Positions 1 to 64,000 are shown, counted from the first letter of the stretch. The stretch: 64,000 nucleotides of DNA from Armatimonadota bacterium (GCA_017303935.1 JAFLBD010000001.1:186001-250000), one strand, 5' to 3'. Notes: generated by a model not told the origin, from the sequence alone. Translations and numbers: made by a program.

Positions 1-690
1 AATCTTGAGCAGAGCCTGTTGGACGCCTTCGCCGCTCACATCGCGGGTGATCGAAGGGTTGTCGCTCTTTCTTGAAATCTTATCGATTTCGTCGACATAG
101 ATGATTCCGCGCTCGCAGAGTTCTTTTGCGTGACGAGGATCCATCGAATCTGCGGCCTGATACAGCTTTAGAAGGATGTTTTCGACGTCTTCACCGACAT
201 AACCGGCCTCTGTGAGGGCAGTCGCATCGGCGATAGCAAACGGAACGTTGAGCATCTTCGCCAAAGTCTGCGCCAGAAGGGTTTTGCCACTTCCGGTCGG
301 ACCCAGCATCAAGATGTTTGACTTTTGGATTTCGACATCGGTTGCACGGCCACCAGTTCGCTTGTAGTGGTTATAAACCGCCACGCTAAGCGCCCGCTTG
401 GCGTACTCCTGACCAATCACGTATTGATCGAGGAATCCGACGATCTCCTTTGGCTTCGGCAACTTTTCTGGAGTGAAATTTGCGTCGCCAGCAGGTGCAG
501 CACCTGCGGCTGGTCGAGTGGCTCGTCCAGTTGGAGCAGGTCGCTCGCCGTCGTTAACAAGAATATCGTTGCACAGGTCGATACAGTCGGAGCAAACTGC
601 TCCGTGCAAGCCAACAATGAGCTTTCTTACTTGCTCTTTGGTCTTGCCACACAGACTGCACTGGTCCCTTCGCTCGCTTGACTTCGCCAT
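1..690 (-). CDS. clpX: ClpX, ATP-dependent protease ATPase subunit (N-terminal 230 residues; cut by window edge)
   Basis: ClpX is the AAA+ unfoldase that feeds substrates to the ClpP peptidase in the cytoplasm. Translating the minus strand from the ATG at 690 gives an N-terminal zinc-binding domain with paired cysteines (CSLCGK and CSDCIDLC), then the AAA+ core with Walker A GPTGSGKT, the sequence [10 protein letters not shown], and Walker [10 protein letters not shown]. The frame stays open to base 1, so the C-terminal part lies outside the window. It starts 12 bases after the clpP stop, so clpP-clpX form an operon, the usual arrangement. AGGAATT about 7 nt before the ATG is a plausible ribosome binding site. 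Confidence 0.96.
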
Positions 691-702
691 GACTAATTCC
701 TA

Positions 703-1287
703 TTATCGTGCGCCTGGGGCCAAAACTTTATCTACAATTCCGTAGGAAAGTGCTTCATCGGCCGACATGAAGTAGTCGCGGTCGCAATCTTTGCGAACTT
801 GCTCTGGATCTTTGCCGCAGTGCTTGCCCAGAATCGCCATCAGCGTGTCCATGTACTTATCGATTTCTCGAACCTGGACAGCGATATCAGCCGCAGTTCC
901 GCGGAACCCGCCGCTCACTTGGTGAATCATCACACGAGCGTTCTGCAGGCAATAGCGCTTTCCGGCTGCGCCACCACTGAGGAGCACCGCACCCATCGAA
1001 GCGGCTGTGCCGACACAATAGGTGTTGACGTCGCACTTGATGAGCTGCATCGTGTCATAGATCGCAAGACCCGCAGACACCGAACCACCAGGGCTATTGA
1101 TGTAAAACTCGATGTCTCGATCTGGGTCATCTTTTTCGAGGAACAGCATCTGAGCAATCAGAAGATTCGCGACGTAATCGTCCACCTCCGTACCCAAGAA
1201 AATGATGCGGTCCTTTAAAAGACGGGACCAGATGTCGTAGGTGCGTTCGCCACGCGCCGTTTGCTCGATAACGTATGGAATTCCCAT
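703..1287 (-). CDS. clpP: ClpP, ATP-dependent Clp protease proteolytic subunit
   Basis: Serine peptidase that forms the tetradecameric barrel of ClpXP. The 194-residue product has normal family length and all three catalytic residues: Ser97 in GTAASMGA, His122 in MIHQ, Asp171 in DRDYFMSA. The oxyanion-forming segment INSPGGSV is at 63-70. The ATG at 1287 starts the standard [11 protein letters not shown]-terminus, which usually carries a short propeptide in longer homologues. A GGGAGG motif lies about 13 nt upstream, slightly far for a ribosome binding site, and an inverted repeat sits just beyond it. First gene of the clpP-clpX operon; trigger factor, a frequent neighbour, is not upstream here. 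Confidence 0.97.
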
Positions 1288-1312
1288 GTTGTTTTGATGT
1301 CCTCCCTGACAT

Positions 1313-1332
1313 GTTCGGCAGAATTGCCGAAC
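1313..1332. promoter_or_regulatory. Perfect 8-bp inverted repeat upstream of clpP
   Basis: GTTCGGCA and TGCCGAAC flank a 4-base loop, 26 bases upstream of the clpP ATG in the divergent gap between clpP and the NFACT gene. It could be a repressor operator or a leader hairpin close to the clpP ribosome binding site. No T-tract follows, so a terminator is less likely. Function is inferred only from symmetry and position. Confidence 0.4.
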
Positions 1333-1430
1333 AGCATTACTGTACCTTTCCTACGAACCAGCAACTTTACTCGGTTCGATAAGTTGCCGAAGGTCCCAAA
1401 TGTTTGTGAATTCGACGCCAAAATAGGACG

Positions 1431-3020
1431 TTGAAGATTCCATTTGATTCCTTGTGCGTGGCCGCAAGCGTGAGCGAAATCGCTCCGCTGGTTGGTGGTC
1501 GATTGCAGAAAATCATCATGCCCACGCCGCACTCATTTGGATTCGAGTTCTATGCTGGGAGGGTCGAATGGGTGGTGATCAGCTGGCATGCGGATTACGC
1601 AAGGATTCACGTCGCCAATCGGCCAGGCACGAAGATCGACTCTGCCCAATTGGCGACCGATTTCAGGCGAAGAATCCTCGGCACCGAGCTTAAGGGCGTG
1701 AAGCAGATGGGCTCGGACAGGATTGTTGAGCTTGAATTCGAAGGGGCTGAGGGCCGATCCCGATTGATCTTGGAGATCATGGGCAAGCACTCGAATCTCA
1801 TGTTGGTGGACGAGTCGGGGCGCGTCGTCGCGGCTGCGAAGTGGTTGGGGAAGACCAAATCGAAGCGTCCGATCTTGCCGAACCAGCCGTATTCTGTGCC
1901 GCCGGTGGGCGTTCGACCCAAACTGCCTTCCAATCTAACGGTTTCCGATGCTATCAATCAGAAACTATTTTCGCCATTCCTCACAGACCTACTGGTTGAA
2001 GATGAGTCGTCGTTGGGCAGCGTGAAAGCAGTGTTCGCGCACCATGAACTCAAGCCCGTTTCTGTAGCCGATGTTGGGGTCTATCCCGTTTCCGTGGCAG
2101 CACTGATTGAAGGGGAAGTGTCCATCAAGAATTTCGGATTAGGAGCTGATGCGCACTTTTCTGCACTAGAATCGGGAGCGGTCTCGGATTCGCATCGAGC
2201 GAGGCTTGCCAACCAGCTTGACCGGGTGATTCTAGCCCGTGAGACTGCCCTCAATGACCTGCGACTCGCGGCTAATGAATCCGATCGAGCGGCAGAGTTC
2301 CAGCAGCTCGGCGAGCTCATCCTAGCTTACGGGTACTCGGCTGAAGTCAATGATGGGCAGATCGAAGTGTTCGATTACTCCGGCAATCTGGTGAAGATTC
2401 CATTCGATCCGGAGGAGTCGGTTCAAGAAAATGCCAACAGAATTTTTGGGAAGGCGAAGCGTGCGAAAGCCAGGCAAGAGCAAGTTCTGGAGACCATTGC
2501 TGGATTCGAAGCCGAACTTTCAGAACTACGAGCCCTCCGAAACAACCTCGATCACTACGACTCGGACCAAGAGTTAGACAAGGCCGAAGAGTTCGCCGCA
2601 GTGCATCGCTGGTTGAATGCTGCGCCACTACCGAAGGAAAAGGAAGATCGGCCGTATGAGGGGCACAAAATCCGCGAGCAGATGACGCGGCAAGGCTACA
2701 AGCTGTTGTATGGCGAGAATGCCACCGCCAACGACTACTTGACCCTCCGAGTTGCCAAGAGCAATGATTGGTGGCTACACGTGCGGGGCAATGTATCGGC
2801 GCACGTTGTGATTCAGTCGAAGGGGTCACCGGACAAGGTGCCGATGGAAGTGATACAGGCGGCGGCGATTATCGCCGTGAAGAACAGCCCGATGAAGCAC
2901 AGCAGCTACGTGCCGGTGGATTACACGCTAAAGCGATACGTCAGACGCCAAAAAGGTTCTCCCGCGGGCATGGTGACCTATACCCACGAGAAAACCATTC
3001 ATGTCGATGCGAGAAACTAG
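1431..3020 (+). CDS. rqcH: NFACT-family ribosome quality control protein (RqcH/Rqc2-like)
   Basis: RqcH homologues bind stalled 50S subunits and recruit tRNA-Ala to add C-terminal alanine tails, marking nascent chains for degradation by ClpXP and others. The 529-residue protein has the NFACT-N start (MKIPFDSLCVAA), the Asp96-Arg97 pair (GSDRIVE) matching the D-R motif needed for tailing, and the MGKHSNLML segment. A helical coiled-coil middle follows (about 260-390), then an NFACT-R domain near the C-terminus (DWWLHVRG). The TTG start at 1431 is chosen because it gives the conserved N-terminus. Sitting next to clpPX makes functional sense, since tailed peptides are Clp substrates, though that link is inference. 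Its stop overlaps the convergent glgP stop by 4 nt. Confidence 0.92.
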   Translation: MKIPFDSLCVAASVSEIAPLVGGRLQKIIMPTPHSFGFEFYAGRVEWVVISWHADYARIHVANRPGTKIDSAQLATDFRRRILGTELKGVKQMGSDRIVELEFEGAEGRSRLILEIMGKHSNLMLVDESGRVVAAAKWLGKTKSKRPILPNQPYSVPPVGVRPKLPSNLTVSDAINQKLFSPFLTDLLVEDESSLGSVKAVFAHHELKPVSVADVGVYPVSVAALIEGEVSIKNFGLGADAHFSALESGAVSDSHRARLANQLDRVILARETALNDLRLAANESDRAAEFQQLGELILAYGYSAEVNDGQIEVFDYSGNLVKIPFDPEESVQENANRIFGKAKRAKARQEQVLETIAGFEAELSELRALRNNLDHYDSDQELDKAEEFAAVHRWLNAAPLPKEKEDRPYEGHKIREQMTRQGYKLLYGENATANDYLTLRVAKSNDWWLHVRGNVSAHVVIQSKGSPDKVPMEVIQAAAIIAVKNSPMKHSSYVPVDYTLKRYVRRQKGSPAGMVTYTHEKTIHVDARN

Positions 3021-5578
3021 TCCGAATTCTGCCAGCAGATGAGCGGCAATTCGGTGCTGACTTTCACATCTGGATTCTTCGGAACGATTCGACAGACATA
3101 TCCCAAATGGCCCGGGTCGGGACATTGGATTTCGGCTTCGAACGCTCCATTGCCCTTCGATTGGAGCGGCACGATCGTAGGATCGACGATCTGGCGATTG
3201 GCCCCGATCTGCCCCACCATTGCTTGGACTTCGACGTCTTCCGCGGTCAAGGTGCCCAAATCGACGGTCGCAGTGATCGAGAGCGAGCTCCCGACGCCAA
3301 CCTTCGCATGGCCATTATCGGTGACAGAAACGAACTTGACTCCTGGCCATGCCGATCGGACCCGCTTTCGCCAGGCGAGAGCATCTTTTGCTCGTTGCAA
3401 ACCGCCTTCTTGCAGGCTCCAATAGGCCGAGTTCGAAGGCATGTAGAACCGAGTGGTGTACTCGCGGACCATCCGCGCGGTTGAGAATCGTGGCGCCAAA
3501 GTGCGCATGGATTCGCGGATCATGTTGATCCAACCGATCGGTACTCCGTCCTCGCTTCTCGTGTAGAACAGTGGCGCAATTTCTTGCTCGATCAATTGGT
3601 ATAGAGCCCGACTTTCCAGCCAATCTTGGCGGCCTTGATCGGGATCTTCGGTTCCATCGCCGATCGCCCAGCCGACGTTCGAGGCGTATCCTTCGGCCCA
3701 CCATCCGTCGAGGATCGAGCAGTTAAGACCTCCATTCGGGATTACCTTCATGCCGCTGGTGCCACTGGCTTCCATCGGTCGACGAGGATTATTGAGCCAC
3801 ACGTCAACGCCTTGAACCAAGTGCCTTGCCACTTCGATATCGTAATCCTCGAGGAAGAGCATCCGGTGGCCAGCCCCTTCATGCTTGATGAAATTTGTGA
3901 TGTCTTGGATGAGCTTCTTACCGCCATCATCTTTTGGATGGCTCTTGCCCGCAAACACAAACTGAACCGGTCGATCGGCGTGGTTGAGAATCGCTTTGAG
4001 TCTCTCCTTGTCGCTGAAAAGCAAGAACGCGCGCTTGTATGTCGCGAACCGACGTGCAAATCCAATCGTGAGGATTCGTGGGTCTAGCAACGTGTTTGCT
4101 TGCTGAATTTCCTGGCGTCCGGCGTTTCGATTCTGCAAGGACTTCACGGTTCGTTTGCGTGCAAATCGTACAAAGTCGCCGCGGGCGTCTTCGCGCAATT
4201 CCCACAGTTCTTCCGCGGGCAGCTTCGAGGCCTTCTCCCAAACGGCCGGATCGCTTGGATCATCGCGCCAAGATTGTCCGAGATGACGGTCCAGCAGTTG
4301 AGCCATGCGCTCACCCAGCCAGGTCGCGGTATGGACTCCGTTGGTGATCGCCTCAATCGGAACTTCATTGACCGTGTAGTCATCCCACCGATCGGCAAAC
4401 ATCGCCTGACTGACTTCTGCGTGGAGCTTGCTGACGCCGTTGACGTAGTTTGCTCCGGTCATCGCCAGGATAGCCATGTTGAACGGATCGCTTGGATTCT
4501 CCGGATTCATCTTGCCGTAGTCCAAGAAATCGTCGAAGGCGAGCCCGACTTGCGAGATCTTCTTCGACATGTACTGGTTCAGCAGCTCGGGGCGGAATAC
4601 GTCGAAGCCTGCTGGAACAGGGGTGTGCGTCGTGAAAACGTTGCCGCTGACGGTCACTTGTCGCGCTACTTTGAGGTCGCAATTGTGCTCCTCCATGAAC
4701 TGCTTGAGTCGTTCGATGGTCAAGAAAGCGGCGTGACCTTCGTTCATGTGGCAGACCGAAGGCTTGATTCCGAGTGCTTCCAGAGCCCGCAATCCACCGA
4801 TTCCAAGTACGATCTCTTGGCGGATACGCATATGCTCGTCCCCACCATACAGGTTGTCCGTGATCCCTTGGTCGATTTGATGATTCGCCAAGATGTTCGA
4901 GTCTAGAAGGTAGAGCTCGATGCGGCCAACTTGCGCTTTCCAGACTTGCACGGTGACGTTTCGGTCTGGAAACTCGACGACCACTCGAAGTGGCTGTTCG
5001 TCTGCGCCACGAACGAGAGTGATCGGATAGTTGTAAAAATCGTACGCCGGATATTTCTCTTGTTGCCAGCCGTCCTCACCCAAGAACTGCCGGAAGTAAC
5101 CCTTTGAATAGAGCAGACCAACACCCACCAGTGGGATTCCGAGATCGCTAGCTGCTTTGAGATGGTCTCCTGCGAGGAGCCCGAGGCCACCACTATAGAT
5201 TGGGAGGCACTCGTTCAGCCCGAATTCAGCGCAGAAATACGCGATTTTTGCTCGATCACGTTCGCCCGGATACTGCGCGTCGAACCAAGTGGATGCACCC
5301 ATGTAAGCGTCCAAATCTTCCTTGGCGAGCTTGAGTTTGCTCAGGAAAAGGTTGTCCTTGGTGAGCATTTTTTGACGCTCTGGTGAGAGCCTTCGCATCA
5401 GCAGGAGTGGGTTGTGTTCGACCTTTTCCCAGAGGGTTGGATCGACTTCCTCGAATACCTCCTGGGCCTCAAGGTTCCATGTCCAACGGAAGTTCATGGC
5501 GAGCGCTTCTAGATCGTGCAGGTGGTCCGGCAGATCAGAAACGACTTCAAACGAGTGCGCATATTTCAAAGTTCGCAT
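3017..5578 (-). CDS. glgP: Alpha-glucan (glycogen/maltodextrin) phosphorylase, GT35
   Basis: Releases glucose-1-phosphate from alpha-1,4-glucans. The 853-residue product matches the bacterial subfamily (TIGR02094 type) with an extra N-terminal domain (about 1-110, starting near LPDHLHDLEALAMNFRWTWN). The catalytic core contains EFGLNECLPIYSGGLG, the phosphate/PLP region KRAFLLF, and the PLP-lysine motif EASGTSGMK with Lys611. The C-terminal ~110 residues form a beta-rich tail. A cytoplasmic enzyme of glycogen breakdown, it complements the GT4/glycogen-synthase-like gene at 16664 and the secreted amylase at 39510. It converges on the NFACT gene with a shared CTAG. Confidence 0.95.
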   Translation of the reverse strand: MRTLKYAHSFEVVSDLPDHLHDLEALAMNFRWTWNLEAQEVFEEVDPTLWEKVEHNPLLLMRRLSPERQKMLTKDNLFLSKLKLAKEDLDAYMGASTWFDAQYPGERDRAKIAYFCAEFGLNECLPIYSGGLGLLAGDHLKAASDLGIPLVGVGLLYSKGYFRQFLGEDGWQQEKYPAYDFYNYPITLVRGADEQPLRVVVEFPDRNVTVQVWKAQVGRIELYLLDSNILANHQIDQGITDNLYGGDEHMRIRQEIVLGIGGLRALEALGIKPSVCHMNEGHAAFLTIERLKQFMEEHNCDLKVARQVTVSGNVFTTHTPVPAGFDVFRPELLNQYMSKKISQVGLAFDDFLDYGKMNPENPSDPFNMAILAMTGANYVNGVSKLHAEVSQAMFADRWDDYTVNEVPIEAITNGVHTATWLGERMAQLLDRHLGQSWRDDPSDPAVWEKASKLPAEELWELREDARGDFVRFARKRTVKSLQNRNAGRQEIQQANTLLDPRILTIGFARRFATYKRAFLLFSDKERLKAILNHADRPVQFVFAGKSHPKDDGGKKLIQDITNFIKHEGAGHRMLFLEDYDIEVARHLVQGVDVWLNNPRRPMEASGTSGMKVIPNGGLNCSILDGWWAEGYASNVGWAIGDGTEDPDQGRQDWLESRALYQLIEQEIAPLFYTRSEDGVPIGWINMIRESMRTLAPRFSTARMVREYTTRFYMPSNSAYWSLQEGGLQRAKDALAWRKRVRSAWPGVKFVSVTDNGHAKVGVGSSLSITATVDLGTLTAEDVEVQAMVGQIGANRQIVDPTIVPLQSKGNGAFEAEIQCPDPGHLGYVCRIVPKNPDVKVSTELPLICWQNSD

Positions 5579-5637
5579 GGGTGAATACTGTTATTATTGA
5601 CGGGATGACCCGAATTCTGTCGGGACAATGAATGCAA

Positions 5638-5676
5638 TTGCCCCGCTGGCCAGGAAACGTTGGCATCACGGGGCAA
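5638..5676 (-). terminator. Hairpin downstream of flagellar operon
   Basis: TTGCCCCG and CGGGGCAA (8 bp) enclose a smaller GCCA/TGGC helix. It lies 17 bases beyond the last gene of the fliK-flgD operon, between that operon and glgP. The T-tract after the stem on the minus strand is poor (TTGCATTC), so it may act as a weak or factor-assisted terminator. A second hairpin (CCCGA/TCGGG, 5609-5624) follows. Confidence 0.5.
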
Positions 5677-5692
5677 GAATTGGCGAAGACTA

Positions 5693-6067
5693 TCAGACCA
5701 CGACTGCGCTGTCGATGTTGGTGAAGACGTTCTCCTTCAGGTTGGCCCGATCGACGGCTGTGATCACGGTGCGGTTTTTGACGCTCACCACGAGGGCGAT
5801 GTCGTCAATCAAAACCAGGGACTCCTTTGCCCCTTTTTGAGCGGCTTTATCGACGCCACCCAGCACACGTTCCCACGCGTTTTGATCGAGTTGAATATCT
5901 CGGCTTTGCAGCCTTGTTTGAGCATGGCTGCTCACTTTGAGTCTATTTTCAAGGAGCTCAGTAAACGCCGACCGATCCGCCGGGTTGACGGCGGTTTTCT
6001 GCTGCGGCGCAACCTGTTGAGATTGCAACAGGTCCGCGATGCGATTGTTTTGAATCGGGTTACTCAC
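5693..6067 (-). CDS. Flagellar operon protein, TIGR02530 family
   Basis: A 124-residue soluble protein of the small family found between flgD and flgE in many flagellar operons (TIGR02530 type). The conserved block DRSAFTELLENRLKVSSHAQ is followed by SRDIQLDQ and ALVVSVKNRTVITAVD. Its exact role is unknown; family context ties it to hook assembly. It begins 5 nt after the flgD stop, so it is translationally linked to flgD. The usual next gene, flgE, is not here but at 31641. Confidence 0.85.
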   Translation of the reverse strand: MSNPIQNNRIADLLQSQQVAPQQKTAVNPADRSAFTELLENRLKVSSHAQTRLQSRDIQLDQNAWERVLGGVDKAAQKGAKESLVLIDDIALVVSVKNRTVITAVDRANLKENVFTNIDSAVVV

Positions 6068-6072
6068 GAGCG

Positions 6073-6504
6073 TTATTGAGCGATTTCTTGGATGCTATCA
6101 AAGGTGACGTCTACGGTGCCGCCATTGGCTTCTTTGATTGTCAACAATTGTTCGCCATTCTTGACGATCATCTTGACAACCTGACCCGTAGCGTACATGC
6201 CTTGATTATCGGCAAGTGCGTTCGCATTGGGTCGCAGTGCCGTGACCTTCTTGCCGATCAAGCTGGTTGCTTGGATGACTTCGAGTTTGTCGTTGGTCTT
6301 GTCGCTACCTTGCACCTGTCCGAGCTGAGCCATCTGTGCGAAGAAGTCTCGGTCGTTCATCGGTTCAAGCGGGTTTTGGTTTGCGAGCTGGACTGAGAGG
6401 AGTCGCATAAACGTCTCCATGTTCAGCTTCGTCTTTTCTTTAGCGGGTGTGACGCCAAAGTATTGTTCAGCTGAGATACTTGAGGATGATGAGATTGCTG
6501 CCAT
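6073..6504 (-). CDS. flgD: FlgD, flagellar hook assembly (capping) protein
   Basis: FlgD caps the growing hook and helps FlgE subunits assemble outside the cell. The 143-residue product is the short form, with the conserved N-terminal segment (METFMRLLSVQLANQNPLEP, then MNDRDFFAQMAQL) near residues 28-60 and a C-terminal beta-rich part (VDVTFDSIQEI). Short FlgD proteins without the large Ig-like domain occur in several phyla. The gene lies between fliK (18-nt gap) and the TIGR02530 gene, so it is part of the same operon controlled by the sigma-28-like promoter upstream of fliK. Confidence 0.92.
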   Translation of the reverse strand: MAAISSSSSISAEQYFGVTPAKEKTKLNMETFMRLLSVQLANQNPLEPMNDRDFFAQMAQLGQVQGSDKTNDKLEVIQATSLIGKKVTALRPNANALADNQGMYATGQVVKMIVKNGEQLLTIKEANGGTVDVTFDSIQEIAQ

Positions 6505-6522
6505 TTTCGTTTCCTTGTTGAT

Positions 6523-8256
6523 TTAGATGACTAGATTCAAACTTCCTGGAGTTTGGTTGTTGATGTGGTTCGAATTGGTTGGTTCTTGTGCCGAATCATC
6601 GCTTCGGAGATTCGCCATTCGGTTAAGTCGTTGAAAGTCTTCGGTGGTGTTTTGTTGACCACGTCCGCTCTCGTTTCCGCCAAATTGAAGAGTTAAGGAG
6701 TTGAGGTTCAGTCCCTTTTGCTCGATCGTGTTGGAAAGCTGCTGCTTTGACTCTTGCATCGCGACCATGACCTTGTCGTTGGTCACCGAGATTTCCGCGT
6801 CCGACTTCGCGCCCATCGTCTTGATGGTCACGCTAATTTCGCCGAGGTTGTCCGGGTTGAGCCGAATGGTCATTTGGCTCAATGGCTTGTGAATTGCCAT
6901 GTCTTCGATTCGGTCAATCGTCTGCTTGATCACCGCTTGTTTGAGCAGCGCGTCAGCTTCGACTGGCTTCGATTCCACCTTGATGGCTGGGTCGAGCTTT
7001 TGAGAGTTCAATTCGCTTCGAGGCGAGACCAGCAACGTGTCCGTCGAATCTGAATTTTCAATTTTCAATTCATCCTGATCCGCTTCCAGGTCTGCAAATT
7101 GAGTTGGAGGAGCACCTTTGCTCGATTCAATGACTGCCTTTGGCTCTGTAGCTGTTGGTTTTACAGCGGGTTCGTTGGCGGACTCGTCGGCGATCGGTGC
7201 TTGCAGAGATTCTTCGGAATCTTGTCCAAGCTGGTTAGATTTCACCTGTCTTTCTTCGGCGATTGCTTGTTGAACCACTGGTGCAGCGACCTCTAACTTC
7301 TTCGCTGACTCTGCTTGTGTTGGAGCCGGAGTATCCTGGACCTCGCCCTGATCAGCGTTTGGCGTCATCGCGACAATCACTTCGGATGCTGGAGCGGGGA
7401 CTTGACCAGCTGTAGTTTGTGTCACCGCTACTTTGGACGGTTCCAAACTGATGACTTCTGGCTTTGTCGCGTCGACTTCAATTGGCGTCACATTACTTTG
7501 GATCGGAGTCGTGGGTGGAGCCGGAATTGGAGTCTGAGTCGTTGGTTGGACGACGGTAGCCGGAGTTGCTGCCGCGCCAGTTGTACCAGTGATACTCACT
7601 GGATTAAGGGTTTGGACCATTTCCGGATCGAGCACCTGGGGAGTGACAGATTTTTCGAGCCCGCGCACCATCATCAACGGCTCTATCGGCTTCGAAGTCG
7701 ATGAGACCTGGGGTTGAGACGTAGCTTGAGGTGCAACTTCGATTGAGTTGGTGCCCGTTTCAGGAACGAATTTACCGGTAGCTACAACTGGGGTCGTGTT
7801 GACTTCAGTTAAAAACCCTGTCGCAGTATTCGGTGTAACCGAAGGAGTTGTCTTGGAACTCGAATCGAAAGCAACGACCGGCATGGCAGCGGAACTGGAT
7901 TGCAGGCTTGCAATCGGTGCTGGTCCAGTTTCGGTAGTGAGAACCTTGCCGATCACGGGCACTGAACTCAACGACGGAGTCGGAGTGACCGCGGCAAACG
8001 GAATGAGAGCCACCGCAAAATTTGCTGCAATGGTTTCTTCTTGGAGAAGCGGGTCCTGCTTGGTGCTCACAGACTTCGGCTGATTTGAGCTTGCTTCCTG
8101 CTCCTCAATATTCGATTGTTTCCCGGTTGGCGGGCTTGCGTCTAGCGCTTGATTCAACTCAGACTCAAATTTTGAATCTGCCTGAAGTTTTGGTTCAGGT
8201 GCTTCCAGCGGCGTCGCGGCCCGACTTCCCAGGATGTTGAGCGTAATGTTCTCCAT
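6523..8256 (-). CDS. fliK: FliK-like flagellar hook-length control protein
   Basis: FliK measures hook length and switches export specificity. The 577-residue protein has a long low-complexity Pro/Thr/Ala/Val-rich region (about 20-420), typical of the molecular ruler, and a C-terminal Flg_hook domain (about 460-545) with PLSQMTIRLNPDNLGEISVT and LNLNSLTLQFGG. An open frame extends further upstream, but the ATG at 8256 (MENITLNILG) is preferred: it is preceded by AAAAGG, lies just downstream of the sigma-28-like promoter, and avoids overlap with the divergent HAD gene. First gene of the fliK-flgD operon. Confidence 0.88.
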   Translation of the reverse strand: MENITLNILGSRAATPLEAPEPKLQADSKFESELNQALDASPPTGKQSNIEEQEASSNQPKSVSTKQDPLLQEETIAANFAVALIPFAAVTPTPSLSSVPVIGKVLTTETGPAPIASLQSSSAAMPVVAFDSSSKTTPSVTPNTATGFLTEVNTTPVVATGKFVPETGTNSIEVAPQATSQPQVSSTSKPIEPLMMVRGLEKSVTPQVLDPEMVQTLNPVSITGTTGAAATPATVVQPTTQTPIPAPPTTPIQSNVTPIEVDATKPEVISLEPSKVAVTQTTAGQVPAPASEVIVAMTPNADQGEVQDTPAPTQAESAKKLEVAAPVVQQAIAEERQVKSNQLGQDSEESLQAPIADESANEPAVKPTATEPKAVIESSKGAPPTQFADLEADQDELKIENSDSTDTLLVSPRSELNSQKLDPAIKVESKPVEADALLKQAVIKQTIDRIEDMAIHKPLSQMTIRLNPDNLGEISVTIKTMGAKSDAEISVTNDKVMVAMQESKQQLSNTIEQKGLNLNSLTLQFGGNESGRGQQNTTEDFQRLNRMANLRSDDSAQEPTNSNHINNQTPGSLNLVI

Positions 8257-8278
8257 CCTTTTGGTTGTCCTGGTAGAA

Positions 8279-8306
8279 ATATCGGCAACACTCAAGAAGC
8301 TCTTTA
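8279..8306 (-). promoter_or_regulatory. Sigma-28 (FliA)-type promoter for fliK operon
   Basis: Read on the minus strand: TAAA (8306-8303), 16 nt, then GCCGATAT (8286-8279), close to the flagellar sigma consensus TAAA-N15-GCCGATAA. It lies 23 nt upstream of the fliK ATG, leaving a leader of roughly 15 nt. The gene it precedes is flagellar, which supports the call. The same architecture and 16-nt spacing occur before the PilZ gene at 27511. Confidence 0.75.
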
Positions 8307-8365
8307 GGACGATTTTTGAATCAGGGTTCCTCTGAGCGAGCTTGACCTGCCATAATTTGACTTGC

Positions 8366-9061
8366 ATGGAAGCCAGCTCACTACGAGCACCAATCAAGGC
8401 GGTGCTCTTTGATGTAGATGGCACCCTTGTGAATACGGTGGAGATGATCATTCACGGTTTGCGTGATGCGTACTCTCACTTGATTCAAAAGCAGTTTTCG
8501 GACGACGAACTCCGCCGTTTGATTGGGATTCCGCTCCGCGTTCAGATGAACCTGTATGGCATGGACGAGATGCGATCTCCAAATCTAGACGAGCGGGAGC
8601 GGTACACAATGGACCGCTACATCGTCCATTCGGACAAGATTCGGCTGTGGAGCGAAGTGACAGAAGCCTATGAGGCGGTCTGCGATCGATTCCCGACCGC
8701 GCTTGTGACCAGTCGAAATCGAGAGGAGCTCGACTGGATGATAACGAAAGTTCCAGTTTTAAGAAAGTCGAAAGTAACCGTTAGCGCGACGGAAGTGAGC
8801 AGGCCAAAGCCTGATCCAGAACCTGCGCTCTTGGCTTGTGAGTTGTTGAATTTGCATCCAAGCGAAACAGTTTTTATTGGTGATGCAACGCACGATATCC
8901 ATTGCGCCAAAAGTGCTGGAATTCAATCCGTTGCCGTGACATATGGCAGTGCTCAGCGAGAGGATCTCGTTGCCGCAAGCCCCGACTTTTTGATCGATTC
9001 TCCCGAGGAGTTTCGAGCTTGGGTCAAGAACAATTTATTGACAGAAAAACATGCGAAATAA
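8366..9061 (+). CDS. HAD-superfamily phosphatase (PGP-like)
   Basis: A 231-residue haloacid dehalogenase-type hydrolase with a helical cap, resembling phosphoglycolate phosphatase/beta-phosphoglucomutase. Motif I is LFDVDGTL (nucleophile Asp16, acid Asp18), motif II is ALVTSRN, and motifs III/IV are RPKPDPEPAL and FIGDATHDI. The substrate is not predictable. The ATG at 8366 gives the expected N-terminus; a TTG 24 nt earlier is open but overlaps the promoter region. CATAAT lies 9 nt before the ATG with no Shine-Dalgarno. The 3' end overlaps the next gene by 11 nt, so the two are probably co-translated. Confidence 0.88.
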   Translation: MEASSLRAPIKAVLFDVDGTLVNTVEMIIHGLRDAYSHLIQKQFSDDELRRLIGIPLRVQMNLYGMDEMRSPNLDERERYTMDRYIVHSDKIRLWSEVTEAYEAVCDRFPTALVTSRNREELDWMITKVPVLRKSKVTVSATEVSRPKPDPEPALLACELLNLHPSETVFIGDATHDIHCAKSAGIQSVAVTYGSAQREDLVAASPDFLIDSPEEFRAWVKNNLLTEKHAK

Positions 9062-12000
9062 GAACTCGGACGACGCGCCAATTAGCGTACCGACAGAATC
9101 GAAGCGAGGTCGTGGACGACCTCGAAAACCAGTCGATCCGGAAGCCGAAAATGCTCCAAAGCGTGGTCGCGGACGACCACGAAAGCCGGTCGCTGAATCA
9201 GAAGCGAACATGCCCAAGCGTGGTCGCGGACGACCTCGAAAGGATGCTTCGGAATCCCTAACTGTTCCTGAAGTAAGCAGCACTTCTGCTGAGTTTCCGG
9301 TGCCGTTCTTCCGCCCAAGAAAGACAACTCCGGAGAAGCAAGTTGCTCGAGCCGAGGACCAGCCAAAGCAAACCGCACCCGCTAAGAACGCAAAGGTGCC
9401 GCTGTTTGGGAAGGCAAAACAGTCCGAAAAGAAGCCAGAAGTCGTCGCGGAGCAGCCTCAGAAGCCAGCCGGCCGCCAATCAAAACGTACGGAATCGAAG
9501 CCCGAAGAGGCGGTAGCGAAGGTGCCAACGGCCCCATTCGTCAGCAACCTCACCTCCCTCGACGGCGAACCATTGCCGAGGCCGCTTTTCCGCACGGTCG
9601 GACCAAACATGATGCCGGTGACCAAGCGCGGTCCTAAGCAGGCCAAGCCGACTCAAGCCGCCGAGGATTCGAGCGCTGCTCCCGCAGAGGAACCAACCGA
9701 AGCACCAGTCCGAAAAGTCCGACAATCTCGACGCGGCGAAAAGCGCGAAGCTGCGATCCAACGCGAGCAAACTGCCCCAGAGCCCGTCGTCGTAGCTGAG
9801 CCGGAGCCAGTCAAAGTCGAGACTCGCGAGATCGTGCGAGTTCCGGCAGATGCTCCGCAAGTGACGGTACGCGATGGTGTTCCGACGCTCGTGCGTGACG
9901 GACGCGTCTTCCCGCCATTATTCTTCTTTGGAAGCGTTGGCGACGAACACAAACTCGAAAACATCCTTGAGCAAGTGAAGATGGCCAGCGAGGTTGGCGT
10001 TCACGTGTTCATCTTGTTTGTCGAGCTGGAAGTCAATGACAACCACCGAGCTGATGACGCCGTTAAGCTCGCTGGCTACTTAACCAAGCAAATCACAGCG
10101 GTTGATCCTCAAGCACAGTTGATCTTCCGAGTGGTGTTTACCGCTGCTTCGAATTGGGAGCAGAAATACAAGCAGGGTCGCTATGTCGCCGAAAATGGGG
10201 GCGTTCCTGAGCCAAGCATCAGCGACGACGAATTCTGGATGGATGCGGAAGCCTGTCTTGTAGACTTTGTGCAAAAGACCCAGCAATTGGACACCGGTAA
10301 GAACGTGATGGGGGTCCACCTCGAGCGAGGCGAATGGTTCTTTGCTAGTGGTTGGGGCTACGATCAGAGCCCGGCCGCACAGGAAGCGTTCCGGAAATGG
10401 GTTCGACTTCGCTACCGAAACGATAGCGTCGCATTGTGCGCAAGCTGGTTCGATGGTCAAGTCCAGTTCGACACGGTTTCTGTTCCGGCATATTTAGATA
10501 AAACTCGTGCGGGCGAAGAGTTCGTACGAACCGGGCGCAAGTCACAGCGGGGGGTGGACTATCACCTGTTCTTGAGCGACAGCACGGTGGAGCGAATCGG
10601 TAGATTGGCCCACGCTGCCAAGAAAGCATCTGATGGTTACTTCCTGGTAGGCGTCAGCTATGGCTATTCGTTCGAATGGAGCCACCCAGCCAACGGACAC
10701 CTCAGCTTGGGCAAGCTGCTGCGAAACCCAGAAGTGGACTTTATCGCTGGGCCGCCAAGCTACAAAAATCGTGAGCCAGGTGGATCATCACCATTCCCTG
10801 GTCCAGTAGACAGCTTCGCGCTCAACGGCAAATTGTATGTCAGCGAAGAAGACTTTAAGACTCCAATCAGCGGGAAGTTTGAACCTGACGACTTTAACCC
10901 GGTGATGAAGACGCCGCAGGCTTTGGAAACCGTCCATTGGCGCGGAGCCGGGTCGGCGCTTGCTCACAGCAGCGGCGTTTGTTGGATGGATCTTTGGGGC
11001 AATGGCTGGCTGAAGACCCACGGAATTTGGGAGCGCGGAAAGGATGTTCTTCGTTCGCTGGTTACTCGAATGGCTGCGCCACCAGCCGATCCTGAGGTCG
11101 CGGTGTTCATCGACGAGCGATCGCTGAGCTATTTGGTGGATGAGCGCGCATTCAGCTTATTGGTGCAAAACGTTCGCGAGTCGATTCTTCGCAGCGGGCT
11201 CTCGGTTGGTTTCTATCTCCTGAGCGATCTTGCCCACCGCGAGCACTTCCCAGAAGCGAAGTTGTACGTGTTCCTGAACGCGTGGGATATTCGGCCAGAA
11301 GTTCGAAGCGCGATCAAATCGCGATTGCAGCGCGATGGCAAGGTGCTGTTCTGGATGTATGCTGCCGGGCTGTTTGATGGTGGACGTGATGCGCTTGAGC
11401 GCGTGCGAGAAGTCACTGGAATTGCTCTGAAGCGACAGCCGTTCGCTTGCAAGAGTGGAACGAGCATTGTCCATCGCAAACATCCACTTTGCGAAGCGCT
11501 ACCCGAGCGGAACTTGAACTTTGGCGGTGAACTTGAACCAAGCTATTTCGCGATTCCAGAAGATTCCGTTGTGCTTGGCGAATACACTTCAACCGGCCTC
11601 CCGAGTTACGTTGTGCGTGACTTCCAAGGCGAAGAGCCAGGTCAATCTTGGACTTCAGTCTTCCTGGGTGAGCCGGTGGTGACTCCTGCGCTTTTCCGTG
11701 CGCTTGGTCAGATGGCTGGCGCGCATGTTTGGAATTACGTTGAAGACGTGGTGCATGTAAGGGCACCGTTTGTGACCGTTCACTGTCGCGGTGCTGGACC
11801 GAGAACCCTTGCTGTGCCCGACAAGGCGTCTGTCTACAACCTTCAGCGCTCTGAGTGGTGCGCGACGGAAGCCAGTCAACACAAGTTTGTCGCGACAGAC
11901 GGAAGCACACACCTCTTCCTAGTTGGCATCAAGAGCGAAATCGAAGCAATTCTTTCAACTGCGCCCGATTCACTCCTGAAGATCGAAGAACTGCCCGAGA

Positions 12001-12302
12001 AACCGGAGAACACGATCAACTTGGATGAAATCCATTTTGATGTTCCTATCATGCGAATGGATAGCTGGGTCGAGGATAGCTGGAATGAGGAGCTGGCAGA
12101 TGTGCTCGTCGTAAAGCCATCGTCGATCAACGTGGATTATCAACTCGCTGATGAGGATGGGAGCGGCAGTTCGAGCGACCGGCGCAACGATCGACGACAT
12201 CAGCGAAGGCGCAAGAATCGCCGACCGAATGAAAGTAAGGGCGGGACATCGCGTGACTTCGACGTTAAGGAGATGAACGTTGTCTTCCGAAAGCGCAACT
12301 AA
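9051..12302 (+). CDS. AT-hook / glycoside-hydrolase-like (GH-A clan, GH42-like) fusion protein
   Basis: A 1083-residue protein with no signal peptide. N-terminus: three identical AT-hook motifs KRGRGRPRK at 18-26, 37-45 and 56-64, then about 200 residues of Lys/Glu/Pro/Ala-rich, probably disordered linker. Residues ~275-900 resemble uncharacterised GH42-like TIM-barrel hydrolases: MGVHLERGEWFF (acid/base candidate Glu428), a downstream AFRKWVRLRYRND segment, IAGPPSYKNREPGG, GKLYVSEEDFKT (nucleophile candidate Glu599/600), SGVCWMDLWG, then a GATase-like domain. The last ~50 residues are Arg-rich (RRNDRRHQRRRKNRR). Family knowledge suggests sugar hydrolysis; the DNA/RNA-binding tails suggest nucleoid or RNA association. 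The combined function is unknown. It overlaps the HAD gene upstream and era downstream. Confidence 0.85.
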   Translation: MRNKNSDDAPISVPTESKRGRGRPRKPVDPEAENAPKRGRGRPRKPVAESEANMPKRGRGRPRKDASESLTVPEVSSTSAEFPVPFFRPRKTTPEKQVARAEDQPKQTAPAKNAKVPLFGKAKQSEKKPEVVAEQPQKPAGRQSKRTESKPEEAVAKVPTAPFVSNLTSLDGEPLPRPLFRTVGPNMMPVTKRGPKQAKPTQAAEDSSAAPAEEPTEAPVRKVRQSRRGEKREAAIQREQTAPEPVVVAEPEPVKVETREIVRVPADAPQVTVRDGVPTLVRDGRVFPPLFFFGSVGDEHKLENILEQVKMASEVGVHVFILFVELEVNDNHRADDAVKLAGYLTKQITAVDPQAQLIFRVVFTAASNWEQKYKQGRYVAENGGVPEPSISDDEFWMDAEACLVDFVQKTQQLDTGKNVMGVHLERGEWFFASGWGYDQSPAAQEAFRKWVRLRYRNDSVALCASWFDGQVQFDTVSVPAYLDKTRAGEEFVRTGRKSQRGVDYHLFLSDSTVERIGRLAHAAKKASDGYFLVGVSYGYSFEWSHPANGHLSLGKLLRNPEVDFIAGPPSYKNREPGGSSPFPGPVDSFALNGKLYVSEEDFKTPISGKFEPDDFNPVMKTPQALETVHWRGAGSALAHSSGVCWMDLWGNGWLKTHGIWERGKDVLRSLVTRMAAPPADPEVAVFIDERSLSYLVDERAFSLLVQNVRESILRSGLSVGFYLLSDLAHREHFPEAKLYVFLNAWDIRPEVRSAIKSRLQRDGKVLFWMYAAGLFDGGRDALERVREVTGIALKRQPFACKSGTSIVHRKHPLCEALPERNLNFGGELEPSYFAIPEDSVVLGEYTSTGLPSYVVRDFQGEEPGQSWTSVFLGEPVVTPALFRALGQMAGAHVWNYVEDVVHVRAPFVTVHCRGAGPRTLAVPDKASVYNLQRSEWCATEASQHKFVATDGSTHLFLVGIKSEIEAILSTAPDSLLKIEELPEKPENTINLDEIHFDVPIMRMDSWVEDSWNEELADVLVVKPSSINVDYQLADEDGSGSSSDRRNDRRHQRRRKNRRPNESKGGTSRDFDVKEMNVVFRKRN
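9102..9242 (+). repeat. 57-bp periodic repeat encoding three AT-hooks
   Basis: Three 27-bp units begin at 9102, 9159 and 9216, exactly 57 bp (19 codons) apart, each encoding KRGRGRPRK. The units share a core close to GGTCGCGGACGACC and differ mostly at third positions, so the protein repeat is maintained while the DNA has drifted. The 30-bp spacers differ in sequence. Confidence 0.9.
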
Positions 12303-13218
12303 GCCGTTCAAGAGCGGGATCGTCGCTCTTGTCGGGAAGCCAAATACGGGCAAGAGCTCGCTGACCAACCTATTGGTCGGTCAGAAAGTGAGCATTGTCA
12401 GCGATAAGGCACAAACCACTCGGCACCGGATTATTGGCGTGGCAACCACTGACGAATACCAAATCGTACTGGTGGACACTCCAGGAATTCACAAGCCCCA
12501 CACTCAGCTCGGCAAAATCTTGAATGAGACCGCACAGTCTTCGATCGAAGGTGCCGACGCGTTGGTGATCATGGTCGATGCCAGCAAGAAAGTCGACAAA
12601 GAGGACGAGGCGATCGCTACAATGCTGAAGCAAACGCATTGGATTGATGCCGATGGAAAGGCTAAGCCGAACGTCATTCTCTGCTTGAACAAGATGGATG
12701 TTTTGCGCGCGATTGACGTCGAAGATCGCTATGAATCATTCACTAAGCTCTTCGGTACTGAAAATTTGATGATGACCAGCGTCACCAAAAATCAGAACGT
12801 TAATAAGCTGATTGAGATGATCTTGGAGCATTTCCCGGCCGGGCCGATGCTATATCCAGAAGACGAAATCACTGACCAGCCTGTCCGGCGTCTTGCCGCA
12901 GAATTGGTTCGCGAGAAGGTCTTGCGGCTGACGCGCCAGGAAATTCCACACGCTGTTGCAACGATCGTTGACGACTGGGAAGAAGAGCGCAATCTGGTTC
13001 GAATCGCGATGAGCATTATCGTCGAAAAAGATGGTCAAAAGGCGATCTTGATCGGCAAGCGAGGGGAAATGCTCAAGAGGATTGGGACCGAAGCTCGGTT
13101 GGAGATAGCAGACATCGTAGGGAAGAATGTTTTTCTTGAGCTGTTTGTCAAGGTCCGCACTGATTGGCGACAAAATCCACGAATGCTCCATGAATTGGAG
13201 TACACCGAAGGTTCCTAA
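12280..13218 (+). CDS. era: Era, ribosome-assembly GTPase
   Basis: Era binds the 3' end of 16S rRNA and checks 30S maturation. The 312-residue protein has P-loop GKPNTGKS (19-26), switch region TTRHRI, G3 DTPGIHKP, G4 NKMD, and a C-terminal KH domain with IGKRGEMLKRIGTEAR followed by the usual ending VRTDWRQNP. The TTG start at 12280 is preferred because AAGGAG lies 7 nt upstream; it places the first 23 nt inside the preceding gene. It converges with the O-GlcNAc-transferase-like gene, sharing four bases (CTAA). Confidence 0.96.
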   Translation: MSSESATKPFKSGIVALVGKPNTGKSSLTNLLVGQKVSIVSDKAQTTRHRIIGVATTDEYQIVLVDTPGIHKPHTQLGKILNETAQSSIEGADALVIMVDASKKVDKEDEAIATMLKQTHWIDADGKAKPNVILCLNKMDVLRAIDVEDRYESFTKLFGTENLMMTSVTKNQNVNKLIEMILEHFPAGPMLYPEDEITDQPVRRLAAELVREKVLRLTRQEIPHAVATIVDDWEEERNLVRIAMSIIVEKDGQKAILIGKRGEMLKRIGTEARLEIADIVGKNVFLELFVKVRTDWRQNPRMLHELEYTEGS

Positions 13219-14885
13219 GCGTCTACGAGCTGTTTAATTAGTTTTCCGAACTTTACTGCGTAGTCTTTGGTATCCATCAACGGGCTATTCATGAGAGAAT
13301 CCCGGACTTCAGGGCGGGAAGGACGAGATTGAACAAGCCGCTGGACAATATGGGCGAATTCCTTTGGATCATTGGCGATCCAATCGCCGTGCCCTGTCGC
13401 GGTGAGGATGCTTCCTGAGACCCGTGACCGGTGGTTGGTTCCAGCTAGGCTAACCACCGGAGTTCCCATTAGAAGGCACTCAATCGTCGTAGTGGTACCT
13501 GTATACGGAAATGAATCCAGAGCCACATCGACCGCCGCAATCCTTCGGAGATGATCGGCGTGTGATGCCACAGAAGTCAAGATCTCCACTGTGATATTGG
13601 AACCAAAACTCTCATGGATGTGACGCAAAATCCTCGGTCCTGGTGAGTAGTTGAGCTTCAGAATCAGCTTGCACTCTCCGACATCTTCCAAGGCTTGTGC
13701 CCAAAGCTTGAAGGTGGTGTCTGTGAGCTTTTCGCTGGCGTTGAAAGAGCCGAAAGTGAGTATCCCAGTTCGGTCATCTTGTGGCAGAGGGGGCAACGGT
13801 GCACCGTAGTCGTAGCATAGAAACGGTCGATCTAACAGAAGAACTTCGTTGTTCCCATCGTCTGCGTAGGCGTCGCCGAGCTGATCCGCGAGCGGAGATG
13901 CCATTGGGTAACCGATGGCACTGATGACTTTTCTGGCAGGATGACAGGCTACGTAGTCTGGCCGGCTGGAATTTGACATTCCTCCTAGATCAATGAGTAG
14001 GTCTAAATTGTCCCTCTTTATGATTTCGAGATTCTTCGAAAAATCTGTACTCGGTGAGAAGTCTCGATAGTTCAGAAGCTTGGCGTATTGTTCGGTCACC
14101 GAATCAGGTCGATCTGTTGTGGAGTAGACGAAAACTTCGAATCCCGAACGCCTCAAATTTTCGATTAAATAGCGGCAAAAATAGTCGACCGCGTGTTCTC
14201 GAAAATCGCCGCTGATAAATCCGACACCTATTTTCCTAGAATTTCTGGAGTTAAGTGAGATTCGGGGAAACTGCTTTTTGAACGCGAGTGCTGACTGATT
14301 ATGGTGTTGGACAACCTGCGTTTCCGGCAAATGGTCGCAATAGAGTGCCGACTCGGCCAAATTTCTCTTGATATTTAATGTTGGAAATTCAGCGGAATAT
14401 TCAGCGAGAAAGTCGTGTGCGAGGCAAACATCATCACGTCGCAAAAGACCGTAATGGTTCAAAATCACAGCCTCGTTTCGACTGATCAATAATCGTCGTT
14501 TGCTGAAAGATATGGCTTCCGAAAGGAAATTTTGATTTGCGAGGCAGATCACATGGCGATCCAGAAGTTCAATATTTGTCGGATCAATCGCGATCAACCC
14601 AGAGGAAATCGTGAGCGCTTCAGCAAATCGGCGGAGGTTCACGAGCACCTTAAGGAGTGCAAACTGAATTCCGTGATCATTTGGCACTAACTCATATGCA
14701 CGCGTCAAGCAGTCCGCGGCTTCACTAGGTTGCTGGAGGCTATTGAAGAGCATGCCGCAATGCGCCTGAATAGCGGCCAAGTCCTGATGGCGCGCCGAGA
14801 GTGCTACTGCCATGGACTTGGCTTCCTCGAATCGCCCTTGCTTCGCAGCAGCGAGCGCTTGCTGAAACTCGGCTATTGGGTCCAA
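13215..14885 (-). CDS. TPR + O-GlcNAc transferase-like (SPINDLY/GT41 family) protein 2
   Basis: A 556-residue protein with N-terminal TPR-like helices (about 1-160) and a C-terminal GT41-type glycosyltransferase region: VGFISGDFREHAVDYF, DLLIDLGGMSNSSRPD, GILTFGSFNASEKLT, and the nucleotide-sugar site LDSFPYTGTTTTIECLLMGT followed by THRSRVSGSIL. Such bacterial proteins are predicted to glycosylate proteins, sometimes flagellins. It overlaps the upstream paralogue by 13 nt, so the two are co-expressed and may act as a pair. Its DNA looks somewhat more AT-rich than its neighbours. Acceptor and donor are unknown. Confidence 0.85.
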   Translation of the reverse strand: MDPIAEFQQALAAAKQGRFEEAKSMAVALSARHQDLAAIQAHCGMLFNSLQQPSEAADCLTRAYELVPNDHGIQFALLKVLVNLRRFAEALTISSGLIAIDPTNIELLDRHVICLANQNFLSEAISFSKRRLLISRNEAVILNHYGLLRRDDVCLAHDFLAEYSAEFPTLNIKRNLAESALYCDHLPETQVVQHHNQSALAFKKQFPRISLNSRNSRKIGVGFISGDFREHAVDYFCRYLIENLRRSGFEVFVYSTTDRPDSVTEQYAKLLNYRDFSPSTDFSKNLEIIKRDNLDLLIDLGGMSNSSRPDYVACHPARKVISAIGYPMASPLADQLGDAYADDGNNEVLLLDRPFLCYDYGAPLPPLPQDDRTGILTFGSFNASEKLTDTTFKLWAQALEDVGECKLILKLNYSPGPRILRHIHESFGSNITVEILTSVASHADHLRRIAAVDVALDSFPYTGTTTTIECLLMGTPVVSLAGTNHRSRVSGSILTATGHGDWIANDPKEFAHIVQRLVQSRPSRPEVRDSLMNSPLMDTKDYAVKFGKLIKQLVDA

Positions 14886-16618
14886 CGTTTGCTCACAATG
14901 TCCTCGATCATCGCCTCAAATCGACGGGCGTATCCGGCGTGATCGAAGATGACGGAATCCTGAACTTGCTTACGCAATGATTGCCTCGACGCTCGTAATC
15001 CCTCGAGATCGTCCACCATTTTGCGGACAACTTCCACAAGTTCTTCGCTGGTGTCGACGGCCCATTCTGGATGGCCGATAGCGGCGAGAAGGCTTTGGGT
15101 CACTCGGCTGCGATGAACGGTTCCAGAAACGGACACCACGGGCACTCCCATCATCAGGGATTCCATCGTGGTCGTGGTTCCGTTGTACGGGAATGTGTCG
15201 AGCGCAATGTCGATTTGGTTGTAGGTCTGGATGTGGGCGTCTGGACTTTTGGCATATGGCAAGAACCGGATTCGGTCCCCAAGGCCATATTTATCGAATT
15301 CTGCTTTCAGACGATTCTGGACGACTGGTGCCCCTGAACGGAGGCTCTTCAGGAGGAGTTCTGATTCTGGGAAAGCTTGCAACATCGCGCTCCAGTGGCG
15401 CACCGTTGTGGAAGTGATTTTGACGTCGTTGTTCAAAGATCCGAAGGTCAGACGTGAGCCCGATTGGCGACGAACAATGTTCGGCAGCGGATAAATCGGG
15501 TCGTAGGTCAAGAAGCACGGATCCATCCGGTAGCGCTGCTCTGGCCCCCAATCTTCCGAATCTGAAGGATCAGTGATCGAATCGACGATTCTGTAGTCGA
15601 TGCATGGAGAGCCAACACTCGACGCGTAGCCGATCATCGAGATAATCACCGGGGCGGGCCGGGTCGTGATGACGTCGGGGCGACCGCCACCGGTCAACCC
15701 AGCTAGGTCAATCAAGACGTCGATTTCGTCACCTATGATGAGATCGTACAAAGCTCCCGTTGAACTGACGGAATGCGGTCGAAAGGTCATCAGGCTTCGA
15801 TATTGTTTAGTAAACGAATCAACGTGAACGTTGAGGCTATAGCCGAACAGCGAGAACTTGGACTGGTCAATGTTCTTCAAAAGCGGCAGAAGGAAGAAGC
15901 TAACTGAATGGGCGCGAAAATCTGCGGAGAGAAACCCTAGTCGCAACTTACCGCTGGGCTGTTTGACCGAAGGGCGATAACCAATGGCGAGTCCCTTTTG
16001 CAACTCCGCGACTTCGTTATGAATCTTTGCAATCTCAGATTCCGGCAAATCGTCGGGATAGAGGGTGTCCGGTGCAAGCGATCTCAAGAGTAATCGGCTG
16101 GGGCTGCCGGCAAGAATCTTCTGCAAAAATTCAGCGCCGCGCTTTGGGTCGAAATCGCGCAATGTCGCATAGAAATTTTGGGTCACTTGCTCATTGGTCG
16201 GTGCCAGTTCATGAGCGCGTTGTCCAGCAATAGCAGCACTTTCATAGTCGCCGAGGTGAACGTGGCAGTTCATGGCCAGGTCAAAGGCATCCATCGCATT
16301 TGGATCGTCTTTGCAGATTTCATTGGCAATCACCAGCCCTTCCTTATATTTCTTCTGCGCGACCAAGGAGGCGCCAAGGCCCGATTTCGCGGTCAGGAAA
16401 GTTGGGTCGAGCTTCAATGCGCGGGAGAAATAAACTTCGGCGTCGACTGCTTTTCCAGATTGGAGATGGATGACCCCTGCAACGTACTGAACCCAAAAAT
16501 CCTTTGGAAATTGGATTGCAGCTCGAACGATGGCTTGAATCGCATCTGCTCGGCGATCTGACTCCATCAACAAGACTGCTTTTTGCGCTAATTCCTTTGC
16601 AACAGACACTAAGGGCAA
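14873..16618 (-). CDS. TPR + O-GlcNAc transferase-like (SPINDLY/GT41 family) protein 1
   Basis: A 581-residue paralogue of the downstream gene. TPR repeats occupy about 1-170 (for example AVDAEVYFSRALKLDPTFL). The catalytic half has LGFLSADFRAHSVSFF, DVLIDLAGLTGGGRPDV, LTFGSLNNDVKITSTTVRHW, IDIALDTFPYNGTTTTMESL and VHRSRVTQSLLAAIGHPEW, the expected nucleotide-sugar-binding ladder. No signal peptide, so cytoplasmic. The start is a TTG at 16618 and is uncertain; a CATAAT hexamer abuts it. Protein O-glycosylation is the family expectation; flagellar proteins are plausible targets because flagellar genes are nearby, but this is inference. Confidence 0.87.
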   Translation of the reverse strand: MPLVSVAKELAQKAVLLMESDRRADAIQAIVRAAIQFPKDFWVQYVAGVIHLQSGKAVDAEVYFSRALKLDPTFLTAKSGLGASLVAQKKYKEGLVIANEICKDDPNAMDAFDLAMNCHVHLGDYESAAIAGQRAHELAPTNEQVTQNFYATLRDFDPKRGAEFLQKILAGSPSRLLLRSLAPDTLYPDDLPESEIAKIHNEVAELQKGLAIGYRPSVKQPSGKLRLGFLSADFRAHSVSFFLLPLLKNIDQSKFSLFGYSLNVHVDSFTKQYRSLMTFRPHSVSSTGALYDLIIGDEIDVLIDLAGLTGGGRPDVITTRPAPVIISMIGYASSVGSPCIDYRIVDSITDPSDSEDWGPEQRYRMDPCFLTYDPIYPLPNIVRRQSGSRLTFGSLNNDVKITSTTVRHWSAMLQAFPESELLLKSLRSGAPVVQNRLKAEFDKYGLGDRIRFLPYAKSPDAHIQTYNQIDIALDTFPYNGTTTTMESLMMGVPVVSVSGTVHRSRVTQSLLAAIGHPEWAVDTSEELVEVVRKMVDDLEGLRASRQSLRKQVQDSVIFDHAGYARRFEAMIEDIVSKRWTQ

Positions 16619-16621
16619 TTA

Positions 16622-16658
16622 TGACGCCCCACCATCTCTGGTGGCGTTAGACTAAAAT
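16622..16658 (+). promoter_or_regulatory. Divergent regulatory gap: inverted repeat and -10 box for GT4 gene
   Basis: ACGCC-CCACCA and TGGTGG-CGT form a near-perfect inverted repeat (16623-16645) in the 45-bp gap between the divergent GT41-like and GT4 genes. TAAAAT at 16653-16658 ends 5 nt before the GTG start of the GT4 gene, so it would give a leaderless mRNA. The repeat sits where a -35 region or operator would be. Confidence 0.5.
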
Positions 16659-16663
16659 GAACT

Positions 16664-18079
16664 GTGCTTCGCGTGGTCATGCTCTCATGGGAATACCCGC
16701 CCCGAATCGTGGGTGGAATCAGCCCCCACGTGTTTGACCTATCCAAAGAGCTCGTCAAGCTTGGGATCGAAGTGCACGTGGTCACCAAGGCCACGCCTCA
16801 AGCTCCGGACGAAGAAATCGAGCCGAGCGGCGTGCATGTCCACCGTGTGCATTTGGAGCACGAACCCAACGACTTTGTCCACGAAATTCAATTGCTCAAT
16901 AGGGCAACTGACCTTCGGGTTCGCCAGCTGCTAGAAGACTGGCGACCGGGAGGGCAGCCAACCCTCTTTCATGCGCACGACTGGCTCAGCTTAGATTCCG
17001 CGCGGGAACTGAAGTACGAATACCAACTTCCGATGATCGCCACGGTTCATGCGACGGAAGAAGGACGGAACGGCGGCATCTTCTCGCCGATGCAAAAGTA
17101 CATCCACGAGCAAGAGTATTGGCTGACCTATGAAGCATGGCGAGTGATCGTTTGCTCGGAGTACATGAAGGAACAAGTCGGACGATCTTTCGCTTGCCCT
17201 CAAGACAAAATCGAAGTAATTTACAACGGCGTCGACGCGAGGAAGTTTGAATTCGAGTGGGATGACGACAGTCGCGATGCCTGGCGCAAAAAACTCGCCT
17301 TGCCCAAGGAGAAAATCGTGATGTATGTGGGGCGATTTGTTCGCGAGAAAGGGATTCAGCTCTTGCTCAATAGCGCGTCAACCATCCTCGCGAATGAACC
17401 GGATACGAAGTTTGTCATTGTCGGCGGCGGAAATCGTGAGCGGTTTGAAAAGTTTGTCCGATGGTATGGCCTGCAAGACAAAGTTCTGTTTACTGGATTC
17501 ATGGCCAACCGCTCGCTCCACCAGCTTTATCGCTGCGCGGATGTTGCCGTCTTTCCGAGTCTGTATGAACCGTTTGGAATCGTCGCTCTGGAAGGGATGG
17601 CGGCTGGGGCTGCGGTGGTGACTAGCGATGCCGGTGGTTTGAAAGAAGTCTGCCTGCACAATGTCAGCGGCACGAATTTCTTTGCGGGGAACAGCAACAG
17701 CCTCGCTTGGGCGGTGCTCAGCGTCCTGCGCGATCCTAAGAAGGCGGATCGAATGAAGAAGATGGCGCGTGCCAGGCTCTATCTCGACTTCAATTGGGAG
17801 AATATCGCGGCGCAAACCCGAGACCTCTACTTTAGTGTCTGGAACGAATTCGTGACTAGCCACCACGCTGGTTCGTCGTTGTGGCCGATTTTGGAAGGTG
17901 CAGAGGAGCGGGCCGAGCGAGCACACGTCAAGCAAAAGGCGGTTGTCGGCGGATTCGAAAGTCGCAAGGTCGTGCCGAGCCATGTTCAGGCCCCGGCAGA
18001 ACCAGTGAAGGTTGATAAGATCGCTCCGGGCCGGTTGGCAGATTCATCAGAAGAGATCGACGACGGAGTCAGCGAATAA
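16664..18079 (+). CDS. GT4-family glycosyltransferase, glycogen synthase-like
   Basis: A 471-residue retaining glycosyltransferase with GT-B fold. The N-terminal half starts LRVVMLSWEYPPRIVGGIS, the glycogen-synthase-like glycine loop, then FHAHDWLS. The C-terminal half has MYVGRFVREKGIQLL, a glycine-rich FVIVGGGN, and the E-x7-E element EPFGIVALEGMAAG (Glu pair in the nucleotide-sugar site). The ~70-residue C-terminal tail is charged and looks disordered. It may make glycogen, maltosyl-type or cell-surface glucans; the exact donor cannot be read. GTG start at 16664 with a TAAAAT box 5 nt upstream and no ribosome binding site. First gene of a five-gene run ending at 21347. Confidence 0.88.
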   Translation: MLRVVMLSWEYPPRIVGGISPHVFDLSKELVKLGIEVHVVTKATPQAPDEEIEPSGVHVHRVHLEHEPNDFVHEIQLLNRATDLRVRQLLEDWRPGGQPTLFHAHDWLSLDSARELKYEYQLPMIATVHATEEGRNGGIFSPMQKYIHEQEYWLTYEAWRVIVCSEYMKEQVGRSFACPQDKIEVIYNGVDARKFEFEWDDDSRDAWRKKLALPKEKIVMYVGRFVREKGIQLLLNSASTILANEPDTKFVIVGGGNRERFEKFVRWYGLQDKVLFTGFMANRSLHQLYRCADVAVFPSLYEPFGIVALEGMAAGAAVVTSDAGGLKEVCLHNVSGTNFFAGNSNSLAWAVLSVLRDPKKADRMKKMARARLYLDFNWENIAAQTRDLYFSVWNEFVTSHHAGSSLWPILEGAEERAERAHVKQKAVVGGFESRKVVPSHVQAPAEPVKVDKIAPGRLADSSEEIDDGVSE

Positions 18080-18081
18080 TC

Positions 18082-18843
18082 GTGGATTCTCGGTTAGAGT
18101 TTGCGGTCAAATCAGCACAAGAGGCAGCGCACATTGCCCTCAGCTATTTTGGTGCGGACTTCAAAGTTGAAGAGAAAGAAGATTCTAGTCCAGTAACTAT
18201 CGCTGACCGCAGGGCTGAAGAGCACCTGAGAAAGCTGATCAAATCTGCCTATCCCGAAGACGCGATTTTCGGCGAGGAATTCGGCGAGGATGGCACAGGA
18301 ACTGGTCGTTGGCTAATTGATCCTATCGATGGGACCAAGAGCTTCATCTGTAATGTCCCGCTATTCGGGACTCTACTGAGCTTCGAGCGTGAAGGAGTGC
18401 CCGAAATCGGCGTCGCGGTGTTTCCTGCGCTGGAATTGTGGATCTATGCGGCCAAAGGGCAGGGCGCTCAATCCAACGCCGGCCGGGCAATGGTCAGCAA
18501 AACTTCAAATCTGTCGGAAGCCGTAATCAGCTGCGGGTCGATCTCGTCACTTGACAAAACCGGCCGCTTGGCAGACCTGACAAAGCTCAGCCACCAAATT
18601 CGAGCCGTGCGGGGATGGAGCGACGCATACGGACATTTTCTGGTCGCAACAGGGCGGATTGAGGCCATGGTTGACCCAATCATCAAACGATACGACATCA
18701 GTGCCATGGAAGTCATCGTACAAGAGGCGGGTGGCAAATGCACCGACTTTTCCGGGAACCATTCACCTCAAATTGAAGCGTTGAGTAGTAATGGCGCGCT
18801 ACACGAAAAGCTATCGGCTTGCTTTGTCCAAGGAGTGAACTAG
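18082..18843 (+). CDS. Inositol monophosphatase-family phosphatase (HisN-like)
   Basis: A 253-residue Mg2+-dependent phosphatase of the FIG superfamily. Metal ligands are visible in GEEFGE (Glu65/66), LIDPIDGTKSF (Asp80, Asp83, Thr85) and the late Asp in GWSDAYGH. Homologues hydrolyse histidinol-phosphate, inositol-1-phosphate or fructose-1,6-bisphosphate; the GWSDAYG/RYDISAMEVIVQEAGG pattern fits HisN-type histidinol phosphatases best, but no other his genes are nearby. GTG start at 18082, two bases after the preceding stop; two bases separate its stop from the ruvX ATG. Confidence 0.85.
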   Translation: MDSRLEFAVKSAQEAAHIALSYFGADFKVEEKEDSSPVTIADRRAEEHLRKLIKSAYPEDAIFGEEFGEDGTGTGRWLIDPIDGTKSFICNVPLFGTLLSFEREGVPEIGVAVFPALELWIYAAKGQGAQSNAGRAMVSKTSNLSEAVISCGSISSLDKTGRLADLTKLSHQIRAVRGWSDAYGHFLVATGRIEAMVDPIIKRYDISAMEVIVQEAGGKCTDFSGNHSPQIEALSSNGALHEKLSACFVQGVN

Positions 18844-18845
18844 TC

Positions 18846-19250
18846 ATGCGAGTTATGGGCGTGGACTTTGGGCGAGTAAATATCGGCATCGCTGTCGGAG
18901 AATTGGAAGCTGAAGTCGCCTCGCCGAGGACGAGATTGCTCGCCACTGGCACACTCGCGAAGGACGCGATCGCGATCTCTAAGCTCGCGCAGGATGAAGA
19001 AGTGGATCAAATCGTTATCGGAATTCCCGAATTTGAGGATGGCAAAGCGGCCAGAATTTGTAGAATGCTCGCCGATCGAATTCGCGAACAGGGATGGATT
19101 GTTAACGAGGTTGATGAGCAACTCTCCACCGCCGAGACACATGAACATTTGAAGGGAATGGGATACACCGCTGCGCAAAGAAAGAAACAAATCGACAGCG
19201 AATCAGCTTGCCAGATCCTCTACCGATTCTTTAAGGAGCAGAAGAATTAG
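18846..19250 (+). CDS. ruvX: RuvX (YqgF), Holliday-junction resolvase-like / 16S rRNA-processing nuclease
   Basis: A 134-residue RNase H-fold nuclease family protein. The N-terminal MGVDFGRVNIGIAVG carries the first catalytic Asp, IVIGIPEF the second element, and VDEQLSTAETH the third acidic segment. Family members process pre-16S rRNA 5' ends or resolve recombination intermediates. The ATG at 18846 is chosen because AAGGAG lies 10 nt upstream; an in-frame TTG at 18819 lies inside the previous gene. The stop TAG overlaps by one base the proposed ATT start of mltG. Confidence 0.92.
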   Translation: MRVMGVDFGRVNIGIAVGELEAEVASPRTRLLATGTLAKDAIAISKLAQDEEVDQIVIGIPEFEDGKAARICRMLADRIREQGWIVNEVDEQLSTAETHEHLKGMGYTAAQRKKQIDSESACQILYRFFKEQKN

Positions 19251-20253
19251 CATCAAAAAAGTACTCATCGCCGCCACAGCTGTGATCGTTGCTGTGGTTG
19301 TAGCGTCATCCGTATGGTTCAACAGCCAGCTTGGCCCCGGCAAGCTCTCAAAGGAGAAATATCTCTATTTCGACAAGTCGATGAGCCGGAAACAAGTTGT
19401 TCAGCGGCTTGTTGATGCCGACGTGATCGCGAATTACCGGGCATTCGACCTGTACGCCCAATACAAATCTGCCCTGCAATCGGTTAAGCCCGGCATGTAC
19501 AAGTTTGTGCCGAACATGACCGTGGATCAGGTTATCGCCAGTTTGAACTCGCCAATTCGGCAGATGGTGCGTTTGCCGGAAGGGTGGTGGATCGCTCGCA
19601 CGGCCAAGCGACTCGAAGAAAACAAAGTTTGCACCGCGCAGGAGTACATCGACCTCGCCAATGACGCCGAGAAATTTCGGAAAGCGAATCCATGGCTCCC
19701 GAAACAAGCAAAGACCCTCGAAGGTTTCCTCTATCCGGACACATACGATCTGCCGCCGACACTCGGCGCAGAGAGGGTGATCAACTTGCAGCTCGCGACC
19801 TTCAAGAAGCGTGTGCTAGAACCCGAGAAGAACTTCTTCGACCTGTACAAAATCGTGACCATTGCATCGATGGTGGAGTTGGAGGCGAAGCTCGATTCGG
19901 AGCGACCAATGGTGTCCGGCGTGATTCACAACCGCGTGAACAAGTCGATGCGGTTGGAAATCGACGCTACGGTCTTATATGCCTTGCAGGAATGGAAAGT
20001 GCTTGGGCCTGGAATCGTCGGAACGGTCGATTCACCCTACAACACTTACCGAAATTCTGGATTGCCTCCTGGGCCAATTGGCTCTCCAAGTCAAAAGTCA
20101 ATTCAAGCGGCAATGAACCCGCAAAAACACGGGTACCTTTACTACGTTGCTAAGGGCGATCTTTCAGGTGGGCATCTATTTGCCCCGACCTATAGCCAGC
20201 ATCTAGCAAACATTCGGATCGCCAGAAGGATGAAGCCACCGGAGCAAAATTGA
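19246..20253 (+). CDS. mltG: MltG, endolytic peptidoglycan transglycosylase (probable non-canonical ATT start)
   Basis: MltG cleaves nascent glycan strands and sets their length; it is anchored in the inner membrane. The YceG-type domain is clear: FLYPDTYDLPP, MVELEAKLDSERPMVSGVIH (catalytic Glu in the VELEA segment), NTYRNSGLPPGPIGSPS and the terminal YYVAKGDLSGGHLFAPTY. The first ATG/GTG/TTG in frame is GTG 19282, which would remove the basic N-terminus. Reading back gives ATT at 19246 (or ATC at 19252) with AAGGAG 7 nt before the ATT, and a canonical anchor: ISIKKVLIAATAVIVAVVV. I therefore place the start at the ATT. The 3' end overlaps the next gene by 4 nt. Confidence 0.85.
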   Translation: MSIKKVLIAATAVIVAVVVASSVWFNSQLGPGKLSKEKYLYFDKSMSRKQVVQRLVDADVIANYRAFDLYAQYKSALQSVKPGMYKFVPNMTVDQVIASLNSPIRQMVRLPEGWWIARTAKRLEENKVCTAQEYIDLANDAEKFRKANPWLPKQAKTLEGFLYPDTYDLPPTLGAERVINLQLATFKKRVLEPEKNFFDLYKIVTIASMVELEAKLDSERPMVSGVIHNRVNKSMRLEIDATVLYALQEWKVLGPGIVGTVDSPYNTYRNSGLPPGPIGSPSQKSIQAAMNPQKHGYLYYVAKGDLSGGHLFAPTYSQHLANIRIARRMKPPEQN

Positions 20254-21347
20254 GTTTTAGATCAGGCAGTTTTGATAGGGAAGGCGTTTCGGCAAATATC
20301 CGGCGATTTTGCCCTGTCCGAGCCGTGGATTCGGTGACGCACATCACGAGTGAAGAACTCGTTCACCTCGGCAAATCGGGTGTGTTACTGGACGCCGACA
20401 ACACGCTCTTGCCTTGGCGCAGCGAAGAACTTCCGGAAGGAGTTTTGAACTGGATTGCATCGCTCAAGTCTGCGGGAATAAAGCTATGCCTGATCTCAAA
20501 CACTCGAAATGTTGCCCGGCTTGAACGCCTGAGCACGATGTTAGAAATTCCTTATGCATTGGGCAAATTCAAGCCTAGCCGAGAGAAGTACGAACACGCG
20601 CTGAAGCTATTGTCGATTGACCGAGATCAAGCGGTCATGATCGGTGATCAACTGCTCACGGATGTGTTGGGCGCGAATCGATCCGGAATTGACTCGATCC
20701 TTGTCAAGCCTATGGGCACGCATGAATTCGTCGGAACAAAAGTGAACCGGATTTGGGAGCGTGCATTGCTGAAGAGGCTCCATGAAAGCCTTATAGACAG
20801 CAACGACGATCTTCCCATAGTCGAGCCGACCGGAGTTTTTCAATCCAGGGTGGTGCGGCAATTCTTCAAGTTCTGCATTGTCGGTGGATCGAGTTTTGTA
20901 ATCGATTACTGCATCAGAATGACCCTGCAATTTCAAGCAGAACTCGGCGGAGGCAAGCTCAGTGGCACGATCGGCGCACAGATGAAATCTGCGCTGCCGA
21001 CTTTGTTCACCTCGCCGGACCCCAAAGACGCTTTTTGGCCCGTCGCTTGCGCCGCTGGAGCCGCGATCGCGATCGTGAATAGCTTCGTCTGGAATCGGCT
21101 TTGGACGTTTGGTATCAAAGGAAGGCAGGACTCCGGCGGCCAATTCGCGCGGTTCATTTTGATCTCGGTTGTCGGGTTGGTGCTCAACGTGTTGATCAGT
21201 TCCGTACTCAATCACTTCATCCCAGGTGATCCAAAGCAAGCGGCGCGTATCGCCACCTTTGTAGCGGCTGGAGTGGTCGCGATTTGGAATTTCCTCGGTC
21301 AGCGCTTGTATGCCTTCCGAGCCCATCGACATGGGCTGGATGCTTAG
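20250..21347 (+). CDS. Fusion: YqeG-type HAD phosphatase + GtrA-like membrane domain
   Basis: A 365-residue protein. Residues ~20-175 match YqeG (TIGR01668) HAD phosphatases: LLDADNTLLPW (Asp48, Asp50), LISNTRN, and GDQLLTDVLGAN. Residues ~205-360 form a GtrA-like four-helix membrane domain: FFKFCIVGGSSFVIDY, FVWNRLWTFG, FARFILISVVGLVLNVLI and IWNFLGQRLYAF. GtrA-like proteins are thought to help flip lipid-linked sugars, and YqeG homologues include a phosphatidylglycerophosphate phosphatase in plants and cyanobacteria, so a lipid-phosphate role is plausible inference. TTG start at 20250 overlaps the mltG stop (TTGA). It converges on a DinB gene with a shared TTAG. Confidence 0.85.
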   Translation: MSFRSGSFDREGVSANIRRFCPVRAVDSVTHITSEELVHLGKSGVLLDADNTLLPWRSEELPEGVLNWIASLKSAGIKLCLISNTRNVARLERLSTMLEIPYALGKFKPSREKYEHALKLLSIDRDQAVMIGDQLLTDVLGANRSGIDSILVKPMGTHEFVGTKVNRIWERALLKRLHESLIDSNDDLPIVEPTGVFQSRVVRQFFKFCIVGGSSFVIDYCIRMTLQFQAELGGGKLSGTIGAQMKSALPTLFTSPDPKDAFWPVACAAGAAIAIVNSFVWNRLWTFGIKGRQDSGGQFARFILISVVGLVLNVLISSVLNHFIPGDPKQAARIATFVAAGVVAIWNFLGQRLYAFRAHRHGLDA

Positions 21348-21811
21348 TGCGAATCGTAATCGCCGTACAGCGTTTGAATGTAGTTGATCTGCCCGAAGTG
21401 GTAGTACAGGTTCCGAAGCGGGAAATAGCAGATGTGGAGCAGTGGCACTTTCAGCCCTGGCCGCAATGAGACTTCAAATGTGTAGTCCTCTTCTTTCAGA
21501 TCACGCATTGCTGCGTAGAGCGATTCGTACGCAATCTCAATATTCCCCAGTACATGCGGTAGTGAAATCTGTTCGCGAAGTTCGTGCTCGAGTTTAAAGA
21601 ACTCAGGAGTGAAGAAGTTTGCGTTCTTTTCTCTGATGATCCGGGCAAACCACTCCGCGACTTGCAAACATTCGGCAAGCTGGTTGATGGCGGTTCTGCC
21701 AGAATCTAACGGCTTCCAAGATTGGCGCTCCTCGGGCATAGCCTTGGTTGCGCTGATTGCTTTGTCCAAACCGTCTTTGGTCATCCAGATCAGAAGCTCG
21801 ATTGTTGTCAT
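21344..21811 (-). CDS. DinB-family protein
   Basis: A 155-residue four-helix-bundle protein of the DinB/YfiT superfamily, many members of which bind a metal through three His residues and act as thiol-dependent transferases. INQLAECLQVAEWFARIIRE and FPLRNLYYHFGQINYIQTL fit the family helices. The expected first metal His is not obvious here (Gln-Leu-Ala-Glu in place of the usual His-Leu), so metal binding is uncertain. Function unknown. It converges with the YqeG-GtrA gene and is divergent from the methyltransferase at 21845. Confidence 0.7.
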   Translation of the reverse strand: MTTIELLIWMTKDGLDKAISATKAMPEERQSWKPLDSGRTAINQLAECLQVAEWFARIIREKNANFFTPEFFKLEHELREQISLPHVLGNIEIAYESLYAAMRDLKEEDYTFEVSLRPGLKVPLLHICYFPLRNLYYHFGQINYIQTLYGDYDSH

Positions 21812-21844
21812 TAATTTTGCAAGAATACACCGGATTTTTTAAAA

Positions 21845-22720
21845 ATGAATGCCGAACAGTTGACTGTCATCTCTCGATATCAAGCGAAACAGATTTTGGA
21901 AGCACGCGGATTGCCCGAAGTCTTCACATCGCTGGACCTAGGATTGACCCAAATTTTGTTGCCGCTGAATCCCGATGGTGCCGAAATCAACGGCACGCTA
22001 TTAACCTGGGCGCAACTCAAAAAGATTGGTGAGGAAGAGCGAAAGTGCTTTCGGATCGATACGAAGGGCGTCCACGAAATACGTCTGTTCAGCGAAGAAA
22101 CTCAGTGGGTGCGCTCGCTTTGCCCCACCGAGAATTCCCCCACCATGCTTGTGAGTGGGATTCCGATGCACCGCATCAAGGACTTTGACCCCTGGGCGGA
22201 CGCGGAAAGAAAAGTTCGGGCTGCCGGCCCGCTCAAGGGCACAGTGCTCGATACGGCGACCGGCCTCGGATACACGGCGATCATCGCTTCGAAGAAAGCC
22301 GATCAAGTGGTGACATGCGAACTCGACCCGACTGGCTTGGAGATCGCAAGGCAAAATCCTTGGAGCCAGAAGCTATTTAACTCAGAAAAGATCACTCAGA
22401 TCGTCGGAGATGTTTTTGAAATCGTAGACCAGTTCCCTCAAGGGCATTTCTCGGCAATTGTTCACGATCCACCGACGATCCAGTTTGCGGGTGAGTTGTA
22501 TTCGCTCGAATTCTATCGAAAGATCAAACGGGTGCTTTCGCGACATGGGCAGTTTTACCATTACATCGGCGATCCAGAAAGTGCCTTGGGGCACAAAACG
22601 ACAGAAGGCGTCATAAGACGCCTTCATGAAGCTGGTTTCACTCACTGCGAGCGCCGGCCCGAAGCCTTTGGCGTCACCGCGAGTGTTGGGATTATAAAGT
22701 CAGGCCGCCGTCAACGGTGA
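21845..22720 (+). CDS. SAM-dependent methyltransferase (class I, Rossmann)
   Basis: A 291-residue protein. The AdoMet-binding motif I is VLDTATGLGYTA, followed by the acidic loop TCELDPTG and GDVFEIVDQF, and motif IV IVHDPPT, similar to the N/D-PP-x of N-methyltransferases. Late HYIGDPESALGHKTTEGVIRR completes the fold. The substrate cannot be named; relatives include spermine-synthase-like and archaeal RNA/protein methyltransferase families. The ATG at 21845 is the only good start, with no clear Shine-Dalgarno. The 3' end overlaps the convergent fabG by 29 nt. Confidence 0.8.
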   Translation: MNAEQLTVISRYQAKQILEARGLPEVFTSLDLGLTQILLPLNPDGAEINGTLLTWAQLKKIGEEERKCFRIDTKGVHEIRLFSEETQWVRSLCPTENSPTMLVSGIPMHRIKDFDPWADAERKVRAAGPLKGTVLDTATGLGYTAIIASKKADQVVTCELDPTGLEIARQNPWSQKLFNSEKITQIVGDVFEIVDQFPQGHFSAIVHDPPTIQFAGELYSLEFYRKIKRVLSRHGQFYHYIGDPESALGHKTTEGVIRRLHEAGFTHCERRPEAFGVTASVGIIKSGRRQR

Positions 22721-23429
22721 TGACTTGTCCAGTGATGTAGCTTGCCTGAGGACTGGCTAGGAACAAGACGGCTGCGGCGATATCTTCGGGAGTGCCAAGC
22801 CGCCCGACGGGAGCGTTCTTGATCACTCCCTCCTTCATTTCATCACCGAGCTCGCTCGTCATATCGGTCTCGATAAACCCAGGCGCGACCGCATTGCATG
22901 TCACTCCACGCGCGCCAAGCTCTTTTGCAAATGATTTGGTGAGTCCGATCATGCCTGCCTTACTCGCTGAGTAATTGACCTGGCCCGCGGCTCCGGTTTG
23001 ACCCACGATGCTGGAGATATTGATGATCCGTCCGTAGCGCGCCTTCATCATCGGGCGGTAGACCTCTTTCGAACAGCAATAGGCACCACGGAGATTGACC
23101 GCAATCACTCGGTCGAAGTCTTCCATTTTCATTCTGGCGACGAGGTTATCGCGAGTGATCCCGGCATTGTTGACCAGAACAGAGGGCGTTCCGAAGTCTG
23201 CCGAAATTTCTGCGAAAACGCTTTCGACGTCGGCCTCATTACTGACATCAAGGCCGTATGCCTTTGCGCCGTTCCCCACAAGGTCGGCGGTCTTTTGCGC
23301 ATTCTCCTTTGTGGTAGCGATGCAGGCGACCTTGGCGCCGGCTTGGCCGAATGCGACCGCGATCGCTTGGCCGATACCTCGGCTTGCGCCGGTGACGATC
23401 ACGACTTGATCTTTAAAATCTAGGTTCAT
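22692..23429 (-). CDS. fabG: FabG, 3-oxoacyl-ACP reductase
   Basis: NADPH-dependent reductase of the fatty-acid elongation cycle, cytoplasmic. The 245-residue SDR has the cofactor loop GASRGIG (14-20), the NNAG structural motif (87-90), and the catalytic set Ser140 (NISSIVG), Tyr153 and Lys157 (YSASK). The end ITGQVITVDGGLTL is typical. It follows fabD by 8 nt in a two-gene fatty-acid operon; acpP, fabF and fabH, often adjacent, are absent here. Confidence 0.95.
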   Translation of the reverse strand: MNLDFKDQVVIVTGASRGIGQAIAVAFGQAGAKVACIATTKENAQKTADLVGNGAKAYGLDVSNEADVESVFAEISADFGTPSVLVNNAGITRDNLVARMKMEDFDRVIAVNLRGAYCCSKEVYRPMMKARYGRIINISSIVGQTGAAGQVNYSASKAGMIGLTKSFAKELGARGVTCNAVAPGFIETDMTSELGDEMKEGVIKNAPVGRLGTPEDIAAAVLFLASPQASYITGQVITVDGGLTL

Positions 23430-23437
23430 TTTAGTAT

Positions 23438-24343
23438 TTAGCCCTCAAAACTTGGCAAATTTGCGCTCGTACCGAACGCGTACGACTTGACTTCTTTACT
23501 GATTCGTTTTAGCAGACCGGAGAGTACTTCTCCCTCTCCGCATTCGATGAACGTTTCAACTCCAGCCGCGAGCATGTGCTGGATGGACTCGGTCCATCGC
23601 ACTGAACTTTGCAACTGCTTTTCGAGCAGATCTGCCCAGACCGCTCCATCAGAAATTCCTTTGGCTTGAACATTGCTGACTACCGGAGTATGCGGCGTTT
23701 GCCATTCAAAGCTCCGAAGAAATTCGCCCATTTGTTTGGCCGATTCCGCCATCAGCGGGCTATGGAATGCACCGCTTACATTGAGTGGTAAGACGCGCTT
23801 GGCACCCGCTTCGGAGGCTAGTTTGCCACCCGATTCGACGCCTTGTGCATCTCCGCTGATGACCAACTGACCTGGGCAGTTGTCGTTCGCGATGACCACG
23901 ACGCCCTCAGCGTTTTTGAGCGCCGCTGAAAGCTGATTCGCGTCCAAGCCGAGCACGGCTGCCATTGTCCCTGGGGGAGCACTCGCCATGATCTCACCTC
24001 GCTTTTGAACCAACTTTGCGCCGTCCTTTAGGCTGATCGCACCTGCTGCGACGACCGCGGCATATTCGCCGACGCTATGCCCGGCGAAGAAACTTGGGGA
24101 GACAGTCTGCTCGGATTTCAGCACCTCCCAGGCCGCCATCGAGGTGGTAAACAGTGCGAGCTGGGCATTTTGGGTCAGACGCAGAGTTTCTTCATCAGTC
24201 TCAAAACAGAGCGCCGCCAAATCTACGCCTGTGGAATCGCTGACGGTCGCGAATACCTCTTTCGCAACATCGAAGTTGGAGAAAATCTCTTGCCCCATGC
24301 CCGGTTTTTGCGATCCTTGGCCAGGAAAAGTTACGGCAATCAT
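23438..24343 (-). CDS. fabD: FabD, malonyl-CoA:ACP transacylase
   Basis: Loads malonyl units onto ACP for fatty-acid synthesis. The 301-residue protein has the nucleophile Ser90 in GHSVGEY, Arg115 in QKRGEIM, His194 in GAFHSPLM, and the N-terminal FPGQGSQ motif. The ATG at 24343 is preceded by CATAAT with a 6-nt gap and no Shine-Dalgarno, suggesting a leaderless transcript. The gap to divergent queF is 55 nt. Confidence 0.95.
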   Translation of the reverse strand: MIAVTFPGQGSQKPGMGQEIFSNFDVAKEVFATVSDSTGVDLAALCFETDEETLRLTQNAQLALFTTSMAAWEVLKSEQTVSPSFFAGHSVGEYAAVVAAGAISLKDGAKLVQKRGEIMASAPPGTMAAVLGLDANQLSAALKNAEGVVVIANDNCPGQLVISGDAQGVESGGKLASEAGAKRVLPLNVSGAFHSPLMAESAKQMGEFLRSFEWQTPHTPVVSNVQAKGISDGAVWADLLEKQLQSSVRWTESIQHMLAAGVETFIECGEGEVLSGLLKRISKEVKSYAFGTSANLPSFEG

Positions 24344-24349
24344 GCTGGC

Positions 24350-24355
24350 ATTATG
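24350..24355 (-). promoter_or_regulatory. -10 element of a probable leaderless fabD promoter
   Basis: CATAAT on the minus strand ends 6 nt before the fabD ATG, which puts the expected transcription start at or next to the A of ATG. No Shine-Dalgarno sequence fits between them. Confidence 0.5.
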
Positions 24356-24398
24356 GCAGGAGTAGATCGGTGCTCGGGAGGTATCCTCTTAGGTTCAG

Positions 24399-24755
24399 AT
24401 GTTCCAAGATTTTGATCTCGAAGTGTTCCCAAATCCCGCGCCGCACCGCAATTATGTGATTAGCCACATCAACGAAGAATTCACAAGCGTATGCCCAAAG
24501 ACTGGTCTGCCAGATTTCGCGACGGTGGAACTGGAGTACATCCCGGATCAGACTTGTATCGAATTGAAGTCGCTCAAGTATTACTATCTTGAGTTTCGCA
24601 ATGCGGGGATCTTTTATGAAGCCGTGACGAACCAGATTTTGGACGATCTCTACGCTGCGTGTAAGCCGCGATGGATGCGGATTACCGCCGATTTTGCTGT
24701 TCGTGGTGGAATCTCCAGCACGATTATCGCTGAATCCGGCCCCATGCCTGGTTAA
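24399..24755 (+). CDS. queF: QueF, NADPH-dependent 7-cyano-7-deazaguanine reductase
   Basis: Reduces preQ0 to preQ1 in queuosine biosynthesis. The 118-residue protein is the short, unimodular (B. subtilis-type) form. Cys32 in [11 protein letters not shown] forms the thioimide with the substrate, Asp39 is the proton donor, and ELKSLKYY is the signature NADPH-binding motif. No other queuosine genes are nearby and no preQ1 riboswitch is evident in the short leader. It converges on the PhoPQ-related gene with a shared TTAA. Confidence 0.95.
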
Positions 24756-25846
24756 GCCGTCGAAACCGGACTGGAAAGCCAGTATTGGCCAAGGTCACCT
24801 TTGAATTGCGCTAATCTGACTTCCGCTCTCGGACGCCTTTTCTCAGGGGCTTGTTGCCAGATTGCATCTGCGAATTGCCAATTTGGACCATACGCGGTCC
24901 AGTGTTGGATCTGATCTCTCGGGACCGATTCTAATTCTGGGAGCAATCGACCGTCGCGGCAACGGCGGGCGAACTCTCCAACCGTTGGATAGGGCGAAAT
25001 TGCCCCTTGTAGATCATGGCCCGTGTTCGGAAGGCACAAGAATCTTGCCGACTCTGGAAGGTCGCCCAAATAAACTTGCGCTGCATCCACCATCCAAAAT
25101 GGATCGTTGGTGCCGGTGATGATGAGCAGCGGAGCTTGGGTTTGGTCAAGAAAATGAATTGGATCGACCAACGCTGCAAGTTCAAGTCCACGGGGCTGCT
25201 CCAGTAGTTGCATCATCTCGCGACTGGAATAATCAACGAGTTTCTCGCTGTAGTCCCCCCACCGAGCTTTCTGCAACGCCATTTGAGCCGGGAAATTCAG
25301 GTTATCAAAGACCATCGGAGCGGCGCCAACTACGCGACGAGGAATAGTACCGGCGGCCAGATACGTTGTCCATCCGCGCTTGCTGCCGCCAGTCAAAACG
25401 AATTTCGAAATCTTGCCTGAAGTGTGCTCAAAAAGAGCTTCCATCAGTGCCCGTACCGATTGGACCATCGGGAAAAGTAGGGGCCAGGAGGGATCACCTG
25501 AAACCAAGTATTCCTCGAAGCTCAAGGCGATGAGGTCGTCTTCACGTCGGTCCCACAGCGGCTGATTTGGAACATCAAACAAAGTGGCTACCGGCATCTG
25601 ACTGTGCCGGATGAGAGCATTGTGAACCGGCAAATCGGCCGCATCCACCCGGTCGCCCGTGATGTTGATGATGGCGGTATCGCCCTCGCCGCCATTCCAC
25701 CAGACATCGTGATGCCACGGGTTGCCTTGCCAATTTTGCGAACAAAGTCGATAACAAGGCACGGGACTTTTCGAAAGAAATTCCCAACCTAAAACGGGTT
25801 CTGTTCCGTCTAGAAAGTCAGTCAGGGCTTGCCTTGGATGCCGCAT
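24752..25846 (-). CDS. PhoPQ-activated pathogenicity-related (PqaA-like) alpha/beta hydrolase
   Basis: A 364-residue alpha/beta hydrolase-fold protein of the PhoPQ_related family. The nucleophile elbow is [13 protein letters not shown] (Ser in G-x-S-x-x-G); an acidic residue lies in [10 protein letters not shown] and a histidine in [27 protein letters not shown] and [12 protein letters not shown] are typical family segments. The ATG at 25846 ([14 protein letters not shown]) is preferred over an upstream start within the low-complexity extension. Family members are poorly characterised and usually exported; no signal peptide is visible from this start. Function unknown. Confidence 0.82.
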
Positions 25847-25960
25847 AAATCCACAATTTGCGTCGTAGGGGGTAGCAACCCGCCGTGCATTAGGGTTATT
25901 CTGGCAAAGTATGGTTCGTGTGCGTGTGCAGCGCGCTCGAATGAGTGGGACATTAAACCG

Positions 25961-27361
25961 ATGTTGAAACGTTGGATATCTTTGGGGGCTGTTGCGATCG
26001 CTATGTTGGGCGCAACCGGTATTGCCTCTGCGTCTATTCAAATCCCCGATGTGGCGATTGAAAAGGCACTGTCAAGTTCTCAGTTCAAAGTGACTTTCTC
26101 GTACTCGACTGCAAAGTTGGTCGAATTGAAGGTCAATGGAATGAGCGTGGGCACGCGAGTCGTGAATGGCGAGCTTGAGGGTTCGGCAAACTTCCGAATC
26201 GATCAAGCCGTTCTGAACGAAGGGCAAAACAAGGTCGAGGCGCTGGTTTTTGATGCTTCGGGCAAGTTGCTCGGCGTCGAAAACAGCACGATCACGGTCG
26301 ATCCAGTCACAGACTCTCCAGTCGTGGTCACCATGCCAAAGGCTGGTCAGACAGTTCTCGGATTGGTCAACATCCAGATCGAATTGAAGCGCACTTTCGG
26401 AAAGGCATACGCCAGCTTTATGGTGGATGGCGAGTGGAAAGCGCTTCGAAACTTCGAGCCATACAGCTACGTTCTCGACACCGAGAGTCTGTCCAACGGC
26501 TGGCACGAAATCCAAGTTTGGGTTGTGGACGAAAACAACACGACCTGGAAGAGCCGAAAGGTACGAATCTTTGTGAACAATCCAGGCGGTCGCACGGATC
26601 GAATTGAGACTCCTCCAACTTTGGCAACGGTTCCTCCAGTACCAGCCGTCGCCGATCTGAAGGCGATGGCTCCAACGATCGCGGGCCAAACTGCAAAGCC
26701 AGTCGGCACTCGCCCGATGACGGTTACTCCGCCAAAGTCGAGCACGACTTCCGTCAGGTCGCTCACTCCGACCGGCAAGCGAACGGCACCAGTAACGAAG
26801 CCTGCAACTGTCAAGCCAGCTACCAAGCCTGTAACAACTAAGCCTGTGACTCAACGCAACAACGGCATCAAGCCGTTGCCAGCGGTAAACAACACTAAGC
26901 CTGTAACTACTAAACCGGTTACTACAAAACCTGTTGTTAAGCCAGCGCAAAACGTGACTGCTGCAACTCAAACCGTCCGAATCACTAAGGGCACCCGGGT
27001 GAATTACAGCGGTGCGCTCAGCCTCACTTACAATGCACGAGTCGTACAGTTCGACGTTCAGCCACGAGTGACCAACGGTGTCCCATTCACTCCGTTCCGC
27101 CACCTCTACGAGGCCGCTGGTGGAAATGTGAAGTGGACTAACGACGACAAGACCGTCCGGGCAACCGGTGCAAGCGATGCCATCACTCTGAAGATCGGCG
27201 ATAAGACTGCACTTTTGGGTTCCGGCAAGTTGACTCTAGAATACGCTCCGTTCATCGAACGCGGTCGAACCGTGGTTCCACTGAGCTTCATCGGCGAGTC
27301 CCTCAAGGTCAAGGTTGACTTCGATCCAAAGAGTGGTCACGTCCTGATCACCAAGAACTAA
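25961..27361 (+). CDS. Exported protein with Ig-like and copper-amine-oxidase N-terminal-like domains
   Basis: A 466-residue exported protein. A signal peptide (MLKRWISLGAVAIAMLGATG, cleavage near ASA) is followed by Ig-like segments (about 28-215), a Pro/Thr/Lys-rich linker of repeated TKPVT units (about 265-345), and a C-terminal copper-amine-oxidase N-terminal-like domain (PF07833 type) with VPFTPFRHLYEAAGGNVKW and RTVVPLSFIGESLKVKV. That domain is a cell-wall/surface module in many bacteria and does not itself bind copper. The ATG at 25961 gives the signal peptide. A likely envelope protein; partner unknown. Followed by a clear terminator. Confidence 0.85.
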   Translation: MLKRWISLGAVAIAMLGATGIASASIQIPDVAIEKALSSSQFKVTFSYSTAKLVELKVNGMSVGTRVVNGELEGSANFRIDQAVLNEGQNKVEALVFDASGKLLGVENSTITVDPVTDSPVVVTMPKAGQTVLGLVNIQIELKRTFGKAYASFMVDGEWKALRNFEPYSYVLDTESLSNGWHEIQVWVVDENNTTWKSRKVRIFVNNPGGRTDRIETPPTLATVPPVPAVADLKAMAPTIAGQTAKPVGTRPMTVTPPKSSTTSVRSLTPTGKRTAPVTKPATVKPATKPVTTKPVTQRNNGIKPLPAVNNTKPVTTKPVTTKPVVKPAQNVTAATQTVRITKGTRVNYSGALSLTYNARVVQFDVQPRVTNGVPFTPFRHLYEAAGGNVKWTNDDKTVRATGASDAITLKIGDKTALLGSGKLTLEYAPFIERGRTVVPLSFIGESLKVKVDFDPKSGHVLITKN

Positions 27362-27384
27362 GTTCAAGCTAAGTTGAACTCAAG

Positions 27385-27416
27385 AAATGCCCGTTCCAAG
27401 TTGGAGCGGGCATTTT
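27385..27416 (+). terminator. Rho-independent terminator after CAO-domain gene
   Basis: AAATGCCCGTTCCAA pairs with TTGGAGCGGGCATTT (one G-U pair), followed by TTTTTG. A smaller GTTCAA/TTGAAC repeat (27362-27379) lies between it and the stop codon. Confidence 0.85.
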
Positions 27417-27441
27417 TGTGTTTCAGCCCGAAAATCATCTC

Positions 27442-27469
27442 TAAACATTTCTGGGGCAAGGGCCGATAA
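27442..27469 (+). promoter_or_regulatory. Sigma-28 (FliA)-type promoter for PilZ gene
   Basis: TAAA (27442-27445), 16 nt, then GCCGATAA (27462-27469), a perfect match to the -10 consensus of flagellar sigma factors. It is isolated from the previous gene by a terminator and lies 41 nt upstream of the GTG start of the PilZ protein. The same 16-nt spacing is used before fliK. Confidence 0.8.
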
Positions 27470-27510
27470 CTCAACCATAGGAGTCCCTCTTAGAAAGGCT
27501 GTAACACACC

Positions 27511-27879
27511 GTGAGTAACAATAAAGCAGTTGAGAACCGTCAGTACAAGCGCTGGGATATCTTCGAGTATGCCCTGGTGTACAAAGAAGGCGACCAGTCT
27601 CCTGAACCCGCGATCATCGTGGACTTGAGTTTGGGCGGAATGCAAGCTCGATCTCGACGACAGTATGAAGCCGGGGAAGTTTGCCTCATTTCGATTACCG
27701 ACGATGAGAACGAACAGATCACAACCCACGCCGAAGTGCGATACAGCTATCCACTGCAGGGCACCGATTTACACTCGACCGGACTTCGGTTTATGCCAGG
27801 CTCCGTCGAACAGCGGGTTGCACTCGTGAACTACATTCACCAGCGGTTCCGCGACGATATTGAATCCATTGCCATTTAA
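27511..27879 (+). CDS. PilZ-domain c-di-GMP-binding protein
   Basis: A 122-residue single-domain PilZ protein. Both ligand motifs are intact: RxxxR (Arg10-QYK-Arg14) and D-x-S-x-x-G (Asp38, Ser40, Gly43 in IIVDLSLGGMQ), so it should bind c-di-GMP. Start is GTG 27511; AGAAAGG lies somewhat far upstream. Its position behind a sigma-28-type promoter suggests it is made with late flagellar genes and may act on the motor, as YcgR-like proteins do; that role is inference. Followed by a strong bidirectional terminator. Confidence 0.88.
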   Translation: MSNNKAVENRQYKRWDIFEYALVYKEGDQSPEPAIIVDLSLGGMQARSRRQYEAGEVCLISITDDENEQITTHAEVRYSYPLQGTDLHSTGLRFMPGSVEQRVALVNYIHQRFRDDIESIAI

Positions 27880-27901
27880 GAACATCCGTCACCTCAAACA
27901 G

Positions 27902-27943
27902 AAAATAGCGGCTGGTCAATGCACCTTGACCAGCCGCTATTTT
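27902..27943. terminator. Bidirectional terminator between PilZ gene and A-type Fe-S carrier
   Basis: A perfect 18-bp stem (27902-27919 with 27926-27943) with loop TGCACC, with A-tract on the left and T-tract on the right. It can end transcription of both convergent genes. Confidence 0.92.
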
Positions 27944-27957
27944 TCTTTAAGATGTTG

Positions 27958-28338
27958 TTACTTACAGCCGCAGCCGCCGCAACCGCCGCCGCTTGGGCCA
28001 TCGCTATCTTCGGTTTTGAACGAAGATCCGCATCCGCAGGAGCTGGTTGCGTTTGGATTTTCAACCTTGAATCCGCCGCCCATTGGGTCGTCGATGTAGT
28101 CCACGATCGAACCTTCCATGTATTGAAGGCTCAATGGATCCACGATAACCTTCACCAATTCGGTTTCAAAAACCTGGTCGCCTTCCTCTGGACTGCCGTC
28201 GTCTAGTGCCATTCCATATTGGAGGCCAGAGCAACCGCCGCCAGCCACCCAAACGCGCAACTTTGCGTCTGGTCGGGATTCAGCGATCATCAGTTCCTTA
28301 AGTTCTGCAGCTGCACGAGAAGTCACGGTAATTGCCAT
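27958..28338 (-). CDS. A-type iron-sulfur carrier (IscA/ErpA family) with Cys-rich tail
   Basis: Carries Fe-S clusters to apo-proteins. The 126-residue protein has the three conserved cysteines Cys36 (GGGCSGLQY), Cys101 and Cys103 (CGCG). It starts MAITVTSRAAAELK. Beyond the usual end it has a tail of about 20 residues finishing GGGCGGCGCK, adding Cys120, Cys123 and Cys125, a possible extra metal site. Single gene, not in an isc or suf cluster. Known A-type proteins include IscA, SufA and ErpA; I cannot tell which. Confidence 0.9.
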   Translation of the reverse strand: MAITVTSRAAAELKELMIAESRPDAKLRVWVAGGGCSGLQYGMALDDGSPEEGDQVFETELVKVIVDPLSLQYMEGSIVDYIDDPMGGGFKVENPNATSSCGCGSSFKTEDSDGPSGGGCGGCGCK

Positions 28339-28464
28339 TGTTTCAATTAATTCCTAGAGAGTTCTACGTTCATTTTGACATACCAATCTCTACATTTGAG
28401 TATTTATATGATCAAATGACACCAATTTTGAGCCCGAATCGCTTCACTCAGGTAAAAATGAGGC

Positions 28465-29973
28465 ATGAGGCAATGGCCCATTTTGTTGTCGGGATTCGTG
28501 GGATTAGGGATTGGCGGGTTAGCCACTTATAACCGGACTGAGCTAAAGCCCGCCCATGTTCCCACTGCGCCAACTGCCGTGTCGACAACTGCGATCCCTG
28601 CGATGCAGTCTGTGACGAGCGTCACCAACCTGTACAATTCCATGTGCGCTAAGTGCCACGGTGAACGCGCACAGGGTGGCGGCGGCGGAACGAAGAGCCT
28701 GAACACGAAAGAGAAGTTCCTCCAAAAGTACGACAAGATTTTCTTTGATACGATCAAAAACGGCACCGAGGACACGATGGAAGCGTACGGAACGACGCTT
28801 ACGGACCAGCAAATTTGGGGGCTCGTTGTCCATATTCGAGAACTTCAGGCATCGGCATTGCGTGCCGAGTTCGGTGATCCAAAACCGGTGAATGGAGTTT
28901 TTCCTTCAACCTCACATCCCTACAAGGTAGAAACCGTCGTTGATCGGGGCAAGGGGCTGCAAATTCCATGGAGTCTAGACTGGTTGCCGGATGGAACAAT
29001 GCTGGTTGCAAATCGCCCGGGTGCATTGGTCAAGGTCAAAAATGGGGATGTCATCGCCACGATTGAGGGCACTCCAAAGGTGTATCAAAACGGCCAGGCA
29101 GGTTTGATGGATGTCGCCGTACATCCGAATTACTCCAAGAACGGCTGGATTTACCTTAGCTTCTCGGATATCGGCAGGGACAATCCCAGCCTAGGGTTTA
29201 CCAAGATTGTTCGAGGCAAGCTGGATGGAAACAAGTGGGTGAGCCAGGAGACGATTTTTGAAGCGGACCAGAAGCATTATTCTGGAGGCGGTGTTCACTT
29301 CGGAAGTCGAATCGTTTTTGACGGAAAAGGTCACATCTTCTTCTGCAGCGGCGAACGCGGACGCGGACCACTAGCACAAGATTTGTCCCGGCCGAACGGC
29401 AAGATCTTCCGCACTTTTGAGGATGGAACTATCCCGCCAGACAACCCGTTTGCAAAATCGCCGAACGGTGAGCTGCCGCAGATCTGGTCTTATGGTCACC
29501 GCAATCCGCAAGGGCTTGCACTGGATCTTAGCGGTCAATTGTGGGACACCGAGCATGGCCCTCGCGGTGGTGACGAAGTGAATAAGATCGAGAAGGCAGC
29601 GAACTACGGTTGGCCACTGATCGCATTTTCGATCAACTACAACGACGCACCAATGGAAACACCGTGGCCAAAGGCTGGGCAAAATTTCAAACTGCCGGCG
29701 TTTCGTTGGTTGCCAAGCATTGGCGCCTGCGGGCTTGATGTCATCAGAGGAAACGCGTTTCCAAAGTGGAAAGGCGACTTGGTCGCTGGCGGGCTCGTCG
29801 GACAGAACATCGACCGCATTCGAATGAAGAATGGCGAGTTTGTCGAGCGTGAGGAGCTGATCCACAACATCGGCCGAGTCCGCGATGTCGTTGTCGGACC
29901 GGATGGCAACATCTACGCCGCTCTAAACGATCCGGACAAGATCATTCGAATCGTTCCTGCGAGCACGCGCTAA
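28465..29973 (+). CDS. Cytochrome c / PQQ-dependent sugar dehydrogenase-like (Gdh-type beta-propeller) fusion
   Basis: A 502-residue exported protein. An N-terminal hydrophobic segment (about 1-21) acts as signal or anchor. Residues ~50-125 are a cytochrome c domain with CAKCH (61-65). Residues ~140-500 form a soluble glucose dehydrogenase-like six-bladed propeller: IPWSLDWLPDGTMLV, DVAVHPNYSKNGWIYLSF, WSYGHRNPQGLALD (catalytic His), WDTEHGPRGGDEVN. It probably oxidises an aldose outside the membrane and passes electrons to the heme; substrate unknown. Stands alone, with a hairpin 15 nt after the stop. Confidence 0.85.
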   Translation: MRQWPILLSGFVGLGIGGLATYNRTELKPAHVPTAPTAVSTTAIPAMQSVTSVTNLYNSMCAKCHGERAQGGGGGTKSLNTKEKFLQKYDKIFFDTIKNGTEDTMEAYGTTLTDQQIWGLVVHIRELQASALRAEFGDPKPVNGVFPSTSHPYKVETVVDRGKGLQIPWSLDWLPDGTMLVANRPGALVKVKNGDVIATIEGTPKVYQNGQAGLMDVAVHPNYSKNGWIYLSFSDIGRDNPSLGFTKIVRGKLDGNKWVSQETIFEADQKHYSGGGVHFGSRIVFDGKGHIFFCSGERGRGPLAQDLSRPNGKIFRTFEDGTIPPDNPFAKSPNGELPQIWSYGHRNPQGLALDLSGQLWDTEHGPRGGDEVNKIEKAANYGWPLIAFSINYNDAPMETPWPKAGQNFKLPAFRWLPSIGACGLDVIRGNAFPKWKGDLVAGGLVGQNIDRIRMKNGEFVEREELIHNIGRVRDVVVGPDGNIYAALNDPDKIIRIVPASTR

Positions 29974-29987
29974 CGTCAGACGCAACG

Positions 29988-30018
29988 AAGGCCTCCTCGC
30001 GTGGGAACGAGGGGCCTT
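29988..30018 (+). terminator. Hairpin after sugar dehydrogenase gene
   Basis: AAGGCC-T-CCTCG pairs with CGAGG-GGCCTT. The following T-tract is weak (GTTGGTGGGG), so efficiency is uncertain. Confidence 0.5.
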
Positions 30019-30068
30019 GTTGGTGGGGTTTGCTTGCTTTTTGGGGGGAGACTCAGGAGAGAAGTTGT

Positions 30069-30407
30069 TTAGCCTGTGAGGGCAATCTGATAGATTTCTT
30101 CGTGTTCGTTTTCCAAGATGGCACGTACGTTCGGACTCATGACTTCCGCCACTTCTTCTTCGTGATAAACGTAGGTTCGTGCTTGGAACGAGGCGAAGGC
30201 AAATCGCATCTGTTCAAGAGATTCGTGGACGCCTGGTCCCGCTTTGGTCATTCGGGTCGCGTCGAGTTCAATTTCAACATTCGAACCGAGTGTTTCAAGG
30301 ATCGAGGTGATCTCGTCTCTGAGAACTGCACACTCGCCAGCGGTGACATTTCCGCCAAGTCCTGCCTGAATCAATCGGTCTTCTGCGCTAAAGGTTAAAA
30401 GGTACAT
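30069..30407 (-). CDS. Small unknown protein, STAS-like
   Basis: I do not recognise this gene firmly. The ATG at 30407 gives 112 residues with alternating beta/alpha pattern: LIQAGLGGNVTAGECAVLRD, then IEIELDATRMTKAGPGVHES, suggesting a STAS-type anti-sigma antagonist or similar regulatory fold. A longer frame opens upstream to 30488 but its extension is Gly/Ser-rich and lies over a hairpin. Preceded by an unusually structured leader (see 30418-30455 and 30501-30616). Confidence 0.55.
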   Translation of the reverse strand: MYLLTFSAEDRLIQAGLGGNVTAGECAVLRDEITSILETLGSNVEIELDATRMTKAGPGVHESLEQMRFAFASFQARTYVYHEEEVAEVMSPNVRAILENEHEEIYQIALTG

Positions 30408-30417
30408 GCCGTGTTTT

Positions 30418-30455
30418 CTATCCGTCCCCTGGGAGGGTTGGCCCCCAGACGATAG
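30418..30455 (-). promoter_or_regulatory. Strong hairpin in leader of small STAS-like gene
   Basis: CTATC-c-GTC pairs with GACGATAG (one bulged base) around an inner CTGGG/CCCAG helix. It ends 11 nt before the ATG at 30407, so it could cover the ribosome binding site. Confidence 0.45.
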
Positions 30456-30500
30456 GTGTATGCCACGCCAACCAAACGGCCCACCCAAGGACCTTTACCA

Positions 30501-30616
30501 GTGCCCAATTTATCGAGTTTTATGACCAGCAGTGTTGTTGCTGTTAGTGCGTTTACCGTCGGCCTAAATGCGGTCAGTACGGTTTCTAGCTAGACGGGTT
30601 ACGGGGATTTGGGCAC
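30501..30616. other. Candidate structured RNA element upstream of esterase
   Basis: GTGCCCAA (30501-30508) pairs perfectly with TTGGGCAC (30609-30616) around about 100 nt. Inside are CAGCA/TGCTG (30527-30543) and ACCGT/ACGGT (30555-30583) with an inner GGCC/GGTC, plus the palindrome CTAGCTAG. No protein frame fits here. It sits between two divergent genes and could be a leader of the esterase (ATG 41 nt after) or a leader or antisense element for the minus-strand gene. It matches no riboswitch class I can name. Confidence 0.4.
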
Positions 30617-30656
30617 GTTTTGAACCTACGATTTCGTGGTACAGTTCCGAGCACAT

Positions 30657-31394
30657 ATGGTCGCTGAACAGCATTTTACGTGGCATAGCCCTGCTCTCGG
30701 GCAAGAAACTCGGATGAGTGTTTTTGGCGACAAAGGTACGCCACTGATCCTTTTCCCAACGTCAATGGGCGGCTACAACCAGAATATCGACTTCGGTTTG
30801 GTGGGTGCGATCTACCCATTTATCGCCAGTGGAATGGTGAAAGTCTATTGTGTTGACGGCATCGACAAGCAGAGCTTTTATAACTACGATGTCCATCCAT
30901 CGGTGCGAATTCACAACCACAACTGCTACGACAGCATGATTCTCAACGAAGTCGTCGCCAGGGCAAAGCACGAAACGGGTAAGGATCGCGTGATGGTCGG
31001 AGGGTGTAGTTTTGGTGGATACCACGCCCTGAACTTCGCTTTTCGGCACCCTTCGGATGTTTGCGAGATGATCAGTATGGGCGGCGCATTCGACATCAAG
31101 CAGTTTTTCTACGGCTACTACTCCGAGGATGTCTATTTCAACAACCCTGTGGACTACATGCCAAACCTATCGGATCCATCCTATATCGAGCCGATGCATC
31201 GGATGGGCATCGTGCTTGGAACCGGTCACGATGATATCTGCCGAGCAGATAACCATCGAATGGCGCACATTTTGGGTCTGAAAGGCATTCCTCATTGGTG
31301 CGATGATCGGCCCGGAGTTGGGCATGATTGGCCCTGGTGGCGAGTTCAACTATTCGATTATTTGAACATCATTTTCAATCGCGGCGGTCATTGA
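30657..31394 (+). CDS. Esterase-like alpha/beta hydrolase
   Basis: A 245-residue esterase-D/antigen-85-like hydrolase. The nucleophile Ser is in GGCSFGGYHAL; the oxyanion region is LILFPTSMGGYNQN; an Asp lies in GHDDICRADNH and the terminal His in PGVGHDWPWW. Substrate unknown. The ATG at 30657 and a GTG at 30636 are both possible; neither has a clear Shine-Dalgarno. It is preceded by the structured region at 30501-30616. Confidence 0.75.
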   Translation: MVAEQHFTWHSPALGQETRMSVFGDKGTPLILFPTSMGGYNQNIDFGLVGAIYPFIASGMVKVYCVDGIDKQSFYNYDVHPSVRIHNHNCYDSMILNEVVARAKHETGKDRVMVGGCSFGGYHALNFAFRHPSDVCEMISMGGAFDIKQFFYGYYSEDVYFNNPVDYMPNLSDPSYIEPMHRMGIVLGTGHDDICRADNHRMAHILGLKGIPHWCDDRPGVGHDWPWWRVQLFDYLNIIFNRGGH

Positions 31395-31640
31395 TTTTCA
31401 AAACCTGAAGTAGATTGCAAGCTTCGAGACCTGAGGAAAATTGATCGCGTTCCAACCATTCTCTATGGGACAACCTAGCAATTGTATGGTGATCCTGTGA
31501 GAACGCTGGAACGTCTTGCCGATTCAGGTGAGCGTGGGCAACTCGACAATCGTGAGCTGAAGTCTCCGTCGAGCGCAAATTCACAGAATCCGAATGCATT
31601 GGTAGTTTGATCCTAAATCAACTTAGGAAAACAATACGCC

Positions 31641-32924
31641 ATGCTACAAGCCATGCTTGCCGGTGTTGCGAGTATCAAAGCTCAGCAAACCCGGATGAAT
31701 GTGATCGGAAACAACCTCGCAAACGTTAACACGACTGCCTATAAGGGCGCCCGTGTTACCTTCCAAGATATGATCGCCCAAACGATCCGTGGTGCCAGTC
31801 GGCCAAACGGAGCGAGCGGCGGTACCAACCCAATCCAATACGGTCTTGGTGTGTTGGTCGCAGGAACAGACGTGAACTCAGAACAGGGTTCGCTCAGTGC
31901 GACGAACCGCCCAAGCGACCTCGCTGTCCAAGGAAACGGTTTCTTTATCGTTTCGAATAGTGAGCGTGTCGCCTACAGCCGAGACGGCGCCTTTGACTTG
32001 GACGCGAACGGTGTGCTTGTCCAGCGATCGACCGGTGAGCGATTGGTCGGTTGGGTTGCAGATGAATTCGGCAACATCGATACCAACTCTCCAGTTACTC
32101 CGACGAGCTATCTCAGTATTCCGATCGGTTCGCTAGACGCGGTCCAATCGACTACTCGAGCTTCGTTCAAAGGAAACCTCGACGCAGAAGCCGGATCCAC
32201 AGACAGCTGGTCGGTCGTGCAACGAGTGTACGACACCTTGGGTGGTGCGCATGACATCACTCTGAAGATGTCCAACCGCAATGCTCCTCCTCTTGGCGGT
32301 GCCGCAGTTCCTGCGGGTGCTGTCAGTAGCTGGGATTGGGAAGTCACCGAAGGAACGACCGTGATTGGTAACAACGCTTCGACCGGAAACGCCCGACTGT
32401 ACTTTGATGCAAACGGAAAAATCGTGAATGGAGACGTCCTGGGCAAAGTCACACTCCCAGCAAGTGGTAGTGCGACTTCTTTCTCGGTGGACCTCGACTT
32501 CAGCCGATTGAGCCAGCTCAAGGCTGAAAGTAACGTCACACCGTTTGACCAGAACGGTTATCCACCCGGATCGCTGCAAGGCTATTCGATCGGTGGCGAC
32601 GGAATCGTCACGGGTCTGTTTACCAACGGCCTCACACGATCACTCGGTCAAGTTGCAATGGCGATCTTCTCAAACCCAGGTGGTTTGGAACGAACCGGAA
32701 ACAACCTCTGGCGAAGCACTGACAACTCTGGTATCCCGGTAACAGGAACGCCGAAAACGGGTGGTCGAGGTAGCATCAATGCGGGCTTCTTGGAGCAGTC
32801 CAACGTGGACATTTCCAACGAATTCACCGACTTGATTATCACCCAGCGAGGTTTCCAAGCCAATACCAAAGTCGTTTCAACAGTCGATGAGATGTTACAA
32901 GACCTCATCAACATGAAGCGGTAA
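31641..32924 (+). CDS. flgE: FlgE-like flagellar hook protein
   Basis: A 427-residue protein of the FlgE/F/G family. The N-terminal rod/hook motif is MLQAMLAGVASIKAQQTRMN followed by VIGNNLANVNTTAYKG; the middle has LAVQGNGFFIVSN and LNARYS-like hook D1 segments; the C-terminus VDISNEFTDLIITQRGFQAN is classical. Length (427) and the SNVDISNEF ending suit FlgE. The 5' gap (31395-31640) has a weak GCCGATTC at 31518 but no convincing -35. It stands apart from flgD and fliK (25 kb away). Followed by a strong terminator. Confidence 0.9.
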   Translation: MLQAMLAGVASIKAQQTRMNVIGNNLANVNTTAYKGARVTFQDMIAQTIRGASRPNGASGGTNPIQYGLGVLVAGTDVNSEQGSLSATNRPSDLAVQGNGFFIVSNSERVAYSRDGAFDLDANGVLVQRSTGERLVGWVADEFGNIDTNSPVTPTSYLSIPIGSLDAVQSTTRASFKGNLDAEAGSTDSWSVVQRVYDTLGGAHDITLKMSNRNAPPLGGAAVPAGAVSSWDWEVTEGTTVIGNNASTGNARLYFDANGKIVNGDVLGKVTLPASGSATSFSVDLDFSRLSQLKAESNVTPFDQNGYPPGSLQGYSIGGDGIVTGLFTNGLTRSLGQVAMAIFSNPGGLERTGNNLWRSTDNSGIPVTGTPKTGGRGSINAGFLEQSNVDISNEFTDLIITQRGFQANTKVVSTVDEMLQDLINMKR

Positions 32925-32940
32925 TTCCGTAAGTTGATTT

Positions 32941-32972
32941 CGTCCCCAGGTTCGCTCTAGAACTTGGGGACG
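32941..32972 (+). terminator. Rho-independent terminator after flgE
   Basis: CGTCCCCAGGTTC pairs with GAACTTGGGGACG (one G-U pair) around GCTCTA, followed by GTTTATATTTT. Confidence 0.85.
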
Positions 32973-32991
32973 GTTTATATTTTGACCGGGC

Positions 32992-32997
32992 TATAAT
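32992..32997 (+). promoter_or_regulatory. -10 element of probable leaderless M14 peptidase mRNA
   Basis: A perfect TATAAT with only GGCCT before the ATG at 33003. The expected transcription start coincides with the start codon. The nearest TTGACC is only 4 nt upstream, too close for a -35. Confidence 0.6.
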
Positions 32998-33002
32998 GGC
33001 CT

Positions 33003-35522
33003 ATGATCTCTTCCGTTCTCGGACTTGCGCTCGCCTTCTCGGCGCCCAATTTCCACTTCGATTCCAACGCGCCGTATCAAAAATCGGTGCCTACGGTTGA
33101 ATCGATTTTGGGATATGAAGTTGGAGATCGTCACACTGTTTTTTACGATCAAGAACGCGTCGTTCTTGGAATTGCGAAAGCTGCACCAAACCGGGTCAAG
33201 GTGCTCGAATATGGGAAGAGCACCGAGGGTAGGCCGCTTCGAACCTTAGCGATTAGCTCTCCACAAAACCTGAAGATGCTTCCGCAAATTCAGAAGAATC
33301 TGCAGCAGATAGCAGATACAGGCCGTACCGCCGAAACGGATCGATTTATCAAGTCAGGCCCAACGCTGATCTGGATCAATCAGTGCATTCACGGTGACGA
33401 GACAGCATCATTCGAGTCGGCGATGGAGTTGCTCTACAACCTCGCAGCCAGCGAGAGCCCACGTATCACAAAGATGCTCGACAACGTGGTGGTGATGCTA
33501 AATCCGGTGTACAACCCGGATGGTCACGAACGTTATGTTGTCGCGTACAACTCACTCCCCACGGGTAATGCAGACCGCGGCGGTTACGATCAGAGCATGC
33601 CGAGCGCGTTCTATGGCCGCGCAAACCACTACCGGTTTGACATGAACCGGGATCGAGTCGCCTTGAGCCAGGCTGAAACGCGGCAAGAAGTGGCGCACGT
33701 GCTGAAGTGGAATCCGCAAGTTTATGTCGATCAGCACGGCGAAGTCGAAACGTATTTTTTCCCACCAGTACAACAATCGGTGAACGCGAACGCCGACCGA
33801 GCGCGGTACGAAAAGTGGACCTCAATCTTTGGAAAGGCGACGGCTTCTGCGTTTGATAAGCAAGGTTGGACTTACTTCATCCGCGATCAGTACGATTTGT
33901 ACAATGTTTGCTATCTGGATGCCCACGCAACGTTGATGGGCGCGATCGGAATGACCCACGAGACCGATGGAGGGGAAGTTCTGAAGCAACTTCGCTCCGA
34001 CGACACTCTTCTAACGCTGCGCGATGGAGCGATAAAGCACTTCACTTCCGCCCTTGCTGTCCTAGAGTCTGCTAGCGAGCACCGCCAAGAGCTTTTGTCC
34101 TCGTTTGCTGACTTCAAAGATAGAGCAGTTACAGGTAAGCATGCTGGGAAATTCCAGCGCGTAGTTGTTGAATCGGATGACCCACGCGAGTTGATGCGGT
34201 TCTCGGCACATTTGGCCAGGGCCGGCATCAAATCCAAATTTGCCGGTGGGAGTTGGAGTCAATCCGATGCGCACGATTACTATTCCAAAACGGTCGGCGC
34301 CCGTCAATTCCAATCCGGCTCGTTGGTCATCGACATGGCGCAGTCACAGGGACCTTTCGCAAAGGCGCTCCTCGAACCGGTATCGGATTTTGAACCTGAA
34401 TTCATTCAGCGACAAATGGCAAAGCTGAAGAACGACAAGCTAGGCAAACCGGATCCAGTTTTGGATTCATTCGAATTTTATGACACGACAGCTTGGAGCC
34501 TGCCGTACGCCTATGGGCTGCAAGCAAATTGGTGCGAATCAGCTCCACCTGTTGCCGTGGGTTCGGCTAATCCACCAAAACCTGACACCGCCGATTCTTC
34601 TGTCGGCTACGTCTTGCCGTATTCCGACCGCGAAGACGTTTTGTTTGTGAGCCGCCTATTATCCAGCGGAATCAAGGTCTCTCAGAACACGAAGCCGATG
34701 AAAGTGGCTGGCAAATCATATGCGGCCGGGACTTTCTTTGTGCTTAGTGCCCGAAACAGCTCCGATGCGATGAGCAAAGTGCAGTCAATGGCAAAGTCGG
34801 CAACAGTCGCGCTTGCACCGCTGACGACGAGCTACCCCGACGATGGTCGAGAGGGTCCCGGCAGTGAGAGCATGCGGACACTGAAAGCCCCCAAAGTCGC
34901 TGTGTTCATGGGTGGTCCCGGTCAATTAACTGGCGGCGCACTTTGGTACCTGCTGGAACAGGAATGGAAGCTGCCATTCACCGCAATGTCCAACCAAGCC
35001 ATGAGCAGCGGACTTGAAAAGTTCTCCTCGATCGTGTTACCTGAGGGGGTTTCTGGTTCGACTAGCGGAAAATTGCGCGAATGGGTGCAATCTGGCGGAT
35101 GCCTCGTTCTGCTGGGCAACCACCGCTGGGCAATGGGCGAATCTGGGTTCTTTGATAACGACTCAGTAGAGGGTGAAGCGAGTCTTCCAGGTCTGTTTGC
35201 AAAAGCGGAAATCGACCCGATGAGCTTCTTGGGATATGGCTACAAGCACACCTGGCTGCCGATGCACATCGAAGGTGATAGCTTCAGCAAGGCTCCGAAA
35301 AGCGGCTCAGCAGTGCAAACTTCGACCGATGGGGATTCGGTGCTCGTGGGCTGGAAGTGGGATAACACCAATAAAGACCTCCGCGGGATCAGCCTGGTCG
35401 AAACCGCTCAAATCGGTAGAGGCAAGGTGGTTTGGTTTGCTCAGGATCCAACTTTTCGGGCGCAATTCCCAGGGTTGGATAAGCTCATTTTGAATGCGAT
35501 TATCCTTGGCCCGGGTTCGTAG
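33003..35522 (+). CDS. Secreted M14 zinc carboxypeptidase with C-terminal GATase-like domain
   Basis: An 839-residue exported metallopeptidase. A short signal peptide (1-14) precedes the M14 domain. Zinc ligands His130 and Glu133 are in NQCIHGDET, the third His in VYVDQHGEVE, substrate-binding NPDGHERY and the catalytic Glu in MTHETDGG. Residues ~610-800 resemble a glutamine-amidotransferase-like Rossmann domain (VAVFMGGPGQLTGGALWYLL). It probably trims peptides outside the cytoplasm; substrate unknown. The start ATG lies 5 nt after TATAAT. Confidence 0.88.
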   Translation: MISSVLGLALAFSAPNFHFDSNAPYQKSVPTVESILGYEVGDRHTVFYDQERVVLGIAKAAPNRVKVLEYGKSTEGRPLRTLAISSPQNLKMLPQIQKNLQQIADTGRTAETDRFIKSGPTLIWINQCIHGDETASFESAMELLYNLAASESPRITKMLDNVVVMLNPVYNPDGHERYVVAYNSLPTGNADRGGYDQSMPSAFYGRANHYRFDMNRDRVALSQAETRQEVAHVLKWNPQVYVDQHGEVETYFFPPVQQSVNANADRARYEKWTSIFGKATASAFDKQGWTYFIRDQYDLYNVCYLDAHATLMGAIGMTHETDGGEVLKQLRSDDTLLTLRDGAIKHFTSALAVLESASEHRQELLSSFADFKDRAVTGKHAGKFQRVVVESDDPRELMRFSAHLARAGIKSKFAGGSWSQSDAHDYYSKTVGARQFQSGSLVIDMAQSQGPFAKALLEPVSDFEPEFIQRQMAKLKNDKLGKPDPVLDSFEFYDTTAWSLPYAYGLQANWCESAPPVAVGSANPPKPDTADSSVGYVLPYSDREDVLFVSRLLSSGIKVSQNTKPMKVAGKSYAAGTFFVLSARNSSDAMSKVQSMAKSATVALAPLTTSYPDDGREGPGSESMRTLKAPKVAVFMGGPGQLTGGALWYLLEQEWKLPFTAMSNQAMSSGLEKFSSIVLPEGVSGSTSGKLREWVQSGGCLVLLGNHRWAMGESGFFDNDSVEGEASLPGLFAKAEIDPMSFLGYGYKHTWLPMHIEGDSFSKAPKSGSAVQTSTDGDSVLVGWKWDNTNKDLRGISLVETAQIGRGKVVWFAQDPTFRAQFPGLDKLILNAIILGPGS

Positions 35523-35532
35523 TACGCCCTAC

Positions 35533-35991
35533 ATGCCGATCCATCGCTACCAAGAAGAAACGGTGATTGACGCACCGCTGGACCAGGTTTTTGGCTTTTT
35601 TGCCGATGCCGCGAATTTGCAAAAGTTGACCCCGGCCTCGCTTCAATTCAAAATTTTGACCCCGCTTCCGATTGAGATGAAGCCGGGCGCTTTGATTGAT
35701 TACCGCCTCAAGTTGCGCGGAATTCCGATGCAGTGGCGGACCGAAATCACGGTTTGGGAGCCTGGCGTTCGGTTCGTAGACAGCCAAATCAAGGGGCCTT
35801 ATCGCCAATGGATTCATGAGCATCGATTCCAAGCTGAAGGCGACAAGACCCGAGTGTGGGACACCGTGGACTACGAATTGCCGCGATTGCCTCTGGCCGA
35901 GCTTGCACACAAACTGTTTGTTCGGAGCGAAGTTCGGCGCATTTTTGCGTTCAGGGGCGAGGCCATGCGGCAAGCGTTTCCGCCTAAATAA
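35533..35991 (+). CDS. SRPBCC (polyketide cyclase-like) protein
   Basis: A 152-residue START/Bet v1-fold protein starting MPIHRYQEETVIDAPLDQVF, with the family-typical PGALIDYRLKLRGIP and WQHEHRF-like segment (IHEHRFQAEGD). Such proteins bind small hydrophobic ligands. The ATG at 35533 lies 10 nt after the M14 stop, so it may be translated on the same mRNA. It abuts the convergent DinB gene with no gap. Confidence 0.78.
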   Translation: MPIHRYQEETVIDAPLDQVFGFFADAANLQKLTPASLQFKILTPLPIEMKPGALIDYRLKLRGIPMQWRTEITVWEPGVRFVDSQIKGPYRQWIHEHRFQAEGDKTRVWDTVDYELPRLPLAELAHKLFVRSEVRRIFAFRGEAMRQAFPPK

Positions 35992-36489
35992 CTACTCCGT
36001 TCGCCACATCGACCAGAGGTTGGTTTCTTCCCAAACGTCGGTCGGTTCGTGCCCAGCCAGGCGCAGACCGAGCATGATAAGGCCAGCATGCCAGCCCTCG
36101 TGCCAGATCATATGCTGCAGGAAGTTGATCGGAGTTTCGTAGCCGCCGCAGGGTGACTCTGGGGTCTTGAGCTTGACGGCGAGGAAGTTTCTGATCGCTT
36201 GCTCGCTGGCACGAAGTGCCACGCGAATGGCGTCAATATCCCGGGATGCCCGATAGATATCACCGTCGAGCGTGAACAAACTGGGTAGCCCTAAATTCTC
36301 TGTCTCGGCAGCGTTGCTGAGCCAAAAGGTGCGGACTTCAACAATATGCGCGAACTGGATGGCCAGATTCCAGCCATCTTCGGAGGGCTTCACTTCCAAG
36401 AGCTCCGGATTCATTAAAGTCAAAAGGTTGTTAATGCAGGCACATTGGCGGTCCCACGAGTTCAAAAGCATCTGGATCATCAGTTCCAT
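35992..36489 (-). CDS. DinB-family protein 2
   Basis: A 165-residue four-helix protein of the DinB/YfiT superfamily. Candidate metal His residues are in LAIQFAHIVEVRTFWL, INFLQHMIWHEGWHAGLI and the adjacent WHAG, matching the family triad better than the DinB protein at 21344. Thiol-transferase activity is a family possibility only. TATATT lies 6 nt before the ATG without a Shine-Dalgarno. Confidence 0.78.
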   Translation of the reverse strand: MELMIQMLLNSWDRQCACINNLLTLMNPELLEVKPSEDGWNLAIQFAHIVEVRTFWLSNAAETENLGLPSLFTLDGDIYRASRDIDAIRVALRASEQAIRNFLAVKLKTPESPCGGYETPINFLQHMIWHEGWHAGLIMLGLRLAGHEPTDVWEETNLWSMWRTE

Positions 36490-36495
36490 TTCTCA

Positions 36496-36501
36496 AATAT
36501 A
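36496..36501 (-). promoter_or_regulatory. -10 element of probable leaderless DinB-2 mRNA
   Basis: TATATT on the minus strand with a 6-nt gap (TGAGAA) to the ATG at 36489; no convincing Shine-Dalgarno. Confidence 0.4.
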
Positions 36502-36521
36502 GCAGAAATATTTCTACATGA

Positions 36522-36550
36522 TTGCGATTTCGGGATTTGAGGGGTATAAT
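36522..36550 (+). promoter_or_regulatory. Sigma-70-type promoter of rpsO-pnp
   Basis: TTGCGA (36522-36527), 17 nt, TATAAT (36545-36550). Predicted start is near 36557, leaving a leader of about 140 nt before rpsO. Confidence 0.8.
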
Positions 36551-36556
36551 CCCACG

Positions 36557-36698
36557 CTGAAAGGTTACGGCGGTGTGCCGTTGTACGGAGCCTCCCACGG
36601 GAGTTTGCGTAGAGCGGCAATTCGGCTGAAACCAATCTTCCTCGTTCGACCATTAGCGACGGCGAGGTGAATTTCGAGCGAGGCTTGAAACTAACGAA
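36557..36698 (+). promoter_or_regulatory. rpsO leader, candidate S15 autoregulatory RNA
   Basis: About 140 nt of non-coding leader with hairpins CTCC/GGAG (near 36591-36604) and CCTCG/CGAGG (36640-36644 with 36663-36667). A second CGAGG copy at 36679-36683 could compete for the same CCTCG, allowing two folds, one closer to the ribosome binding site. Many rpsO genes are feedback-controlled by S15 binding their leader; here that is inferred from length, position and structure. Confidence 0.55.
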
Positions 36699-36980
36699 AT
36701 GCCACTAGATAAGCAAATTAAATCCCAAGTTATCAATGATAACGCCGTCAAGACCGGAGACACCGGTTCAGCAGAAGTTCAAATCGCCCTATTGCAGGCT
36801 CGAATTTTGCAAATTACGGATCACCTCAAGACCCACAAAAAGGACTTTCATAGTCGCCGAGGTCTGTTGATGATGGTGGGTAAGCGACGTCGGCTAGAAG
36901 CCTATTTGAAGGCACGAGATATTGAAAAGTATCGTGCACTGATGAAGAAGCTGAACATTCGTGAAGTCAAACCTCGATAG
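36699..36980 (+). CDS. rpsO: Ribosomal protein S15
   Basis: A 93-residue 30S subunit protein that binds 16S rRNA at the h20-h22 junction. Signature [17 protein letters not shown] followed by [19 protein letters not shown] and the terminal KLNIRE. Length is close to the usual 89. First gene of the conserved rpsO-pnp operon, 21 nt upstream of pnp. Confidence 0.97.
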
Positions 36981-37001
36981 CATTTAGCTAAGAGGTAAAC
37001 A

Positions 37002-39440
37002 ATGATACAAACCCTGACTATCGAAATTGGGGGCAAGTCCCTCAGTATCGAGACTGGTCGTGTTGCCAAGCAAGCTGGCGGAGCCGTCTTGCTTGGCATG
37101 GGTGAGACTGTCGTATTGGCGACAGCCACCATGTCCCGAAACCCTAAACAGGGGATCGATTTTCTCCCCCTCACTTGCGATTTTGAAGAGCGACGCTATT
37201 CGATCGGCAAGATTCCTGGAGGCTTTATCAAGCGCGGTGGCCGACCTTCGGATCGCGCAATTCTCACTTCCCGACTGATCGACCGACCGATCCGCCCGTT
37301 GTTCCCGAAGGGACTTCGAAACGACGTTCAAGTCATCGCAATGCCGTTTTCGGTTGACATGGAATGTCCGCCAGACGTGCTTGGAATCACCGCTGTTGGT
37401 GCCGCGCTGGCCCTGAGCGACATTCCATTTAACGGTCCGGTTGCCGGCGTCCGAGTCGGTCAAATCGACGGCGAATTCATCCTATTCCCGACTTACGAAG
37501 AAATGGGCCGCAGCTCCATCGATCTTTGCGTGGCGGGTCACAAGGGTGCCATCAGCATGGTCGAAGCCGGTTCTGACGAAGTCAGCGAAGAGACCATGAT
37601 CAAGGCGCTCAACTTTGCTCATGAAGCGATTCGAGAGATCTGCGAGCAGGTCGAAGCGTTCGCCAAGAAGTACGGCCGCGAAAAGCGAGAAGTACCACTT
37701 TCGCTCATCGACAAGAAGCTGATCGAAGCAATCAAGAAGGGCAGCGAAAAGGATATCGAAAAGGCTCTCTTGAACCCAGACAAGGCGACAAGAGAATCCG
37801 CACTTGACGATTTGGTCAAAGAGATCATCGCTAAGTACACCGAAAAGTACGCCGATGAACCTGAAATGCTGGCGCAACTCGCTGAAGCTTCCGACAAGGT
37901 CGTCAAAGACACCGTTCGAAAGCTCATCATCGAGCAAGACAAACGTCCAGACGGTCGTGGATTGAAGCAGATTCGATCGCTTGAGGCTCTCGCAGGACTC
38001 TTGCCACGAGTGCACGGTTCAGGTCTCTTCACACGAGGTCAAACGCAGGTCCTCAGCATTGCAACGCTGGGAACACCTGGTGATGCGCAATCGCTCGACG
38101 GGCTCGAGCCAGATACCGAGAAGCGGTACATGCACTTCTACAACTTCCCACCATATTCGGTTGGCGAAGCAAGGTCAATGCGTGGCCCAGGCCGACGCGA
38201 GATCGGACACGGTGCGCTGGCCGAACGCGCTCTCAAGTCGGTGATTCCGCTCAACGACCCGAACTTCCCCTACACCGTTATGGTGATCAGCGAAGTCCTG
38301 GAATCGAACGGTTCGACTTCGATGGCATCTGTTTGCGGCTCGACGCTCGCGCTGATGGACGCTGGCGTTCCGATCAAGGCTCCTGTGGCTGGTATCGCGA
38401 TGGGGCTTATGTCTGACGGCAAGACCTTCAAGGTTCTAACCGACATTCAGGGCATGGAAGACTTCTGCGGAGACATGGACTTCAAGGTCGCTGGAACCCG
38501 CGATGGTATCACCGCGCTCCAACTCGACACGAAGCTCGACGGTATCCCAGAAAAGGTTCTCGCAGACGCTCTACGACAAGCCAAGGAAGCTCGATTTGAA
38601 ATCCTTGACGTGATTGACGAAGCGATCCCAGAACCTCGATCCGAACTCAACGAGAACGCTCCAAGAATCACCACGATTCAGATCAACCCAGAGAAGATCG
38701 GTGCCGTCATTGGCCCCGGAGGCGCGACGATTCGAAAGATCACGTCGGAAACCGGAACCAGCATCGACGTTCAACAAGACGGACGAATTCTGGTGGCGGC
38801 GACCGATGGCAACGCAGCCAACCAAGCGATCGAAATGATCCGTGGACTCACCGCTTCGCTCGAAGTCGGTATGGAGTTCACCGGAAAGGTCACTCGCTTG
38901 ATGGGCAAAGGCGCCCTGATCGAGATGCCAGGCGGCAAAGACGGCCTGGTTCCAACCGAGCTGATCACCGTTCCTGCACCACGACGTCCAGACGACGTGA
39001 TTCAGGTCGGCGATGAACTCACCGTGCGCGTGTACGAAGTAGACGCTCAGGGCCGCGTAAACCTCACCGCGCTCGGTGTGGCGCAATCGCACCCGAATCT
39101 CGCCGCAAATGCTGAAGCCGATGGCAATACTCGCCCAACCGGTGGCGGCGATCGTGACCGAGGCGGACGCGGTGGATTTGGCCGAGATCGCGGAGATCGA
39201 GGCGGCCGAGACCGTGGAGATCGAGGTGGCTACGGCAACCGAGACCGCGGAGACCGTGGTGATCGGGGAGATCGTGGAGACCGAGGCGACCGTGGAGAGC
39301 GCGGTGGACGAGACCGAGATCGATCGGAGACTTCTGATCGAGCAGCAGTCGATGCACCAAGCGTGCCAGATAACCTTCCTAAGAAGGGCAATGGCGACGG
39401 TGAAGACTCGTTCAACACTCGATTCCGCCCTCGACGCTAA
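37002..39440 (+). CDS. pnp: Polynucleotide phosphorylase with long RG-rich tail
   Basis: 3'-to-5' phosphorolytic RNase and degradosome enzyme. The 812-residue protein has two RNase PH domains (first from EIGGKSLSIETGR; second with RGQTQVLSIATLG and the FCGDMDFKVAGT active-site region), then KH (IGPGGATIRKITSETG) and S1 (LMGKGALIEMPGGKDGLVP) domains. The tail from about residue 710 is 60 residues of D-R-G repeats (RGG/GDRGDRG) followed by an acidic end. Such tails bind RNA and can drive phase separation. AGAGG just before the ATG is the likely ribosome binding site. Confidence 0.97.
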   Translation: MIQTLTIEIGGKSLSIETGRVAKQAGGAVLLGMGETVVLATATMSRNPKQGIDFLPLTCDFEERRYSIGKIPGGFIKRGGRPSDRAILTSRLIDRPIRPLFPKGLRNDVQVIAMPFSVDMECPPDVLGITAVGAALALSDIPFNGPVAGVRVGQIDGEFILFPTYEEMGRSSIDLCVAGHKGAISMVEAGSDEVSEETMIKALNFAHEAIREICEQVEAFAKKYGREKREVPLSLIDKKLIEAIKKGSEKDIEKALLNPDKATRESALDDLVKEIIAKYTEKYADEPEMLAQLAEASDKVVKDTVRKLIIEQDKRPDGRGLKQIRSLEALAGLLPRVHGSGLFTRGQTQVLSIATLGTPGDAQSLDGLEPDTEKRYMHFYNFPPYSVGEARSMRGPGRREIGHGALAERALKSVIPLNDPNFPYTVMVISEVLESNGSTSMASVCGSTLALMDAGVPIKAPVAGIAMGLMSDGKTFKVLTDIQGMEDFCGDMDFKVAGTRDGITALQLDTKLDGIPEKVLADALRQAKEARFEILDVIDEAIPEPRSELNENAPRITTIQINPEKIGAVIGPGGATIRKITSETGTSIDVQQDGRILVAATDGNAANQAIEMIRGLTASLEVGMEFTGKVTRLMGKGALIEMPGGKDGLVPTELITVPAPRRPDDVIQVGDELTVRVYEVDAQGRVNLTALGVAQSHPNLAANAEADGNTRPTGGGDRDRGGRGGFGRDRGDRGGRDRGDRGGYGNRDRGDRGDRGDRGDRGDRGERGGRDRDRSETSDRAAVDAPSVPDNLPKKGNGDGEDSFNTRFRPRR

Positions 39441-39460
39441 GCTCGTGCTGGTAGCGAAAT

Positions 39461-39493
39461 GAATGGCCGCTGGAGTTCTTCCAGCGGCCATTC
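39461..39493. terminator. Bidirectional terminator between pnp and amylase
   Basis: A perfect 14-bp stem GAATGGCCGCTGGA/TCCAGCGGCCATTC with loop GTTC, followed by TCTTT on the plus strand. It separates convergent genes. Confidence 0.75.
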
Positions 39494-39509
39494 TCTTTAT
39501 GCGAGAACT

Positions 39510-42500
39510 TTACAGGACGCCCGGGCCAGTCATCACTTCGTAAGTCGGAGTGATTGCCGCGGCGTTTGGAGCAGTGAACTTGAGATCGAACCGCACGGTA
39601 GCTCCGGCGGCGACTGATGGCACCGAAGCGGTCTGATACACCTTTCCAGCAGAAGTCAGACTCGAATCCGTCTTGTTGACCAGCACCACTCCGGAAGGCA
39701 GGCTCATTCTTAGCGAAATCGGCCCGGTGATCGAAGAGGCCCCGATGTTGGTCAACACCACAGACATCGAGTACTGTCCACTGTTTGCGTCCAGAACCGG
39801 AGTGCTTGCGGACAGGCCAAAAGCGGTGCTAGCCGTTGCAAAACTGAGATTGAATCGCGCGGAGCTTAGCAGCGAAACAGCACTCGTACCAGGGTCGTTT
39901 GCGATATTCGATTGCGATGGCAAGAACTGGTTTGACAGCCAAGCGGAAGGTGCCGGACGGCCGCCCAGAGTCCCGCGAAGCGGATCGGTCGAAGCCAAGA
40001 AGGAATTCGACTCGCCTGTGGAGCCCAGCCATGCCACGAGATTCATGCCTGTCCCTGAGGTGAGGGTGCCCGAGAATAGCGTCCGAATCGGAATCGCGAT
40101 CTCGACGCCCTTGGCGGGATCGGTCTTGTTGGCTCGAATGTCGGTCACGAGGCTCGCAGAGAGCGGATTGAGAACTCTCAAATTCGACGAATTGATCTTG
40201 TACAATCCGGCCTGCGCGCCAAATGTGAAAGGCGTCACCAATCCTCCCGCGAATGGGGCTTCGGGCACTTGCTCCATCGATGAGTTTCGGAACGCACCTA
40301 CCATGTAGTCTGCGGCCATTCCTGGCGGCAAGGTGATTCGCGTATTCGAGATGAGGCGAGTTGCTGGTCCAGAATCGTCGTTTAGCGTGCTCAGATCGCG
40401 CACGCCAGTGCCTGATCCATCAATATCGATCGCTAGGCCCATACCGTTCACCAGCCCTTCGTTTCCATCGACCCTGCCTGCGAGACCCAGGTAAACATAC
40501 CGGTCATCGTTCAAGGCATAGAGGCCATCGATCCGGTTCGAGTTCGAGCTCGGATTTCTGAACTGAGTGCTGAGCGGGGAACTCGGGAATTCAGCGAGGT
40601 CCCCGTTGATGACGACCTTCGTACCCAATCCGCGGTTGATATAGATAAAGGTGTTGAAGTCGGTGAAGGCTCCCGGATCAGAGCCTGTGTCGGCATACGC
40701 GCGAATCTTAAAGAGGTTCAGGCCATCCGGCAGCGCGCTGATGTCCATATTCGGGATTTCGAACACCCCGCCGCCGAGGTTGTCCATCGGGATGCAACCA
40801 TCTGAAAGTCCTTCTGGCGTGTTCGAAAGTGGCGGCTTGCCCGGTAGAGCCATGCCGTTGTTGATTCGCACGACCGCTCCAGAGGCAGAATCCACGCGGA
40901 GCCGAAGCGTGAGCGTGTTGGAGGTCACTGTGGCGGAACTGAACGAACGGCTGGTTGAATACTGGCCGGCGGGCATGGAATTGGTTCCAAAAGCTACTGG
41001 CGTCATTCGTGTGCCGATTTGTTGGAACGCTGTTACGCCGGAGCCTGTGACTGGCTTCGGTGTTTTGGGTGCGTACATGACGTAGCCCTTGCCATTATTG
41101 GCCTCGGTTGCGCTGTAGTTGCTTGGGATTGTGAGGGTCACCGAGCCTGATGCGCCGACTGTTACATTGGGCCGCTGACCCGAGAGGTCCTCCAAGATGA
41201 CTCCTGGAGTAAATCCAGAATTGAAAGTTACGGTCTGTGAACTATTATCGCCGCGGCTATTGAGCCCCACGATCATCACTCCGCGACCGTTCACTTGGCG
41301 TTCAAAAACGTAACAATTCGACGTTGTGTAGCGATTAACCGTGTAGCCGCGTCCAAACCGGCTGTTGGCATTGACCAGCTTGGTGACGGTGTCGCCGCCA
41401 TTTCCGAGAGCATCGAATCGCCCCGGCTTAGGGAAGTTGGACCAGTTACCGGGCTGGATGTTGTTGCCGTCGTAATACACTTTGGCGCGACCTGGTCGGC
41501 CTAGGATGAACGCATAAGACAGGTTCGATGACGTTGGAGGACCATCGTCGTGGCTCTGCGCAAAGGTGACTCCGAGGTCTGGGCTGAGTCCGCCTTGTTG
41601 ATAGAAAAGTCCGGTCGCGGGATCTGAGCCGTAGCCACTTGCGAGCGCAGCAGAAAGATCACCAAATCCGTTCGAACTCATGACATTCTTTAAGTTAAAG
41701 AACATCGGAAAGTCGAGCAGATTCGTGCCCGTTTTGGCATATTCTCGAAGCTCGTAGGAATTGCTTGAGTAGATCTCGCCGAAGAGGTAAGTGTTGGAAT
41801 AGGCGGAGAGCACGTTCGGGAAGAGGTTGCCCTTGCTGAAGCCTTGAGACGCGGCTTGATCCGGTGCCCATCCGAAATATCCGGGCGGCATGTGCTTGAC
41901 AGCATCGATGCGATAGCCGTCGAATCCGATCGAACCGGAGAGCCACTTGACCCACCTTTCGAGGAATTCCCGGACATCCTCAGCGACCGGTGTGTTCGAC
42001 GGATAGAGCTGTGGAACCGTTGGCTGTCGGACAAAACTCGGCTTGCCCCAAACGTTATTGGAGGCGTAGGCAGGAAGTGTAAACGCGCCAGTTTGAGTGT
42101 TGTTGCCGTCTTCTGGCGCGATATCGGCCAGCCCGACAAGATCATGATTCAACATCCCGAACGTAAATGCGGACTCGTTGTTGAAGTTGATTTCCGTGTT
42201 GGAAGTGTCCGCTGAAGACTTGATATGGAAGTCCTCAGGGATCATATCCGGGTATTGATTGATCGGGTGATTCGCTCGGTTGGCGTTGTGGTTGATGACC
42301 AGATCGCAATAGACTTCAAGGCCGAATCTTTTGGCGACTCGGATGAGCTCTTGGAGTTCTTGCGTTGTGCCGAAGTTGGTTCGAACGGTGTTTTTCTGCA
42401 GCCGATCACCAAGATCGAAGCGATCGACAGGATCATATCCCGCGCTAAATCCACCGACGCCACCCTTTACTGGGCTGGGGAGGTAGATCGCAGAGTAGCC

Positions 42501-43004
42501 GGCTTCCACAACTTCCGGCAGCCGCGCCATGATCGTTTTGTAGTCGGTGGCGAACCATTGAAGGATTGCGCCGCTGCGATACTTTGGAGCCGGACGCTGA
42601 TAAATTCCAAAATTCGCGGAGTTGTTGTTGTCGAAAAGCGCGTTCGCCTGCCCGGTTTTCGTTCCACGAATATAGAACTGTACTTGCGAGCCTTGTGTCC
42701 AAGGTCCGAGGTTCAGTGTCCACCGGGAGTTATTGTTGATGTTTTGCTGAAATGAGAATTCGTATTCTTGTGTAGTCGCCCAGTTATTTGTAGTGACTAC
42801 GGCGAACACTCGCTGACCAGGTTCGATGGGCCAGGTTTCGGTCACCACGTTCAATTGTTGCCAAGGTTCAAGGAACGACCCGCGGTAGGGAAGCGCGCCT
42901 CCGCTTTGCGTCATCCGCGTATTGCCTAGCCAAGATAGAGCATACGTATTCGCGCTACAAAGCACACCACCTAAGGCTAACAACGTTGTGAACCTGAATC
43001 TCAT
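39510..43004 (-). CDS. Secreted GH13 alpha-amylase, multi-domain
   Basis: An 1164-residue exported enzyme: signal peptide (1-22), an N-terminal Ig/starch-binding-like module (about 25-135), GH13 barrel (about 140-560), then several beta-rich modules. Catalytic motifs are intact: region I DLVINH, region II GYRIDAVKH with nucleophile Asp367, region III LFGEIY with Glu410, region IV SHDD with His485-Asp486. The barrel resembles maltogenic/alpha-amylases. The ATG at 43004 is preceded by TATAAT with an 11-nt gap. It should hydrolyse extracellular starch and feed glucan phosphorylase metabolism indirectly. Confidence 0.92.
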   Translation of the reverse strand: MRFRFTTLLALGGVLCSANTYALSWLGNTRMTQSGGALPYRGSFLEPWQQLNVVTETWPIEPGQRVFAVVTTNNWATTQEYEFSFQQNINNNSRWTLNLGPWTQGSQVQFYIRGTKTGQANALFDNNNSANFGIYQRPAPKYRSGAILQWFATDYKTIMARLPEVVEAGYSAIYLPSPVKGGVGGFSAGYDPVDRFDLGDRLQKNTVRTNFGTTQELQELIRVAKRFGLEVYCDLVINHNANRANHPINQYPDMIPEDFHIKSSADTSNTEINFNNESAFTFGMLNHDLVGLADIAPEDGNNTQTGAFTLPAYASNNVWGKPSFVRQPTVPQLYPSNTPVAEDVREFLERWVKWLSGSIGFDGYRIDAVKHMPPGYFGWAPDQAASQGFSKGNLFPNVLSAYSNTYLFGEIYSSNSYELREYAKTGTNLLDFPMFFNLKNVMSSNGFGDLSAALASGYGSDPATGLFYQQGGLSPDLGVTFAQSHDDGPPTSSNLSYAFILGRPGRAKVYYDGNNIQPGNWSNFPKPGRFDALGNGGDTVTKLVNANSRFGRGYTVNRYTTSNCYVFERQVNGRGVMIVGLNSRGDNSSQTVTFNSGFTPGVILEDLSGQRPNVTVGASGSVTLTIPSNYSATEANNGKGYVMYAPKTPKPVTGSGVTAFQQIGTRMTPVAFGTNSMPAGQYSTSRSFSSATVTSNTLTLRLRVDSASGAVVRINNGMALPGKPPLSNTPEGLSDGCIPMDNLGGGVFEIPNMDISALPDGLNLFKIRAYADTGSDPGAFTDFNTFIYINRGLGTKVVINGDLAEFPSSPLSTQFRNPSSNSNRIDGLYALNDDRYVYLGLAGRVDGNEGLVNGMGLAIDIDGSGTGVRDLSTLNDDSGPATRLISNTRITLPPGMAADYMVGAFRNSSMEQVPEAPFAGGLVTPFTFGAQAGLYKINSSNLRVLNPLSASLVTDIRANKTDPAKGVEIAIPIRTLFSGTLTSGTGMNLVAWLGSTGESNSFLASTDPLRGTLGGRPAPSAWLSNQFLPSQSNIANDPGTSAVSLLSSARFNLSFATASTAFGLSASTPVLDANSGQYSMSVVLTNIGASSITGPISLRMSLPSGVVLVNKTDSSLTSAGKVYQTASVPSVAAGATVRFDLKFTAPNAAAITPTYEVMTGPGVL

Positions 43005-43015
43005 GAGGTAACTGG

Positions 43016-43021
43016 ATTATA
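43016..43021 (-). promoter_or_regulatory. -10 element upstream of amylase
   Basis: TATAAT on the minus strand, 11 nt before the amylase ATG, with a TTGCTC at 19-nt spacing as a weak -35. Confidence 0.5.
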
Positions 43022-43096
43022 TTAGAAGACTTAGCAATTTGAGCAATGTTCCCACAGGTTCTCGTGCAAAACCCGTACCAGATCGGCTCAAAAAGA

Positions 43097-43126
43097 GAAT
43101 CACCCAGCAATATTGCTGGGTGATTC
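43097..43126 (-). terminator. Rho-independent terminator after small secreted gene
   Basis: A 30-nt palindrome: GAATCACCCAGCAA and TTGCTGGGTGATTC, central TA. On the minus strand it is followed by TCTCTTTTT, a good U-tract, 24 nt after the stop of the 43150 gene. Confidence 0.88.
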
Positions 43127-43149
43127 AGGAGTTTGGTTGCCGTACTGAA

Positions 43150-43713
43150 TTAGTTGCCGGCGCCTGGATTGGATGGCAGTGCGCGAACAGCCAAATTGCC
43201 TCGCATCACGTTGCCGCCGAATTCAAACACGACTTCTGGAGTGGTGCTGTTTTGTCGTGGCACCACGAATCGTACTCGGATGGTATCGCGTGGATGTTCT
43301 GCTGGTGGCTCGACACCTTGAGTTGGATTCCACTTGTCTTCGACACGGACATCTGCTCGGCCTTGGATTTCGCGCCGGCCTTGAGGAGTCATCCGAGTCA
43401 AAACGGCTCTTCCACCGAACTCGCAAACGGTGCCAGCGGCATTTACGCCCAGAAATTCTGGCCGCTCAAAAACGATTTTGATGCGGTCATTGGCATTCTC
43501 CGCAACGGTGTTGAAGGAAAATCGGCCAACGTTCACGACGGTGTTGTCAGGATTTCGCTTCTTGCCGACTTCATAGTTGAATTCAGCGCGCTTGTTAGCT
43601 TGGTTGACTGCGACTCCCTGTCCAAATGAAACGACATAGACTGGCGACTGTGCGATTGCGGTTGCTCCCAAACCTACAGCCAAAATAGTCAAACTCTTAT
43701 TCAATAACTTCAT
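43150..43713 (-). CDS. Small secreted protein of unknown function
   Basis: Unrecognised. The ATG at 43713 gives 187 residues with a clear signal peptide (MKLLNKSLTILAVGLGATAI, cleavage near AQ) and GGAG upstream. The mature part is beta-rich (VQNRTVV-like strands such as DTIRVRFVVPRQN and PEVVFEFGGNVMRG) with two Cys. It follows another small secreted gene by 90 nt and ends in a strong terminator, so the two may be one unit. Confidence 0.72.
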   Translation of the reverse strand: MKLLNKSLTILAVGLGATAIAQSPVYVVSFGQGVAVNQANKRAEFNYEVGKKRNPDNTVVNVGRFSFNTVAENANDRIKIVFERPEFLGVNAAGTVCEFGGRAVLTRMTPQGRREIQGRADVRVEDKWNPTQGVEPPAEHPRDTIRVRFVVPRQNSTTPEVVFEFGGNVMRGNLAVRALPSNPGAGN

Positions 43714-43803
43714 TGTTTTCACTCCGTCAGGGCCAAAACAAAGTTGACCCGTCTCAATTTGCATTGACGACGGATCAACCGAAGTGTTCAATAATCGCGC
43801 TTT

Positions 43804-44400
43804 TTAACTAGGCGAAGGCGTGGCGCGAACCCGTTTGGTCTTGGTTTCGGTTCGGAAATTCACATTTCCGCGTGTCAGCCCACCATTAAAAAGCCACGGT
43901 GTTGTTCCTGGTGGAGCAAAGCTAACGTTGAGCATGTCGGTGGCTTCAGACGTCCCGTCCGTTATCGTGATCGTCATGATTCCCTCTTTGCGGGTTTCGG
44001 TTACCGTCGGCTTACCTCTTCCTCGCATGCCTTCCGTAGGAGTGGGCAGCGTCACGATTCGATTCGTCCAGACGCCATTGCCGGACATCACGAGCACACC
44101 GTTTTGAATTGAGAGTTCAGTGGCTCGCCGAAGTTCCATCTTGTTTCGATTGGTGGACGTTCCCCATTCGATGGTGAAACGCCCTTCCCGAGACTTGGTC
44201 ACATCGCCTTCAGTCCTCACAGATGCAGAAATACCAAATGTAGCGAGAAGGTTCTCGCCGCCCAGCGCCGCGCCTGAGCCATTTGCTGTCGAGTTCGTTA
44301 GCGTGATTGTGTTTCCACCGGTTGAGGGTGGATTTTCAGCGGCGTGCGCACTGACCATTAACCCGACTGTGAGAACTTGAAAAGCCAAAAATTTTGTCAA
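43804..44400 (-). CDS. Small secreted protein of unknown function
   Basis: Unrecognised. TTG start at 44400 with AGGAGG about 10 nt upstream; 198 residues. Signal peptide MTKFLAFQVLTVGLMVSAHA, then a Thr/Ser/Asn-rich beta-type body with repeats of TxTxT pattern and a basic end (KTKRVRATPSPS). No catalytic motif. It resembles a surface or periplasmic structural protein. Confidence 0.68.
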   Translation of the reverse strand: MTKFLAFQVLTVGLMVSAHAAENPPSTGGNTITLTNSTANGSGAALGGENLLATFGISASVRTEGDVTKSREGRFTIEWGTSTNRNKMELRRATELSIQNGVLVMSGNGVWTNRIVTLPTPTEGMRGRGKPTVTETRKEGIMTITITDGTSEATDMLNVSFAPPGTTPWLFNGGLTRGNVNFRTETKTKRVRATPSPS

Positions 44401-44473
44401 AACTAGAAAGAACCTCCTGCACCCAAATGCTGGGCACGACAGTCAGATTCCGTGGATTTCCAAGCGATCGAAT

Positions 44474-44513
44474 GATAGGATTACGGGTTATTGGCAACGC
44501 CCGCAATCCTATC
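44474..44513 (-). terminator. Hairpin after sugar-isomerase gene
   Basis: GATAGGATT pairs with AATCCTATC (9 bp) with an inner CGGG/CCCG helix, 11 nt downstream of the isomerase stop on the minus strand. The following U-tract is poor. Confidence 0.5.
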
Positions 44514-44524
44514 AACGGCAAAGA

Positions 44525-45607
44525 TCACTGCACTTTGCTGAGTTCTGACTTCAAAACGTTGATCGCGTCGATATTTTCTGGATCAACGTCGTTGAGGGCG
44601 GCAAGGTAGATCGAAACAAAATCACCGAGTACTGCCGCATCTAGCATCCGCTCCAGCAAGCTGTTTCCTTTTGCTTGAACGGTTGTAAACGGGCAGATTT
44701 TCTCTACGATCGATGCTGTAACAGCGAACCGTTTCTTCATTTTGTTGGACTCGGTTCCGTCCTCGATCAAGATTCCGGTGTATGCGCCAACGCTTTGTCG
44801 ATCGGCTTGGACCCAACCCAAAATCTCGTTGTGATTGAGTTCCGGGAAGGTGTTGTTGAGCACCAGGTTCTTTGAATTCTCGTTGATCTGGCCCTTCCAC
44901 CGGTTCGCGACAAGCCCCTGCCATCCACCCAGGCCGTAGAGCACGCCGAATTTTCCGTACAACTGCACGGCCAGCTGCTTAGCCTCGTTGGAATCGTGCG
45001 GCACTTCGATAGTCCATTCTTGGATTCGCGTTTCAAGATGCTTGGCAAGTGCCTCAACGTTCTGCTTAGGGAGCAAGCCCATCGAGCTACAAGCGATGAT
45101 GACCGGCATGAGCATCCATCCGAGGGCAGTACGAGGCGGTTGTCCCGCCGGAATCAAGATGACGGTGTTGCCGTCCGCCTGTGCGAGCTCGGCGAGTTTT
45201 CCTCCGCTCGTGACGCAGATGATCTTGGCGCCTTTGCCCTTTGCGTCGGCATAAGCGGAGAGTGTTTCCTCTGTATTCCCAGAGTAACTGCAGGCGAAAA
45301 CAAGCGTGTTGTTAGCTGCTCCAGCGTAAGCTGGAAGGTGGTAGTCGCGGTTGACGAGGAAAGGTACGGACCCCGACTCCTCGAAAAGTGCTTTGACGAA
45401 ATCCCCGCCAGCTGCAGATCCACCAAGACCGGTCAAAACGACGAGCCCTGGGTTTTCGGAATCTGCTGGAAGATCTGAGTTCAAAGCGATTTCGGTTGCT
45501 TTTCGAACTTGGTTTGGGAAATCCGCAAACAAGGCATACATGCCTTTTGGATCGTTGCGAAGGACGAATTCGCGAGAATTAAGCTGTGCGGCCAGTTCCA
45601 TGGCCAT
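44525..45607 (-). CDS. Bifunctional phosphoglucose/phosphomannose isomerase-type SIS protein
   Basis: A 360-residue SIS-domain sugar phosphate isomerase. Substrate loops GLGGSAAGGDFVKAL and ACSYSGNTEETLSAY in the N-terminal SIS domain, PAGQPPRTALGWMLMPV bridging, and LPELNHNEILGW and NSLLERM in the C-terminal half match the bifunctional Pgi/Pmi family (TIGR02128). It probably interconverts glucose-6-P or mannose-6-P and fructose-6-P. It starts 5 nt after ssb, an uncommon partner. Confidence 0.85.
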   Translation of the reverse strand: MAMELAAQLNSREFVLRNDPKGMYALFADFPNQVRKATEIALNSDLPADSENPGLVVLTGLGGSAAGGDFVKALFEESGSVPFLVNRDYHLPAYAGAANNTLVFACSYSGNTEETLSAYADAKGKGAKIICVTSGGKLAELAQADGNTVILIPAGQPPRTALGWMLMPVIIACSSMGLLPKQNVEALAKHLETRIQEWTIEVPHDSNEAKQLAVQLYGKFGVLYGLGGWQGLVANRWKGQINENSKNLVLNNTFPELNHNEILGWVQADRQSVGAYTGILIEDGTESNKMKKRFAVTASIVEKICPFTTVQAKGNSLLERMLDAAVLGDFVSIYLAALNDVDPENIDAINVLKSELSKVQ

Positions 45608-45612
45608 ACAGC

Positions 45613-46020
45613 TTACTCGTCTGCGAATGGATCGTACTCGGCGTCAGACGGCACGGATTTGCCACCGGCGGCGCCAGATGCTGGTGCACCAGCATCATCT
45701 CGAGGTCGATCGAGCCCTTGAACATTGTCCGCGACAATTTCGACAACTTCGCGATTCGTGCCGTCGCTCGCGGTGTACTTTCGGGCAGAGAGTCTGCCGT
45801 CAACCGCAACCAATCGCCCCTTTGCAAGGTAATTGGCGACGTATTCAGCGGTCTTGTCCCAGCAATTGACTCGGAAAAAGTCTGCGTCTGGAGAACCGTC
45901 TGAAGGCTTCACGCGCTTGTTGACTGCAATCGAGAAATCGCAAACCGATTTGCCCGAAGTCGTCTGTCGCAATTCTGGATCGCGGGTGAGACGGCCGACA
46001 AGAACAACTCTGTTGATCAT
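45613..46020 (-). CDS. ssb: Single-stranded DNA-binding protein
   Basis: A 135-residue OB-fold protein: MINRVVLVGRLTRDPELR, WDKTAEYVANYLAKG and LVAVDGRLSARKY. The short C-terminal tail ends YDPFADE rather than the usual extreme C-terminal acidic-DIPF peptide, so the Phe is displaced from the end. It starts 16 nt after rpsF, the standard pairing. Confidence 0.95.
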   Translation of the reverse strand: MINRVVLVGRLTRDPELRQTTSGKSVCDFSIAVNKRVKPSDGSPDADFFRVNCWDKTAEYVANYLAKGRLVAVDGRLSARKYTASDGTNREVVEIVADNVQGLDRPRDDAGAPASGAAGGKSVPSDAEYDPFADE

Positions 46021-46036
46021 TGATTTACCGGAGGGA

Positions 46037-46330
46037 TTAGTCTTCGAGTCGAAGGATCATGTGACGAATGATGTCGTCACTGTTTCGCATTTGTCGCTTG
46101 AGTTCGGCAGGGGCTTCGGTGCCCGATTCGAAGTTCATCAAGACATAGTTGGCTTCCTTGTGATTGCCAATCATGTAAGCGAGCTTGCGCTTTTCCCACT
46201 TGCCGGCACTTTCGACTTTGCCGCCGTGAGTCTCAACAACACCTTTAAATCGATCAGCGATCTGCTGAACTTCAGGATCGGTCAGCCCTGCGGCGACCAA
46301 AAACATGGTTTCGTACTTTCGTGTATTCAT
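46037..46330 (-). CDS. rpsF: Ribosomal protein S6
   Basis: A 97-residue 30S protein: MNTRKYETMFLVAAG, VESAGKWEKRKLAYMI and YVLMNFESGTEAPAELKRQM. First gene of rpsF-ssb-isomerase. The usual rpsR and rplI genes do not follow ssb. GGCCATAGGG lies just upstream of the ATG. Confidence 0.97.
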   Translation of the reverse strand: MNTRKYETMFLVAAGLTDPEVQQIADRFKGVVETHGGKVESAGKWEKRKLAYMIGNHKEANYVLMNFESGTEAPAELKRQMRNSDDIIRHMILRLED

Positions 46331-46535
46331 CTACCCTATGGCCTCATTCAGCCCAAGGCACGCCCTGGGCAGAGTAGGAATCTGACAGGATACCCGAAAA
46401 AATCTCGCAGAAAGGTTCAAAAATTGCGCGCCTCGCACTACCACTCCTGAGAAATTTGGCGTATTCTGTTTATCACACCTGGTCTGGCACTTTGCTTGTC
46501 ATGTGGGAATCAATACATTTCTTAGGAGTGGAATA

Positions 46536-48869
46536 ATGAACAAAACATTAAAACTGGGCTTCGCATCCCTTGGGATTGCTGGCCTTGCGGCGGCCTCAAT
46601 GGCAGCCCAAACATTTACGATCACCGGGCTCAACACCGGTGGCCTTCCAGGAGATCCAGATAACGGGACTACGACTCAAGCTGCAGTTGGAGCTACATTC
46701 AACGTCGGTACGATCTCAGTAGCTTCCGGGGCTGCGACATCTCTTATTGCTGGCACCTATTCTTCTGAAGCAAGCGTTGGCGTTTCCAACAGCGGTTACC
46801 CAGGCTATTTCTCGTACTTCTCGCCATTCCCTGGCACAACGTACGTGACAACAACGACTGTTAATCCTGCTCCAGCCCTGAACGGTACTATGGTTGGCAT
46901 GCCGATGGTCGCTGGCACGACCTACACCTTCGAAGGTATCGAAACCTACGATGATGGCGTCGGCGCAGACTCATCGATTGATTCGTTGACGTTCACGATC
47001 AATGACGGTACGGCACCAGTACCTCCAACGTTCGGCACGCTCGCGATGACTTTCAATATTCCAGGGCCCGTGAACAGTATGGACGTCGTGGACGACCCAG
47101 ACAACATTGTTCTTTCTGGCTTCACCAATGCATCTGCATTCATCGTGAACGCTCAGGTGAAGGTCAACAGCGGTTCGTTCAGCAACACCGCCACCACATC
47201 GTGGCCATCAGAAGCTAGCTTCCGATTGGTATGCGACGCGTTCCCAACAAGCAACTTGAACGTTGCTCCGTTTGCAGGTTTCGTTTCGCCAGTGCCGACG
47301 CTCGTGCTCACCGCTCCTGGTATCCCACGCGCAGTCACTGCAACCGGAACTTTGTTGGGTGCTGCTGTTCCTGCTGCTGCTAACTGGACGGCACAGTCGT
47401 ACGAATCGTTTGACGACGTTGCAGATTCAGCAGACGCCGCCGTGTCCAACGTGAACTTCCAGCTGACTGGCTTGTCCGCAGCGGCATTCCACACGATTCC
47501 TGGCACAAAGGATGCTGTAGGTAGCCTCGGCGACCCTGCAAACGCATCTGGAACGCTCGGAACAGTTGGCACAAGCTACATCTTGGGTTCTCAGGCAGTG
47601 CTGTCTGGTGGAACGCTTGATTTCGTCGCTGCCGAATCGTTCGGTACTGAAGCCCGAATTCGACTCCGAAACTCGGCCTATCCATTCTTCAACTGCGACT
47701 TCCCATTGGCGACTTCGTCGACGATTGGCGCACTCAGCGGATTGGTGAACACGTACGGTCTGGCTCCACAAACATCGGGTGCGGGTGCACCAAATGGTGT
47801 TCAGCCAGCCAACGCGGGTTCTGCTTACAACATGGCAGGTTTGTCGATTCCATCCGGTTCAACTTGGACCTATGAAATCTACGAATCCTACGATGACGTT
47901 GCAGGCGCAGACGAAACCTTGTCGAACATCTCGTTTGGCTTGATCGCTGGCCCAGCATACGTTCCAGTAGCTCCTCCAACAGCAACTGACCTCGGCGACA
48001 TCAACTCGGATACAGCTTCGGAAGCTACTCCGCTTTCGTTCGCTACTGGTACTGATTCGGTTAAGTGGTACAAGTTCACCCTGTCTGGTTCGGTCGCTTC
48101 GGATACTTCGAACTTCCTGGACATCTGGACTACCGCTGGTGGAAACGATGACTCGGAACTCGCACTGTTCGACTCGGCTGGCCGAATGCTCGTGACTGAC
48201 GACGACGATGATGATGGATTCCTCAGCCTCTTGTCGGTTGGTAACGCAGCTGCACCTCGCGCTGCAAACGGCGTAGGTACTCCGTTCCGCGGTCGAGACC
48301 TTGATGGAATGGCTGCAGGTACGTACTACCTCGCTACAGCTGGATACAACGCCGCGTTCGCGAATGGATTCTCGGCAACCACGACCTCGTCAGAGTTCGG
48401 TGGATTCATCGTTAACTTCCGAACGAACCTGCCAGTATCGGGCTACACAGTTGCTGGTAACTTGGAACTCCAAGACACCCTCAACGGTCTCGGCAACGAA
48501 ACCATCGCATGGACTGCAACCAACGGCGTTGTTAACGCAAGCGGTTCGGTAACAGTCGACGGCGACATGGGTGGTGGCTACAGCATCAACCTTCCAAGCT
48601 CGATGACTGGTTCGGTAACCCTGAAGTTCAAGGGCGGCACATTCTTGGCCAAGACTATCTCCTTCACTGGCGGTAGCAACTTGACCGGACAAGATGCCAG
48701 CTGCATGAACGGCGACATCGATCAAGATGGCGAAGTTGGATCAACCGACTTCGACGCAGTGGTTGCTAACTTTGGCAACACTGGTCCAGAAGACTGCGAC
48801 AACGACGGTGAAGTAGGCGCAAGCGACTTCGACATCGTAGTTGCCAACTTCGGCGAAGGCGACAACTAA
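46536..48869 (+). CDS. Large exported protein with three ~140-residue repeats, PPC-like domain and dockerin-like end
   Basis: A 777-residue exported protein. Signal peptide (MNKTLKLGFASLGIAGLAAA, cut near MAA). Three tandem repeats follow (about 25-460), each ending in a E-x-(S/T)-(Y/F)-DD motif: IETYDDGVGAD, YESFDDVADSAD and YESYDDVAGAD. Next comes a pre-peptidase C-terminal-like module rich in Asp (VTDDDDDDGFLS), a beta sandwich, and a dockerin-like pair of EF-hand loops (DIDQDGEVGSTDFD and DCDNDGEVGASDFD). ATG at 46536 with AGGAG upstream. No cohesin is seen, so these loops may anchor or stabilise rather than dock. Surface protein of unknown role. Confidence 0.83.
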   Translation: MNKTLKLGFASLGIAGLAAASMAAQTFTITGLNTGGLPGDPDNGTTTQAAVGATFNVGTISVASGAATSLIAGTYSSEASVGVSNSGYPGYFSYFSPFPGTTYVTTTTVNPAPALNGTMVGMPMVAGTTYTFEGIETYDDGVGADSSIDSLTFTINDGTAPVPPTFGTLAMTFNIPGPVNSMDVVDDPDNIVLSGFTNASAFIVNAQVKVNSGSFSNTATTSWPSEASFRLVCDAFPTSNLNVAPFAGFVSPVPTLVLTAPGIPRAVTATGTLLGAAVPAAANWTAQSYESFDDVADSADAAVSNVNFQLTGLSAAAFHTIPGTKDAVGSLGDPANASGTLGTVGTSYILGSQAVLSGGTLDFVAAESFGTEARIRLRNSAYPFFNCDFPLATSSTIGALSGLVNTYGLAPQTSGAGAPNGVQPANAGSAYNMAGLSIPSGSTWTYEIYESYDDVAGADETLSNISFGLIAGPAYVPVAPPTATDLGDINSDTASEATPLSFATGTDSVKWYKFTLSGSVASDTSNFLDIWTTAGGNDDSELALFDSAGRMLVTDDDDDDGFLSLLSVGNAAAPRAANGVGTPFRGRDLDGMAAGTYYLATAGYNAAFANGFSATTTSSEFGGFIVNFRTNLPVSGYTVAGNLELQDTLNGLGNETIAWTATNGVVNASGSVTVDGDMGGGYSINLPSSMTGSVTLKFKGGTFLAKTISFTGGSNLTGQDASCMNGDIDQDGEVGSTDFDAVVANFGNTGPEDCDNDGEVGASDFDIVVANFGEGDN

Positions 48870-48887
48870 GAACTAACTTAGTCAAGC

Positions 48888-48923
48888 AAAAAGCGGCCCG
48901 CTCATTCGAGCGGGCCGCTTTTT
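48888..48923. terminator. Bidirectional terminator between dockerin and HD genes
   Basis: AAAAAGCGGCCCGCTC and GAGCGGGCCGCTTTTT around loop ATTC, with A-tract left and long T-tract right. Strong terminator for the plus-strand gene and usable for the minus-strand HD gene. Confidence 0.92.
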
Positions 48924-48937
48924 TTTAGTTTCGAATG

Positions 48938-49627
48938 CTACTCGACCAGCGTGCCATTGACGCTCAGGCTGAACTTGCGACCCATCGTGTCAGCCGCCTT
49001 GCGGCACATCACCATGCGCGTCAAGAAGATCTCGAAATACTCCATCACTGTTGCAAACGTGGTGTCGATTTCGAGCGTGAGTTGGATCACCTTGTTATCA
49101 TCCAAAAACTCGACCTTGCTTTTTTGTACAGCCGCATTCACTCGGTCGTGGATATCGTACGTTTCCAGAATCGGGTTTTGAACTCGGGAATAATGCACGT
49201 CGCTCTTGTCGGCGATGATCAGAGCAGATGACATCAAGCTGATTGGAGTACCGACAAGCTCTTCGTGATTTCCGATCGCGCCTAAAATCGGAGCAATCTC
49301 AGCGGTAGGCATCCCCATTTCATCGAGAATCCGATAAGCGACTCCAGCACCACTGATCGGGTGGTCGATTCGATTGATGACGTTTCCGATATCGTGCAAA
49401 TAGGCTGCGATCTGGCCCAATTCAGCTTCTCGCGTGCTCACCCCGATCCCGTCGAGCAAGAAACGAGTGATGGTGGAAACGATGCCAGCATGCCGATGGC
49501 CGTGCTCGGTGTATCCCATCGCGCGCATGACGTTATTCGCGCCCTCAATCAAGGTTTGCACCTTCGGGTTCGCCTTGACGTCTCGCAGGCGGATTTCGCG
49601 AGCTTCACCCAATTCAATTTCGCTCAT
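48938..49627 (-). CDS. HD-domain metal-dependent phosphohydrolase
   Basis: A 229-residue HD-superfamily protein with metal ligands in GHRHAGIV, AAYLHDIGN (HD), GNHEELVG and ADKSDVH. A basic beta-rich C-terminal part follows. HD proteins hydrolyse nucleotides or cyclic nucleotides; the substrate is unknown. TACATT lies 6 nt before the ATG at 49627 with no Shine-Dalgarno. Confidence 0.85.
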   Translation of the reverse strand: MSEIELGEAREIRLRDVKANPKVQTLIEGANNVMRAMGYTEHGHRHAGIVSTITRFLLDGIGVSTREAELGQIAAYLHDIGNVINRIDHPISGAGVAYRILDEMGMPTAEIAPILGAIGNHEELVGTPISLMSSALIIADKSDVHYSRVQNPILETYDIHDRVNAAVQKSKVEFLDDNKVIQLTLEIDTTFATVMEYFEIFLTRMVMCRKAADTMGRKFSLSVNGTLVE

Positions 49628-49633
49628 AGCTCT

Positions 49634-49639
49634 AATGTA
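49634..49639 (-). promoter_or_regulatory. -10 element of probable leaderless HD-protein mRNA
   Basis: TACATT on the minus strand, 6 nt (AGAGCT) before the ATG at 49627. Confidence 0.4.
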
Positions 49640-49663
49640 ACCCTAAAAGGGCATGCACAAAAA

Positions 49664-49694
49664 TGCCCCCAACAAAATGAAGGTGTTGGGGGCA
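49664..49694 (-). terminator. Rho-independent terminator after gdhA
   Basis: TGCCCCCAAC and GTTGGGGGCA form a 10-bp stem; on the minus strand it is followed by TTTTTGTG. It ends the mre-gdhA run. Confidence 0.85.
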
Positions 49695-49722
49695 GTTGCG
49701 GAACTCGAAACCCAGGGGGTTC

Positions 49723-50973
49723 TTAAGGGAAAATTCCGCGAGTGGTTGTGGCATCGGCCACGCGCTGCACGCCGATAATCATCGCCGCTGTTCGCATATC
49801 GCACTTGTGAGTGTCTCGTGCTTGAGCCACGCCAGCATAAGCGCGCTTCATGATTTTCTCCAGCTTGACGTTGATTTCGTCTTCTTCCCAGAAGTAGTTC
49901 TGGAGGTCTTGAACCCATTCAAAGTAGCTGACAACAACGCCACCAGCGTTGGCGAGAATGTCTGGAACCACCAAGATCCCCTTGTCGTGCAGAATCTTGT
50001 CAGCCTCAGTCGTGGTCGGGCCATTTGCGCCTTCAACAACGATGCTGGCCTTGATTTGGTCGGCGTTTGCTTTGGTAATTTGCTGTTGGATCGCCGCTGG
50101 AATCAAGATATCGCACTTGAGTTCGAGCAATGTCTTGTTGTCGATGATTTCGCAATCTTTGTATTCGCAGATTCCGCCGTCTCGACCGCTGTACTTGGCA
50201 TACAGTTCGTCCATCGGCAGACCTTTTTCGTTGTAGATCGCACCCTTGGCATCGCTGACACCGATGACGGTCGCGCCAAGCTCGTGAGCGAGCATCGCAG
50301 CAACAGAACCAACGTTTCCAAATCCTTGAACGACGACCTTTTGCTTCGAGAAATCAATGTTCTTCTCTTTGCAAGCTTCGATCGCAGAGACGATGCATCC
50401 GCGTCCGGTAGCTTCGATTCGGCCTTGTGAACCACCGAGAGGAATTGGCTTACCGGTAATAACCCCAGGAACGGTGTGCCCGCTTTGCATGGAGATTGTG
50501 TCCATGATCCACGCCATCACTTCGCCGTTGGTGCCGATGTCCGGTGCAGGAATGTCGCTTCGCTCGCCGATAACGATGTTGATTTCGGTCGCAAATCGTC
50601 GAGTCAGCTTTTCAAGCTCGCGCTTGCTCAGCTTCTTGGTATCAACCTTGACGGAACCTTTCGCACCGCCGTAAGGAATGTCGGCGACCGCGCATTTCCA
50701 GGTCATCCACATCGCGAGCGCTGTGGTTTCCGCAACGTCTACATCGGGATGGTAGCGGATACCGCCTTTGGTAGGTCCACGACTGGTATTGTGCTGAACG
50801 CGATAGCCTTCAAACACCTCGACTTCGCCGTTGTCCATCACAACAGGGAAGTTGACGATCAATTGTCGCTTGGGTCGGCTCAGAACCTCGTGCAGGCCCG
50901 GATCAAGGTCAAGATATTTCGCGGCCATTGCGAGTTGCTCGCGGGCCATTCCTAAAACTTCAGTTCCGCTCAT
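49723..50973 (-). CDS. gdhA: Glutamate dehydrogenase
   Basis: Converts glutamate and 2-oxoglutarate plus ammonium, using NAD(P). The 416-residue protein has the substrate-binding GGIRYHPDV and WKCAVADIPYGGAKG (catalytic Lys105), the PAPDIGTN segment, and nucleotide-binding GFGNVGS. The hexameric, bacterial/archaeal 410-420-residue type. It begins 21 nt after the mreD stop; no obvious link to shape genes is known, so the pairing may be only operonic. Confidence 0.95.
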   Translation of the reverse strand: MSGTEVLGMAREQLAMAAKYLDLDPGLHEVLSRPKRQLIVNFPVVMDNGEVEVFEGYRVQHNTSRGPTKGGIRYHPDVDVAETTALAMWMTWKCAVADIPYGGAKGSVKVDTKKLSKRELEKLTRRFATEINIVIGERSDIPAPDIGTNGEVMAWIMDTISMQSGHTVPGVITGKPIPLGGSQGRIEATGRGCIVSAIEACKEKNIDFSKQKVVVQGFGNVGSVAAMLAHELGATVIGVSDAKGAIYNEKGLPMDELYAKYSGRDGGICEYKDCEIIDNKTLLELKCDILIPAAIQQQITKANADQIKASIVVEGANGPTTTEADKILHDKGILVVPDILANAGGVVVSYFEWVQDLQNYFWEEDEINVKLEKIMKRAYAGVAQARDTHKCDMRTAAMIIGVQRVADATTTRGIFP

Positions 50974-50994
50974 TCCAAATACACCTTCGTATTC

Positions 50995-51477
50995 TCAGTC
51001 TACTTCTAGCCGGTAGGAGCGCATCATGGGCCGTAGAGCCGCATAGATCGGTATCGCCAGCACACCGTTGTAGACCGCTGTTAGTATTGTATCTTGCATG
51101 AAGGCTCCGATGGCTCGGGGGGGAGCCACAAACATCAACACAACCTGGCCAAAAAGCGTCAAAAGCGCACAAAACACCGCCGCAAGCACGGGGCCGATCT
51201 CAATTTCGAGCCCGCCTATGCGTGATCCGGCGAATCCAGTAAGGGTTCGACTGAGTACGTACTGAAACAAATTGGCACCGGAAGACATGCCCTGCAGTAA
51301 TCCACCGATGAATCCAGACCAGATGCCAGCCGGGTTGGGCGCCAACAGCGACGCGCATGCAATGCCCACCAAATAGAAGTCTGGGCGGATGCCGCCGAGC
51401 ACCATACGTGGTCCGAGCGCTTGGTCCAGGATCGCAGAGAGGTACCCGATCAATATCAACTGTGCCGCTAGTTTCAT
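50995..51477 (-). CDS. mreD: MreD, rod-shape-determining membrane protein
   Basis: A 160-residue polytopic membrane protein with about five hydrophobic segments (AAQLILIGYLSAILD; FYLVGIACASLLA; IWSGFIGGLLQGM; VLAAVFCALLTLFGQVVLMF; LTAVYNGVLAIPIYAAL). Identified by length, topology and position after mreC, which it overlaps by 4 nt. Works with MreB/MreC in the elongasome. Confidence 0.88.
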   Translation of the reverse strand: MKLAAQLILIGYLSAILDQALGPRMVLGGIRPDFYLVGIACASLLAPNPAGIWSGFIGGLLQGMSSGANLFQYVLSRTLTGFAGSRIGGLEIEIGPVLAAVFCALLTLFGQVVLMFVAPPRAIGAFMQDTILTAVYNGVLAIPIYAALRPMMRSYRLEVD

Positions 51478-52289
51478 TTGAGCACAATCACCTCGCGGAC
51501 TCTCGAGATGTCGGCGTTTGGCGCGACATAAACTTTGGTTAGACCGTATTGTTCGGCGTTCTCTTGGCGGATCACTCTTCCGATCGGAATGTATGCAGGC
51601 AGCTTTTCGCTGTGCATGCTCGAAACGACTTGTGCCCCGATCTGGATCTTCGCGGAGGAATCCAGGATCTCAAGCGCCAAAACTCCGCGCGACTGCCCGC
51701 GCAGGATTCCAACCAGCGGTGAACCCGCGTTGACCATGGCACCGATCCTCAGGGCAGGTGAAGTCACGAGAAGTGCCTGACTTCGGCCGCTTTCGGTGCT
51801 TTGGATCACCCCAACGAGGCCTTCGCCGCAGATCACGGCTTGCCCAGGCAAAATCCCTTTCGAAGAACCAACATTGATCGTTACGCGGTTAGCGGCAGGG
51901 TCAAATCCGATGATCTCGGCACCGACCTTTCCCCTAGGAATTTGTTCGGCTATGCCTTGAAGTTTTCGCATCTCATCCAGCCGGGCCTCGAGCAACGAAA
52001 TCGTTTCTTGGTAATTGGACTTGAGGCTCAGCTCTTGGCGAAGTCGAACATTTTCTCGTTGCAATCGTCCGCTTGAAACGAATCCATTCCAGAATCCACC
52101 AGTCGAATCTAGCGCCGATCCAATTTTTGAGGACACAGGATAGGTGATCGTGCGCCCTACTTGGCTCGCGATGTCGGTCTTTCCAGCATCTCGGGCGTCA
52201 TTTTGAATTCGAGAAAGTACAAACGCAACAACGAGAAGCCCAAGAATGAGCCCAATATCTTTGGATAGGGGACGGCTTACCCTTTCGAT
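51474..52289 (-). CDS. mreC: MreC, rod-shape-determining protein (start uncertain, non-canonical)
   Basis: Inner-membrane bitopic protein that organises the elongasome. The periplasmic part has a coiled coil (RLQRENVRLRQELSL) and the conserved beta domains (VTINVGSSKGILPGQAV, GRSQALLVTSPALRIG). The only ATG/GTG/TTG start in frame, GTG at 52136, would drop the membrane anchor. Reading upstream gives an intact TM segment IGLILGLLVVAFVLS about 15 residues after an ATC at 52289 that has GGAG 5 nt before it, or after a GTA at 52280 overlapping the mreB stop. I give the ATC as start. Confidence 0.8.
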   Translation of the reverse strand: MERVSRPLSKDIGLILGLLVVAFVLSRIQNDARDAGKTDIASQVGRTITYPVSSKIGSALDSTGGFWNGFVSSGRLQRENVRLRQELSLKSNYQETISLLEARLDEMRKLQGIAEQIPRGKVGAEIIGFDPAANRVTINVGSSKGILPGQAVICGEGLVGVIQSTESGRSQALLVTSPALRIGAMVNAGSPLVGILRGQSRGVLALEILDSSAKIQIGAQVVSSMHSEKLPAYIPIGRVIRQENAEQYGLTKVYVAPNADISRVREVIVLK

Positions 52290-53341
52290 GCTTTCTCCAG
52301 CATTCGCCGGATCCGCGGACTCTCGTGTAACGCGTCGAGCATCTTTGCGGTTCCTACGGCGACGCAGCTCAGCGGGTCATGGGCAATCCGAACTGGTAGC
52401 CCTGTTTCCTCCATGATGAGACGATCGAGGCCTCGCAATAGCGCGCCACCACCTGCCAGGGTAATTCCATCGTTAAACGCATCGGCGGCGAGCTCGGGCG
52501 GGGTCGATTCGAGCGTCAGCTTGATCGCTTCAACGATGGCTTGGATTGGCTTTGAAATCGCAGACCGAATCTCTTCGCTGGAAATCTCGGCAGATCTTGG
52601 CAAACCGCTGATTAAATCGCGTCCTCGAACGGTCAAAGTCAGCTCTTGTTCAAGTGGATACGCGCTTGCGAGTTCCAGTTTGGTTTGTTCGGCGGTGCGA
52701 TCTCCGACAAAGAGGTTGTAGGCGACCCGAATGTAGCTTGCAATCGCTTCGTCGATTTCGTCTCCAGCGACGCGGATGGATTTCGCGTTGACGATGCCCC
52801 CGAGAGAAATCATGGCGACTTCGGTCGTGCCGCCGCCGATATCCACGATCATGCTGCCAAGCGGCTCTTCGACTCTGAGACCGGCGCCAATCGCGGCAGC
52901 CATGGGCTCCTCAATCACGTACGCTTTTGTAGCACCTGCTTTGTGAGATGCTTCCAGAACAGCGAGGCGCTCCACTTCCGTAACGCCGCTTGGGATTCCA
53001 ACAACGACGTTAACAAAAGGTGCTCCTCGGCGATTCACGCGCTTGATGAAGTAGCGGAGCATCTCTTCGGTCGAAGCAAAGTCAGCAATCACGCCGTCGC
53101 GCATTGGGCGAACAGCCACGATGTTGCCAGGGGTTCGGCCCAGCATGCGCTTGGCTTCTTCGCCCACTTCGATCACCTTGCCGGTGTCTTTGTTGATCGC
53201 TACGACCGATGGCTCGCGAAGGACAATGCCGCGACCGCCAACGTGGACAACCGTGTTTGCTGTTCCGAGATCAATGCCGATATCTCGCGATAGTCTGCGC
53301 TTGATTGCATCGATAAAAGTTGCTTTTTCGTTATTCCTCAT
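52277..53341 (-). CDS. mreB: MreB, rod-shape actin homologue
   Basis: Membrane-associated actin-like filament protein guiding cell-wall elongation. The 354-residue protein has the actin ATPase motifs DIGIDLGTANTVV, VVGIPSGVTEVERLAV, IVDIGGGTTEVAMISLGG and LAGGGALLRGLDRLIM. It overlaps remA by 11 nt and feeds into mreC and mreD, so the four-gene run is translationally linked. Confidence 0.97.
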   Translation of the reverse strand: MRNNEKATFIDAIKRRLSRDIGIDLGTANTVVHVGGRGIVLREPSVVAINKDTGKVIEVGEEAKRMLGRTPGNIVAVRPMRDGVIADFASTEEMLRYFIKRVNRRGAPFVNVVVGIPSGVTEVERLAVLEASHKAGATKAYVIEEPMAAAIGAGLRVEEPLGSMIVDIGGGTTEVAMISLGGIVNAKSIRVAGDEIDEAIASYIRVAYNLFVGDRTAEQTKLELASAYPLEQELTLTVRGRDLISGLPRSAEISSEEIRSAISKPIQAIVEAIKLTLESTPPELAADAFNDGITLAGGGALLRGLDRLIMEETGLPVRIAHDPLSCVAVGTAKMLDALHESPRIRRMLEKASKG

Positions 53342-53606
53342 CCGGCACCGCCTCGTCCGTTGACAGTCTTTTGGCGAGGGTTTCTTGAGAAATTGCCGAG
53401 AGTACGATGTCGCTGTTCGATGTAAAAATGACGCTTTTTGTTTTTCGTCCGTGTGTCGCGTCGATCACAGAACCGGACTTCTTCAACTGCTGAACGAGCC
53501 TGCGCATCGGAGCAGACTCGCTACTGACCAACGCCACGATCTTGTCGGTCATGACGAAGTTATGAAACCCCACGTTCAAAACGGGGGACACAGGAATACG
53601 TTGCAT
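53331..53606 (-). CDS. remA: RemA-family (DUF370) regulator
   Basis: A 91-residue protein of the RemA family, a DNA-binding regulator of biofilm-matrix and osmoprotection genes in Bacillus. The core LNVGFHNFVMTDKIVALVSS, then ESAPMRRLVQQL, IDATHGRKTKSVIF and ILSAISQETLAKRL-like end (VLSAISQETLAKRL) match closely. ATG at 53606 is preferred; a TTG 9 nt earlier is also open. No clear ribosome binding site. It is placed directly before mreB, overlapping it by 11 nt, an unusual neighbour. Confidence 0.9.
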   Translation of the reverse strand: MQRIPVSPVLNVGFHNFVMTDKIVALVSSESAPMRRLVQQLKKSGSVIDATHGRKTKSVIFTSNSDIVLSAISQETLAKRLSTDEAVPDEE

Positions 53607-53674
53607 TCGGTCCAAAAAACAAAGAACACCAGGAAGGCGATGAAAGTGCTCTTTGAAATGGGCAGAACTAAAAC

Positions 53675-53977
53675 TTAGCTAGATCGACCTTCGAATCCAG
53701 GTCGCTGTCGAGCAGGAGCAGCACCGCCGCCTCCGCCAGGAGCAGGAGATGGGCTCAGGGCACCACCGCCTCCGCCACCGCCAGGTTGGTCACCACCACC
53801 AGGCAATCCTTTAGTCTTAACAACGGTACCCGCAGGCAATTGTAGGTTCACTACTGGAACCTTTTCTGGGCTAGCGGGCGCATAAGCCGAAGGCTTGTTG
53901 AAGATGATCACACCGCACGCGATGACCGCGAGCACGATCATTACGATTCGGATGATAAGGTCATTCTGATTTTTCAT
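53675..53977 (-). CDS. Small single-pass membrane protein with Gly/Pro-rich tail
   Basis: Unrecognised. 100 residues: one TM segment (IIRIVMIVLAVIACGVIIF, about 8-26) and a tail that becomes almost entirely Gly, Pro, Ala and Ser after residue 57 (runs such as GGGGGGG and PAPGGGGG). GGAAG before the ATG is a good ribosome binding site. It probably sits in the inner membrane with the tail outside; role unknown. Between remA and purH on the same strand. Confidence 0.65.
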   Translation of the reverse strand: MKNQNDLIIRIVMIVLAVIACGVIIFNKPSAYAPASPEKVPVVNLQLPAGTVVKTKGLPGGGDQPGGGGGGGALSPSPAPGGGGGAAPARQRPGFEGRSS

Positions 53978-54066
53978 CGCACTTCCTGGAGCAACGTATT
54001 TTACCGATTATCCGCGATTCTTTCCGAATTGACGCGAAAAGAAACGAAAATAACTGAAAATTTTTC

Positions 54067-55590
54067 TTAATGTCTAAAGTGTCTGACGCCGGTGAGCACC
54101 ATGGTGATGCCAAATTTGTTTGCTGCGTCGATGGAATCTTGGTCCTTTTTGCTTCCGCCAGGCTGAATGACCGCCTTGATTCCAGCCGCAGCCGCAGTTT
54201 CGATGCTATCCGAAAATGGGAAGAACGCATCGGACGCCAGTGCCGCTCCAGCAGCATCGGATCCGGCTTGATCTAGTGCCAGCCGCACCGACTGGACCCG
54301 GTTCATTTGTCCCGCTCCAGTGCCGAGCAGACGATCCCCACGACCGATCACGATCGCATTCGACTTCACATGTCTGGCCACCGTCCATTGGAATTTGAGC
54401 GCGGCCCATTCTTCTTCGGTCGGCTGGCGATCCGTGACGACTTGCCACTCCTCCCCTGGTTCCTCGTCGCTGAGCTGAACCAGCATGCCGCCGCGAATCG
54501 AGCGCAAAGTGCGATACGGGGTTTCAGGGCTGATGGAGACTTGCATTAACCGTACGGTCTGCCCCCAACCTGGCTTGTTCTTGAAAACCTCGATCGCTTT
54601 TGGAGCAAAGTCTGTGGCCAGGACGACTTCGAGGAAGTTGCCTTTCTCGGTCATTGCTTCGGCCGCGGCTAGATCAACGACCCCATTAAACGCCGCAATT
54701 CCACCAAAGGCAGAGATCGGGTCGGAAGAGCGGGCGACTTGATAACTTTGAGCAAAGTTGCCAACTGCGGCGGCGCCACACGGGTTGCCGTGCTTGATGA
54801 TCGCGCAAGCCGAATCTGGCAAGTCGCAAACCAATTCCCAGGCAGCGTCGGCATCCAGCAAATTGTTGTAACTCAGCTCTTTGCCCCAAAGGAGTTTGCC
54901 GTTTGCCACGCCGTCTTTGGCCAGCGGATCAACATAGACCGCCGCGCTTTGGTGCGGATTCTCTCCGTAGCGCAAGCCATAGGATTTGCGCAGACCAACT
55001 GAGATCGTTTCGGTGTCGAGTTGTGGACTAAAATACTCCGCGATCATCGAGTCGTAATAGCTGGTGTGCCGGAAAGCCTTAGCCATCAGTTCGCGCTTGA
55101 TTTGATCTGTAGTGCCATTGCGCAGATGCTCGATCACCAACCCATAGTCGGCCGGATCGATCACAACACACACGTTGGCTGAATTTTTTGCTGCCGCGCG
55201 AACCATTGCAGGACCGCCGATATCGATGTTCTCGACAGCTTCCGCGAACGTGTGTGGCCCGGTCACCGTTGCTTCAAATGGATAGAGGTTAACGCAGACG
55301 ACCTCAATCGGGGCAATGCCGTGCTCGGTCATTTGAGTTCGGTGGGCATCAAGCCGTGTGTCGCCAAGAATGCCTCCATGAACCATCGGGTGTAGCGTCT
55401 TGACGCGGCCATCGAGCATCTCAGGGAAGCCAGTGATTTCGGCAACATCTGCCACTTCGAGCCCGGCATCTCGCAAAGCTCGCGCTGTTCCGCCTGTACT
55501 CAGAAGGCTGAATCCTAGCCCCACCAATTCGCGTGCGAATTCAACCAATCCGGTCTTTTCGGAAACGGAGAGCAATGCGAATTTTTTCAT
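54067..55590 (-). CDS. purH: PurH, bifunctional AICAR transformylase/IMP cyclohydrolase
   Basis: Last two steps of IMP synthesis. The 507-residue protein has an N-terminal MGS-like cyclohydrolase domain (FALLSVSEKTGLVEFAREL, STGGTARALRD, LDGRVKTLHPMVHGGIL) and C-terminal transformylase with KHGNPCGAA, SIRGGMLVQ and the end MVLTGVRHFRH. The ATG at 55590 gives the standard MKKFALLSVSEKTG start; it overlaps the stop of the upstream Ig-like gene by 4 nt. Confidence 0.97.
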   Translation of the reverse strand: MKKFALLSVSEKTGLVEFARELVGLGFSLLSTGGTARALRDAGLEVADVAEITGFPEMLDGRVKTLHPMVHGGILGDTRLDAHRTQMTEHGIAPIEVVCVNLYPFEATVTGPHTFAEAVENIDIGGPAMVRAAAKNSANVCVVIDPADYGLVIEHLRNGTTDQIKRELMAKAFRHTSYYDSMIAEYFSPQLDTETISVGLRKSYGLRYGENPHQSAAVYVDPLAKDGVANGKLLWGKELSYNNLLDADAAWELVCDLPDSACAIIKHGNPCGAAAVGNFAQSYQVARSSDPISAFGGIAAFNGVVDLAAAEAMTEKGNFLEVVLATDFAPKAIEVFKNKPGWGQTVRLMQVSISPETPYRTLRSIRGGMLVQLSDEEPGEEWQVVTDRQPTEEEWAALKFQWTVARHVKSNAIVIGRGDRLLGTGAGQMNRVQSVRLALDQAGSDAAGAALASDAFFPFSDSIETAAAAGIKAVIQPGGSKKDQDSIDAANKFGITMVLTGVRHFRH

Positions 55591-57209
55591 AGTGGCGTGA
55601 CTGTGGTCGTGGTGTTCGGCGAAGACGTCGGATTGACGTCTGGTGGTGGTGGCGTTCCGCCGCCTGGTGAGGCATCGTCTTTCGGCTTTGGTTCGTCTGG
55701 GCTCCATTCGATCGTTCGGCGTTGCTCGATCATCTTGCCTTCGGAGTTGTAGCCGCGAATCACGAGTTGCCCCGTCGATTTGATCGCGATCTCTTGGGTG
55801 CCCTTGTTCGGATCGATGGTCGTCAACTGGCCGTCCCACAGGATTTCAGCCTTGACGCAGTTCTGGAATTTCCAATCAACAACGATCTTCGCGTCAGGTC
55901 CGAATACTTTGGTCTTGCTGACGCTAAAACTCAAAATCTTGACGAGATTCTGATTGACGGTCGGAACTTTGACTTCCACCTTTTGGACTTGTTGGACCTT
56001 CTCCCCGGATTTACTTTCAGCAACCAGAGTCAGTTCCATTTCCCCGACCCAGTTCGGGACGAAAGAGACTTTTCCCTCTTGAGTATCGAACCCAAGATTG
56101 TTAGGCAATAGCGTGACTTTTTTGACTGCAGGATTCACCTTGAACTCGACGGTGATCGACTTTCCGGCCTCGATTGAATTTGAGGAGACGGTGAAGGACG
56201 TGATCTCCGGCTTTTCAGGAGTCCCAACTACGACATTAGCGGATTGGGTTGTTCGCGAATCTCCGGAACCCATTGCGACCAAAGTGATCGTGTAACTTCC
56301 TGGTTCGGTTGGAATGAACTGATACGACCCAGCTTCGGAGCTGGAGGCTTGCAAAACACGGTCTCCGATACGGATTTGGGTCTTCCGAGAATTGGCAACC
56401 TGCCAGTTGATCATCAACGGCTCGCCGGCCAGGACTTGCTGCTTATCGACCTGGAACAACTCGATTCGCGCCGGGCGAGGCATCGCCATGAACCATGCTC
56501 CACCAAGAATGGTCAGTGCCAAAACGGCGGCAAGAGGCGCAGGAGAGACCATCGGCCGAACTTCGAGTTGGCAGTTGGTGTACGCAGCGATCGTCGGGTT
56601 GGTCGTGCTCCGGGTCGAGACGTTCACACCATACAGCTTTTGTGACGCGATCAAGCTCTTCTTTCTCGGGCGAGCTTGCATCGTGACCTGGCGCTGCTGC
56701 CCTGGACCTATTGCGAATTGCTCGGCTTCAAATTCAAAGATACAGTCGCCTTCAGGATCGTTGGCAAACAGTTGGAGCGAGTGCTCTGTGTTGCCCAAAT
56801 TCAAAACGTTCAGCGTGTATTGAGCTGGACTCGACACGCTTCCCATCGCCACACGCTTTGGGTTCACGCTGATGCTAATTTGGTGATAAGGATTGACGGT
56901 AAGAACGCTCGACGTCGAATTGGTCTCACCCGAATTTAGCGACCGAACGGAGACTGTGAAAGGGTAGTTTCCGGCGCCGCTTTCGGATTCGCGCGGGATG
57001 CGGAACAGTAGGGTTTCGCGTTTGGATTGTCCAGGCGAAAGTGCCAACGGTTCGGATGGAACGGAATACCAAGTCGGGTCTAAACCCTCGACGGTGAGTT
57101 CAAGAGTTTCTTGTTCGTCGCCTCGGTTGGTCACTTCCACCGCGAATTGGTGTGAAGGGCCCGCATCCACCACGAGAGATTCGAGCGGAAGTGTGACGAC
57201 AAAGCTCAT
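55587..57209 (-). CDS. Single-pass membrane protein with Ig-like domains on both sides
   Basis: Unrecognised. 540 residues: two Ig/NEW3-like modules (about 10-225, VEVTNRGDEQETLELTVEG and LNVLNLGNTEHSLQLFANDP), one TM segment (PLAAVLALTILGGAWFMAM, about 226-244), then three more Ig-like modules and a Pro/Thr-rich end. There is no N-terminal signal peptide, so the N-terminal modules may be cytoplasmic. TAAAAT lies 7 nt before the ATG at 57209. It overlaps purH by 4 nt. Confidence 0.7.
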   Translation of the reverse strand: MSFVVTLPLESLVVDAGPSHQFAVEVTNRGDEQETLELTVEGLDPTWYSVPSEPLALSPGQSKRETLLFRIPRESESGAGNYPFTVSVRSLNSGETNSTSSVLTVNPYHQISISVNPKRVAMGSVSSPAQYTLNVLNLGNTEHSLQLFANDPEGDCIFEFEAEQFAIGPGQQRQVTMQARPRKKSLIASQKLYGVNVSTRSTTNPTIAAYTNCQLEVRPMVSPAPLAAVLALTILGGAWFMAMPRPARIELFQVDKQQVLAGEPLMINWQVANSRKTQIRIGDRVLQASSSEAGSYQFIPTEPGSYTITLVAMGSGDSRTTQSANVVVGTPEKPEITSFTVSSNSIEAGKSITVEFKVNPAVKKVTLLPNNLGFDTQEGKVSFVPNWVGEMELTLVAESKSGEKVQQVQKVEVKVPTVNQNLVKILSFSVSKTKVFGPDAKIVVDWKFQNCVKAEILWDGQLTTIDPNKGTQEIAIKSTGQLVIRGYNSEGKMIEQRRTIEWSPDEPKPKDDASPGGGTPPPPDVNPTSSPNTTTTVTPL

Positions 57210-57216
57210 ACCCGTG

Positions 57217-57222
57217 ATTTTA
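57217..57222 (-). promoter_or_regulatory. -10 element of probable leaderless Ig-like/purH mRNA
   Basis: TAAAAT on the minus strand, 7 nt (CACGGGT) before the ATG at 57209; no Shine-Dalgarno. It lies in the 24-bp gap after the M48 gene. Confidence 0.45.
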
Positions 57223-57233
57223 GCAGATGGAGC

Positions 57234-58538
57234 TTAGTTATCCCAGATTCGATATTGGAGATCGAAGATCACTTTCTTCAATTCACGAAGCACGCCATCC
57301 ACCGTTGAACCCATCGTGGCATCAGTACCCACGACATCCTGCGGTTCAAGCTTGAAAAGCGGATTGCCGCGACCGACTATTTCGCCCGAAGGACGACCTT
57401 CTACGTCGTACATGCTGGGAACTTGGTCCAGAAAATCGCTGACCGCTTCGCCAGCTTTGACGGCCCTTGTCGCCGCGCCTTCGCCGGAAAAAGTCACAAA
57501 CTTTCGTCCGAGAACGACAAGCGTGAAAGTTTTGTCCTCGTTTTCCTGAACAACTGCGCGGAGGCTCGTCGAACTGACGCTTCGCTGGATCGGGATGCTC
57601 GCCCCGCGCATCATGCCGAGCACGGCATTGACTCGCTCACGACTTGGCGGGTGAGTTCGGTAGATCCCCCAATCGACTTTGCCTTGGAACCGCTCTTCGA
57701 ACGCCAGCCGTTCCATGAAGGTGAGCAGACCGTTCACGTTCTGGCCACTCTTTCTCATGTATTGGAAAGCGCCATAGTCTGCCGCCTTTTCTGCCTTGAC
57801 GCTCCATCCGCTCCCGATGGCCTGGTTGGTCAAATTGCCCGCAATGGCAACGCCCTGACCGGCTTCGGTGCCGGACAACAACGAGATCAAAATCAATGGA
57901 AGGGTGACGGCCTGGAGTTTGCTTTGTTCTCGCTGTAAGGTCGCCATGTGGCGGAATGAGGCGTGACTGACTTCGTGCGCCATGACGCCCGCAAGTTCGT
58001 AATCGGTCTCTGCGAACTTGACCAACCCTTCATAGAAGTAGATATAGCCACCAGGTAGTGAGAAAGCGTTGACATCGTCTCCCTTCACCACAAAGAACTG
58101 GTAGTCGAACGGATTGAGCCGCTTGTCGCCCCAACTCACGTCAACTTTGTTGGCGTTAGCGATCGCGGCAAACTCTGCTCCGATCCTCCGAACCCGGCTG
58201 ATCATTTGGCTGCTGTCGCTGAATTTAAGTTCCTTTTCGACTTCTGCCGCGACTTCCTTGCCCAATTTCGAATCTTCCTCAAGCTCCCGCTTGTGCTTTT
58301 CTTCGGCGGAATTTGGGTTCGGAGTGTCTATGGTCTGGGCGGGTGTCGCCTTCTCGTCGGTAGGTTGTTGCTCTTGGAGCTTGTGAGCAATAGCCCGCAC
58401 ATTTGGAGGCAGATCCTTTATCCACTCGCGCTCGTGGTCAAGGCCGACGGATTCGAGCAGAGTTGGCCCTGACGCGCAGGCACCGGCTATGCCGGAAGAC
58501 GCGACCGCAAATGCGACACAAATCGACCTAAACTTCAT
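57234..58538 (-). CDS. M48-family metalloprotease, probable lipoprotein
   Basis: A 434-residue zinc protease. The start ATG at 58538 gives a lipoprotein-like signal ending IAGAC (Cys21), GGAG close upstream. HEXXH is intact: His188-Glu189-V-S-His192 in VMAHEVSH, with the later EKAADYGAFQYM carrying the third ligand (Glu/Asp region). TPSRER-like HPPSRERVNAVLGMM supports the M48/Htpx-LoiP-type fold. Probably periplasmic envelope quality control. It lies between a cupin gene and the Ig-like protein. Confidence 0.88.
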   Translation of the reverse strand: MKFRSICVAFAVASSGIAGACASGPTLLESVGLDHEREWIKDLPPNVRAIAHKLQEQQPTDEKATPAQTIDTPNPNSAEEKHKRELEEDSKLGKEVAAEVEKELKFSDSSQMISRVRRIGAEFAAIANANKVDVSWGDKRLNPFDYQFFVVKGDDVNAFSLPGGYIYFYEGLVKFAETDYELAGVMAHEVSHASFRHMATLQREQSKLQAVTLPLILISLLSGTEAGQGVAIAGNLTNQAIGSGWSVKAEKAADYGAFQYMRKSGQNVNGLLTFMERLAFEERFQGKVDWGIYRTHPPSRERVNAVLGMMRGASIPIQRSVSSTSLRAVVQENEDKTFTLVVLGRKFVTFSGEGAATRAVKAGEAVSDFLDQVPSMYDVEGRPSGEIVGRGNPLFKLEPQDVVGTDATMGSTVDGVLRELKKVIFDLQYRIWDN

Positions 58539-58572
58539 GCTCCTTCTGTTTGACGCTCCAACTGTCATTGAG

Positions 58573-58950
58573 TTATTCGTTTGGGACCAAAATAGGCTTA
58601 TCTCGCTCGCGGTCCACGATACACACGATTTTCATCCCAGATTCTCCTGCCCGGAATTGATGGACGACATTCGGCCCCACGTGGATAAAATCCAGAACTT
58701 GGACTTGGGTCCATGCACCCTCAATGAGCACTTCACCGCTCCCTTCTAGGATCAGAACGGAATGTTCATGCTCATGGTGCTCATGGCTCGAATATCCACC
58801 CGGTGAAAACTCGAACACCCGGGTCTCGTGTTGCGCATTTAGGCTGCTGGCCAAAACGTGCTTGGCGACCCCCTGCCAGGTCCCAGGCTCGTCCTTGTAG
58901 ACATCCTTCTTGACCCCATTCCACTGTGCGCCATCGAACTTCTTGATCAT
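58573..58950 (-). CDS. Cupin-domain protein
   Basis: A 125-residue single-cupin protein. Metal-binding motif 1 is GGYSSHEHHEHEHSVLILEGSG and motif 2 ends FIHVGPNVVHQF. The ATG at 58950 (MIKKFDGAQWNGVKKDVY) is chosen; it overlaps the ADH gene by 4 nt. The His-rich loop suggests a bound metal. It may isomerise, epimerise or sense a sugar made by the adjacent dehydrogenases. Confidence 0.82.
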   Translation of the reverse strand: MIKKFDGAQWNGVKKDVYKDEPGTWQGVAKHVLASSLNAQHETRVFEFSPGGYSSHEHHEHEHSVLILEGSGEVLIEGAWTQVQVLDFIHVGPNVVHQFRAGESGMKIVCIVDRERDKPILVPNE

Positions 58951-59933
58951 GCTGGGAACTCCACCATCGCCTTCAAAATCTGGTGCGATTTCATACGCTG
59001 GTAAGCCTCGGGCAGTTCGTCGATCGAGATGAAGTCGGAGACAATTTGCTCCGGCTGAAACACCCCTTTTCGCATTGCCTTGAGTGCAAGCGACGTGTCC
59101 GCTGGACCGCACGAATACGTGTTGACCAAGCTGATATCTTTGAAATAGGCCGTTTCGGGAAGAAATGGAAAGTCGTCTTGTGGCGGTAGCGGGGCAAACA
59201 TCACGAGCGTGCCTTCTGGTTCCAAGAGGTCGAATCCAAGCCGCATTGCTTCGCGATTACCAGGGCAGACAAAGACTGCATCAAATTTGCCGTTTACTTC
59301 TTCTGGACGGCACGCTTCAAGACCCTCACCGCTCGCCCATTCAATACGATCTGCTGACTGCTCGATCAGTGTGGACTTCGGAAGAGCAAAGCCGTGCATC
59401 AGTCCAAGCGCACCCGCGCCGATGATGGCAACGCGTTCGGTCCCGGAGCCGATCAACACGCTTCGCATGACCATCTTCGCCTTTCGTATCCCTTTGAACA
59501 CACAGGCAAGAGGCTCGATGAGGGCGGCTTGTCGTGGCGAAAGATCGTCGACGAGATGAGTGTCGTTCAGATTGTCTTCTGAAACTGCGAAGAACTCCGC
59601 CATCCCGCCAGGATCGAGGCGTGTGGCTTTCCATTGCGGGCAATGCACAAACGCCGCCCGGAGGCATTGATCGCACTTCATGCAGGGTGCGTGATGGTGC
59701 GCAAAAACCCTCGACCCAACAGGGAACCGTTCGTCTTGAGATTCCATCACAGTGCCGGAAACCTCGTGCCCGATGACATGATCGTGTTTGCGATCCATGT
59801 ACCAGCTCATGAGTTCGCCAGAACAAAGTCCGCAGGCCTCGGTCTTCACCAGAAGTCCTTTCGGTGGACAGTTTGGAGTGTCGACCTCAACGATTTGAAT
59901 CGATCCGCCGGGGATGTACTTCGCGGCCTTCAT
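58947..59933 (-). CDS. Medium-chain (zinc-type) alcohol dehydrogenase-like, shortened Rossmann domain
   Basis: A 328-residue MDR protein. Catalytic-zinc residues in CGLCSGE and IGHEVSG; structural-zinc motif CMKCDQCLRAAFVHC. The coenzyme domain has IGAGALGL but looks short before the VFVCPG region. Sorbitol/threonine dehydrogenase-like. It overlaps the related gene at 59930 and the cupin at 58950 by 4 nt each. Substrate unknown. Confidence 0.82.
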   Translation of the reverse strand: MKAAKYIPGGSIQIVEVDTPNCPPKGLLVKTEACGLCSGELMSWYMDRKHDHVIGHEVSGTVMESQDERFPVGSRVFAHHHAPCMKCDQCLRAAFVHCPQWKATRLDPGGMAEFFAVSEDNLNDTHLVDDLSPRQAALIEPLACVFKGIRKAKMVMRSVLIGSGTERVAIIGAGALGLMHGFALPKSTLIEQSADRIEWASGEGLEACRPEEVNGKFDAVFVCPGNREAMRLGFDLLEPEGTLVMFAPLPPQDDFPFLPETAYFKDISLVNTYSCGPADTSLALKAMRKGVFQPEQIVSDFISIDELPEAYQRMKSHQILKAMVEFPA

Positions 59934-60931
59934 GGTCTCAGCGCATACTTAACGCCAATCCCCTCGGCAAGATCTTTAAAGACGGCTTCAGCATCGCGCA
60001 GATCGCGATCGCCCGTGACTAATCGATCCACTGGGATCGACAGGTCGCAAATCCACTCTTTGGCCTGCTTGACGGCGTTAGTACCGAAGTGGAACGGACT
60101 GAGAACGGTGATCTGGTCGTAGTGCAGCCTGCCGGTGTCAAACGAAGCCCGAGTGCCTGTAGGGCAACCCCCAAAGAGCATCAGCTTGCCGCCTCGCTTG
60201 CAGAAATCAATGCTTCTTTCCCACACTTCGACCCGGCCAGTGCACTCAATCACGCAGTCGTAACGTTCCGCGGTTGGCTGGACGGAATCTGTCCAATTCA
60301 ATGTGTTGGCACCAAGCCCCGCCGCTATGGCAAGTCGCTCTTGATTTCGACCGGCAACGGTGACACTGGCAAAGCCTAGGCTCTTGAGGATCGCGGTGAA
60401 AAGCAGTCCGATGGCTCCTGGTCCGATGATGAGCACCGTGTTGTTGCTATTGGCTTGAAGCATGTTGAGGCCGTGGGCAACGCAGGCCAGCGGCTCCAAC
60501 AGGCTCGCTCTGGAAAATGAAACTTCCGCTGGCTTCTTGAAAACGTGTACTTTCGCGATGTGGGCTGGGATCAGAAGGTATTCGGCGTATGAGCCCAAAA
60601 CCTTGGTTTCCATAATGTGCTCGCAAAGATTTTCGTCCCCATTCCGGCACCACTCGCATGAGCCGCACGGCGCGCTGTGAACGCCCATGACTTCATCACC
60701 AGGTTGGAAGGAAGTCACTCCTTCGCCAACAGAAGCCACAACCCCCGAATATTCGTGACCGAAGACGCCAGGTGTCGGAATTTGTGGATGACCACGCAGA
60801 AACGCTTTCAGATCGGTGCCGCAGGTGGTCGCAACGACAACGCGGATCAGGATTTCGCCAGGACCTGGTATCGGGATAGGGATTGCCTTTAACGTCAGTG
60901 CCCCTGGTTTATCCAGAATGAGCGCTTGCAT
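59930..60931 (-). CDS. Medium-chain (zinc-type) alcohol dehydrogenase-like
   Basis: A 333-residue paralogue-like MDR enzyme. Catalytic zinc CGTDLK and FGHEYSG; structural zinc CGSCEWCRNGDENLC; Rossmann IGPGAIGLL. The ATG at 60931 (MQALILDKPG) fits the family start and has GAGG upstream; a TTG at 60967 with GGAAG is also possible. First gene of ADH-ADH-cupin, overlaps the next by 4 nt, consistent with sequential oxidation of a polyol or sugar. Divergent from the SRPBCC gene. Confidence 0.83.
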   Translation of the reverse strand: MQALILDKPGALTLKAIPIPIPGPGEILIRVVVATTCGTDLKAFLRGHPQIPTPGVFGHEYSGVVASVGEGVTSFQPGDEVMGVHSAPCGSCEWCRNGDENLCEHIMETKVLGSYAEYLLIPAHIAKVHVFKKPAEVSFSRASLLEPLACVAHGLNMLQANSNNTVLIIGPGAIGLLFTAILKSLGFASVTVAGRNQERLAIAAGLGANTLNWTDSVQPTAERYDCVIECTGRVEVWERSIDFCKRGGKLMLFGGCPTGTRASFDTGRLHYDQITVLSPFHFGTNAVKQAKEWICDLSIPVDRLVTGDRDLRDAEAVFKDLAEGIGVKYALRP

Positions 60932-61033
60932 GGTCCCGACCTCGACTTTGACTTCAGAATAACTCAACGTTTCGCTTCCTGCTATGATTTACGCGAGCGC
61001 GGCTCAAAAGAGCGCGTTCTTTATTGAAGCACG

Positions 61034-61477
61034 ATGCCCACTGTCGAAACAACCGTACTCATTGATGCCCCGATCGAAAAGGTCTATGCCATCGCCAAAG
61101 ATAACCGGAGCTTTCCAGAATTCATGGCTGATGTTCAATCACTCGTCATTGTGGAAGAAGCTCCGCCAAAAGTGGTGAGCGATTGGGTCGGGATCGTCCC
61201 TTCGTTTGGTTTGAAGGTCCGATGGCGACAAGAAGACCTGTGGGATGACGCAGCACATCGGTGCGAATTCAAGCAACTGAGCGGTGATTATGACAAGCTC
61301 GAAGGAACCTGGGATTTTGCGACAGAAGGGAGCGGCACCAGGTTCAACTCGGTGCTGGAATACGAGTACCGAGTTCCTGGGCTGGGGCCTCTCGTTGCCA
61401 AAGTGGTTCACAAAATCGTGATCAACAACATGGAATCGGTGCTCTCGGCGATCAAAAAGCGGGCCGAAGGAGCCTAA
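61034..61477 (+). CDS. SRPBCC (RatA/polyketide cyclase-like) protein
   Basis: A 147-residue Bet v1-like protein: VETTVLIDAPIEKVYAIAKD at the start, FPEFMADVQSL, and a C-terminal helix VAKVVHKIVINNMESVLSAI. Close to the RatA/coenzyme-Q-binding subgroup that binds lipids. One base precedes the ribE TTG, so the two are co-translated. TATGAT lies upstream as a possible -10. Confidence 0.78.
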   Translation: MPTVETTVLIDAPIEKVYAIAKDNRSFPEFMADVQSLVIVEEAPPKVVSDWVGIVPSFGLKVRWRQEDLWDDAAHRCEFKQLSGDYDKLEGTWDFATEGSGTRFNSVLEYEYRVPGLGPLVAKVVHKIVINNMESVLSAIKKRAEGA

Positions 61478-61478
61478 C

Positions 61479-62054
61479 TTGTTCACTGGGATTGTCGAAG
61501 CCCTTGGGCAAGTGAAGTCATTCAGCGACTTTCGCCTGGTGATTTCGGGTGCTCACTGGAATGATCTCAAGATTGGCGAAAGCATCGCGGTCAATGGTTG
61601 TTGTTTGACTTTGGTTGATCAGTCCGAAGGCCTCCGATTCGATTTGAGCGAGGAAACCTTGGGTCGGACCACTTTGGGAGCTCTTTCGGCGGGCGACAGC
61701 GTCAACCTTGAGCGCGCGATGAAGCTTGGTGATCGGTTCGGCGGTCATGTGGTTCAAGGGCACGTGGACCAAGTCGGCGAAGTTGTCAGCGTTTCAGAAA
61801 TTTCTGGATCGACGGTGATTCGCGTTCGGATTTTTGATGGCGGTCAGCGGTATCTCATCGACAAAGGCTCGATCACATTAGACGGAATCAGCTTGACTGT
61901 GGTTGAGCCAAGTGGTTCCGAGTTTGATGTACACATCATTCCTCACACTTGGGAAAACACAACTCTCAAAAACTGCAAGCCTGGCCACAAGCTGAATGTG
62001 GAATTTGACGTGTTGGCTAAGCACGTCGAGAAGCTACTTGCGAGCAAAAATTAG
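61479..62054 (+). CDS. ribE: Riboflavin synthase alpha chain
   Basis: Dismutates lumazine to riboflavin. The 191-residue protein has the N-terminal MFTGIVEALG, two lumazine-binding half-repeats (GESIAVNGCCLTL and GSITLDGISLTVV), and GHVVQGHVDQVG. The TTG start at 61479 gives the conserved FTGIVE. Length is slightly short but complete. No FMN riboswitch and no other rib genes nearby. Overlaps convergent pabA by 38 nt. Confidence 0.96.
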   Translation: MFTGIVEALGQVKSFSDFRLVISGAHWNDLKIGESIAVNGCCLTLVDQSEGLRFDLSEETLGRTTLGALSAGDSVNLERAMKLGDRFGGHVVQGHVDQVGEVVSVSEISGSTVIRVRIFDGGQRYLIDKGSITLDGISLTVVEPSGSEFDVHIIPHTWENTTLKNCKPGHKLNVEFDVLAKHVEKLLASKN

Positions 62055-62592
62055 CCATCATTTGCGGCCCAAACTCAGACAGCCACGATTCTGGATGAAA
62101 CTGCACAGCTTCGATCGGGAGCGTTTTGTGCCGAATTGCCATGATCTCTCCATCCGAAATTGAAGTTGCGCTTGGTTCAAATTCTTCTGGTACGGCGTCG
62201 ATCGCCAGTGAGTGATAGCGCACCACGCTCGTTGGAGTCGGCACATTCCGAAAGATTGTGCGGCCATCGTGTTCGATGAGATCGGACTTTCCGTGGACAA
62301 CTGTTTTCGCATGGCGAACAATTGCGCCGGCTTCGATCGCTAGCACTTGCATCCCAAGACAGACGCCAAAAATTGGGATTTCTAGGTTCGAATCAAGCGC
62401 TAGTCGCGCTATTCGGCGGCAATCGCCGGCGTCCGATGGGGCGCCTGGACCAGGGGATAAGATCACCGCGGTATACCGACTCAGATCATAGTCGTTTCCG
62501 GCTCGAATAACCTCGACTTGGACTCCGTTTTGCCGGACCAACTGCGCCAAGTTGTAGGTGAAGCTGTCGTGGTTGTCGAGGAGAAGAATCAT
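62017..62592 (-). CDS. pabA: Anthranilate/aminodeoxychorismate synthase glutamine amidotransferase (PabA/TrpG)
   Basis: Supplies ammonia to chorismate for folate or tryptophan synthesis. The 191-residue class-I GATase has DNHDSFTYNL, the catalytic Cys78 in GVCLGMQ, GKSDLIEHDG, and HPES near the end (VQFHPES). PabA and TrpG cannot be separated by sequence alone; neither pabB nor trpE is in the window. Confidence 0.93.
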   Translation of the reverse strand: MILLLDNHDSFTYNLAQLVRQNGVQVEVIRAGNDYDLSRYTAVILSPGPGAPSDAGDCRRIARLALDSNLEIPIFGVCLGMQVLAIEAGAIVRHAKTVVHGKSDLIEHDGRTIFRNVPTPTSVVRYHSLAIDAVPEEFEPSATSISDGEIMAIRHKTLPIEAVQFHPESWLSEFGPQMMANFCSQVASRRA

Positions 62593-62711
62593 GTGATATT
62601 GCGACTAGGCTAGCAATATTTGATGCCTAACCAGTAAATGTACTTGCTTAAGCCTCGGAGAGGCTATGGAAGAAATTCAGTGCAAGAAGGAAAAATTTGC
62701 ATGGATTGATT

Positions 62712-62951
62712 ATGTTTAAGGTCGAATTAAATTACCGCAGCGCAGAGGCATGGGATTGGTAGAAAGAAGTCCACGATTTGAAAGTTCTACCGAATCAGGG
62801 CGAGTTTTTATCCGTGAATACAGCAGAAAATTGGCTTAAGGTGGAAATGGTCGTACACCAAACGGTTGAAGCTGATTACAGCGCTGTTTTGTACGCAGTA
62901 GACGCTGGTATGGCGCTGCAATACCACGGCGACATCGAAAACTTGAATTAG
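62712..62951 (+). pseudogene. Decayed small gene with an in-frame TAG
   Basis: From the ATG at 62712 a continuous reading frame runs 79 codons to TAG 62949-62951, interrupted only by TAG at 62760-62762, right after AEAWDW. The two parts read as one protein (MFKVELNYRSAEAWDW, stop, KEVHDLKVLPNQGEFLSVN and onward). The longest uninterrupted part from TTG 62778 is 57 residues. Just upstream an SD-preceded ORF (62666-62719, MEEIQCKKEKFAWIDYV) overlaps in another frame, perhaps an older 5' end or a leader peptide. The 62593-62711 gap otherwise shows nothing. No function assigned. Confidence 0.6.
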
Positions 62952-62958
62952 AACAAAA

Positions 62959-62997
62959 GAGCGCACGCCCGGCTAGTTTCTCCTCCGGGGTGCGCTC
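62959..62997 (-). terminator. Terminator after lpdA
   Basis: GAGCGCAC-g-CCCGG pairs with CCGGGGTGCGCTC; on the minus strand a TTTTG tract follows. It lies 12 nt beyond the lpdA stop, in the correct orientation. Confidence 0.75.
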
Positions 62998-63008
62998 AGA
63001 ATTTGTCT

Positions 63009-64000
63009 TTAGTAGATCTTGTGCACTGCTGCGTGGTGCACATCTTCGTATGCATCCAGCATCACTTCCGACAAGGTTGGGTGAGCATGGATGGTATCGA
63101 TCATCACTTCGACTGTCGCTTCTAGCTTGATTGCGACAACGGCTTGAGCAATCAAGTCCGTCACGTATGGGCCGATCATGTGAACGCCCAAAATCTCGCC
63201 GTACTTCTTATCGGCGACAATCTTCACGAAGCCATCTTGTTGGTTAATCGCCATCGCCCTGCCTAGCGGTCGGAAGGTGAACTTCCCGATTTCGACTTCG
63301 TACCCCTGCTCCTTGGCTTGCGCCTCAGTCATGCCGACGGAAGCGACTTCGGGTTGGGTGTAAATGCAGTTCGGGACAGCTCGGTAGTCGGCCTCTCGAT
63401 TCGTACCCTTGGCGATGTTATCGATCGCAACGCTGGCTTCGTAACTGGCCGTATGGGCCAGCTGAATGTGCCCGCGAACGTCGCCGATAGCGTAGATGTT
63501 TGGCGCGCTCGTTTTCAAAGTTGCGTCGGTTGTGACACCGCCTCGGTGTAGTTCGATACCGACTGCTTCCATGTTCATGTTGTCAGTGAAAGCGCGACGG
63601 CCAACAGCGACCAGCACCACTTCCACTTCCACGACCTTGGTTTCGCCACCAGTCTTAACGTAGACCTTCCATCCGCCCTTGGTCTTTTCGAGTTTTTCGA
63701 CGGCGGATTCCACCATGAACTTCACTCCTTGCTTGGTGAGGAGCTTTTGAAGTTCGGTACCCAATTCATCTTCCATCATTGGGATTGGGCGAGGCATCAT
63801 TTCAACGACAGTCACGTCAGTGCCGAGGCCGTTGAAAACATAGCTGAATTCGACACCGATCACACCACCGCCGATTATCAGCATGCTCTTTGGCACGTGG
63901 GGAGCGGTGACGCCGTCATCGCTGGTCCAGATTCCGTCTTCTCGACCACCTTGGAGTCCTGGGATTGGAGGAACGATGATCTTTGAACCGGACGCGATCA
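63009..64000 (-). CDS. lpdA: Dihydrolipoamide dehydrogenase (E3), C-terminal ~329 residues; cut by window edge
   Basis: FAD-dependent E3 subunit of 2-oxo acid dehydrogenase complexes. The frame is open to base 64000 and reads IASGSKIIVPPIPGLQGGRE, then DGIWTSDDGVT, the NAD-binding IIGGGVIGVEFSYV, IYAIGDVRG FAD loop, and the dimer/active-site HAHPTLSE with the catalytic His. An internal GTG at 63896 is not the start. The N-terminal FAD-binding half and disulfide are outside the window. Confidence 0.94.
   Translation of the reverse strand, partial: IASGSKIIVPPIPGLQGGREDGIWTSDDGVTAPHVPKSMLIIGGGVIGVEFSYVFNGLGTDVTVVEMMPRPIPMMEDELGTELQKLLTKQGVKFMVESAVEKLEKTKGGWKVYVKTGGETKVVEVEVVLVAVGRRAFTDNMNMEAVGIELHRGGVTTDATLKTSAPNIYAIGDVRGHIQLAHTASYEASVAIDNIAKGTNREADYRAVPNCIYTQPEVASVGMTEAQAKEQGYEVEIGKFTFRPLGRAMAINQQDGFVKIVADKKYGEILGVHMIGPYVTDLIAQAVVAIKLEATVEVMIDTIHAHPTLSEVMLDAYEDVHHAAVHKIY

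Follow-up and report, generated by a model that had tools for sequence, protein, structure and literature searches.

We describe a large protein, encoded in a genome from the order Fimbriimonadales (Armatimonadota, a phylum that has been little studied), in which a core resembling the GH42 beta-galactosidases is flanked by disordered basic arms. What is conserved among its relatives is this architecture, a basic arm, a GH42-like core and an Arg-rich C-terminal arm, rather than the AT-hooks that an earlier note on this DNA had taken as the defining element. Our comparisons of sequences and predicted structures show a cytosolic protein that descends from a secreted GH42-like lineage; the signal peptide was lost, basic disordered arms were added at both ends, and the link to era was retained in most Fimbriimonadales. 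As for function, we tentatively propose, with rather less than even confidence and largely by analogy, that a GH42-type trimer may serve as a multivalent scaffold, with arms that bind nucleic acid and repeated [FW]R motifs that dock a partner.

The gene and its neighbours

The window analysed here is a stretch of 64,000 nucleotides of DNA from an Armatimonadota bacterium (GCA_017303935.1, JAFLBD010000001.1:186001-250000). The tailed GH42-like protein is encoded there by an intact ORF, running from ATG to TAA (Table 1). The ORF downstream is era, a gene of ribosome assembly, as judged by matches to the Pfam models MMR_HSR1 and KH_2. It most likely starts at a TTG behind AAGGAG, which gives an overlap of 23 nt with the tailed gene; in most species era begins a few bases past the stop codon. 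The era linkage pointed out in the earlier note turns out to be conserved: among the 83 distinct loci counted in families f1 and f5, 81 have era as the next gene downstream, in the same orientation. It was not found directly downstream in family f2 or in the sampled other classes. An overlapping translation unit with the neighbouring HAD gene had also been suggested. This holds in part: the overlaps with the HAD ORF (11 nt) and era are present in the window, but the HAD gene adjoins in 28 of 55 further loci, i.e. in about half. Genes of the GT41 type (O-GlcNAc-transferase-like) are convergent with era in the window's genus, and we rejected GT41 glycosyltransferases as a functional partner because they adjoin era only in that genus.

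Table 1. Features of the tailed gene and its neighbours; positions are counted from the first nucleotide of the window.
Feature	Position	Strand	Remarks
Whole gene, tailed GH42-like protein	9051..12302	+	1083 aa; orthologue in 50/50 good genomes among order relatives
N-terminal arm, predicted disordered, basic	9051..9833	+	aa 1-261; 54 K/R, 36 D/E, 38 P; from pLDDT and composition
AT-hook-type motif 1, KRGRGRPRK	9102..9128	+	aa 18-26; genus-specific
AT-hook-type motif 2, KRGRGRPRK	9159..9185	+	aa 37-45
AT-hook-type motif 3, KRGRGRPRK	9216..9242	+	aa 56-64; Pfam AT_hook below cut-off
Short linear motif copy 1, FPVPFFRPRK	9294..9323	+	Motif enriched in N-arms of the order
Short linear motif copy 2, around PLPRPLFRTVG	9564..9602	+	N-arm motif enrichment
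TIM-barrel domain	9834..11075	+	~aa 262-675; AlphaFold2 secondary structure, Foldseek, profile-profile
Putative acid/base Glu E428 (GEWF)	10332..10334	+	Orthologue conservation; close to the Glu in GH42 'DNE'
Putative nucleophile Glu E599 (SEED)	10845..10847	+	Orthologue conservation; aligned with GH42 nucleophile Glu
Flavodoxin/GATase-like domain, GH42 'trimerisation' position	11088..11450	+	~aa 680-800; AlphaFold2, Foldseek
C-terminal beta-rich domain	11553..12005	+	~aa 835-985; AlphaFold2, Foldseek
Arg-rich patch DRRNDRRHQRRRKNRR, disordered C-arm	12177..12224	+	K/R patch kept in orthologues
C-terminal motif EMNVVFRKRN	12270..12299	+	EMNIVFRKRE in other genus members
era	12280..13218	+	Most likely start TTG 12280, AAGGAG upstream; Pfam domains
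HAD-superfamily phosphatase gene	8342..9061	+	11-nt overlap with the start of the tailed gene

Fold and family of the core

AlphaFold2, run with an alignment of 14 sequences, predicts a folded core made of a TIM barrel, a flavodoxin-like domain and a beta domain. This is the three-domain arrangement of GH42, in which the flavodoxin-like domain is the trimerisation domain; GH42 enzymes form trimers. The model thus contains the GH-A-type barrel that had been proposed, and the two motifs named with it, GEWF and SEED, are both present and align with the acid/base and nucleophile regions of GH42. In a Foldseek search of the PDB the GH42 beta-galactosidases rank first, with an E-value of 1e-20 over ~750 columns at 12-14% identity. 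A profile-profile comparison with the canonical GH42 proteins of the phylum covers 516 columns with an E-value of 4.4e-5, at a probability of only 69%; in it GEW falls close to the acid/base Glu of GH42, and SEED coincides with the nucleophile. A MAFFT alignment likewise matches E599 to the nucleophile Glu in the GH42 proteins. The Asn-Glu pair expected at the acid/base site is replaced by GEW.

The Pfam model Glyco_hydro_42 scores 12.2 bits on the window protein, short of its curated cut-off of 21, and reaches an E-value of 0.1 in 4 of the 14 aligned members. In the Pfam comparison that the earlier note had called for, the GH42 and AT_hook models both stay below their curated cut-offs; the core is GH42-like by fold. 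The window protein matches no NCBIfam family at an E-value of 0.1; one of the 14 relatives weakly matches (0.011) an unrelated effector family, which we took as chance. Searching PDB sequences with the whole protein and with the profile gave only weak GH42 matches, and a viral structure library gave only generic glycosidase folds.

Distribution and descent

A homologue is found in 50 of the 50 good genomes among 61 relatives from the order, nearly always as a single copy. This is a near-universal gene of a whole bacterial order, and neither Pfam nor NCBIfam names it. Tailed orthologues are also found in other Armatimonadota families outside the order. Phylum-wide, 161 of 194 good genomes have matches when remote relatives are included. 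In 14 of these genomes the matches are 24-37% identical, with several per genome in many. Many of these proteins start with a hydrophobic segment, and they stop at the beta domain. By contrast, no hydrophobic segment lies within the first 60 residues of any of the 108 tailed orthologues. The window protein has none either and no export signal, and the earlier view of a cytoplasmic protein that lacks a signal peptide is supported. In a FastTree phylogeny, 104 tailed proteins are separated from 12 tail-less relatives by a branch with an SH support of 100. We consider it firm that the tailed proteins are a cytosolic and ancient offshoot of a GH42-like lineage and that they include an era-linked branch.

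Disordered arms and a repeated short motif

In the AlphaFold2 model pLDDT is below 50 over nearly all of residues 1-250 and 998-1083. Taking low pLDDT from the 14-sequence alignment as our measure of disorder, and considering composition, the long disordered linker and basic C-terminal tail recognised previously correspond to predicted disordered basic arms at both ends. The three identical copies of KRGRGRPRK are present at the 19-residue spacing that had been reported, each with the RGRP core and basic flanks of an AT-hook or HMGA-like motif, and Pfam AT_hook scores 11.4 bits against a curated cut-off of 17.4. The array has a period of 57 nt and its DNA copies are only 80-93% identical, so the array is not a fresh duplication. 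RGRP arrays are confined to the window's genus (the window and loci L002-L004 and L042); orthologues outside it lack the hooks and have N-arms rich in Lys, Arg, Pro and Ala. A PDB search with the hook segment found nothing. Two further nucleotide matches to RGRPRK in the genome were taken as chance, as the ORF listings there contain no such protein. In the C-arm, a patch with at least 7 K/R in 14 residues is present in 99 of the 103 orthologues that have this arm. That said, basic low-complexity arms are found in many proteins, which tempers the scaffold reading.

The most specific conserved feature of the protein is absent from the earlier note. This is the [FW]R motif of the arm and C-terminus, a repeated short motif that is apparently undescribed so far. 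In the Fimbriimonadales the consensus in the N-arm is [DE][DE]-L-P-[VI]-[PVL]-x-[FW]-R-[PSA]-[RK], typically [DE][DE]LP(V/I)PxWR(P/S)(R/K), and proteins carry between 1 and 6 copies. Within the N-arms of this order, 77 of 108 W residues and 95 of 276 F residues have R as the next residue, where 11% is expected for each. With the sample thinned to 80 dissimilar arms (<15% shared 5-mers), 124 sites were observed, compared with a mean of 9.6 and a maximum of 21 in 1000 shuffles. A variant, N-V-[VM]-F-R-K-R-[DE], ends 90 of the 91 full-length Fimbriimonadales proteins; the remainder of the C-arm, which serves as an internal control, has no excess of sites (4 versus 4.1 expected). Outside the Fimbriimonadales, in the other classes, no such motif was seen. 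The era linkage is likewise absent outside the order, and lost in f2, and these absences count against a scaffold.

The C-terminal motif has a single genome-wide match, at the tailed gene, in 17 of 27 genomes; this pattern is incomplete, as there is no match in the other 10. The strict N-arm motif has 10 matches in 36 genomes, five of them within the tailed gene. We inspected four of the remaining five: one is in an amylase-type domain and three are in no listed ORF that carries the motif.

Putative catalytic residues and possible functions

The residues E428 and E599 are called catalytic from the alignment. They are Glu in 94 and 97 of the 108 orthologues, respectively, and ~85% of orthologues keep both, while D503, D601 and D647 are invariant in all 108. 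The core pocket is thus still under strong selection, and the retention of most putative catalytic Glu, together with the invariant pocket Asp, is a point against the scaffold reading. However, Glu is missing at one or both positions in 16 of the 108 rows (one of these, L189, is a fragment). The tree implies no fewer than 6 changes of state; several such rows are on longer end branches. The C-terminal motif is retained in all 16 rows and a long N-arm in all except the 5'-truncated fragment, and the era linkage is kept in orthologues that lost a putative catalytic Glu. This combination of repeated loss and retention favours a scaffold over an enzyme, and it speaks against the 'sugar enzyme tethered to DNA' of the earlier note as it was worded. 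The ancestral core probably bound or cleaved sugars, and in most species it may still do so, but we infer that this is not a universally required function.

If the scaffold reading is true, the core would assemble as a trimer, as GH42 enzymes do, and act as a hub. The basic arms, with RGRP hooks here and K/R/P/A repeats elsewhere, would hold nucleic acid together with the Arg-rich C-arm; the Arg-rich/RGG-like composition and the link to era suggest RNA or pre-ribosomal particles as the most likely ligand. The repeated [FW]R motifs may dock a partner protein, in the way that segments and motifs of RNase E hold RNA and PNPase, and 1-6 motifs per chain would amount to 3-18 per trimer. The protein would then be a degradosome or ribosome-assembly hub that does not depend on RNase E, and the [FW]R motif would offer a direct way to search for its partner. 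The protein is also a case of a secreted glycosidase lineage that has become cytosolic, multivalent, era-linked and sometimes putatively catalytically dead.

A more specific proposal is that of a phylum-specific RNP hub, degradosome-like or ribosome-assembly-like, in which a secreted GH42 trimer was domesticated and given a new docking motif, RNase E/G is armless and the core is dispensable in some lineages. We regard this version as unlikely. In support of the scaffold reading in general, the open frame of RNase E/G is 575-687 aa long in 30 of 31 genomes (954 in one), which leaves little room for a scaffold arm. In the window's genome RNase E/G was rejected as a carrier of such an arm, its ORF having 600 aa without a long arm.

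Three other explanations were weighed. The protein may be an active cytosolic glycosidase that cleaves an intracellular glycoside, with arms that merely localise it to the nucleoid or RNA. The GH42 fold, the retention of E428 and E599 in ~87-90% of orthologues and the invariant D503, D601 and D647 all fit an enzyme, and the HMGA-type hooks in the window's genus would suit a place on the nucleoid, as the HMGA-like domain of Myxococcus CarD binds AT-rich DNA (PMC4374960). Yet those hooks occur in one genus only, the acid/base context is GEW instead of the GH42 'NE', and the putative catalytic Glu has been lost repeatedly with arms and motif kept, so we consider this explanation possible but on the unlikely side. 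We find it doubtful that the protein is an intracellular glycan binder or handler, with a pocket for a sugar polymer or a glycoprotein and with arms that bind a non-nucleic anionic polymer (polysaccharide, polyphosphate or membrane); nucleic acid is not the only possible target of polybasic arms and the GT41-type genes near era would be in keeping with it, but GT41 is not beside era outside the window's genus and the conserved context is the era linkage. Finally, the FRKR(D/E) codons are purine-rich and era starts close behind the stop in most species, but the idea that the C-terminal motif arises as a side effect of nucleotide selection on the era ribosome-binding site, with neutral low-complexity arms, is largely refuted and very improbable, since the motif is kept in loci that lack a same-strand era downstream (L207, L218, L075-L077) and the internal N-arm copies, far from era, are strongly enriched.

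Comparison with known systems

The earlier note knew of no described protein with this architecture, and none was found in our searches; those of the open-access literature, judged by title and abstract, brought up nothing relevant on an AT-hook/GH42-type fusion or on the tailed protein in Armatimonadota. Its parts can be compared with known systems. Among these are the signal-peptide-bearing GH42-like proteins of other Armatimonadota (L133-L162), with cores that are 22-31% identical and share GEW and (S/N/V)E(D/E)D. These differ in that they frequently occur in several copies per genome, that signal-like N-termini are present in many, and that the chain has no arms and stops at the beta domain. 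The GH42 beta-galactosidases (3tts, 5e9a, 1kwg) share the three-domain fold over those ~750 aligned columns, the nucleophile Glu and the signature FRxW..RY..D..AL.A.W. The tailed protein differs from them in its 12-14% identity, its score below the Pfam cut-off and GEW at the acid/base site. It also has the extra invariant residues D601 and D647 and arms at both ends, and in some orthologues a putative catalytic Glu is missing.

The hooks of the window protein resemble those of Myxococcus CarD, a bacterial protein whose RGRP hooks lie in a stretch that is intrinsically unfolded; there the fusion partner is a domain that binds RNA polymerase and not a glycosidase fold (PMC4374960). For the scaffold reading the comparison is with RNase E. 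Its disordered region binds RNA by Arg-rich motifs (PMC11964227) and the final 10 residues of the protein, EKPRRGWWRR, bring in PNPase (PMC10412687). The tailed protein differs from RNase E in its unrelated GH42-like core, which has no ribonuclease domain (RNase E/G is a separate gene), in having arms at both ends and in its motif sequence. What it has in common with the C-terminal scaffold of RNase E is a disordered Arg-rich arm with repeated short motifs, which in RNase E are docking motifs, one of them at the extreme C-terminus (PMC11964227, PMC10412687).

Variation among homologues

The putative nucleophile Glu (E599 of the SEED motif) is substituted in orthologues L173, L174, L183, L188, L190-L192, L196-L198 and L215 of the tailed gene, most commonly by Leu (SLED), and these proteins form a natural series of candidate pseudoenzymes. 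In other Armatimonadota classes we observe an expanded set of tail-less GH42-like proteins (loci L133-L162), many with signal-like N-termini. Two motifs, GEW and (S/N/V)E(D/E)D, are common to these proteins, the equivalents of Asp 601 and 647 are invariant, and the set possibly constitutes an undescribed glycosidase family.

Gene neighbourhood

Neighbours of the tailed gene and era in the window
Feature	Position	Strand	Orientation
FliK-like flagellar hook-length control protein	6523-8451	-	divergent from HAD gene
Two TPR proteins in tandem	13215-16618	-	convergent with era

Similar opposite-strand matches to the FliK-like gene lie upstream in L031, L032, L034, L035 and L038. The first TPR protein matches Pfam Glyco_transf_41, i.e. 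it is O-GlcNAc-transferase-like, and the second resembles it. Homologues were not found beside era in loci outside the window's genus; they adjoin era in other members of that genus. Family f2 loci L075-L077 and L219-L221 keep the tailed gene but lack era downstream of it; the reading frame that follows starts with RRIIPCLDI, a sequence resembling HisF, in L077, L219 and L220.
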